DNA from: Massilia sp.
Lineage (GTDB): Bacteria; Pseudomonadota; Gammaproteobacteria; Burkholderiales; Burkholderiaceae_D
Assembly (NCBI GenBank): GCA_025359245.1
Contig: JANYGW010000179.1
Span: 1-34,705 of the forward strand
DNA: 34,705 bases
Direction: 5' to 3'
Shown: piece by piece, positions 1 through 34,705 of the stretch
Layout of the letters: each line of letters begins with the position of its first letter
Numbering within the stretch: position 1 is the stretch's first letter
Position numbers and translations under genes: made by a program
The notes under the pieces: model-generated
Told to the model about the DNA's origin: nothing
The model's database searches: none
The model's input: the letters and a program-made list of their open reading frames with translations, nothing else

Positions 1-2
1 TG

Positions 3-779
3 AAGATGGAGGCCTTGACGTCCTACATGGCGACCAACAAGGACATCAAGAGCGTCTACATCATAGGCCAGAACTATGCCTTCGGCCAGGCCGTCAGCCG
101 CGCCGCCAAGGAGTACCTGAAACGCAAGCGTCCGGACATCAAGATCGTTGGCGACGATTTGCACCCGATCGCGCAGGTCAAGGATTTTTCGCCCTACATC
201 GCCAAGATCAAGGCCTCCGGCGCCGACACGGTCATCACCGGCAACTGGGGCGCCGACCTGGCGTTGCTGATCCGCGCCGCCAAGGATGCTGACTTGAAGG
301 CCAACTTCTACACCTACTATGCAGTGACGACGGGCGTGCCGACCGCGATGGGCGCGGCCGGCGCCGACCACGTGAAAATTGTCGGCAACTGGCTGATCAA
401 CGGCGACATCGCCACCGGCAAGGACATCGTCGAGGGCTTCAAGAAGAAGTACAACGACGACTACTACAGCGCGCAGACGCACAGCAGCATCGGCATGCTG
501 GCGCAGGCGATGAAGCAGGTCAGGTCGACCGATCCGGTCAAGGTGGCGTTCGCGATGGAAGGCGCCAAGTTCCAGAGCCTGAACGGCGGCGTCATGATGA
601 ACAAGGTCGACCACCAGCTGCAGCAGCCGCTGTACATCGGCACCTGGTCCAAGGTTGACGGCAAGAGCGTCAAGTACGACCAGGAGAACACCGGCTACGG
701 CTGGAAGATGGACAAGAAGATCGACGCGTACTATGCGACGCAGCCGACGTCGTGCCAGATGAAGCGGCCGGGCGTTTAA
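3..779 (+). CDS. ABC transporter substrate-binding protein, branched-chain amino acid (LivK) type, 5' truncated
   Basis: This is the C-terminal part (about 258 residues) of a periplasmic binding protein that delivers a small ligand to an ABC importer. The reading frame is open to the window edge, so the signal peptide and first lobe lie outside; full family members have roughly 370-420 residues. The visible part has the type-I periplasmic binding fold pattern: a segment like 'VYIIGQNYAFGQ', then 'YIAKIKASGADTVITGNWG', then a C-terminal lobe ending in 'TSCQMKRPGV'. This pattern is typical of Peripla_BP_6/LivK proteins. The permease and ATPase genes follow on the same strand after a 160-base gap holding an inverted repeat. 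The gap may lower expression of the membrane parts relative to the binding protein, as in other binding-protein operons (inference). The ligand cannot be read from sequence; amino acids, amides and urea are all possible. Confidence 0.88.
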   Translation, partial: KMEALTSYMATNKDIKSVYIIGQNYAFGQAVSRAAKEYLKRKRPDIKIVGDDLHPIAQVKDFSPYIAKIKASGADTVITGNWGADLALLIRAAKDADLKANFYTYYAVTTGVPTAMGAAGADHVKIVGNWLINGDIATGKDIVEGFKKKYNDDYYSAQTHSSIGMLAQAMKQVRSTDPVKVAFAMEGAKFQSLNGGVMMNKVDHQLQQPLYIGTWSKVDGKSVKYDQENTGYGWKMDKKIDAYYATQPTSCQMKRPGV

Positions 780-799
780 TCAAATAGGCCAGCGGCAGA

Positions 800-896
800 G
801 GGGGCAGACCCCGGTTGTTCTGTTGGGGGGCTGCCCCCGGTTTCGCGGCTTCGAACCGGGGTCAGCCCCCTAACGGAAACACCGGGGTTTGCCCCC
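800..896. repeat. Nested inverted-repeat cluster of four GGGGnnnnCCCCGGT-like units
   Basis: Four related units of about 16 bases lie in the gap before livH. Units 1 (800-815) and 2 (826-842) run forward. Units 3 (854-870) and 4 (881-896) run in reverse. Unit 2 pairs with unit 3 (16 of 17 positions, 11-base loop) and unit 1 with unit 4 (15 of 16), which gives a nested cruciform-capable structure. No T-run follows, so it is not a standard intrinsic terminator. It resembles REP/BIME-type intergenic elements and could stabilise the binding-protein transcript or attenuate reading into livH (inference). Confidence 0.8.
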
Positions 897-939
897 TGCC
901 GCCAGCATCTATCAAACTCCTCACGTCTGCGATCTACAC

Positions 940-1884
940 ATGGAATTTACGCTGTTCACCCTGCTGAACGGCGTCAGCTACGGACTGCTGCTGTTCATGC
1001 TCTCGTCCGGCCTGACGCTCATTTTCAGTATGATGGGCGTGCTCAATTTTGCGCACGCCAGTTTCTACATGCTCGGGGCCTATATGGCCTATACCATCAG
1101 CTCCGTGGTCGGTTTCTGGCCTGCGCTGGTGCTCGCGCCGCTGGCGGTCGGCTTGATCGGCGCGCTGGTCGAACGCTACGGCCTGCGTCCGCTCCATAAA
1201 TACGGGCACATCCCGGAACTGCTGTTTACCTTCGGCCTGTCCTACCTGATCGTCGAACTGGTGCAGCTGATCTGGGGCCGTTCGGCCGTCAAGTATCCGA
1301 TTCCGCCATCGCTGGACGGGCCGCTATTCACGCTGTTTTCCACCAGCTTCCCGATGTACCGCGGCTTCATGATGCTGGTCGCGCTGTCGATGCTGGCCGG
1401 GATCTACCTGCTGCTGACCCGCACCCGCATCGGCCTGGTGATCCAGGCAGCGCTGACCCATCCGAATGCGGTGGAGGCGCTCGGCCACAATGTGCCGCGC
1501 ATCTTCATGTGGGTGTTCGGCGGCGGCTGCGCGCTGGCCGGTCTGGCCGGCGTCATCGGCGGCAATGCCTTCGTCACCGAGCCAGGCATGGCGGGCACTG
1601 TGGGCAGCATCATCTTCGTGGTGGTCGTGGTGGGCGGCATGGGATCGCTGGCGGGCGCGTTCTTCGCCTCGCTGCTGATCGGCGTGCTGCAGACTTTCGC
1701 GGTGGCGCTCGATTATTCGCTGATGTCGGTGTTGAACGGCATGGGCGCCAGCATCACGCAGGCCACGCCCGGCTACGAACTGCTCACGCTGACCATCTCG
1801 CAAAGCGCGGCTATCCTGCCTTATTTGCTGCTGGTGCTGATCCTGATTTTCAGGCCGAAGGGCTTGATGGGGACGCGCGAATGA
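940..1884 (+). CDS. livH: Branched-chain amino acid ABC transporter permease (LivH type)
   Basis: A 314-residue polytopic inner-membrane protein, one half of the import channel. It is strongly hydrophobic throughout, with about eight membrane segments. It carries the LivH-like stretch 'SGLTLIFSMMGVLNFAHASF' near residues 23-42 and ends in 'ILIFRPKGLMGTRE', the usual permease C-terminus. The frame is open further upstream to a TTG at 889. ATG 940 (MEFTLFTLLNG) was chosen because the LivH family starts here and the upstream frame runs into the inverted-repeat cluster. No strong Shine-Dalgarno site is visible before it. The stop overlaps the livM start by ATGA, so translation is probably coupled. 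It partners with LivM, LivG and LivF. Confidence 0.92.
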   Translation: MEFTLFTLLNGVSYGLLLFMLSSGLTLIFSMMGVLNFAHASFYMLGAYMAYTISSVVGFWPALVLAPLAVGLIGALVERYGLRPLHKYGHIPELLFTFGLSYLIVELVQLIWGRSAVKYPIPPSLDGPLFTLFSTSFPMYRGFMMLVALSMLAGIYLLLTRTRIGLVIQAALTHPNAVEALGHNVPRIFMWVFGGGCALAGLAGVIGGNAFVTEPGMAGTVGSIIFVVVVVGGMGSLAGAFFASLLIGVLQTFAVALDYSLMSVLNGMGASITQATPGYELLTLTISQSAAILPYLLLVLILIFRPKGLMGTRE

Positions 1885-3158
1885 GGCTCACTTTCACTCC
1901 CGTCAATTTTACCCGCATGCTGGTCTGGGGCGGCTTCGCGCTAGTGCTGCTGGTGGCGCCGCTGGTCTTTTCCAGGGGCGCGGCGCTGTCGATCCTGTCG
2001 CAGATCGGCACCGTGATGATCTTCGCGCTGTCGTACAACATGCTGCTGGGGCAGGGCGGCATGCTGTCCTTCGGCCACGCCGTGTATTCGGGCCTTGGCG
2101 CCTTCTTTGCGGTTCACGCGATGAACGGCAGCGGCGTCGGCGCGGCGATTCCAACGACCCTGATTCCGCTGGTGGGCGGTGTATTCGGGCTGCTGTTCGG
2201 CGTCCTGTTCGGCTACGTGACGACCAAAAAGTCGGGCAACACCTTCGCCATGATCACCCTGGGCCTGGTCGAACTGGTGTTTGCCAGCTCGCTGATGTTC
2301 CCGGTTTTTTTTGGCGGCGAGGGCGGCATCACCACCAACCGGGTGCGCGGCGAAGCGCTGTTCGGCATCACCTACGGACCGCAGATCCAGGTGTACTACC
2401 TGATCGCGGCCTGGCTGTTCGCCAGCACCATCGCCATGTTCGCCTTTACCCAGACCCCGCTGGGACGGATGGTCAATGCGGTGCGCGACAACCCCGAGCG
2501 GGTCGAATTCATCGGCTACGACACCCAATGGGTGCGCTACCTGACGCTGATCCTGTCGGCTTTTTTCGCCGGAATCTCGGGCGCCCTGGGCGCGATCAAT
2601 TTCGAGATCGTCAGCGCGGAAAACGTCAGCGCGATCCGCTCGGGCGCGGTGCTGCTGTTCGTGTTCATCGGCGGTATCGGCTTTTTCTTCGGCCCGCTGC
2701 TCGGCGCCGTGATTGGCGTGTTCTTTTCGGTCATGCTGTCGGATTTCACGCCGGCCTGGCAGCTGTACCTGGGCCTGTTCTTCATCCTGCTGGTGCGCTA
2801 TGCGCCGGCCGGGCTGGCCAGCCTGATCCTGATGCTGCTGCGGGTCGCGCACTTCGGCCAGTTCGGGCGTATTTGGAAACCCTTGCTGGCCGTGTGCGCG
2901 GTGACGCTGCTGGGTGTTGCCGGGGTCGTGATCGGCATCGAAATGCTGTACCACCTGACGCTCGAAGGCGCCAACGGCAGCGTCATGAAGCTGTTCGGCC
3001 AGCAGGTCGACACCAAGGCGGCCGGGCCATGGCTGCTGGCCGGTGCGCTGACCGCGGTCGGCTTGTTCGGCTACCGCAAGATCCAGCCCGGCTATTACAG
3101 CACCTGGAGTGAGGTCAATGCCGATATCGCGGCCAAACAGCGCGGGAGCCAGGCATGA
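1881..3158 (+). CDS. livM: Branched-chain amino acid ABC transporter permease (LivM type) with C-terminal extension
   Basis: A 425-residue second permease subunit. The core has the family stretches 'SYNMLLGQGGMLSFGHAVYS' (about residues 52-71), 'RMVNAVRDNPERVEFIGY' and 'FFILLVRYAPAGLASLI'. After that normal end of the family, the protein continues for about 100 residues. The extension has two more hydrophobic segments, roughly 'LLAVCAVTLLGVAGVVIGI' and 'PWLLAGALTAVGLFGY', joined by a polar loop, then a short charged tail. The usual length is about 320-360 residues. Both ends overlap neighbours by ATGA, with livH upstream and livG downstream. The extension could be a lineage-specific addition in this Burkholderiales subfamily; its role is unknown. 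Confidence 0.92.
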   Translation: MRLTFTPVNFTRMLVWGGFALVLLVAPLVFSRGAALSILSQIGTVMIFALSYNMLLGQGGMLSFGHAVYSGLGAFFAVHAMNGSGVGAAIPTTLIPLVGGVFGLLFGVLFGYVTTKKSGNTFAMITLGLVELVFASSLMFPVFFGGEGGITTNRVRGEALFGITYGPQIQVYYLIAAWLFASTIAMFAFTQTPLGRMVNAVRDNPERVEFIGYDTQWVRYLTLILSAFFAGISGALGAINFEIVSAENVSAIRSGAVLLFVFIGGIGFFFGPLLGAVIGVFFSVMLSDFTPAWQLYLGLFFILLVRYAPAGLASLILMLLRVAHFGQFGRIWKPLLAVCAVTLLGVAGVVIGIEMLYHLTLEGANGSVMKLFGQQVDTKAAGPWLLAGALTAVGLFGYRKIQPGYYSTWSEVNADIAAKQRGSQA

Positions 3159-3916
3159 GCAACGCACTAGAACTGAAGGATGTACGAAAAAGCTTCGGCC
3201 AGTCCGAAATCATCCGCGGCGCCACGCTCACGGTCGGCAAGGGGGAGCGGGTGGCGGTAATCGGGCCGAACGGGGCCGGCAAGTCGACCCTGTTCAACCT
3301 GGTGTCGGGACGGTTCGGCATCACCAGCGGCGATATTTGCATGAACGGGGCCAGCATCAGCGGCAGGAAGCCGTTCGAAATCAACCGGCTTGGCCTGGCG
3401 CGCAGCTTCCAGATATCCAACCTGTTCGTGAACCTGTCGGTATTCGAAAACCTGCGCTGCGCGGTGCTGTGGTCGATGGGCTACAAGTATTCGTTCTGGC
3501 AGCGCCTGAACGGCCTGCGCGACGCCCACGAGCGCGCCGAACAGGTGCTCGAGGAAATCGGCCTGCAGCGCCAGCGCAAGATATTGGCCGGGGTACTGAC
3601 CTATGCCGAGCAGCGCGCGCTCGAAATCGGCATCACGATCGCCGGCGGGGCCGATGTGATCCTGCTTGACGAGCCGACCGCCGGCATGAGCCGTTCCGAG
3701 TCCGATGCCGCCGTGGAATTGATCCGCAAGGTCACGGTCGGCAAATCGCTGGTGATGGTGGAGCACGACATGAGCGTGGTGTTCGGACTGGCCGACAAGA
3801 TCGCGGTGCTGGTCTACGGCGAAGTGATCGCCTGCGACACGCCTGCCAATATCCGTTCGAATGCGGCCGTCCAGGCGGCCTATCTCGGGCACGACGCCAG
3901 CCAGGAGCACGCATGA
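3155..3916 (+). CDS. livG: Branched-chain amino acid ABC transporter ATP-binding protein (LivG type)
   Basis: A 253-residue cytoplasmic ATPase that powers the importer. Walker A is GPNGAGKS (residues 37-44), and Walker B runs into the catalytic Glu in 'VILLDEPTAGMS'. The signature loop is the degenerate 'LTYAEQR' instead of LSGGQ, as usual for LivG, whose loop reads like LSYGQQR. The switch His is in 'VMVEHDMSVVFGLAD'. The conserved LivG element 'LGLARSFQISNLFVNLSVFE' follows Walker A. It overlaps livM and livF by ATGA on both sides. It most likely forms a heterodimer with LivF under the LivH-LivM channel. Confidence 0.94.
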   Translation: MSNALELKDVRKSFGQSEIIRGATLTVGKGERVAVIGPNGAGKSTLFNLVSGRFGITSGDICMNGASISGRKPFEINRLGLARSFQISNLFVNLSVFENLRCAVLWSMGYKYSFWQRLNGLRDAHERAEQVLEEIGLQRQRKILAGVLTYAEQRALEIGITIAGGADVILLDEPTAGMSRSESDAAVELIRKVTVGKSLVMVEHDMSVVFGLADKIAVLVYGEVIACDTPANIRSNAAVQAAYLGHDASQEHA

Positions 3917-4617
3917 ACAATATCCTCGAGGTGCGCGACCTGCATGCCTATTACGGCAAGGGCCATATCCTGCACGGGGTCGACCTGAACATCGGCAAGG
4001 GCGAGATTGTCAGTCTGCTCGGACGCAACGGCGTCGGGCGCTCGACGCTGGTCAAGGCTGTCATGGGGCAGGTCAGCGCGACCGGCTCGGTCAGTTTCAA
4101 GGGCGAGCAAATGCTCGGGCTGAAAGCCTTCCAGATCGCGCACAAGGGCCTGGCCTACGTGCCGGAAAACCGCGACATCTTCCCGACGCTGACCGTGGAG
4201 CAGAACCTGGTGCTTGGCCAGAAGAAGTCCGGGGTGGCGGGGCGCTGGTCGCTGGCCGACATGTTCCGCATGTTCCCGCGGCTGGAGGAGCGGCGCGCCG
4301 TGGCGGCCGGCTTCCTGTCCGGCGGGGAGCAGCAGATGCTGACGCTGTGCCGCAGCCTGATGGGCGACCCGGACCTGATCATGATCGACGAGCCGACCGA
4401 GGGCCTGGCGCCGAAGATCGTGGCGCTGGTGGCCGAGTACCTGCTGGCCCTGAAGGAGAAGGGCATTTCGGTGCTGCTGGTCGAGCAGAAGCTGGCCATC
4501 GCGCTGGAAATCTCGCAGCGCGTGTATGTGATGGGACACGGCGCGATCGTGTTCGAGGGCACGCCGGCCGAGCTGAGGGCGAATGCAATGGTGCGCAAGG
4601 AGTGGCTCGAGGTGTAA
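3913..4617 (+). CDS. livF: Branched-chain amino acid ABC transporter ATP-binding protein (LivF type), Arg in Walker A
   Basis: A 234-residue second ATPase of the importer. The signature LSGGEQQ (residues 135-141) and Walker B 'LIMIDEPTEGLAP' are intact, and the catalytic Glu is at residue 160. Walker A reads GRNGVGRST (37-45), so the nucleotide-binding Lys is replaced by Arg at residue 43. Such an Arg is, as far as I recall, found in other Burkholderiales LivF-like proteins, so it is probably a subfamily trait and not damage. The site it contributes to may be weak or non-hydrolytic, with LivG doing more of the work (inference). It is the last gene of the ATGA-coupled cluster; a 62-base gap precedes the DUF488 gene. 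Confidence 0.92.
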   Translation: MNNILEVRDLHAYYGKGHILHGVDLNIGKGEIVSLLGRNGVGRSTLVKAVMGQVSATGSVSFKGEQMLGLKAFQIAHKGLAYVPENRDIFPTLTVEQNLVLGQKKSGVAGRWSLADMFRMFPRLEERRAVAAGFLSGGEQQMLTLCRSLMGDPDLIMIDEPTEGLAPKIVALVAEYLLALKEKGISVLLVEQKLAIALEISQRVYVMGHGAIVFEGTPAELRANAMVRKEWLEV

Positions 4618-4679
4618 CGTCAGGGAGGAGTGCGTCGCCGTACAGACGCACGCGCGCCATCACTGCTAGCGTGTGGGCT

Positions 4680-5258
4680 ATGAAACCCACCAACAATGAC
4701 CTGGCGCCGGACAGTCCCCTGGTGTGCACCATCGGTCACTCGAACCGGACACTGGGCATCTTTGTCGATCTGCTTCAGCGTAACGAGATCGTCCGCGTGC
4801 TCGATGTGCGCACCGTGCCGCGCTCGCGCCACAATCCGCAGTTCAACCAGGATACGCTGCCCGCTACGCTGGACGCGCTCGGCATCGCCTATACGCATCT
4901 GCCGGGGCTCGGCGGCTTGCGCCACGCGCGGCCCGATTCACCGAACGCGGGCTGGCGCAATTTGTCGTTTCGCGGCTACGCCGATTACATGCAGTCCCGG
5001 CAGTTCGTCGACAATGTCGAGCGCGTGGCGGACCTGGCGCACGCCGAACGTTGCGTGCTGATGTGCGCCGAAGCGGTTCCCTGGCGCTGCCACCGCTCGA
5101 TGATCGGCGACGCCTTGCTGGTGCGAGGCATCCGCGTCGAAGACATTGTCGGACCGAAGGGGCGCAAAGCGCACGTGCTGACCGCCTTCGCGCACATCGA
5201 CGGAACCCAGATCACCTATCCGCCGGAACAGGCCCTGCCGGACGCGCATAAAAAATAA
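4680..5258 (+). CDS. DUF488 domain-containing protein
   Basis: A 192-residue soluble protein of the DUF488 family. It starts with 'CTIGHSNRTLGIFVDLLQ' (about 16-33), the family's opening signature. It continues with 'VLDVRTVPRSRHNPQFN' and has the conserved cysteine centre 'CAEAVPWRCHRSMIGD', with C129, E131, C137 and H138 visible. The biochemical role of DUF488 is not established; members are often near DNA- or stress-related genes, but here it simply trails the liv cluster. ATG 4680 was taken as start; an in-frame GTG at 4671 is an alternative. No strong Shine-Dalgarno site is seen, so it may be read through from livF. Its stop codon lies inside the operator-like palindrome of the next gene. 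Confidence 0.88.
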   Translation: MKPTNNDLAPDSPLVCTIGHSNRTLGIFVDLLQRNEIVRVLDVRTVPRSRHNPQFNQDTLPATLDALGIAYTHLPGLGGLRHARPDSPNAGWRNLSFRGYADYMQSRQFVDNVERVADLAHAERCVLMCAEAVPWRCHRSMIGDALLVRGIRVEDIVGPKGRKAHVLTAFAHIDGTQITYPPEQALPDAHKK

Positions 5259-5275
5259 TACGACCGTACTATTAT
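5255..5275. promoter_or_regulatory. Operator-like palindrome before the fadB-like gene
   Basis: An imperfect 21-base inverted repeat with arms ATAATA and TATTAT around a CGACCGTAC core; 8 of 10 base pairs match. It contains ACGACCGTACTA (5260-5271), which is repeated exactly before the thiolase operon at 19414-19425. A -10-like TATGAT overlaps its 3' side (5274-5279) with only a poor -35. A TetR-type fatty-acid or acyl-CoA repressor is the likely reader (inference). Confidence 0.6.
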
Positions 5276-5318
5276 GATGTATAGTTGATGGATTGCTTCA
5301 ACTAATAAAGGAAGAGAC

Positions 5319-7406
<2,088 letters not shown>

Positions 7407-7428
7407 TTGTTGATCGCTTGAATTAGAG

Positions 7429-7455
7429 AGCCGCTAGCGATAGCGGCTTTTTTCT
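7429..7455 (+). terminator. Intrinsic terminator of the fadB-like gene
   Basis: A perfect 8-bp stem, AGCCGCTA / TAGCGGCT with loop GCGA, is followed by TTTTTTCTT. It lies 22 bases after the stop. The stem core GCCGCTA/TAGCGGC recurs in the terminator at 16974-17007. Confidence 0.92.
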
Positions 7456-7506
7456 TGGCGCTGCGCGTCTCGCGCAAACAGGAGCGCCACGACGGCAGAA
7501 CATTGA

Positions 7507-7548
7507 TTGCACTTGATCGCCATTAGGACTAGACTAATTGAACTTAGT
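7507..7548 (+). promoter_or_regulatory. Promoter and inverted-repeat operator of the toxin-antitoxin pair
   Basis: TTGCAC (7507-7512) and TAGACT (7530-7535) are separated by 17 bases, which makes a credible sigma-70 promoter. An inverted repeat ACTAA (7533-7537) / TTAGT (7544-7548) overlaps the -10 box and start region. This fits autorepression by the antitoxin or the toxin-antitoxin complex, as is usual in Phd/VapC-type operons (inference). Confidence 0.5.
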
Positions 7549-7561
7549 TCGAGGTGCTGCT

Positions 7562-7807
7562 ATGAAAATCATAAATATCCACGAAGCAAAGACTCATCTT
7601 TCCCGGCTGGTCGAGGAAGCAGCAAAAGGGGATTCATTCATTATCGCCAAGTCGGGACGCCCGGTGGCGCTAGTGAGCGCTTTTCAGGAGCCAGAAAAGG
7701 CAGTGGTTCGTCGCTTGGGATTTTTGTCCGGCCATATATCTGTTCCCGCTGATTTCGATGAAATGGGGCGCACACACATTGAAGATCTATTCAATGGCGC
7801 CGCATGA
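7562..7807 (+). CDS. Type II antitoxin, Phd/YefM family
   Basis: An 81-residue DNA-binding antitoxin. The N-terminus 'MKIINIHEAKTHLSRLVEEA' followed by 'FIIAKSGRPVALVSA' is the standard Phd/YefM fold signature. The C-terminal part ('FDEMGRTHIEDLFNGAA') would wrap the toxin. ATG 7562 was chosen over an upstream in-frame candidate at 7538 because it matches the family start and follows GAGGTG. The last codons overlap the toxin start by ATGA, so synthesis is coupled. An inverted repeat over its promoter suggests self-repression. Base composition is somewhat less GC-rich than the surrounding genes, fitting a mobile module. Confidence 0.93.
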   Translation: MKIINIHEAKTHLSRLVEEAAKGDSFIIAKSGRPVALVSAFQEPEKAVVRRLGFLSGHISVPADFDEMGRTHIEDLFNGAA

Positions 7808-8190
7808 AATACCTACTGGACACCCACATACTACTTTGGGCCTCAGGCAAGCCAGAGGCACTATCGAAAACGGCGCGAGCGCTGCTTGAAGATCCCGCCA
7901 GTGAGCTGATTTTCAGTGCTGCAAGCTTGTGGGAAATCGCGATCAAACGTGGTCTGGGTCGGGGCGATTTCCAAGTCGATCCTCGTCTGTTGCGCCGGGG
8001 ACTGCTCGACAACGGGTACATGGAATTGCCGATTACAGGAGCCCATACTTTGGCGATCGATGGATTGCCGCTGATTCACAAGGATCCATTTGATCGCATC
8101 TTGATCGCGCAGGCGATTACTGAGGGAGTAACGTTGTTGACGGCCGATCCAGTCGTGGCGCGGTATCCAGTCTCAATACGCAAAATTTAA
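7804..8190 (+). CDS. Type II toxin, PIN-domain ribonuclease (VapC-like)
   Basis: A 128-residue PIN-domain protein, the likely RNase toxin of the pair. The acidic metal-binding residues expected for VapC-like nucleases are present: D6 in 'YLLDTHILLW', E44 in 'SLWEIAIK', D94/D97 in 'HKDPFDRILIAQA', and D115 in 'LLTADPVV'. Length and the 'LLDTHILLWA' opening match the subfamily usually paired with Phd-type antitoxins, as it is here. All catalytic positions look intact, so the toxin is probably active. It starts within the antitoxin stop codon and ends 19 bases before the convergent slipin gene. No convincing terminator is seen between them. Confidence 0.93.
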   Translation: MKYLLDTHILLWASGKPEALSKTARALLEDPASELIFSAASLWEIAIKRGLGRGDFQVDPRLLRRGLLDNGYMELPITGAHTLAIDGLPLIHKDPFDRILIAQAITEGVTLLTADPVVARYPVSIRKI

Positions 8191-8209
8191 GTCCGTCCTG
8201 AGGAGTTGC

Positions 8210-8986
8210 TCAACTTTTTTGGGTATTCGTTCGCGCCACCTCGGCCAGGCCGGTGAGCAATTCTATCGGCAAGGGAAACACGATGGTGGACGATTTGTCG
8301 CCGGCGATATTGGCCAGGGTCTGCATGTAGCGCAGTTGCATGGCGCCCGGCTGGCGCGCCAGCACCTGGGCGGCCTGCATCAGTTTTTCGGACGCCTGCA
8401 GTTCGCCCTCGGCGTGGATGACCTTGGCGCGCCGTTCGCGCTCCGCTTCGGCCTGGCGGGCGATGGCGCGCACCATCGTTTCGTTCAGGTCGACATGCTT
8501 GATTTCGACATTGGCGACCTTGATGCCCCAGACGTCGGTCTGCGAATCGAGCACTTGCTGGATATCGATGTTGAGGCGTTCGCGTGCGGCCAGCATGTCG
8601 TCGAGCTCGTGCTTGCCGAGCACCGAACGCAGCGTCGTTTGCGCCAGCTGGCTGGTGGCCTCGAAAAAATTAACGACCTGGATGATGGCCTTCTCCGGAT
8701 CAACCACCCGAAAATAGATGACGGCGTTGACCTTGACCGAAACGTTGTCGCGCGAAATGACATCCTGGGTCGGCACGTCATGGACCACGGTGCGCAAGTC
8801 GACCCGCACCATTTTCTGGAACACCGGTATCAGGATCACCAGGCCGGGCCCCTTGACCGCCCAGAAGCGTCCGAGCTGGAACACCACGCCGCGCTCGTAC
8901 TCGCGCAGGATGCGAATCGACGAGGCCAGCAGCCAGAGAAACACAATGATCACAGCGCCCATGCTGAAGGCCAGTTCGAACATCAT
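8210..8986 (-). CDS. Slipin / stomatin-like SPFH-domain membrane protein
   Basis: A 258-residue prohibitin/stomatin-family protein. It has one N-terminal membrane segment (about 5-23), then the SPFH domain beginning '[20 protein letters not shown]'. Typical slipin stretches follow: '[20 protein letters not shown]', '[20 protein letters not shown]' and '[17 protein letters not shown]'. The start at 8986 follows AAAGGAGA at good spacing and overlaps the nfeD stop by ATGA. Slipins are commonly paired with a long-form NfeD, forming membrane microdomain complexes whose slipin partner is a substrate of the NfeD protease (family knowledge). The pairing here matches that exactly. Confidence 0.94.
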
Positions 8987-10302
8987 GGCAAGTCTCCTTT
9001 GTTGTCCGGGGTGATGGGCGCGACCTCCAGCACCAGGCCATCGCGCGCGATCACCACCACTTGCTGGCCCGGCGCCAGCGGCGCCGTGCTGCGCGCCTGC
9101 CAGGATTCGCCGTGCACGCGCACCCATGTCTTGCCTTGCCGCGCCTGCTGCACTTCGCCCACCCTGCCGATCACGCCGGCGGCGCCGCCGCGGACCGCAC
9201 GGCGCCGCGTTTTCAGTGCGATGGCGGCAGTGGCCGCCAGCAGCAGCGCGCTGGCGAGCGCCACGGTGACGATCAGCGCGACCGGGATGCCGTAGCCGGG
9301 CAGGTCGGTATCGATCAGCATCAGCGCGCCCGCCACGAAGGCGACGATGCCGCCCAGTCCCAGCGCGCCAAAGGTGGGCAGGAAGGCTTCGGCGATCATG
9401 CAGGCGACGCCGAGCAGGATCAGTGCCAGGCCTGCGTAATTGACCGGCAGCAGTTGCAGCGCATACATGGCCAGCAGCAGGCAGACCGCGCCGGTGATGC
9501 CGGGCACGGCCGTACCGGGATTCATCAGCTCGAACAGCAGGCCGTAGATGCCGATCATGAGCAAGATCAGCGCGATGGCCGGATGGGTGATCGCCGCCAG
9601 CAGCTGCGCGCGCCAGTCGGGCAGCACGCGCACCAGCACGGCGCCGCTGGTGTTGAGCAGCCTGGGCTGGCCGAGCACGGTGACGGTCTTGCCGTCCAGC
9701 TGGGCTGCCAGCGACGCCAGGTCGGGCGCCACGTAGTCGATCACATGCACTTTGACCGCTTCAGATGCCGGCAGGCTGACCGCGTCGCGCACGGCGCGCT
9801 CGGCCCATTCAGTGTTGCGGCCGCGCAGCTGCGCCAGGCCGCGGATATAGGCGGCCGCGTCGTTGACCTGTTTGAGCGTCATGGCCGACGCCTCGCCGCC
9901 GCCAGAGCCGAGCCCGATCGCCACCGGTGTCGCCGCACCCAGGTTGGTGCCGGGCGCCATCGCCGCGATGTGGCTGGCCGTCAGGATGTACAGGCCGGCG
10001 CTGGCAGCGCGCGCGCCGCCCGGCGCCACGTAGCTGGCCACCGGCACGGGCGAGGCCAGGATGGCCTTGATAATGTCGCGCATGGACGTGTCCAGCCCGC
10101 CAGGCGTATCGATCCGGATCACCACCAGCACACTGCCGTCGTGGGCCGCGCGGGCAATGCCGCGCACCACATAGTCGGCGCTGGCCGGGCCGATCGGGCC
10201 TTCCAGCGTGAGCTGCGTCAGCGTGGCGGGCGCGCCTGCAGCCGGACCACACCATGCCGCAAGCAGGGCGAAAAGGAGCGCACATGTGAACTGGTTTGCC
10301 AT
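8983..10302 (-). CDS. Long-form NfeD protein, membrane-bound ClpP-class serine protease
   Basis: A 439-residue protein with a signal peptide (about 1-23, ending AAGA), then a ClpP/crotonase-fold protease domain. The likely nucleophile is S101 in '[12 protein letters not shown]', with K144 as candidate general base. A membrane region of four to five helices follows (about 235-375), and a C-terminal OB-fold NfeD domain ends the protein ('[16 protein letters not shown]'). ATG 10302 was chosen because the signal peptide starts there; the frame also opens at a TTG at 10329. The stop overlaps the slipin start. Its probable task is membrane protein quality control together with the slipin. Confidence 0.92.
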
Positions 10303-10471
10303 GGTTGAGTGTTCGACCCGGCCCCGCAATCCTAGTTCGGCGATTCGGTCGCCATGGCGGTCTTTTTGTCCGGATTGATAGCGTTGTAAATACAGATAAA
10401 AGTAAACCGGAAGTATATTTTCAACATCAAATGTGGTTTAATCTAGATATAACAATAATAAGGGTTGTGCC

Positions 10472-11059
10472 ATGAAAGCATACAAATTCCTGACCGGCTT
10501 GCTGCTTTCCTGCGCGCTCGCCGGCGGCGCCCACGGCGCCAGCATGACCCAGGATTTCGATTCGGCCTGGACCGTTTCTCCCTGGGACTACAACGGCGAT
10601 GTCGCTGCGCAGCAGTGGCAATATCTGAACTATGTTCCGTGGGACGGCACGTTCGGCACGCTGCTGTCGGTATCGATCACGACCAGCGTCGATGGCAATA
10701 AAGACGTGGGTGATGTGCTGTCGTATCGCTACGCGCTGTTTACCGGATGGTCGCCGAATCAGTACCAATTTTTCGATGCGGCCAGCGTTGCCGCAGGCAT
10801 GAGCACGTTTTCGGCGACGCGCTCCTTCGTGTCGGGGACCGATTTCGCGCTGAGTAATTTCCTCAGCTATCTGTACCTGCCGCAGGCTTATTATTATTTC
10901 GAAAGCCGGACCGACAACACCCACATCATCCGTGCGCGCACCGAACTGGTCTACAACTACGCGCCGGGGGAATTGATTTCCGAACCGGCGTCCGAGCTGC
11001 TGATGCTGATCGCGCTGGGCGTGCTGGCCATCATGGTCCGGCGCAGGATGCCGGACTAA
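10472..11059 (+). CDS. PEP-CTERM-like exported protein
   Basis: A 195-residue exported protein with a signal peptide cut near residue 23 (AHGA-S) and a C-terminal sorting region. That region reads 'SEPASELLMLIALGVLAIMV' followed by RRR and four more residues. The order of motif, hydrophobic helix and arginine cluster is that of PEP-CTERM proteins. These are processed by exosortase and usually end up in exopolysaccharide or biofilm matrix (family knowledge). The motif is SEP instead of the usual PEP. The mature part is rich in Tyr, Ser, Asp and Trp with no domain I recognise. No exosortase gene is in the window. The gene lies alone, convergent with cytochrome b561, 13 bases away. Confidence 0.8.
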   Translation: MKAYKFLTGLLLSCALAGGAHGASMTQDFDSAWTVSPWDYNGDVAAQQWQYLNYVPWDGTFGTLLSVSITTSVDGNKDVGDVLSYRYALFTGWSPNQYQFFDAASVAAGMSTFSATRSFVSGTDFALSNFLSYLYLPQAYYYFESRTDNTHIIRARTELVYNYAPGELISEPASELLMLIALGVLAIMVRRRMPD

Positions 11060-11072
11060 GGCCAGCGCCGCC

Positions 11073-11621
11073 TCAGCCGCGCTGCCAGAGCATCCGTTTC
11101 AAGGTATTGTCCTTGGCGACATAATGGTGGTACAGGCCGGCCACGGCGTGCAAACCTATCAGGAAATAGCCGACCGTCGCGCCGGTTTCATGGAGCTCCT
11201 TGATTGTGTCGGCGGCCGCCTTGCTCTTGCCGATCAGCGGCGCCAGGTGCAGGCCGAAGAAGGGAATCGGCTTGCCGCTGGCGCTCAGGATCAGCCAGCC
11301 TGCTACCGGCAAACCGAGCATCAGCGCGTACAGGGCCACTTTCATCGATGTCGCCAGCAATGCCTGCCAGCGCGGCAGCACCGGCGCGATGCGCGGCGTC
11401 GGCCCGGCCACGGCGACGGCCAGGCGCAGCAGGGCCAGCAGCAGCACCGACAAGCCCAGCATGTAGTGCCAGGTCTTCATTGCGTCGCGCTCGGCACTGC
11501 CTTTCGGGAAAATGCCGCGCAGTTCCATGCATGCATACACGGCCGCGAGCAACAGCAGCATGAACCAATGGAGTGCAATCGGCAGCCAGCCGTAGCGTTC
11601 TGTGTTGTTTTTCCAATTCAT
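11073..11621 (-). CDS. Cytochrome b561 (CybB-type di-heme membrane protein)
   Basis: A 182-residue inner-membrane protein with four membrane helices. The four haem-ligand histidines of the CybB family are in place: H18 ('ALHW'), H52 ('WHYMLG'), H144 ('LHETGA') and H158 ('GLHAVAGLYHHYV'). It would move electrons between quinone and a periplasmic or soluble acceptor; some members act on superoxide. ATG 11621 is preceded by AAGGA at good spacing and matches the family start. It lies 35 bases after the P-type ATPase stop on the same strand, so the two are probably co-transcribed from the FNR-type promoter at 14257-14297. Confidence 0.93.
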   Translation of the reverse strand: MNWKNNTERYGWLPIALHWFMLLLLAAVYACMELRGIFPKGSAERDAMKTWHYMLGLSVLLLALLRLAVAVAGPTPRIAPVLPRWQALLATSMKVALYALMLGLPVAGWLILSASGKPIPFFGLHLAPLIGKSKAAADTIKELHETGATVGYFLIGLHAVAGLYHHYVAKDNTLKRMLWQRG

Positions 11622-11656
11622 GCGCTTATTCCTTAAAGATAATGCGACAGCATAGC

Positions 11657-14209
11657 TCAAGCGCGCCGCCGTAACCGATTTGCCGAGGCAAGCAGCAGCA
11701 AGGTGGCGCTTACCAGGCCGAGCGTCAACAGCACATGGACTACGCCCGGGCGCTCAAAATGAAACAAACGATTCATGGCCGGCAGGAACAGCGCCAGTCC
11801 CAGCATCAGCAAGGCAACGCCGATGACCCACCACAGCGCCGGATTGCGGCGGCACAGAGCGGCGCGCCACGACCAGGTCCAGGAACGGTTGATGAAGATG
11901 AGCCAGATGTCGCCGACGATCATGGCGCCGAAGGTCAGCGCGCGCGCTTGCCCGACGTCCAGGCCGCCCGCCAGCGCGACCTGGTAGAGCGCCAGCAGCA
12001 CGGCCAGCAGCAGCGTGCCCTGCTGCGCGCCGCGGATCAGCAGGGCCCGGTTGAAGATGCGTTCAGTGGCCGGGCGCGGGGCGCGCCGCATCACGTCCGT
12101 CTCTTCCGCTTCGGCCTCGAACACGATCGAACAGGTCGGATCGATCAGCAGTTCGAAGAATACGATATGCACCGGCAGCAGGATCAGCGGCCATCCCAGC
12201 ATCACCGGCAGCATCGACAGTGCCGCAATCGGGATATGGGCGGCAACAATGAAGACGACGGCCTTGCGGATGTTGTCGACGATGCGCCGGCCCAGTGCGA
12301 TGGCGGCCACGATCGAACCGAAGTCATCGTCGAGCAAGACCAGCGCCGCCGCTTCGCGCGCCACGTCGGTGCCGCGCCCGCCCATGGCGATGCCGATATG
12401 GGCGGCCTGCAGCGCCGGCGCATCGTTGACGCCGTCGCCGGTCATCGCGACGATCTCGCCGCCATCCCTGAGCGCGGCCACCAGCCGCAGCTTCTGTTCG
12501 GGCTGCACACGGCAACAGACGGCGACCTCGCGCAAGCGCCGCTGCAACTGGAGGTCGTCGAGCGCCGCCATGTCGGCCCCGGTCAGCACCCCGCCATGCG
12601 TGTCCAGCCCGCATTGCGCGGCCACCGACAGCGCGGTGGCCGGATAGTCGCCCGTCATCATGATCACGCGCAGGCCGGCCGCGTGGCACTGCGCGATGGC
12701 CGGCGGCACGCTGGGCCGCACCGGATCGGCCAGCGCGACCAGGCCCACGAAGCGGAAGTCGAAATCGTGCTGGATCGGCGGCAGCGCATGCTGGCGGAAG
12801 CTGGCCTTGGCCACCGCCAGCACGCGCAGGCCCTGGGACGCCGCGCGGTCGACCTGTGCGCCGATCGCGCGCGCCTGTGCAGGCGCGAGGTGGCACAGGT
12901 CGATGATGGCCTCCGGCGCGCCTTTGGCGGCGATCACGTAGTCGACCAGGTCGGGCGATTGCCAGACGCGCGACATGGCCAGCAGTTCCGGCGACAGCGG
13001 GTATTCGTCCACCAGGCGCCAGCCGACGTGGATGTGCTCGGTGCCGGCCAGCGCGGCCTGGCCGCTTTGCTGGATCGCCTTTTCCATCGGATCGAAGGGA
13101 TCGCGGTGGCTCGACAGCATCGCAAACTCCAGTGTGGCGTGAAACGCTTCGGGGAAGTGACTCGGCATGCAAGCGGCGCCATCGGCAAAGGCATGCACGG
13201 CGTCGCCGGCGATGACCTGGGCCACGGCCATGCGGTTTTCGGTCAGGGTGCCGGTCTTGTCGACACACAGCACGGTTGCCGCGCCCAGCATCTCGATGGC
13301 CGCAATGCGGCGCGTCAGCACCTGCTTGCTGGCGATGCGCCACGCGCCCAGGCCGAGGAAGATGGTCAGTATCAGCGGCAGTTCGGCCGGCAGCAGGGCC
13401 ATCGCCAGCGTCAGGCCGGCCAGGATGCCATTGAGCCAGTCGGCCCGCGCGATGCCATACCAGGCAGCGAGCAGGATAACCAGCACGATGCTCGACAGCG
13501 CAACCAGCTTGACCGCGCGCGCGGTCTCGTCCTGCAGCAGGCTGGTCTGTGTTTCCAGCGCCGACAGCGCCTTGCCGATCCGTCCCAGCGTGGTGCCGGC
13601 GCCGGTCGCCAGCACCTGTGCCGTGCCCTTGCCCTGGACCACCAGCGAGCCGGAATACAGGAAAGGCTGGTCATCGCCGCCGGGCGCGGCGCATTGCGCC
13701 GTCGGCGCCGCGCCGGCCAGTTTGCGCACCGGCACCGACTCGCCGCTGAGCAGCGATTCATCGATGCTCATGGCCTTGCCGGCCACCAGGAAGGCATCGG
13801 CCGGCACGCGGTCGCCTTCGCACAGGAACACGATATCGCCGGGAACGACTTCACGGCCGGGAATGCGGCGCTGCTGGCCGGCGCGCAACACCAGCGCGCG
13901 CGGGCTGGACAGGTCGCGCAGCGCTTCGAGCGCACGTTCGCTCTTGCGTTCTTGCACGAAGCTCAGGCCCATGACGACCAGGACCGAACCGAGCAGGATG
14001 TAAGCGTCCGCGCGGCTGCCCAGCAGGAGGTAAATGCTGCCGCAGGCGATCAAGAGCAGGAACATGGGCTCGCGCACCACGGTCCACGCGATGGCAAGCA
14101 GGGAGCGCGGCCTGGCGGCCGGCAATTCATTCCAGCCGCACGCTTGCAGCCGGCGCAGCGCCTCGCGTGCGCTGAGGCCAGTCAAGGCATCGGTGGTGGT
14201 GTCGGGCAT
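11657..14209 (-). CDS. Cation-transporting P-type ATPase (P2-like)
   Basis: An 850-residue P-type ATPase. The order is an N-terminal cation-ATPase domain (5-60), M1-M2, an actuator domain with SGES (155-158, where TGES is usual), M3-M4 with PAELP (274-278), and the phosphorylation site DKTGTLT (D317). Then come the nucleotide-binding motif KGAPE (429-433), MMTGD (517-521), TGDGVND (590-596) and six C-terminal helices with 'LLIDPTCSIVFEAEAEE'. There is no N-terminal heavy-metal domain and no CPC motif, so it is not a P1B copper or zinc pump. The overall look is of the Ca/Mn/Mg-type P2 group, but the substrate is undetermined. AGGAAG precedes ATG 14209. A perfect FNR-type box lies 75 bases upstream. 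Confidence 0.93.
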   Translation of the reverse strand: MPDTTTDALTGLSAREALRRLQACGWNELPAARPRSLLAIAWTVVREPMFLLLIACGSIYLLLGSRADAYILLGSVLVVMGLSFVQERKSERALEALRDLSSPRALVLRAGQQRRIPGREVVPGDIVFLCEGDRVPADAFLVAGKAMSIDESLLSGESVPVRKLAGAAPTAQCAAPGGDDQPFLYSGSLVVQGKGTAQVLATGAGTTLGRIGKALSALETQTSLLQDETARAVKLVALSSIVLVILLAAWYGIARADWLNGILAGLTLAMALLPAELPLILTIFLGLGAWRIASKQVLTRRIAAIEMLGAATVLCVDKTGTLTENRMAVAQVIAGDAVHAFADGAACMPSHFPEAFHATLEFAMLSSHRDPFDPMEKAIQQSGQAALAGTEHIHVGWRLVDEYPLSPELLAMSRVWQSPDLVDYVIAAKGAPEAIIDLCHLAPAQARAIGAQVDRAASQGLRVLAVAKASFRQHALPPIQHDFDFRFVGLVALADPVRPSVPPAIAQCHAAGLRVIMMTGDYPATALSVAAQCGLDTHGGVLTGADMAALDDLQLQRRLREVAVCCRVQPEQKLRLVAALRDGGEIVAMTGDGVNDAPALQAAHIGIAMGGRGTDVAREAAALVLLDDDFGSIVAAIALGRRIVDNIRKAVVFIVAAHIPIAALSMLPVMLGWPLILLPVHIVFFELLIDPTCSIVFEAEAEETDVMRRAPRPATERIFNRALLIRGAQQGTLLLAVLLALYQVALAGGLDVGQARALTFGAMIVGDIWLIFINRSWTWSWRAALCRRNPALWWVIGVALLMLGLALFLPAMNRLFHFERPGVVHVLLTLGLVSATLLLLASANRLRRRA

Positions 14210-14256
14210 GGGCTTCCTGGACGCTGGCCACGAGCGGTGCTCGTCTGGCCATGCAG

Positions 14257-14297
14257 GATATAATTTTTTGTCCGGCGGCGCCCTTGATACACATCAA
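14257..14297 (-). promoter_or_regulatory. FNR/Anr-type box and -10 element for the P-type ATPase
   Basis: TTGATACACATCAA (14284-14297) matches the FNR consensus TTGATnnnnATCAA at every defined base. Reading the minus strand toward the ATPase, a TATATC -10 element (14262 down to 14257) lies so that the box centre sits at about -41. That is the class II activation position. The convergent-side neighbour ends at 14317, so only the ATPase can be the target. Confidence 0.82.
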
Positions 14298-14316
14298 AAA
14301 CGCCGCCATGAACTGC

Positions 14317-14736
14317 CTAGCGCATCACGATCGGCTTGCGGTATGGGGCCATCGGCGGCTTCGGAAACTGGACGCCGCTGTAGGCCGCGCGGAAGCATGC
14401 CGCCTTGCTGTTTTCGACGTTGGTGGTGCTGCTGGTCACACGCCCGCTGGCATCGAGCACCAGCACGATCGTCACCGGATACTGCGACTTGTCGTGGCAA
14501 TCGCCCTTGCGGTCGAATTTCTGCTCGTCGTTAAAGCGCAGCGACTCGGCCTCGTATTTGCTGGCCTTGTCGTTCGGGAATTGCGCATTGAATTTGTTCA
14601 TTTCGCCGGCGAATGCGGGATTGGCCGGGGAGGGCGCTTCGAACGCCGGTTCGCTGGAGGCTGGGGTGGTGGTCTGGCAACCTGCGGCGAGCATGACGGC
14701 GCACAGGGCGCCCAGTTTGAAGTAAGGGATACGCAA
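14317..14736 (-). CDS. Small lipoprotein with TonB-C-like domain
   Basis: A predicted 139-residue lipoprotein. With a TTG start at 14736, the N-terminus is 'MRIPYFKLGALCAVMLAAGC', a clean signal with lipobox LAAG-C20, and GGAGA sits 8 bases ahead. The frame is open further upstream to 14850, but that part has no signal character. The second half ('VTIVLVLDASGRVTSSTTNV', then 'SGVQFPKPPMAPYRKPIVM') resembles the C-terminal domain of TonB-like energy transducers. No membrane anchor or Pro-rich spacer is present, so it is not a full TonB. A Cys pair (in 'GDCHD' and 'AACFR') could form a disulfide. Its role is unknown; it may be a small envelope partner protein. Confidence 0.75.
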   Translation of the reverse strand: MRIPYFKLGALCAVMLAAGCQTTTPASSEPAFEAPSPANPAFAGEMNKFNAQFPNDKASKYEAESLRFNDEQKFDRKGDCHDKSQYPVTIVLVLDASGRVTSSTTNVENSKAACFRAAYSGVQFPKPPMAPYRKPIVMR

Positions 14737-14760
14737 GGTAAATCTCCGGTAGTGGGATCT

Positions 14761-14780
14761 CCTCCCGCAAGTGCGGGAGG
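14761..14780. promoter_or_regulatory. Leader-region hairpin upstream of the lipoprotein gene
   Basis: CCTCCCGC and GCGGGAGG form a perfect 8-bp stem with loop AAGT, 24 bases upstream of the TTG start of the lipoprotein gene. There is no T-run on either strand, so it is not a typical terminator. It could be the terminator-like end of the S9 peptidase message or a 5'-UTR element. Function is not determined. Confidence 0.5.
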
Positions 14781-14868
14781 TCAGTGATGCCAGTGTAGCA
14801 ATTAGTTCACTGAAGCACGTTTTAGTGTCCGTGCGGCAACTATCTGTCACGCCTACCGGAGCGCTGCG

Positions 14869-16926
14869 TCAATTCTTCAGGTAATGGTCCAGCCAGGCAT
14901 TGACGCTGTGATGCCATTGCACCGAGTTGGCCGGCTTGAGCACCCAGTGGTTCTCGTCCGGGAAGACGACCAGCTTGCTTTCGATGCCTTTGCGCTGCAG
15001 CGCGCTGAAGGTGCCCAGCCCTTGCGACGTGGGAATCCGGAAGTCGAGGTCGCCCTGGACAACCAGCATCGGCGTCTTCCAGTTCTTGACGAAATTGACC
15101 GGATTGAACTTCTCGTACAGGGCCGGTTTGTCATAATATGTCCCACCGTTTTCCCACTCGGTGAACCACAGTTCCTCGGTCGCGTACGCCATGCCGCGCG
15201 CATCGAACACGCCGTCGTGATTGACCAGGCAGCGGAAGCCGTCGTTCCAGTTGCCGGCGATCCAGTTCATCATGTAGCCGCCGTAGGACGCGCCCAGCGC
15301 GCAGCTGCGCTCGCGGTTCAGCCACGGGAATTTCTTGACCGCCGCCGCCAGGCCTTTTTTCAAGTCCTCGAGCGGCTTGCCGCCCCAGTCGCCGCTGATC
15401 GAATCGGTGAACGCCTGGCCGTAGCCGGTCGACCCGTGGAAGTCGATGAACACCGTCGCGTAGCCATTGCCGGCATAGGTTTGCGGGTTCCAGCGGTAGC
15501 TCCACGAGTTGCCGAAGCTGCCTTGCGGGCCGCCGTGCACCAGGAAGGCGACCGGATACTTCTGGCCGGCGACCGCGTTCCACGGCTTCATCACGTGGCC
15601 GTACACGGTCTCGCCCTTGGCGCCCTTGAACGAGAACTGCTCGTACTCGCCGAAGCGCACATCCTTGAGCGCTTCGTCATTCAGGTGCGTGAGCTGGACC
15701 GGCGCGGCCTTGTCGCCCAGGCGCGCCTTGAACAGCTGTGCCGGGCCGCCCAGGCTGGCCTGGGCCGTCACCAGGGTGTCGCCGCGCACGTCGAACGCGC
15801 TGACGTAGCCCTTGTCGGTGAGCGGCGTGACCTTGCCGCTGGCCGCGTCGATGGCGAACAGACGGTGCTGGCCGATATCGTCGGCGCTGGCCAGGATGGT
15901 CTTGCCATCCGGGCTCCAGCGAAAGTCGGCGATCGAACGGTCCCAGCCGGCAGCGACATTGTGCTTCTTGCCGGTGGCGACATCCATGAACACCAGGTGG
16001 AAACGGTCGGCTTCAAAACCGGGCTTGGTCATGGCCACATAGGCGAGCGTCTTGCCGTCTGGCGAATAGGTCGGCTTGCTGTCCCAGGCCAGGTTCTCGG
16101 CCGTCAGGTTGCGCGGCGTGCCGCCGTCGGCAGCGACCTGGTATATATCGAAATTGGTCGACCAGGCTTCGGTCTTGCCGGCTACGCGCAGCGCGAACAC
16201 GATGCTCTTGCCGTCCGGGCTGAAGCGGTATTCGTCGCGGTCGCCGAAGGGCTTGGACGGCACATCACCATCCAGCGTGCCGCTCAGGCTGACCGGGGCG
16301 GCGCTGACGCGGCCGCTGCTGTCGATCGGCGCCGAATACAGCACCGCATTGCGCCCGTCGGCCCAGGTATCCCAGTGGCGGACGAACAGACGGTCGTACA
16401 CCTTGCCCGAGGCCTTGTCCTTGGCGATGGTGTCGCCGCGGGTCTTGTTGCAGGCCAGGTCGGCGCAGTCGCGGAACACGCCCAGGCCCAGCGCGATGCG
16501 GTCGCCCGCTGGCGACAGGCGGAAATTGTCCACGTCGATCGGCAAGTCGGTCACCTTGACCGCGTCGCCGCCGGCGACCGGCTGGCGCCACACTTGCGAC
16601 GAGCCGGAACGGGACGACAGGAAATACACGGCGTCGCCGCTGGCCGACCACTCGGGATCGGTATTGCTGGTCTCGCCCTGGGTCAGGCGCACCGGGGCCG
16701 CCGCGGCGTTGCGCAGGTCGAGCATCCACAGCTGGGTATTGCCCTTGTTCTTGTCCATATTGGTGCTGCGCACCGTATAGATGACGCGCGTGGCGTCCGG
16801 TGACAGTGCCGGACTGCCGACCCGCTCGAGGCGGACCAGGTCTTCGACGGTAAAGCCGCGCGGTGCCGCCAGCGCGCTTGTGGCGGCCAGCAGGGCGGTG
16901 CCCAGGATGAACAGACGTGGTTTCAT
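14869..16926 (-). CDS. S9 family peptidase (dipeptidyl-peptidase / acylaminoacyl-peptidase-like), exported
   Basis: A 685-residue serine peptidase with a signal peptide (about 1-23, 'FILGTALLAATSALAA'). A beta-propeller of repeated 'LSPDA', 'FSPDGKS', 'YSPDGKT' and 'WSPDGKT' strands (about 30-420) follows. The C-terminal alpha/beta hydrolase domain carries Ser547 in 'GASYGGYM', Asp628 in 'GDLDFRIP' and His660 in 'DENHWV'. The family removes dipeptides or N-acylated residues from peptides; here it would act in the periplasm. ATG 16926 was chosen because it begins the signal peptide, ahead of in-frame codons up to 16962. The gene is last on its strand before the lipoprotein gene. A terminator just upstream isolates it from the MHS transporter gene. 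Confidence 0.94.
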   Translation of the reverse strand: MKPRLFILGTALLAATSALAAPRGFTVEDLVRLERVGSPALSPDATRVIYTVRSTNMDKNKGNTQLWMLDLRNAAAAPVRLTQGETSNTDPEWSASGDAVYFLSSRSGSSQVWRQPVAGGDAVKVTDLPIDVDNFRLSPAGDRIALGLGVFRDCADLACNKTRGDTIAKDKASGKVYDRLFVRHWDTWADGRNAVLYSAPIDSSGRVSAAPVSLSGTLDGDVPSKPFGDRDEYRFSPDGKSIVFALRVAGKTEAWSTNFDIYQVAADGGTPRNLTAENLAWDSKPTYSPDGKTLAYVAMTKPGFEADRFHLVFMDVATGKKHNVAAGWDRSIADFRWSPDGKTILASADDIGQHRLFAIDAASGKVTPLTDKGYVSAFDVRGDTLVTAQASLGGPAQLFKARLGDKAAPVQLTHLNDEALKDVRFGEYEQFSFKGAKGETVYGHVMKPWNAVAGQKYPVAFLVHGGPQGSFGNSWSYRWNPQTYAGNGYATVFIDFHGSTGYGQAFTDSISGDWGGKPLEDLKKGLAAAVKKFPWLNRERSCALGASYGGYMMNWIAGNWNDGFRCLVNHDGVFDARGMAYATEELWFTEWENGGTYYDKPALYEKFNPVNFVKNWKTPMLVVQGDLDFRIPTSQGLGTFSALQRKGIESKLVVFPDENHWVLKPANSVQWHHSVNAWLDHYLKN

Positions 16927-16973
16927 TGTGTAATCCCCAGAATTGTTTTGTGCCGACATCATACTCGGGGGAC

Positions 16974-17007
16974 AAAAAAAATGCCGCTATTCCTAGCGGC
17001 ATTTTTG
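16974..17007 (-). terminator. Intrinsic terminator of the MHS transporter gene
   Basis: On the minus strand, stem ATGCCGCTA / TAGCGGCAT (16981-16989 with 16994-17002) with a 4-base loop is followed by eight T's. It lies 15 bases after the transporter stop. On the plus strand the same hairpin is followed by five T's, so it could work both ways. The stem core is shared with the terminator at 7429-7455. Confidence 0.93.
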
Positions 17008-17021
17008 TACAGCGCGGTTAC

Positions 17022-18725
17022 TTAGTCGGCAGCGTAAATATCGTTGTCCTTGGTTTCCTTGACGAACAGCGCGCCGATCACGACGGTGACCAGGGCGATG
17101 ATGATCGGATACCACAGGCCATAGTAGATGTCGCCCTTGAGCGCCACCAGCGCAAAGGCCGTGGTCGGCAGCAAGCCGCCGAACCAGCCGTTACCGATGT
17201 GATACGGCAGCGACATCGAGGTGTAGCGGATCTTGGTCGGGAACATCTCGACCAGCATCGCCGCGATCGGGCCGTACACCATCGTCACATAAATGACCAG
17301 GATGAACAGCAGCGCAATGACCATCGGCTTGTTGATCTGGTCCGGATCGGCCTTGGCAGGGTAGCCGGCAGCCTTGATGGCGCCGCCGACATCTTTCTTC
17401 AACGCCGCTTCGCTGTCCTTGCTGGCCTTGTCGAAGTTCAGGCCGTCCGGCGTCATGATGGCGTTGAAAGACGTGATTTCCTTGTCGCCGATCTTGACCT
17501 TGGCCAGCGAACCAGCTGGTGCCTCTTCGGTCGTGTAGCTGACCGAGGCGCCGGTCAGGATGCCGGTCGCGATATCGCACGACGATGGGAATTTCTCGGT
17601 GCCGGTCAGCTTGAACTGGAAGTGGCAGGTGGCCGGGTCGGCGACGACCTTGACCGGTGCATTGGTCAGTGCGGCTTCCAGGGCCGGGTTGGCGTAGTGG
17701 GTCAGGCCCTTGAAGATCGGGAAGAAGGTCAGCGCGGCGATCAGGCAGCCGCCCAGGATGATCCATTTGCGGCCGATCTTGTCCGACAGGCTGCCGAAAA
17801 AGATGAAGAACGGTGTTGCCAGCAGCAACGCGCCGGCCACCATCAGGTTGGCCACCAGCAGGTCCACTTTCAGCGTCTGGGTCAGGAAGAACAGCGCGTA
17901 GAACTGGCCGGTGTACCACACCACGGCCTGGCCCATCGTCAGCCCGACCAGCGCCAGCAGCACGATCTTGGCGTTCTTACCGTGCAGGAAAGACTCGGTC
18001 AGCGGCGCTTTCGAGGTCTTGCCTTCGGCTTTCATTTTGGCGAAAGCGGGCGACTCGTTCATCGACAGCCGAATCCAGACGGACACGCCGAGCAGGATCA
18101 CGGAGACCAGGAACGGCACGCGCCAACCCCAGTTCGCGAACTCTTCCTCGCCGAGCGCGTAACGGGTGCCGGTGATGACGGCCAGCGACAGGAACAGGCC
18201 CATCGTGGCGGTGGTCTGGATCCAGGACGTGAAGAAGCCGCGCTTGCCTTCCGGCGCGTGTTCGGCCACGTAAGTCGCCGCGCCGCCGTATTCGCCGCCC
18301 AGCGCCAGGCCTTGCAGGATGCGCAAGGTGACCAGGATGATCGGCGCTGCGATGCCGATCGTCTTGTAGGCGGGCAGCAGGCCGACGATGAAGGTCGACG
18401 AGCCCATGATCAGGATTGTGACCAGGAAGGTATATTTACGGCCGATCATGTCGCCCAGGCGGCCGAACACCAGCGCGCCGAACGGACGCACGATGAAGCC
18501 GGCGGCGAAGGCGAGCAGCGCGAAAATAAAGGTGGTGGTCGGGTCGCCGACGAAAAACTGCTTGGCGATAATGGCTGCGAGCGAGCCGTACAGATAGAAG
18601 TCGTACCATTCGAAAACGGTACCAAGGGATGAGGCGAAGATGACCTTCTTCTCTTCCCGCGTCAGGCCTTGCGATGTCGGAACGCTCTTGCGCCCGTTGG
18701 CCGTGCTGCCAGATGAAATTGCCAT
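17022..18725 (-). CDS. MFS transporter, metabolite:H+ symporter (MHS) family, with periplasmic insert
   Basis: A 567-residue, 12-helix transporter. MHS-family signatures are plain: 'SSLGTVFEWYDFYLYGSLA' (about 32-50), 'FGRLGDMIGRKYTFL' (MFS loop 2-3 motif), 'LRILQGLALGGEYGGAATYV', and 'EMFPTKIRYTSMSLPYHIGN'. An insert of about 120 residues separates two late helices (around 355-475). It holds two cysteines ('ATCHF' and 'SSCDI') and looks like a folded extracytoplasmic domain. MHS members take up carboxylates, betaines, proline or shikimate with protons; the substrate here is unknown. GGAGA precedes ATG 18725. The insert makes it longer than the usual 430-460 residues. Confidence 0.94.
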   Translation of the reverse strand: MAISSGSTANGRKSVPTSQGLTREEKKVIFASSLGTVFEWYDFYLYGSLAAIIAKQFFVGDPTTTFIFALLAFAAGFIVRPFGALVFGRLGDMIGRKYTFLVTILIMGSSTFIVGLLPAYKTIGIAAPIILVTLRILQGLALGGEYGGAATYVAEHAPEGKRGFFTSWIQTTATMGLFLSLAVITGTRYALGEEEFANWGWRVPFLVSVILLGVSVWIRLSMNESPAFAKMKAEGKTSKAPLTESFLHGKNAKIVLLALVGLTMGQAVVWYTGQFYALFFLTQTLKVDLLVANLMVAGALLLATPFFIFFGSLSDKIGRKWIILGGCLIAALTFFPIFKGLTHYANPALEAALTNAPVKVVADPATCHFQFKLTGTEKFPSSCDIATGILTGASVSYTTEEAPAGSLAKVKIGDKEITSFNAIMTPDGLNFDKASKDSEAALKKDVGGAIKAAGYPAKADPDQINKPMVIALLFILVIYVTMVYGPIAAMLVEMFPTKIRYTSMSLPYHIGNGWFGGLLPTTAFALVALKGDIYYGLWYPIIIALVTVVIGALFVKETKDNDIYAAD

Positions 18726-18852
18726 GTTTGTCTCCGAGTATTGTAGTTTGAATGCTTTTGGCGGATAGCCGATACTTCTTCAGCTGGACGGAGTGTGGCT
18801 CGTTAAGCTTACGGCATCCTTGCTTCAAACTTACGCGAAACTGACAGGGAAA

Positions 18853-19206
18853 TTATTCCAGCAGGCGCGCGATTTCCAGCAGCAAACCCTGGAACAGCAC
18901 CGGTTTGCGCAAGAAGGCCTGATGGCATGGACCGGCCAGGTCGTGCAGCTGTGGCGCGCCGCTCATCAGGATGAACGGCACACGGCAACTGGCCGGATCG
19001 GCCTTCACGCGGCGGCTGAATTCGACCCCGTCCATGAACGGCATCATGCAGTCCGACAGGATCAGGTCCGGCATCCTTTGGCCGATCAGTTCCAGCGCAT
19101 GCAGCGCGTTATCGGCCGTCATGACCTCGAAGCCGTGCAGGCTCAGGAACATGGCGTAAGTTTCCGTGATGTCGACCTCGTCGTCGACGACCAGCAGCAG
19201 CGGCAT
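18853..19206 (-). CDS. Stand-alone response-regulator receiver domain protein
   Basis: A 117-residue single CheY-like domain with no output domain. The acidic pocket D8-D9-E10 ('VVDDEVDITE'), phospho-acceptor D52 ('ILSDCMMPFMDGVEF'), S82 ('LMSGAP') and K101 ('FLRKPV') are all intact. It should therefore accept phosphate and pass a signal by protein contact. ATG 19206 was taken as start because the domain begins there; an in-frame TTG nine bases upstream is possible, and the Shine-Dalgarno site is weak. No histidine kinase gene is nearby. It sits upstream of the MHS transporter gene on the same strand, 127 bases away, with no visible shared signal. Confidence 0.92.
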   Translation of the reverse strand: MPLLLVVDDEVDITETYAMFLSLHGFEVMTADNALHALELIGQRMPDLILSDCMMPFMDGVEFSRRVKADPASCRVPFILMSGAPQLHDLAGPCHQAFLRKPVLFQGLLLEIARLLE

Positions 19207-19407
19207 CTTATTCAAGCCGGTCCGGCCGGGGGAGCGGCGCAAACGGCCTGCTGGGCGCCAGGTGGAAAGTCGGTGTCGATGCAGCTGCCATGCGGCGCCC
19301 CTGGGTGGAGTTGAGGTGATATAAGTATTGCAAAAAAATTATTACATAGAAGTGATGTTGAATACCAGTAGTCATTCAATTGGGCGACCCTGGCAGGCAA
19401 AATAAAT

Positions 19408-19436
19408 TTGCGAACGACCGTACTAAAATGTGCTAT
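19408..19436 (+). promoter_or_regulatory. Promoter with embedded operator for the thiolase operon
   Basis: TTGCGA (19408-19413) and TGCTAT (19431-19436) are separated by 17 bases. The spacer contains ACGACCGTACTA (19414-19425), identical to the motif in the palindrome at 5255-5275. A protein bound there would block RNA polymerase. The rest of the 275-base gap between the receiver gene and the thiolase shows no other clear feature. Confidence 0.6.
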
Positions 19437-19481
19437 TCTCGTATCGAACAACCCAGCACCCATTCACCTCAGGAGACACAA

Positions 19482-20660
19482 ATGATAGACGCCGTCATCG
19501 TATCGACCGCCCGCACCGGTTTGGCCAAATCGTGGAAGGGCGCCTTCAACATGACCCATGGCGCGACGCTGGGCGGCCATGCGCTGGCCGCGGCCATCGC
19601 GCGCGCCACGGTCGAACCGGGCGAGATCGAGGACGTCATCATGGGCTGCGCCAATCCGGAAGGCGCGACGGGCGCCAACATCGCGCGCCAGATCGCGCTG
19701 CGCGCCGGCTGCCCGGTGAGCACCGGCGGCATGACGGTCAACCGCTTTTGCTCGTCCGGCCTGCAAACCATCGCGCTGGCGGCCCAGCGCATCCTGGCCG
19801 GCGAGGGCGACATCTACGCCGCCGGCGGCGTCGAATCGATCTCCTGCGTGCAGCAGGAAATGAACACCCACATGCTGGCCGATCCGTGGCTGCAGGAACA
19901 CAAGCCGGCGCTGTACTGGCCGATGCTGCAGACCGCCGAGACGGTCGCCAAGCGCTACAACATCGGGCGCGACCGCCAGGATGAATACGGCGTGCAGAGC
20001 CAGCAGCGCGCCGCCAACGCCCAGGCGGCCGGCAAGTTCGACGCCGAAATCGCCCCGATGACCACCGTCATGGGCATCGCCGACAAGGCATCGGGCCTGC
20101 TGACGACGCGCGAAGTGACGATCTCGGCGGACGAAGGCATCCGCGCCGACACCACCATCGAAGCGGTCTCGAAAATCCGTTCGGCGGTGCCGGGCGGCGT
20201 GATCAGCGCCGGCAATGCAAGCCAGTTTTCGGACGGCGCCTCGGTTGCCGTGCTGATGAGCAGCCGGCTGGCCGAAGTGCGCGGCCTGCAGCCGCTCGGC
20301 ATCTTCCGCGGCTTCGCCGTGGCCGGCTGCGAGCCGGACGAAATGGGCATCGGTCCCGTGTTCGCGATTCCGAAACTGCTGAAGAAGGCTGGCCTGACGG
20401 TCGGCGACATCGGCCTGTGGGAACTGAACGAAGCGTTCGCCGTGCAGGTGCTGTACTGCGCCGACCGGCTCGGCATCCCGATGGACCGCCTGAACGTCAA
20501 CGGCGGCGCGATCGCGGTCGGCCATCCGTACGGCGTGTCGGGCGCGCGCCTGGTCGGCCATGCGCTGATCGAAGGCAAGCGGCGCGGCGTCAAGTACGTG
20601 GTCGTGACCATGTGCATCGGCGGCGGGCAGGGCGCCGCAGGCCTGTTCGAAGTCGTTTAA
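19482..20660 (+). CDS. Acetyl-CoA C-acyltransferase (3-ketoacyl-CoA thiolase)
   Basis: A 392-residue thiolase that splits 3-ketoacyl-CoA with CoA, the last step of a beta-oxidation round. The nucleophile is C90 in '[13 protein letters not shown]'. 'NEAFA' (316-320), H348 in '[16 protein letters not shown]' and C378 in '[13 protein letters not shown]' complete the active site. AGGAG lies 8 bases before ATG 19482, which fixes the start. It is the first gene of a six-gene operon. The promoter carries the same operator-like motif as the fadB-like gene, which points to joint control. The chain-length preference cannot be read; degradative rather than biosynthetic use is inferred from the acyl-CoA dehydrogenase next to it. 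Confidence 0.95.
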
Positions 20661-20668
20661 ATCAACCA

Positions 20669-20693
20669 GGGCGCCGCCGCCGCGGCGGCGCCC
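20669..20693. repeat. GC-only hairpin between thiolase and acyl-CoA dehydrogenase genes
   Basis: Arms GGGCGCCGCCG and CGGCGGCGCCC form a perfect 11-bp stem with a CCG loop, 8 bases after the thiolase stop. It is not followed by a T-run. In an operon such a hairpin may protect the upstream message from 3' decay or thin out downstream transcription (inference). Confidence 0.7.
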
Positions 20694-20712
20694 GGCCTTG
20701 CCAGGACTGTCC

Positions 20713-22566
20713 ATGCAATCGAAAATCCTGTCGCGCCGCGACATCGAGTTCTTGTTATATCAGTGGCTCGATGTCGAGTCGCTGACCAGCCGGCCCCGGT
20801 TCGCCGACCATAGCCGCGAAACCTTCAACGCCGCGCTCGACACCGCCGAACAGATCGCGACCGACCTGTTCGCGCCCCACAATAAAAAGAACGACAGCCA
20901 CGAACCCCACTTCGACGGCGAGAGAGTGACCATCATCCCCGAGGTGAAGGTCGCGCTCGACGCGTTTTCCAAGGCCGGCCTGATGGCGTCGGCCCAGGAC
21001 TACGATTTCGACGGCATGCAGCTGCCGTGCGTGGTTGACAAGGCGCTGTCGGCCTATTTTACGGCGGCCAATATCGCCACCTCGGCGTACATCTTCCTCA
21101 CGGTCGGCAACGCCAACACGCTGCTCAAGTGCGCCACGCCGCACCAGGTCGAGCGCTTCGTGCGCCCGCTGCTGGCGGGGAAATTCTTCGGCACCATGTG
21201 CTTGTCGGAGCCGCAGGCCGGATCGAGCCTGTCGGACATCACCACGCGCGCCGAACCGGATTCGGTGGACGGCCCCGAGGGCGAGCGCCAGTACCGGCTG
21301 ACCGGTAACAAGATGTGGATTTCGGCCGGTGAGCACGACCTGGCCGGCAATATCGTGCACCTGGTGCTGGCCAAGATCCCCGGCCCGGACGGGCGTTTGA
21401 TCCCCGGCGTGAAAGGCATCTCGCTGTTCATCGTGCCCAAGTTCCTGGTCGGCGACGATGGCGCGATCGGCCAGCGCAACGATGTCGTGCTGGCGGGCCT
21501 GAACCACAAGATGGGCAGCCGCGGCACCACCAACTGCCTGCTCAATTTCGGCGAAGGGCGCCATCGGCCCGATGGCAAGGCCGGCGCGATCGGCTACCTG
21601 GTCGGCCAGCCGCACCAGGGCCTGATGAATATGTTCCACATGATGAACGAAGCCCGCATCGGGGTCGGCATGTGCGCCGCGGTGCTGGGCGTGACCGGCT
21701 ACCTGCACGCGCTCGACTACGCGCGCAACCGTCCGCAAGGGCGCCATCCGGCCGAAAAGGATCCGGTCAAGCCGCAGGTGGCGATCATCGAACACACCGA
21801 CGTGCGGCGCATGCTGCTGGCGCAAAAGGCGTATGCTGAAGGCGCGATGGCGCTGGTGATGTATTCGGCGCGCCTGGTCGACGAGCACAATACGGCGCCC
21901 GATCCCGAAGCGCGTGCGCGCGCCGGCCAGCTGCTCGACTTCCTCACGCCGATCACCAAGTCGTGGCCGTCGCAATGGTGCGTCGAGGCCAACAGCCTGG
22001 CGATCCAGGTGCACGGCGGCTATGGCTATACGCGCGAATACAACGTCGAACAGTTCTACCGCGATAACCGCTTGAATGCGATCCACGAGGGCACGCACGG
22101 GATCCACGGCTTGGACCTGTTGGGACGCAAGGTATCCATGCAAGGCGGCGCGCTGTTCAAGGCCATCAGCGCCGAGGTGGCGGCCTGCATCGCCACCGTG
22201 CGCAAGGCGGCGGTATCGACCGAGCTAAATGGCTATGCCGACCGGCTTGAGGAACAATGGGAGCGCATCGCTCCGGTGACCGCGGCGCTGTACGGCGCGG
22301 GCGACATGAACAAGACGCTGGCCAATGCCAGCCTGTATCTGGAAGCGGTCGGCCACACGGTAGTCGCGTGGATGTGGCTGGAACAGGCACTGGTCGCCGC
22401 GCGTGCCATGGAAGGCGCGAGCGACGATGACCGCAATTTCTATCTCGGCAAGCTACAAGCCTGCCGCTATTTCTTCCACTGGGAACTGCCCAAAGTGCAG
22501 CCCCAGTTGGATCTGCTGGCCAGCATCGACACCACGACGCTCGACATGCAGGATGCGTGGTTCTAA
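20713..22566 (+). CDS. Acyl-CoA dehydrogenase, long form (about 600 residues, DmdC/AcdA-like)
   Basis: A 617-residue flavoprotein that oxidises acyl-CoA to 2-enoyl-CoA. The FAD/substrate segment 'TMCLSEPQAGSSLSDITTRA' (161-180) and 'YRLTGNKMWISAGEHDL' are typical. The catalytic Glu is most likely E459 in 'LNAIHEGTHGIHGLDLLGRK', the position used by the long-form group that includes 3-methylmercaptopropionyl-CoA dehydrogenase (DmdC). A C-terminal domain of about 130 residues follows, as expected for this group. ATG 20713 follows CAGGA. Electrons would pass to ETF, which is not encoded here. Substrate is unknown: straight-chain fatty acyl-CoA is the default, sulfur-containing or branched acyl-CoA possible. 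Confidence 0.94.
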   Translation: MQSKILSRRDIEFLLYQWLDVESLTSRPRFADHSRETFNAALDTAEQIATDLFAPHNKKNDSHEPHFDGERVTIIPEVKVALDAFSKAGLMASAQDYDFDGMQLPCVVDKALSAYFTAANIATSAYIFLTVGNANTLLKCATPHQVERFVRPLLAGKFFGTMCLSEPQAGSSLSDITTRAEPDSVDGPEGERQYRLTGNKMWISAGEHDLAGNIVHLVLAKIPGPDGRLIPGVKGISLFIVPKFLVGDDGAIGQRNDVVLAGLNHKMGSRGTTNCLLNFGEGRHRPDGKAGAIGYLVGQPHQGLMNMFHMMNEARIGVGMCAAVLGVTGYLHALDYARNRPQGRHPAEKDPVKPQVAIIEHTDVRRMLLAQKAYAEGAMALVMYSARLVDEHNTAPDPEARARAGQLLDFLTPITKSWPSQWCVEANSLAIQVHGGYGYTREYNVEQFYRDNRLNAIHEGTHGIHGLDLLGRKVSMQGGALFKAISAEVAACIATVRKAAVSTELNGYADRLEEQWERIAPVTAALYGAGDMNKTLANASLYLEAVGHTVVAWMWLEQALVAARAMEGASDDDRNFYLGKLQACRYFFHWELPKVQPQLDLLASIDTTTLDMQDAWF

Positions 22567-22576
22567 AGGAAACGAC

Positions 22577-22879
22577 ATGATCAAGCACATCGTAATGTGG
22601 AAGCTGAAGGACTTTGCCGAAGGTTCCGACCGCGCGGCCAATGCCATCAAGATGAAGCAAAAGCTGGATGGCTGCGCCAAGCTGTCGCCCGGCATTCTGA
22701 AATTCGAGGTGGCGCTGGCCCAGCCCGGGCTGGAAGCGACCTACGACGTGATCCTGTACTCGGAATTCGAAAACAAGGAAGCGCTGGCCGAATACGCAGC
22801 CCATCCGACTCACAAGGCCATCATGCCGTTCATCGGCGCCGTGCGCGACGAACGCCAGTGCATGGACTATCAAACCTGA
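22577..22879 (+). CDS. Dabb (stress-responsive alpha/beta barrel) domain protein
   Basis: A 100-residue soluble protein. 'MIKHIVMWKLKDFAEG' at the start and 'YDVILYSEFENKEALAEYAA' with 'HPTHKA' in the second half are the signature of the dimeric alpha/beta barrel (Dabb) family. AAAGGA precedes ATG 22577. Dabb proteins include small cyclases, such as olivetolic acid cyclase, and many proteins without known function. Its place between an acyl-CoA dehydrogenase gene and an SDR gene, 10 and 16 bases away, shows it belongs to the same operon. It may bind or modify an acyl-CoA or ketone intermediate (inference). Confidence 0.92.
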   Translation: MIKHIVMWKLKDFAEGSDRAANAIKMKQKLDGCAKLSPGILKFEVALAQPGLEATYDVILYSEFENKEALAEYAAHPTHKAIMPFIGAVRDERQCMDYQT

Positions 22880-22895
22880 TCTTCAAAGGACACTT

Positions 22896-23678
22896 ATGCG
22901 CACTACCCAAGAGTTGTTTTCCCTGGCCGGCAAGACGGCCCTGATCACCGGCGGTTCGCGCGGGCTTGGCCTGCAGATGGCCGAAGCGCTGGGCGAGCAG
23001 GGCGCCACGCTGGTGCTGTCCTCGCGCAAGCAGTCCGACCTCGACGAAGCGGTCGCGCACCTGAAGGAACGTGGCATCACCGCTTCCGCCATCGCGGCCG
23101 ACCTGTCCGACGAAACCCAGGTCAAGCCGCTGGTCGACGAAGCGCTCAAGCGCCTCGGCCACATCGATATCCTGATCAACAACGCTGGCGCCAGCTGGGG
23201 CGCGCCGGCCGAAGACCACCCGATCGAAGCCTGGGACAAGGTGATGAACCTGAACATCCGCAGCATCTTTCTGGTGTCGCAGGCAGTGGGCAAGCTGTCG
23301 ATGATCCCGCGCAAATACGGGCGCATCATCAACATCGCCTCGATCGCCGGGCTGGCCGGCAATCCGCCGGGGACGATGAAGACCATCGCCTACAACACCT
23401 CCAAGGGCGCGGTGATCAATTTCACGCGCACGCTGGCGGGCGAGTGGGGACCTTACGGCATCACCGTGAATGCCATTGCACCGGGCTTTTTCCCGTCCAA
23501 GATGACCAAGGGCGTGCTCGAGAGCATAGGCGAAGAAAAGCTGGCAAAGGGTTCGCCTCTGGGCCGCATCGGCGACGACGAAGACCTGAAAGGCGTGGCG
23601 CTGCTGTTCGCGTCCGACGCGGGCAAGCACATCACCGGCCAGACGCTGGCGGTTGATGGCGGCGTATCGGCGGTGTAA
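22896..23678 (+). CDS. SDR family oxidoreductase (FabG-like)
   Basis: A 260-residue classical short-chain dehydrogenase. The cofactor loop is 'TGGSRGLG' (18-25), with 'NNAG' at 95-98. Catalytic S149, Y166 and K170 lie in 'IINIASIAG' and 'YNTSKGA'. The C-terminus 'TGQTLAVDGGVSAV' is usual for FabG-like enzymes. S44-R45 after the second strand ('VLSSRKQ') hints at NADP(H), but this is not certain. AAAGGA lies before ATG 22896. In this operon it is likely to act on a 3-hydroxyacyl-CoA or an alcohol/ketone intermediate. It ends 2 bases before the MDR reductase gene. Confidence 0.94.
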   Translation: MRTTQELFSLAGKTALITGGSRGLGLQMAEALGEQGATLVLSSRKQSDLDEAVAHLKERGITASAIAADLSDETQVKPLVDEALKRLGHIDILINNAGASWGAPAEDHPIEAWDKVMNLNIRSIFLVSQAVGKLSMIPRKYGRIINIASIAGLAGNPPGTMKTIAYNTSKGAVINFTRTLAGEWGPYGITVNAIAPGFFPSKMTKGVLESIGEEKLAKGSPLGRIGDDEDLKGVALLFASDAGKHITGQTLAVDGGVSAV

Positions 23679-23680
23679 AC

Positions 23681-24676
23681 ATGACGACGTACCAACGTAT
23701 TGTGCTGGCTTCGCGCCCGCGCGGGGCAGTGTTGCCCGAAAATTTCCGCATCGAGAGCGTGGCGCTGTCTGAACCGGGCGCCGGCGAGGTCGTAGTGCGC
23801 AACCATTACCTGTCGCTCGACCCGTACATGCGCGGCCGCATGAGCGAGGCCAAAAGCTACGCCAGCGCCCAGGCGCTGGACGAGACCATGATCGGCGGCA
23901 CCGCAGGCGAAGTCGTGGCGTCGAATAATTCGCGCTTTGCGGTTGGCGACATGGTGGTCGGCATGCTGGGCTGGGCCGAGATGGGCGTGTCGGACGGCGC
24001 TTTGCTGCGCAAGGTCGACGCCGGCCGCATCCCGCTGTCGGCCTACTTGGGCGTGCTGGGCATGCCCGGCATGACTGCCTGGTATGGGCTGAACCAGATC
24101 ATGCGCCCGAAAGCTGGCGAGACGGTGCTGGTGTCGGCCGCCAGCGGCGCGGTCGGCAGCGCAGTCGGGCAACTGGCCAAGCTGCACGGCTGCCGCGCGA
24201 TCGGCATCGCCGGCGGTCCGGAAAAATGCGTGTACGTGGTCGACGAACTGGGCTTCGATGCCTGCATCGATTACAAGGCGGGCACGCTGGCCGCCGACCT
24301 GGCCGCCGCCGCGCCCGACGGCATCGACGCGCTGTTTGAAAACGTCGGCGGGGCTGGATTCGACGCGGCGCTGCCGCTGATGAACCCCTTTGGGCGGATC
24401 GCGCTATGCGGCCTGATTGCCGGCTACAACGGCGCCGACCTGGCGCTGCGCAATGTGCGCTTTTTGCTGACCAGCCGCTTGTCGCTGCAAGGCTTCATCG
24501 TCACCGAGCACCTGGACCTGTGGCCGCAAGGCCTGGGCGAACTGGGCGCGCTGGTGGCGGACGGAAAACTCAAGTACCGCGAAACGGTGGCGCAGGGACT
24601 GGCCGCCGCTCCGGATGCATTCATCGGCCTGCTCAATGGCCGCAATTTCGGCAAACAACTGGTAAAACTCACATGA
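23681..24676 (+). CDS. NADP-dependent oxidoreductase, MDR superfamily (leukotriene B4 dehydrogenase / CurA-like)
   Basis: A 331-residue medium-chain reductase without zinc ligands. The N-terminal 'YLSLDPYMRGRMSE' and the cofactor loop 'VLVSAASGAVGSAVGQLAK' match the prostaglandin reductase/LTB4 dehydrogenase branch (PTGR/CurA). These enzymes reduce the C=C bond of alpha,beta-unsaturated ketones, aldehydes or acyl compounds with NADPH. It starts 2 bases after the SDR stop and overlaps the next SDR gene by ATGA, so the three reductases are translated together. In the operon it could remove reactive enones or saturate a double bond of an unusual acyl chain (inference). Confidence 0.94.
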   Translation: MTTYQRIVLASRPRGAVLPENFRIESVALSEPGAGEVVVRNHYLSLDPYMRGRMSEAKSYASAQALDETMIGGTAGEVVASNNSRFAVGDMVVGMLGWAEMGVSDGALLRKVDAGRIPLSAYLGVLGMPGMTAWYGLNQIMRPKAGETVLVSAASGAVGSAVGQLAKLHGCRAIGIAGGPEKCVYVVDELGFDACIDYKAGTLAADLAAAAPDGIDALFENVGGAGFDAALPLMNPFGRIALCGLIAGYNGADLALRNVRFLLTSRLSLQGFIVTEHLDLWPQGLGELGALVADGKLKYRETVAQGLAAAPDAFIGLLNGRNFGKQLVKLT

Positions 24677-25581
24677 AAAACTTCAAAGACAAAGTCGCCG
24701 TGATCACCGGCGGCGCGGCTGGACTCGGCCGTGAATTCGCACTGACCGCCCACAAGCTGGGCATGAAGCTGGTACTGGCCGATGTGCAGCAGGATGCCCT
24801 CGACGCAACCACGGCCGAACTCGAAGCCCAGGGCGCGCAGGTGCTGGCCATGATCTGCGACGTGCGCAAGACCGAGCAGGTGCAGGCGCTGGCCGATGCG
24901 ACCATGGCCAAATTCGGCGCTGTGCACCTGGTATTCAATAACGCCGGCGTCGGTTCGGGCGGACTGGTGTGGGAAAACACGGAAGCGGACTGGGAATGGG
25001 TGCTGGGCGTGAATCTGTGGGGCGTGATCCACGGCGTACGCATCTTCACCAAGCTGATGCTCGAATGCGCGAAGACCGATCCGGACTACGAAGGGCATAT
25101 CGTCAATACGGCATCGATGGCTGGTTTGCTCAATGCGCCGACGATGGGCGTGTACAACGTGTCCAAGCATGCGGTGGTGTCGCTGTCGGAATCGCTGTAC
25201 CACGACCTGCAACTGGTCGAAGCGCCGATCGGCGCGTCGGTGCTGTGCCCGTACTTTGTGCCGACCGGGATCAGCCAGTCGCACCGCAACCGTCCGGCCG
25301 ATGTGGCGATGACGACCGGCGCGACCGCCAGCCAGAAGGTGGCGCAGGCAATGACGATGAAGGCGGTGGAGTCGGGCAAGGTGTCGGCGGCCGACGTCTC
25401 GCAGATCACGTTCGACGCGATTCGCGACGGCCAGTTCTACATCTATTCGCACCCGGGCGCGCTGGCCAGCGTGGCGGACCGGATGAACGAGATCATCAAC
25501 CAGAAGAACCCGGGCGATCCGTACAAGAACACGCCGCAGGTACGCGACATGCTGCGCGAGAAAATGAAAGCCGCGAAGTAG
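24673..25581 (+). CDS. SDR family oxidoreductase, extended C-terminus
   Basis: A 302-residue short-chain dehydrogenase. The cofactor loop 'TGGAAGLG' (12-19), 'NNAG' (89-92), S148, Y161 and K165 ('YNVSKHA') are all present. D37 after the second strand ('VLADVQQ') suggests NAD(H) preference. The last 80 residues ('QFYIYSHPGALASVADRMNE') are longer than in FabG-type enzymes and match the group of about 280-300 residues acting on bulky hydrophobic substrates. It is the last gene of the acyl-CoA operon and starts inside the preceding stop codon (ATGA). A hairpin repeat begins 4 bases after its stop. The substrate is unknown. Confidence 0.93.
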   Translation: MKNFKDKVAVITGGAAGLGREFALTAHKLGMKLVLADVQQDALDATTAELEAQGAQVLAMICDVRKTEQVQALADATMAKFGAVHLVFNNAGVGSGGLVWENTEADWEWVLGVNLWGVIHGVRIFTKLMLECAKTDPDYEGHIVNTASMAGLLNAPTMGVYNVSKHAVVSLSESLYHDLQLVEAPIGASVLCPYFVPTGISQSHRNRPADVAMTTGATASQKVAQAMTMKAVESGKVSAADVSQITFDAIRDGQFYIYSHPGALASVADRMNEIINQKNPGDPYKNTPQVRDMLREKMKAAK

Positions 25582-25585
25582 GCGC

Positions 25586-25611
25586 CGTCGTCCTTGCGGA
25601 GGCGAGGACCC
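25586..25611. repeat. Dispersed intergenic hairpin repeat, copy 1
   Basis: The unit runs from CGTCGTCC to GGACCC and holds an 8-bp hairpin (GTCCTTGC / GCGAGGAC with one G-T pair, loop GGAG). A second copy with the same length and plan is at 34675-34700 (22 of 26 bases alike). It lies 4 bases after the operon's last stop, so it may serve as the 3' end of that transcript. Confidence 0.75.
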
Positions 25612-25806
25612 GTGGCACTGGTGGTCCAATCTATTACAGAGCGGAGCCACAGTGCGATGGTCCGCGCCTCGGCAAGGGCTGCTTTGATAAACCGTCTGAT
25701 CGGTAGCTGGCGGTTCACCGTCGAGTACAATCGGCGACAACCGGCCAGAAGGCGCCGCTCAGATCGAACCAGTAGTTTCCGCCGAAAATTCAATTGAAAC
25801 CTAACA

Positions 25807-26238
25807 ATGCGCCCATTCACATTTGTATTTTTGGCTTGCTGCATCACTGGATCTACAGCGGCGGCAACAACAGCAGCACAGTGGACTTCTATTGCCGAAT
25901 TCCCGCAAGTAGCTGCTGAAATTGATACCAGTAGCGTCTCCACAAACGGAGATATTGTCGAAGCGACCTTTCGCTTTACATATTCAACTTCACAACAGAG
26001 TCGCAGCTCAGATGGACAATATCGGTCTGCGGAAGTGACGAGCCTATTCAATTGCAAGGCGAGGAGCTTCTTCCCATTTCGACGCCGAGAGTTCAGCGAA
26101 ACGCAGAGCATGGGGCAATTGATCGGGACGGCCACGCTGCCCGCACCGACGTCGAAGCTCGAAAAAGTAATTCCAGGTTCGATGAACGAAATCATGTATG
26201 ACAAGGCTTGCTCCCTCAGCAAGGAGCATGGTCGATAG
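25807..26238 (+). CDS. Small exported protein of unknown function (surface-adhesin-E-like pattern)
   Basis: A 143-residue protein with a signal peptide ('FTFVFLACCITGSTAAA', cut near 20). The mature part begins 'QWTSIAEFPQVAAEIDTSSV' and has two well-spaced cysteines ('LFNCKAR', 'DKACSL'). The layout, W at the start, an early 'EIDTSSV' strand, a central 'Y.SAEV.SLFNC' and a late 'VIPGSMNEIMYDKAC', is that of small surface-adhesin-E-like proteins. That family call is tentative. Base composition is clearly lower in GC than neighbours, with codons such as ACA, TCA and GTA that are rare elsewhere here, so recent acquisition is likely. The Shine-Dalgarno site is weak. The 225 bases before it hold only the hairpin repeat and no gene I can support. 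Confidence 0.7.
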   Translation: MRPFTFVFLACCITGSTAAATTAAQWTSIAEFPQVAAEIDTSSVSTNGDIVEATFRFTYSTSQQSRSSDGQYRSAEVTSLFNCKARSFFPFRRREFSETQSMGQLIGTATLPAPTSKLEKVIPGSMNEIMYDKACSLSKEHGR

Positions 26239-26340
26239 GCTCGATCTAAGACTACGCAGAACGAAACTCCTGCCGTGCGTGATAGTCTCCTTTGGGGCGT
26301 TAGCTGTCCGCCAGTTGCCGTGACGCGTCAATTCAAATCT

Positions 26341-27081
26341 TCAGGCCTGCAGTACCCGCTCATGCAGTTCGGCCGGCGAGTTGTTGTACAGCTTGACGAC
26401 GGTCGAGGTGCGCGTGCCATATCCAGTCGTTTCGATGCAGACCGCCGACAGCACCCGCTCCAGGTCCAGCGCGATGCCGGTATCCGGCAAGCGCATATCC
26501 GGCGCACGCGTGGTGTCCGCCAGCATTTCGAAGAACGCATCCTCGGGCGCGCCTTGGCATAGCAGGCTGGCGAACTGGGCCTTGGTGCGCACTACCTTCG
26601 GCCACGGTTCGTCGAGCAGGCTGTTGGAAATGCCGTAAATACCGGGCGCCAGTTCCTTGCCGTTGCGCGCGTCGTCGCCCCCCCGGTTGGAAAACCAGAA
26701 CAATTTTTCGCGGTCGCCCAACACCAGGTTGAAGCCGTTGTACGCATCGCTGCCGGCGGCAAGCTTGGCGACATAGTCGGCCGCGTTCAGCTCGCCTGCC
26801 AGGTAATCGGCCACCAGCGCGCCGCGCGAGGGCGCGTCGGTGCGCCGCTCCTGCGGACCGCGGATGTTCGTCAGCGCCGCAAAGCGGGCGCCGTTCGGGC
26901 CTTCCTGGGTGATGCCCATCCAGCTGCCGCCGCCTTGCAGGTCGCGGCCGCCAAAGATCTTCGGATTTTCGGGCCAGGCGCCGGCCGCAGCGGCCGGGCG
27001 GTCGTAGAATTCATCGCGGTTCGCGGCGGCAATCAGCGGCGCGCCGGGAACGACCTGCCACGCAAAAACAATCAGGCACAT
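26341..27081 (-). CDS. NRDE family protein (TANGO2-like)
   Basis: A 246-residue protein that opens with 'MCLIVFAWQ' and has the family's eponymous NRDE at 21-24 ('AAANRDEFYDRPA'). 'GGRDLQGGGSWMGI' and 'ALTNIRGP' follow in the usual order. The N-terminal Cys2 is the residue that would become a nucleophile if the initiator Met is removed. Human TANGO2 is linked to haem and lipid handling; bacterial function is not settled. It is the last gene of an ygfZ-DUF4936-NRDE run and overlaps the DUF4936 gene by 10 bases, so translation is probably coupled. Confidence 0.93.
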   Translation of the reverse strand: MCLIVFAWQVVPGAPLIAAANRDEFYDRPAAAAGAWPENPKIFGGRDLQGGGSWMGITQEGPNGARFAALTNIRGPQERRTDAPSRGALVADYLAGELNAADYVAKLAAGSDAYNGFNLVLGDREKLFWFSNRGGDDARNGKELAPGIYGISNSLLDEPWPKVVRTKAQFASLLCQGAPEDAFFEMLADTTRAPDMRLPDTGIALDLERVLSAVCIETTGYGTRTSTVVKLYNNSPAELHERVLQA

Positions 27082-27347
27082 GTGTCGACATCCATAAAGA
27101 CTTCGGTGTGGCGTTGGCCATCGATCTGTTCGAGCAGCGCCGCGTCGTGCACGGCCGCAGCCAGCGCGGCGTCGAAACCGGCGCCGGTGTCCAAGTAGAT
27201 TTCCATCCAGGTTTGCTGGCCGTCGGTCGAGCCGGGCCGCCGCTTGAGCTGGCCCGATCCCAACCGCGCCTGCATGGCCTGCACGCGCGGCGCCAGTTGC
27301 GCCGCATTTGCCTCGGGCACGCGGTAATAGATGTACAGGTCGGTCAT
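27072..27347 (-). CDS. DUF4936 family protein
   Basis: A 91-residue small soluble protein. It begins 'MTDLYIYYRVPEANAAQLAP' and contains 'TWMEIYLDTGAGFDAALAA', the pattern of DUF4936, a family known mainly from Burkholderiales. The fold looks like a ferredoxin-like alpha/beta barrel monomer. ATG 27347 was chosen because the frame before it lies within ygfZ and reads as shadow. It starts 4 bases after the ygfZ stop and overlaps the NRDE gene. Function is unknown; its fixed place after ygfZ suggests a link to Fe-S protein maintenance (inference). Confidence 0.85.
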   Translation of the reverse strand: MTDLYIYYRVPEANAAQLAPRVQAMQARLGSGQLKRRPGSTDGQQTWMEIYLDTGAGFDAALAAAVHDAALLEQIDGQRHTEVFMDVDTCA

Positions 27348-27351
27348 GGCG

Positions 27352-28401
27352 CTACAGCTCGAGCGCGTCGAGCGGGTAGGGCATGGGCTGGAAGCGCAGG
27401 GCTGTGCCCTGCGCCGATGCGAGGCGCACATCATCCTGGTCGAGTGCGGCCAGTTTCATTTCGACCAGCACGTCGACCCCGCCGTCGCCATTCGGCGCCG
27501 CGTTGACGATCAGGCCGCAGGGCTGCTCGGGGTCGGCCATGGCAAACACTTCGTCGCCGGCCTGCGCGGTGGCGCCGCCGATGCTGGCCAGCGCCGTGCG
27601 GCGCTTGAGCTTGCCGAGATACTGGCTGCGGGCGACGATTTCCTGGCCCGGGTAGCAGCCTTTCTTGAAATTGACGCCGCCTAGAATTTCCAGATTGATC
27701 ATCTGGGGGACGAATTGTTCCTGCGTACGTGCGGTCACTTCCGGCACGCCGGCATGGATGGCAGACAGGCGCCATGCGTCATCGCCGCCGACGGCCAGCG
27801 TCGCCGCCAAGGCCGGCCACGCTGCTTGCGCTGCCGCAGCGGACGCGTACCATTGATAGCGCGGCTGGCCGAAGGCATCGGCCACGCGCACCAGCGTGCC
27901 GAGCTCATGCTCCAGCTTGCTGTATGGGCTGGCCGGCACGCTGCCGAACAGCTGCTCGAGTGCAGCCGTGGCCTTGGCGCCGCCGAGCCCGATGATGCTG
28001 TCGGGCGTCGCATCGCTGAGCTTGGCCTTGGCGCGCATGACGAACATCGACAGCCGTTTTTGCAGCGCCGCCTGCAGTTCGCGCGGCAGTTGCAGGAAGA
28101 TCGCGTCGGCCGAGCGCCACATCAGGAACGTCGCCTGCAAGCGTCCCTTGGGGGTGCAGTAGCCGGCCAGGCGCGCTTCGTTCAGACCCAGGTGTTCGAC
28201 GTCATTGGTCAGCTGCTTGTGCAGGAAACTGGCCGCTTCCTCGCCCGCCACGGCGATCAAGCCCTGGTCGGTAATGGCGGCCATAAAGCCGGCTGCCAGC
28301 TCGGCCGTGTTCAGGGCACGTCCAAAGTCGAGCACGCGGGCCGGCTCTGTGGCACTATGGCGCGCACCTTGCACGGACAGATAGTCATTCCAGCTATTCA
28401 T
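27352..28401 (-). CDS. ygfZ: YgfZ/GcvT domain-containing folate-binding protein
   Basis: A 349-residue cytoplasmic protein of the YgfZ (IBA57-like) family, a folate-dependent helper in making or repairing some Fe-S proteins. The hallmark is 'NFKKGCYPGQEIVARSQYLG' with the conserved Cys at 249. 'LTNDVEHLGLNEARLAGYCT' and 'PKGRLQATFLMWR' mark the N-terminal GcvT-like domain. ATG 28401 was chosen; an in-frame GTG at 28410 is possible. It is divergent from mltG with 53 bases between the starts. It is followed closely by the DUF4936 and NRDE genes, a likely three-gene operon. Confidence 0.95.
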   Translation of the reverse strand: MNSWNDYLSVQGARHSATEPARVLDFGRALNTAELAAGFMAAITDQGLIAVAGEEAASFLHKQLTNDVEHLGLNEARLAGYCTPKGRLQATFLMWRSADAIFLQLPRELQAALQKRLSMFVMRAKAKLSDATPDSIIGLGGAKATAALEQLFGSVPASPYSKLEHELGTLVRVADAFGQPRYQWYASAAAAQAAWPALAATLAVGGDDAWRLSAIHAGVPEVTARTQEQFVPQMINLEILGGVNFKKGCYPGQEIVARSQYLGKLKRRTALASIGGATAQAGDEVFAMADPEQPCGLIVNAAPNGDGGVDVLVEMKLAALDQDDVRLASAQGTALRFQPMPYPLDALEL

Positions 28402-28445
28402 AAATTCCACATTTCCTGTGCTTTAAACTCTATCATTACGGGCTC

Positions 28446-28451
28446 ATTATA
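28446..28451 (-). promoter_or_regulatory. Candidate -10 element for ygfZ in the divergent gap
   Basis: On the minus strand the bases read TATAAT, a perfect -10 hexamer, 45 bases before the ygfZ start. No good -35 hexamer is found 15-19 bases further upstream. The box lies only 3 bases from the proposed mltG start, so the two divergent transcription units may interfere with each other. Confidence 0.35.
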
Positions 28452-28454
28452 GAG

Positions 28455-29489
28455 ATGTCGAGAAATTCGCGCCGGACACCGCGTAAAACCAAGAAACCAC
28501 GACCACGATTCATGAAAAAATCTATCTTCCTGCTGGTGCTGTTGGCGGCCGCCGCCGCAACCGGCTTTACTTACTGGGCCGGAGAGCCGATCACGAGCGC
28601 AGGCGAGCCGATCGAATTCACGATCCCGCCTGGCAGCAGCGTCGGCATGGCCGCACAGCAGATCGCCAAGGCCGGCGTGCCGGTCAACCCGTTCCTGTTG
28701 TCGATGCTGGCCCGGCTGACCCAGCAGGCCAGCAAGATCAAGGCCGGCGCCTACGAATTGAAACCGGGCACCCCGCCGCGCGCGCTGATCGGCCAGATGG
28801 TGCGCGGCGAGTTTGCGCAGGAATCGCTGACCATCATCGAAGGCTGGACGTTCCGCCAGATGCGCCAGGCGCTGGCTGCCAGCAAGAGCCTCAAGCACGA
28901 CACGGCCGAGCTGTCCGACAAGGACTTGATGGCGAAGATCTCGACCGAGTACAAGTCGCCCGAAGGCTTGTTTTTTCCGGACACCTATTTGTTTGCCAAG
29001 GGATCGAGCGACCTGCATATCTACAAGCAGGCGCATGCGCTGCTGTTGAACCGGCTGACTGCGGCCTGGTCCAAGCGCGACGCCAGCCTGCCGTACAAGA
29101 CGCCGTACGAAGCACTGATCATGGCCTCGATCGTCGAAAAGGAAACCGGGCAGAAGTCCGAACGCGCGATGATCGCCGCCGTGTTCGTCAACCGGCTCAG
29201 GCAAGGCATGCTGCTGCAGACCGACCCGACCGTCATTTACGGCATGGGCGAGAGCTTCAACGGCAACATTCGCAAGAAGGACCTGGAAACGGATACCCCT
29301 TACAATACTTATGTGCGCACGGGCTTGCCGCCGACGCCGATTGCTTTGGCCGGTGTCGAATCGCTGGCCGCCGCGCTCGGGCCGGCCAAGAGCAATGCCC
29401 TGTATTTCGTCGCGCGCGGCAATGGCACCAGCAAGTTTTCGGACAACCTGAACGACCACAACAAAGCCGTCAATCAATACCAACGTTAG
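28455..29489 (+). CDS. mltG: Endolytic transglycosylase MltG
   Basis: A 344-residue inner-membrane protein that cuts nascent peptidoglycan strands and sets glycan length. A basic cytoplasmic N-terminus (1-21) precedes one membrane helix (22-38). A LysM-like region ('[16 protein letters not shown]') comes next, then the YceG domain with catalytic Glu228 in '[16 protein letters not shown]' and '[13 protein letters not shown]'. An alternative start is ATG 28512 (MKKSIFLL), which would lack the basic leader; neither has a strong Shine-Dalgarno site. It is divergent from ygfZ and heads the tmk-holB-pilZ run, with 11 bases to tmk. Confidence 0.94.
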
Positions 29490-29500
29490 TTTTTAGTTCA

Positions 29501-30121
29501 ATGACAAGCAATCCAAAAGGCAAGTTCATCAGTTTTGAAGGCATCGACGGTGCCGGCAAATCAACCCATATCGCGTTCGTCGCCGAAACGCTGGCAGCGC
29601 TGGGCAAGCGCGTCGTGTCCTCGCGCGAGCCGGGCGGCACGGCCGTGGGCGAAAAGCTGCGCGACCTGTTGTTGCACGAAAAAATGCATCTGGAAACCGA
29701 GGCGCTGCTGATGTTCGCCAGCCGGCGCGAGCATATCGCCCAGGTCATCGAACCGGCGCTGGCGCGCGGCGACTGGGTCATTTCCGACCGCTTCACCGAC
29801 GCCAGCTTTGCCTACCAGGGTGGCGGACGCGGCCTGGACCGCGCCAAGATGGAGGCGCTGGAAAACTGGGTGCATCCGCATTTGCAGCCGGACCTGACTT
29901 TGCTGTTCGACGTGCCGCTCGAAGTGGCGCGCGCGCGGCTCGACGCCACCCGCACGCTCGACAAATTCGAGCAGGAGCAGGCCGACTTTTTTTCGGCGTG
30001 CCGCAATGAATACCTGCGCCGCGCGGCCCAGTTCCCGCAGCGTATCGTGGTCATCGATTCGACTCAGTCGATCGCGGCCATCCGCGCGCAAATCGGCACC
30101 ATATTGCAAGAGCTGCTGTAA
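29501..30121 (+). CDS. tmk: dTMP kinase (thymidylate kinase)
   Basis: A 206-residue essential cytoplasmic enzyme that makes dTDP from dTMP and ATP. The P-loop is '[12 protein letters not shown]' (GIDGAGKS at 14-21). '[18 protein letters not shown]' follows, and the DRF-type motif with the lid-side sequence is '[20 protein letters not shown]'. '[15 protein letters not shown]' completes the core. Length is normal. It sits between mltG (11 bases) and holB (48 bases), the standard order in proteobacteria. Confidence 0.97.
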
Positions 30122-30169
30122 GATGCGCCAAGAATTCACTTTAGAAACCAGTTCCAAGCAATTGATTGC

Positions 30170-31204
30170 ATGACAAATTCCGTCTATCCTTGGCAAGAAC
30201 CCGCGTGGCTGCAATTGCAGCTGCTGCGTCCGCGCATGCCGCATGCGATCCTGTTCCATGGCGCGGCCGGGACCGGCAAATCCGATTTCATCGAATGCTT
30301 TGCCCAGGCCCTGCTGTGCGAAAACGGCCGCGCCGACGGCCATGCCTGCGGCAGTTGCGTGTCCTGCGGCTGGTTTTCGCAGGGTAACCATCCGGACTAC
30401 CGCCGGGTGCGCCCGGAAGCGCTGGAAGACGAACCGCCCGAAGGCGAGGAGGGCGCCGACGCCGATACCGGCAAGAAAGCCAAGTCGACCAAGGCACCGT
30501 CCAAGGAAATCAAGATCGAGCAGATCCGCAACCTGGCCGACTTCATGAACATCTCGACTCACCGCCAGGGATTGCGCGTGGTGGTGCTGTATCCGGCCGA
30601 AGCACTCAACACGCCGGCCTCGAACGCCTTGCTCAAGACGCTGGAAGAACCTCCGCCGGGTACCGTGTTCCTGCTGGCATCGAACAGCCTGGACCGCTTG
30701 CTGCCGACCATCCTGTCGCGCTGCCGCAAGTTTGCGCTGCCGATGCCCGACCACGCCGCCGCGACCGCCTGGCTGCATGCGCAGGGCCTGGCCGACGCCG
30801 ACAGCTGGCTGAGCGAGCAGGGCGGGGCGCCGCTGGCCGCGCTGGCCCAGTCCGAAACGGGCAGCCGCGAAGACATGGAGGCGCTGTTGCAGCTGCTGGC
30901 GCACCCGAGCATCGACGCGGCGCTCAAGACGGCCGACAAATTGAGTAAAACCCCGTTAAGTTCGCTGGTTTCTTGGCAGCAACGCTGGCTTTATGATGTG
31001 TTTTCGTACAAACTGTCGGGGAGCATCAGATATTTCCCCCGCTATCAGAAGGAACTTGCAGCCTTAGCCGGGAAAGTGCACACTTCCAACCTGATGCGCG
31101 CCATAAAGAACGCCAACGAGCGGCGCGCGATTGCGGACCATCCGCTGTCGCCGAAGTTGTTCGTTGAAGATATGTTGCTCGACTACACAGCATGCTGCAC
31201 CTGA
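30170..31204 (+). CDS. holB: DNA polymerase III subunit delta'
   Basis: A 344-residue clamp-loader subunit. The degenerate AAA+ fold has a P-loop 'HGAAGTGKS' (30-38). Zinc-binding cysteines are C50, C60, C63 and C66 ('ACGSCVSCG'). 'EALNTPASNALLKTLEEPP' is the sensor-1 side region, and 'ILSRCRKF' carries the SRC motif. A charged insert of about 35 residues (around 82-115, with 'EPPEGEEGADADTGKKAKS') splits the AAA+ domain, longer than in E. coli and common in betaproteobacteria. It precedes pilZ by 10 bases. Confidence 0.96.
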   Translation: MTNSVYPWQEPAWLQLQLLRPRMPHAILFHGAAGTGKSDFIECFAQALLCENGRADGHACGSCVSCGWFSQGNHPDYRRVRPEALEDEPPEGEEGADADTGKKAKSTKAPSKEIKIEQIRNLADFMNISTHRQGLRVVVLYPAEALNTPASNALLKTLEEPPPGTVFLLASNSLDRLLPTILSRCRKFALPMPDHAAATAWLHAQGLADADSWLSEQGGAPLAALAQSETGSREDMEALLQLLAHPSIDAALKTADKLSKTPLSSLVSWQQRWLYDVFSYKLSGSIRYFPRYQKELAALAGKVHTSNLMRAIKNANERRAIADHPLSPKLFVEDMLLDYTACCT

Positions 31205-31214
31205 AAGGATTTTG

Positions 31215-31592
31215 ATGACTGGCAATCCAACTGACCCGAATGTTGCGCAAGCCGCGCGACCATCGGTCCTGTCGCTTGCCATCAAGGAAAAAGCTGCGCT
31301 GTACGCTGCGTATATGCCTTTCCTCAAGCACGGCGGAATGTTTGTTCCGACCGCCAAGCCGTACAAGATCGGCGACGAGATTTACCTGATTCTCGCCTTG
31401 ATGGACGACCCGAACAAATACCCGATCGCCGGCAAAGTCGCGTGGATCACGCCCGCCGGCGCCAACAACAACAAGGCGCAGGGTATCGGCGTGCACTTTC
31501 CCGATGACGAAACCGGCCACCGCGCCAAGCTGCGCATCGAGGAAATCCTGGGCGCCGCCCTGCGCTCCTCGCGTGCCACGCACACCCTGTAA
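31215..31592 (+). CDS. pilZ: PilZ domain protein (type IV pilus assembly PilZ)
   Basis: A 125-residue single-domain PilZ protein. It starts at ATG 31215 behind AAAGGA. 'LYAAYMPFLKHGGMFVPTAK' and 'KVAWITPAGANNNKAQGIGV' match the original PilZ of type IV pili. The N-terminal RxxxR motif needed to bind cyclic di-GMP is not visible, as in Pseudomonas aeruginosa PilZ, which works by binding PilB and FimX instead (family knowledge). It lies between holB and tatD, the classic pilZ position, though a GNAT gene now intervenes before tatD. Its expected role is pilus assembly and twitching motility. Confidence 0.95.
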   Translation: MTGNPTDPNVAQAARPSVLSLAIKEKAALYAAYMPFLKHGGMFVPTAKPYKIGDEIYLILALMDDPNKYPIAGKVAWITPAGANNNKAQGIGVHFPDDETGHRAKLRIEEILGAALRSSRATHTL

Positions 31593-31618
31593 TCCACCGC
31601 TCATTTCACCGCTTCAAT

Positions 31619-32137
31619 ATGCCGTCTTTCGTCCATCGCATTGCCCGTCAGCAGGATCTTCCTGTCATTGTCGACATCTACAATTCCACCGTTGCCTCGC
31701 GCGAAGTGACGGCCGATACCGAGCCGGTCTCGGTGGCATCGCGCCAGCCGTGGTTCGACGACCACGATCCGCAGCGCCGGCCCCTGTGGGTGATCCACGC
31801 GGCCGACGACGGCGCGGCCGAACCGGAAGTGCTGGGCTGGTTGTCGTATTCGAATTTCTACGGGCGTCCGGCCTATGCGGGCACGGCCGAACTGTCGATC
31901 TACATTGCCGAAGCCTGGCGCGGCAAGGGGATCGGGCGCTACTGCCTGGAGCAGGCGATTGCCTACGCGCCCAGCATCGCCGTGCACACCTTGCTCGGCT
32001 TTATCTTCGGCCATAACCTGCCGAGTTTGGCCTTGTTCGAGAAGTTCGGCTTCGCCACCTGGGCCAATTTGCCGCGCGTGGCCACGCTGGACGGCGTCGA
32101 GCGCGACTTGATTATCCTCGGCAGGCGCGTCGCCTAG
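31619..32137 (+). CDS. GNAT family N-acetyltransferase (phosphinothricin acetyltransferase-like)
   Basis: A 172-residue acetyltransferase. 'PVIVDIYNSTVASREVTADT' near the N-terminus and 'AELSIYIAEAWRGKGIGRYC' (acetyl-CoA loop RGKGIG, 101-106) match the Pat/MnaT group. 'GHNLPSLALFEKFGFATWAN' gives the usual late helix and strand. Members acetylate small amines such as phosphinothricin or methionine sulfoximine and sulfone; the true substrate is unknown. It is inserted between pilZ (26 bases) and tatD (15 bases) and follows the same strand, so it is presumably read with them. Confidence 0.92.
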   Translation: MPSFVHRIARQQDLPVIVDIYNSTVASREVTADTEPVSVASRQPWFDDHDPQRRPLWVIHAADDGAAEPEVLGWLSYSNFYGRPAYAGTAELSIYIAEAWRGKGIGRYCLEQAIAYAPSIAVHTLLGFIFGHNLPSLALFEKFGFATWANLPRVATLDGVERDLIILGRRVA

Positions 32138-32152
32138 ACGTTAAAATGTGGG

Positions 32153-32935
32153 ATGTATATCGATTCCCACTGTCATATTAATTTTCCCGAGCTTGCCGCG
32201 CGGATGCCCGAGATCCTCGCCAAGATGGCCGAAAACAGGGTCACCCACGCGCTGTGCGTGTCGGTCGACCTGCCGGATTTCCCGCAGGTACTCGCGCTTG
32301 CCGAGCAATATCCGCATATCTACGCGTCGGTCGGGGTCCATCCCGATTACGTCGACACGCCAGAACCGAGCGTCGAACAGCTGGTGGCGTTGTCGGATAA
32401 CCCGCGCATCATCGCCATCGGCGAGACCGGCCTCGATTATTTCCGGCTCGAAGGCGACCTGGAATGGCAGCGCGAACGTTTCAGAACTCACATCAAAGCA
32501 TCAAGAATCACGCGTAAGCCCTTGATTATTCACACCAGGGCCGCCAGCGCCGACACCATCCGCATCATGCAGGAAGAGGGCGCCGGCACCGACCAGGGCG
32601 GCGTGGCCGGCGTTATGCATTGCTTTACCGAATCGCTCGAAGTGGCCGAGGCCGCACTGGCGATGGGTTTCTATATTTCATTTTCCGGCATCGTAACTTT
32701 CAAGAGCGCCAAGGACCTGCAGGCCGTGGCCAGGGCTGTGCCGCTCGAGCGCATCCTGATCGAGACCGATTCGCCCTACCTGGCGCCGATACCGCACCGC
32801 GGCAAGATGAACGAGCCCGGTTTCGTGTGCCACGTGGCCGAGTATCTGGCCGTGCTCAAGGACCTGCCGCTGGCGCGGGTCGCACAGCAGACGACGGATA
32901 ATTTCTTCAATCTTTTCAATGTTGTACGGGGATAA
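32153..32935 (+). CDS. tatD: TatD family metal-dependent hydrolase (DNase)
   Basis: A 260-residue TIM-barrel hydrolase. Metal ligands are all present: H6 and H8 ('IDSHCHINF'), E91 ('AIGETGLDYF'), H127 ('LIIHTRAA'), H156 ('VMHCFTES') and D206 ('LIETDSPYLAP'). This is the TatD/YcfH-type set for phosphodiester hydrolysis, with family roles in DNA repair or turnover. Its place after pilZ and holB is conserved in many proteobacteria and favours the YcfH branch. It ends 4 bases before the ankyrin-repeat gene. Confidence 0.95.
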   Translation: MYIDSHCHINFPELAARMPEILAKMAENRVTHALCVSVDLPDFPQVLALAEQYPHIYASVGVHPDYVDTPEPSVEQLVALSDNPRIIAIGETGLDYFRLEGDLEWQRERFRTHIKASRITRKPLIIHTRAASADTIRIMQEEGAGTDQGGVAGVMHCFTESLEVAEAALAMGFYISFSGIVTFKSAKDLQAVARAVPLERILIETDSPYLAPIPHRGKMNEPGFVCHVAEYLAVLKDLPLARVAQQTTDNFFNLFNVVRG

Positions 32936-32939
32936 GCGT

Positions 32940-33584
32940 ATGTCATCTATCATGCGTGGCCCCCTATTTTTCATGCTCGCCGCCCTGTCCGCAGCGGCCT
33001 GGGCCGATCCGGTGCGCGAGCTGGTCGTCGCCGCGCAGCTCGACAGCGCATCGAGCACCAGGAAACTGCTCGCTGCCGGCGTCAGCGCCAACACGGTTGA
33101 TCCGCTCAGCGGCGAACCGGTGCTGCTGATCGCCTTGCGTGAAGGCGCCGACAGCGTGATCGATGTGCTGGTCGCCGACAAGGACTTCGATCCCGAGCGC
33201 GTGGCGCCGAACGGCAACACGGCCCTGATGCTGGCCGCCTACAAGGGCAACAAGCGTGCGGTGCTGGCATTGCTGGCCAAGGGCGCCCGGGTGCAGCGTC
33301 CAGGCTGGACGGCACTGCATTACGCGGCCGCCGGCGGCGATACCGACATTGCCGCCATCCTGCTGGCCCATCACGCCGACATCAATGCCGCATCGCCGAG
33401 CCAGCTGACACCGCTGATGATGGCGGCGCGCGAAGGCCATCAGCCCGTGGTGGCTTTGTTGTTGCGCAAAGGCGCCGACGCGCGCCTGCGCAACAATGAA
33501 CAGCTGACCGCCAGCCAGATCGCGCTGCGCGCCGACAAGTCCGCCATCGCCGCCATGATCGATGCTTTCCTGACAAGCAAGTAG
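32940..33584 (+). CDS. Exported ankyrin-repeat protein
   Basis: A 214-residue protein with a signal peptide ('MRGPLFFMLAALSAAAWA', cut before DPV) and about five ankyrin repeats. The clearest are 'GNTALMLAAYKGNKRAVLAL', 'GWTALHYAAAGGDTDIAAIL' and 'QLTPLMMAAREGHQPVVALL'. Ankyrin repeats bind other proteins, so a periplasmic partner is expected; none is evident. ATG 32940 was chosen behind GGGGAT; ATG 32952 would begin right at the signal peptide and is also possible. It follows tatD by 4 bases, so it is co-transcribed. Similar ankyrin genes are often found after tatD in Burkholderiales, as far as I recall. Confidence 0.9.
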   Translation: MSSIMRGPLFFMLAALSAAAWADPVRELVVAAQLDSASSTRKLLAAGVSANTVDPLSGEPVLLIALREGADSVIDVLVADKDFDPERVAPNGNTALMLAAYKGNKRAVLALLAKGARVQRPGWTALHYAAAGGDTDIAAILLAHHADINAASPSQLTPLMMAAREGHQPVVALLLRKGADARLRNNEQLTASQIALRADKSAIAAMIDAFLTSK

Positions 33585-33697
33585 CACGTCAAACCACGAA
33601 CTGGCACGGAAAACCGATTTTTCTCTGCGCATGGCCCACAGGCCCGCTTGTTGATAATGGTCACGTCGAACCGATCACAGCGCCTAAAGGAAAACCC

Positions 33698-34621
33698 ATG
33701 CTCAACGAACGCGAAATCGAAAGCTGCTACCTGGGGCAGTTCATTCCTGTCCACTATCATCACAATATGCTGATGGACCAGAACCGCATGCACGGTTTCA
33801 AGTCAGCCATCAATTACGCGGTCAAGCCGGGCGCCAAGGTGCTCGAACTCGGTGGCGGCACCGGCGTATTGTCGTGGTTTGCGGCGGCCAAGGCGGCCAA
33901 GGTGTATTGCGTCGAGTTCAATCCGGACATGGTGCAGGCGGCGCGCAAGATGCTGTCGATGAACCCGAACGGGCACAAGGTCGAAGTGGTGCACGCCGAC
34001 GCCTTTGAATATTTGCCGCCGGAACCGGTCGACGTTGTCATTTGCGAAATGATCCATGTCGCCATGCTGCGCGAAAAGCAGGTCGAGGTCATGGAGTCGT
34101 TCAAGCGGCGCTACCTGGCGCGCTTCGGCGGGCCGTTGCCGATATTCCTGCCCGAGGCCGTCATCATGGCGGTCCAGCCGATCCAGCAGGATTACGATTT
34201 CGAAGGTTTTTACGCGCCCATCGTGCAGTTCCAGGAAACCACGGTCCATTATCCGGGCACGCTCGAACTGGCGCCGGCAGCGGTGTACAGCATTCTCGAT
34301 TTCAGCCAGCCGACCGACCTGGCCATTGCGTGGCAGGGCCAGTTCCTGGTTGCGAACGCCGGCAGCGTCAACGCGCTGCGCTTCGTGACCAAGAACGTGC
34401 TGGCCGTGGTGCAGGAAGAAAATAGCACCATCGACTGGCTTAACCACTACATGACGCTACCGCTAGTCAACCCGGTGCAGGTCAAGGCCGGCGACGTGAT
34501 CGACGTCAGCTTCGCCTACCGGGCAGGGGCATCGATTGCGGCGCTGGAGGCGGCGATCCGGGTCGAGATGGTGCAGGAAGCGGTCGCACGGACCGATCCG
34601 CGCATCGCCGCGTACGCCTAG
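33698..34621 (+). CDS. Class I SAM-dependent methyltransferase, PRMT-like
   Basis: A 307-residue predicted methyltransferase. Motif I is 'VLELGGGTGVLSWFAA' (48-63), the acidic end of strand 2 is E73 ('VYCVEFNPD'), and 'VVHADAFEYLP' follows. 'VDVVICEMIHVAMLREKQVE' (111-130) is placed like the double-E loop of protein arginine methyltransferases: E117 fits the first Glu, and E126 could be the second. The C-terminal half is beta-rich, also as in PRMTs. The target is unknown. AAAGGAAAA before ATG 33698 fixes the start. A 113-base gap from the ankyrin gene, with GATAAT at 33653-33658, suggests its own promoter. Confidence 0.82.
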   Translation: MLNEREIESCYLGQFIPVHYHHNMLMDQNRMHGFKSAINYAVKPGAKVLELGGGTGVLSWFAAAKAAKVYCVEFNPDMVQAARKMLSMNPNGHKVEVVHADAFEYLPPEPVDVVICEMIHVAMLREKQVEVMESFKRRYLARFGGPLPIFLPEAVIMAVQPIQQDYDFEGFYAPIVQFQETTVHYPGTLELAPAAVYSILDFSQPTDLAIAWQGQFLVANAGSVNALRFVTKNVLAVVQEENSTIDWLNHYMTLPLVNPVQVKAGDVIDVSFAYRAGASIAALEAAIRVEMVQEAVARTDPRIAAYA

Positions 34622-34674
34622 CACGCCGGGTGACGTAAAATACGGGTCTATCACCACCCTGGTGCCAAGATCCT

Positions 34675-34700
34675 CGTCGTCCTCGCGAACGCGGGGACCC
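34675..34700. repeat. Dispersed intergenic hairpin repeat, copy 2
   Basis: Same plan as 25586-25611: an 8-bp hairpin (GTCCTCGC / GCGGGGAC with one G-T pair, loop GAAC) flanked by CGTC and CC. It lies 53 bases after the methyltransferase stop, at the window end. The bases before it (34622-34674) hold a small CACCA/TGGTG hairpin and nothing else I can name. Confidence 0.75.
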
Positions 34701-34705
34701 AGACT

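Follow-up and report, generated by a model that had tools for sequence, protein, structure and literature searches.

A 20-bp palindrome before beta-oxidation genes of Massilia is the predicted operator of a FadP-type TetR repressor

Results

Gene content of the locus

The window analyzed here is the whole of contig C15, 34,705 nucleotides, from a 4.96-Mb Massilia sp. assembly in 244 contigs (81.66% complete, 4.63% contamination). It carries a fadB-like gene and a probable operon headed by a thiolase gene (Table 1). Among the best 80 of 305 relatives, those nearest to the fadB-like protein are Massilia proteins, with up to 93% identity; the protein scores below the NCBIfam equivalog cut-offs for FadB and FadJ. 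An earlier, sequence-only reading of this DNA had described the thiolase operon as lacking an enoyl-CoA hydratase, and Pfam found none in the five genes scanned, with the 100-aa ORF lying outside the scan. The fadB-like gene may, as that reading suggested, make up for this lack, but it need not do so: two further hydratase domains are encoded in the operon of the regulator itself in a relative (see below).

Two minor features were also recorded. A 128-aa ORF with a PIN domain is located at 7804-8190, about 400 bp after the fadB-like gene. A 3.8-kb contig of the same assembly (G000:C31:2-3809, locus L227) carries a second copy of the thiolase/acyl-CoA dehydrogenase/100-aa ORF/short-chain dehydrogenase order, the thiolase part being 85% identical; this copy may be a paralogue or contamination from a related strain.

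Table 1. Features of the window and counted operator targets elsewhere in the assembly (C, contig)
Feature	Position	Strand	Remark
Operator 1, AATAATACGACCGTACTATT	5254..5273	.	Imperfect palindrome; fadB-like start codon follows after 46 bp
12-mer, copy 1	5260..5271	+	Inner left half and right half of operator 1
-10 box TATAGT, fadB-like gene	5280..5285	+	20 bp after start of ACG core
fadB-like gene, enoyl-CoA hydratase and 3-hydroxyacyl-CoA dehydrogenase, 695 aa	5319..7406	+	Pfam ECH_1, 3HCDH_N, 3HCDH
Operator 2, TTGCGAACGACCGTACTAAA	19408..19427	.	Unequal halves, one strong and one weaker; 55 bp upstream of thiolase start
12-mer, copy 2	19414..19425	+	Within operator 2
-10 box TATTCT, thiolase operon	19434..19439	+	20 bp after start of ACG core
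Acetyl-CoA C-acyltransferase (thiolase), first gene of probable operon	19482..20660	+	NCBIfam PRK07108 equivalog, above cut-off
Acyl-CoA dehydrogenase with Acyl-CoA_dh_C domain	20713..22566	+	Pfam, from longer ORF start 20698; start from gene prediction
100-aa ORF of thiolase operon	22577..22879	+	Gene prediction
Short-chain dehydrogenase of thiolase operon	22896..23678	+	Pfam
NADPH-dependent curcumin-reductase-like oxidoreductase	23681..24676	+	Pfam; NCBIfam 419 bits, cut-off 440
Second short-chain dehydrogenase, last gene of probable operon	24673..25581	+	Pfam
APH/acyl-CoA dehydrogenase operon	C41:5131		Counted target
Quinone oxidoreductase	C21:14778		Counted target
Porin	C19:43799		Counted target
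Molybdopterin oxidoreductase and divergent small ORF	C129:17692		Counted target
GDSL hydrolase	C121:14793		Counted target
Transhydrogenase pntA	C47:3615		Counted target
AMP-binding acyl-CoA ligase	C143		19.5 bits; counted on score and gene alone

A repeated 12-mer is part of a 20-bp palindrome

The sequence-only reading started from a 12-mer, ACGACCGTACTA, before each of the two loci, and both exact copies were confirmed on the + strand (Table 1). A third exact copy, C41:5133-5144, brings the number in the assembly to three. Under a first-order Markov model of the window, 0.0004 exact copies were expected in the window and 0.055 in the genome, compared with the 2 and 3 found. The window holds 827 repeated 12-mer pairs, and repetition of a 12-mer alone is thus unremarkable. 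In eight of the pairs, both centres fall in intergenic DNA no more than 150 bp upstream of a predicted start, and ACGACCGTACTA is the sole same-strand pair among them; the other seven are inverted, six being local (2 to 18 bp apart) and one distant and GC-rich (14273/20668). The reversed 12-mer, used as a control, also had 2 exact genome matches. With up to 2 mismatches, the control matched more often than the motif (439 versus 62 matches), so the bare 12-mer with 1 or 2 mismatches was dropped as a detector.

The 12-mer is a mere fragment of the real signal, a 20-bp imperfect palindrome whose symmetric consensus over four site classes is AATAGNACGNNCGTNCTATT. The palindrome that had been noticed around the first copy is real: operator 1 has 8 of 10 symmetric pairs, and 8 or more were reached by 10 of the 3052 intergenic 20-mers of the window. 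Operator 2, with a degenerate left half, has 6 of 10 symmetric pairs, a level reached by 92 of the 3052, and its symmetry by itself is therefore not notable.

A matrix built from fadB promoters alone missed operator 2 (0.3 bits on one strand and 3.0 on the other), and for this reason a symmetric matrix of four equally weighted site classes was used instead. No window site as such went into it; the orthologous sites used do, however, coincide in part letter for letter with sites of this genome (fadB, C19, C121, and C129), and the scores of these sites are consequently not independent. In the window, operator 1 ranked first at 30.2 bits and operator 2 second at 23.4 bits, with the next place at 10.8 bits. 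Leaving all fadB promoters out of the matrix lowered operator 1 to 27.8 bits; leaving out the thiolase class lowered operator 2 to 15.6 bits, still second, with the next place at 12.1 bits. Simulated sequence yielded 19 places of at least 14 bits and 7 of at least 16 bits per 5 Mb. Operator 1 is a strong site; for operator 2, more weight falls on its conservation, the 12-mer that the two have in common, and its geometry.

The earlier reading had named a high frequency of the motif genome-wide, with no enrichment before acyl-CoA genes, as counting against it, and this was not what was found: the 20-bp operator is rare in the assembly, occurring in 8 places with up to 3 mismatches, versus 5 matches for the reversed control. 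Across seven genus genomes, the 20-bp pattern with 3 mismatches gave 115 matches, with the palindrome counted on each of the two strands, and the reversed control gave 66. A lone weak match thus proves nothing, and the evidence lies in recurrence before the same gene.

The operator and its distance to the -10 box are conserved

Conservation was assessed at the best 80 of 305 fadB-like loci, which belong mostly to Massilia, Janthinobacterium, Duganella, Undibacterium, and other Oxalobacteraceae, with some metagenome bins. The ACGNNCGT core lies within 200 bp of the start in 78 of these 80, and L082 has the same site placed further upstream; L096, which has only 65 bp of upstream DNA, was left out of the counts. 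The core is present in 79 of 79 readable fadB-like promoters and in 14 of 14 thiolase promoters, so that absence from orthologous promoters, the second outcome named as adverse, was not what was found either. At least 16 bits were reached by 78 of the 79 fadB promoters with the operator matrix, which the same sites had helped to build. The operator arms are AT-rich in most of them, the left arms being GC-richer in L102 (operator score, 14.6 bits), L106, L111, L115, and L127. All 14 thiolase promoters, from genus genomes including this one, read TTTGCGAACG, then AC (11 promoters) or GT (3 promoters), and then CGTACTA and TATTCT.

Both copies had been described as overlapping promoter elements, and this was borne out by their identical spacing from the -10 boxes (Table 1). 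Among the fadB promoters, the core-to--10 offset is 20 bp in 48 of 79 and 19 to 23 bp, with a TATA-type box, in 78 of 79; in the remaining promoter, none of the boxes sought matched. The offset is 20 bp in all 14 thiolase promoters. With this geometry, the operator covers the -35/spacer region, as expected for a repressor that blocks polymerase.

A TetR gene with the operator in its own promoter is found in relatives

The 20-bp pattern search of seven genus genomes brought up a site family, AATAGTACGAGCGTTCGGAT, that is present in all six relatives (one letter differs in G005) and was not found in this genome. In three relatives examined (L208 to L210), a site of this type lies 46 to 67 bp before a TetR gene that heads a beta-oxidation operon encoding acyl-CoA dehydrogenase, hydroxyacyl-CoA dehydrogenase/hydratase, thiolase, and hydratase, with a DUF4442 gene in two; the Pfam basis is the L208 genes and the DUF4442 gene of L209. 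The candidate regulator is about 199 aa long and belongs to the TetR family (Pfam TetR_N and TetR_C_13 in the orthologue L208:3805-4404).

The regulator was then sought in 30 genomes, picked for spread from those that carry the 80 fadB loci, with the genomes of L082 and L096 among them. A TetR homologue with 76 to 98% identity was present in all 30, the operator preceded its start by 42 to 114 bp in all 30 (0 to 3 mismatches of 18), and the same acyl-CoA dehydrogenase gene adjoined it in all 30. Judged from matching contig coordinates, some of these genomes are apparently identical to members of the seven-genome search, and the two sets are accordingly not independent. A TetR gene carrying the motif in its own promoter, as the sequence-only reading had advised looking for, was therefore found in relatives, but that gene is absent from the present assembly.

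In an order-wide sample of 60 genomes, this one included, a homologue was present at E 1e-20 in 11 and absent from 49. The operator, within 4 mismatches of 18, accompanies 9 of the 12 homologue loci in this sample; L288, L292, and L293 miss the threshold, with L288 and L292 keeping the ACGNNCGT core. An acyl-CoA dehydrogenase orthologue adjoins 6 of the 12 (L282 to L287). Of 40 aligned homologues, 34 (28 of the 30 and L282 to L287) share the helix-turn-helix segment MSKSGVFAHFGSRE unchanged, and L288 to L293 have altered forms of it; L237 and L253, which start at an unusual place, were left out of this alignment of the 30 and the order-sample loci. At least 15 plasmid records gave matches to the TetR regulator at 33 to 44% identity.

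The window had been said to hold no regulator gene, and indeed none of the 18 TetR_N matches of the assembly is on this contig. A FadP-type TetR protein was not found anywhere in the 81.66%-complete assembly, the best match having 23% identity (E 1e-4). When a 13-kb region of a relative was compared with the assembly (40 of 513 first-look candidates scored), the TetR gene, the other genes of its operon, and the three genes preceding it found no good match; what did match was a dehydrogenase stretch (67%), a later gene (11089-12389; 74%), and many short repeats. The regulator block was probably unsampled, which is the simplest reading given an assembly that is 82% complete; the gene may also have been truly lost from this genome. 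If the FadP-type reading is true, the TetR gene of this species is expected to have AATAGTACGANCGTTCG upstream.

The operator precedes further genes

The proposal of a two-locus regulon was too narrow: nine places in this assembly, window promoters included, precede plausible targets (Table 1). For 8 of these 9, one or more relatives have the site ahead of the orthologous gene as well, and this recurrence before the same genes counts for the shared-operator reading. Among the seven genus genomes, site and orthologous gene occur together for fadB in 7, APH in 7, the quinone oxidoreductase in 6, and the porin in 5. The corresponding counts are 4 of 7 for the molybdopterin oxidoreductase (a fifth, G003, by site letters only), 4 of 7 for the GDSL hydrolase (57 to 60% identity), and 2 of 7 for pntA; a site precedes an alpha/beta hydrolase gene in 4 of 7, this genome not among them. 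An orthologue of the acyl-CoA ligase gene lies directly upstream of the fadB-like gene in G002 and G004.

Six further places were not counted: C77:4071, which lies ahead of a YceI gene and overlaps a phosphatase gene at its 3' end; C196:10747, which precedes a chemotaxis receptor gene; C41:18518, before an acyl-CoA dehydrogenase gene at 11.9 bits; C49:19761, inside a predicted gene; C51:51154, at 6.2 bits; and C64:3828, which overlaps a flagellar-looking gene. Pattern matches L220 to L223, L225, and L226 of the relatives, to which no reference protein matched, were not used.

Other TetR proteins and other explanations

The assembly has 18 TetR proteins, and one of these might read the sites in place of a FadP-type repressor. 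Three of them, L048, L040, and L044, have sites of at least 14 bits in their own promoters, and their genes, in contrast to that of the FadP-type protein, are present here. L040 (G000:C38:19408-20037) would be the first candidate: its gene is divergent from a lipid-transfer thiolase/acyl-CoA dehydrogenase/CoA-transferase operon, and its promoter has a related half site, TATAGGTCAGTCGTACTATT (15.0 bits). However, a different palindrome, AGGTCGNNCGACCT, is found in the promoters of 12 of 14 genus L040 orthologues, this genome included, and is thus probably L040's own operator; in addition, L040 (recognition segment ISLSNVQHYYQSK) and the FadP-type protein are unlike in this segment. L048 has the palindrome ATTAGACCGATCGGTCTATA (18.1 bits; G000:C8, upstream of 9164), but its core is ACCGNNCGGT rather than TACGNNCGTA. 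L044 has TATTATACGGGCGTATAATA (14.4 bits). We consider it unlikely that any of these proteins is the reader of the operator. The L040 promoters (L294 to L307) also have a second site, whose right half reads TACTA in 6 of 14, with this genome among them, and ACCT in the other 8; with a TACTA half, as in the FadP-type operator, the second site is possibly a hybrid.

The motif lies at the expected -35 position, at a near-fixed distance from the -10 box, and could be imagined to be a promoter element (-35-like or UP element) instead of a repressor site. That is very improbable for a motif that is palindromic, bears no resemblance to TTGACA, can face either way with respect to the gene (it is reversed at C41), is as rare as the 8 places given above, and is also present at the promoter of the co-occurring TetR gene. 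A chance repeat, which the number of repeated 12-mer pairs in the window and the exact matches of the reversed control would allow, is scarcely credible given that relatives keep the core in 79 of 79 fadB-like and 14 of 14 thiolase promoters.

Discussion

Both copies of the motif are very probably operators of a FadP-type TetR repressor of fatty acid beta-oxidation, and the central proposal of the sequence-only reading, a shared operator of one TetR-type repressor with a beta-oxidation theme, is to that extent supported as a very likely prediction. Sequence comparison underlies each line of argument: the conservation of the operator, its geometry relative to the -10 box, its presence at the predicted regulator's own promoter, and its co-occurrence with that gene in relatives. 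From these we infer binding, repression, and an inducer, as follows. A repressor dimer would bind the 20-bp palindrome, which occupies the -35/spacer region directly before the -10 box, and would thereby block RNA polymerase at the promoters of the fadB-like gene and the thiolase operon, as well as at six or perhaps seven others in this assembly. The repressor would be released by an acyl-CoA or a similar intermediate once fatty acids are at hand. The repressor gene, at the head of its own beta-oxidation operon, would repress itself through the same operator.

The predicted system has a close counterpart that has already been reported from related bacteria. The accessible parts of PMC5343134 and PMC12543098 describe FadP as a TetR regulator of fatty acid degradation in Ralstonia, Burkholderia, and Comamonadaceae that acts on 12 operons in R. 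solanacearum, and report better growth of a Ralstonia fadP deletion strain on adipate; both, as far as those parts go, credit the proposal of the FadP regulon to Kazakov et al. 2009, and PMC12543098 states there that the FadP inducer has not been identified. As in those accounts, the present system is found in Burkholderiales and combines a TetR repressor gene beside a beta-oxidation operon with scattered beta-oxidation operons that have a common motif. The first feature was seen as the order TetR-ACAD-HCD/ECH-thiolase-ECH in L208 to L210, with the ACAD gene adjoining in 30 of 30, and the second as one operator at several beta-oxidation operons and the regulator promoter in relatives. The tested features fit, save for the regulator's absence from this assembly, and the system was therefore filed as a FadP-type regulon. 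Our confidence that FadP is the best match is high but not complete, the likeness being drawn from descriptions rather than from direct comparison of protein or motif with a named FadP. The groups given for FadP in the accessible part of PMC5343134 are Ralstonia, Burkholderia, and Comamonadaceae, whereas the relatives compared here are mostly Oxalobacteraceae genera; if our reading is true, the FadP picture would extend beyond the three groups named in that part of the paper.

Two other regulators of fatty acid degradation resemble the predicted one less closely. PsrA is likewise a TetR-family regulator of this pathway in gammaproteobacteria, but the accessible part of PMC5343134 says that in Ralstonia and Burkholderia it has shifted to fatty acid biosynthesis. 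No PsrA model was among the nine NCBIfam matches of the TetR orthologue, the sole PsrA model seen being Vibrio-type (NF053516). FadR also places fatty acid degradation under transcription factor control, but it belongs to the GntR family and, in the source material accessible to us, is described for gammaproteobacteria.

A literature search that left subscription literature mostly outside its reach returned PMC5343134, PMC12543098, and PMC9045290 as the only FadP papers and no relevant paper on TetR control of fatty acid degradation in Massilia, which says little about what is in print. What had been a repeat without a name can now be described as an operator: it has a named candidate regulator, a complete consensus, and, in Massilia-type bacteria, a list of targets.

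The target list also bears on how far such a regulon might reach. We hold the chances evenly balanced that, in Massilia and its kin, the predicted FadP-type repressor runs through one operator a lipid-use program wider than beta-oxidation. With equal reserve, that program can be pictured as comprising outer-membrane entry (porin), lipid release (GDSL hydrolase and alpha/beta hydrolase), NADPH (pntA), a PIG3-type quinone oxidoreductase, and a molybdopterin oxidoreductase. The pntA site hints at an NADPH supply under the same control.

The distance of the operator from the transhydrogenase gene pntA is 50 to 53 bp both here (G000:C47:3615-3634) and in one relative (L217).
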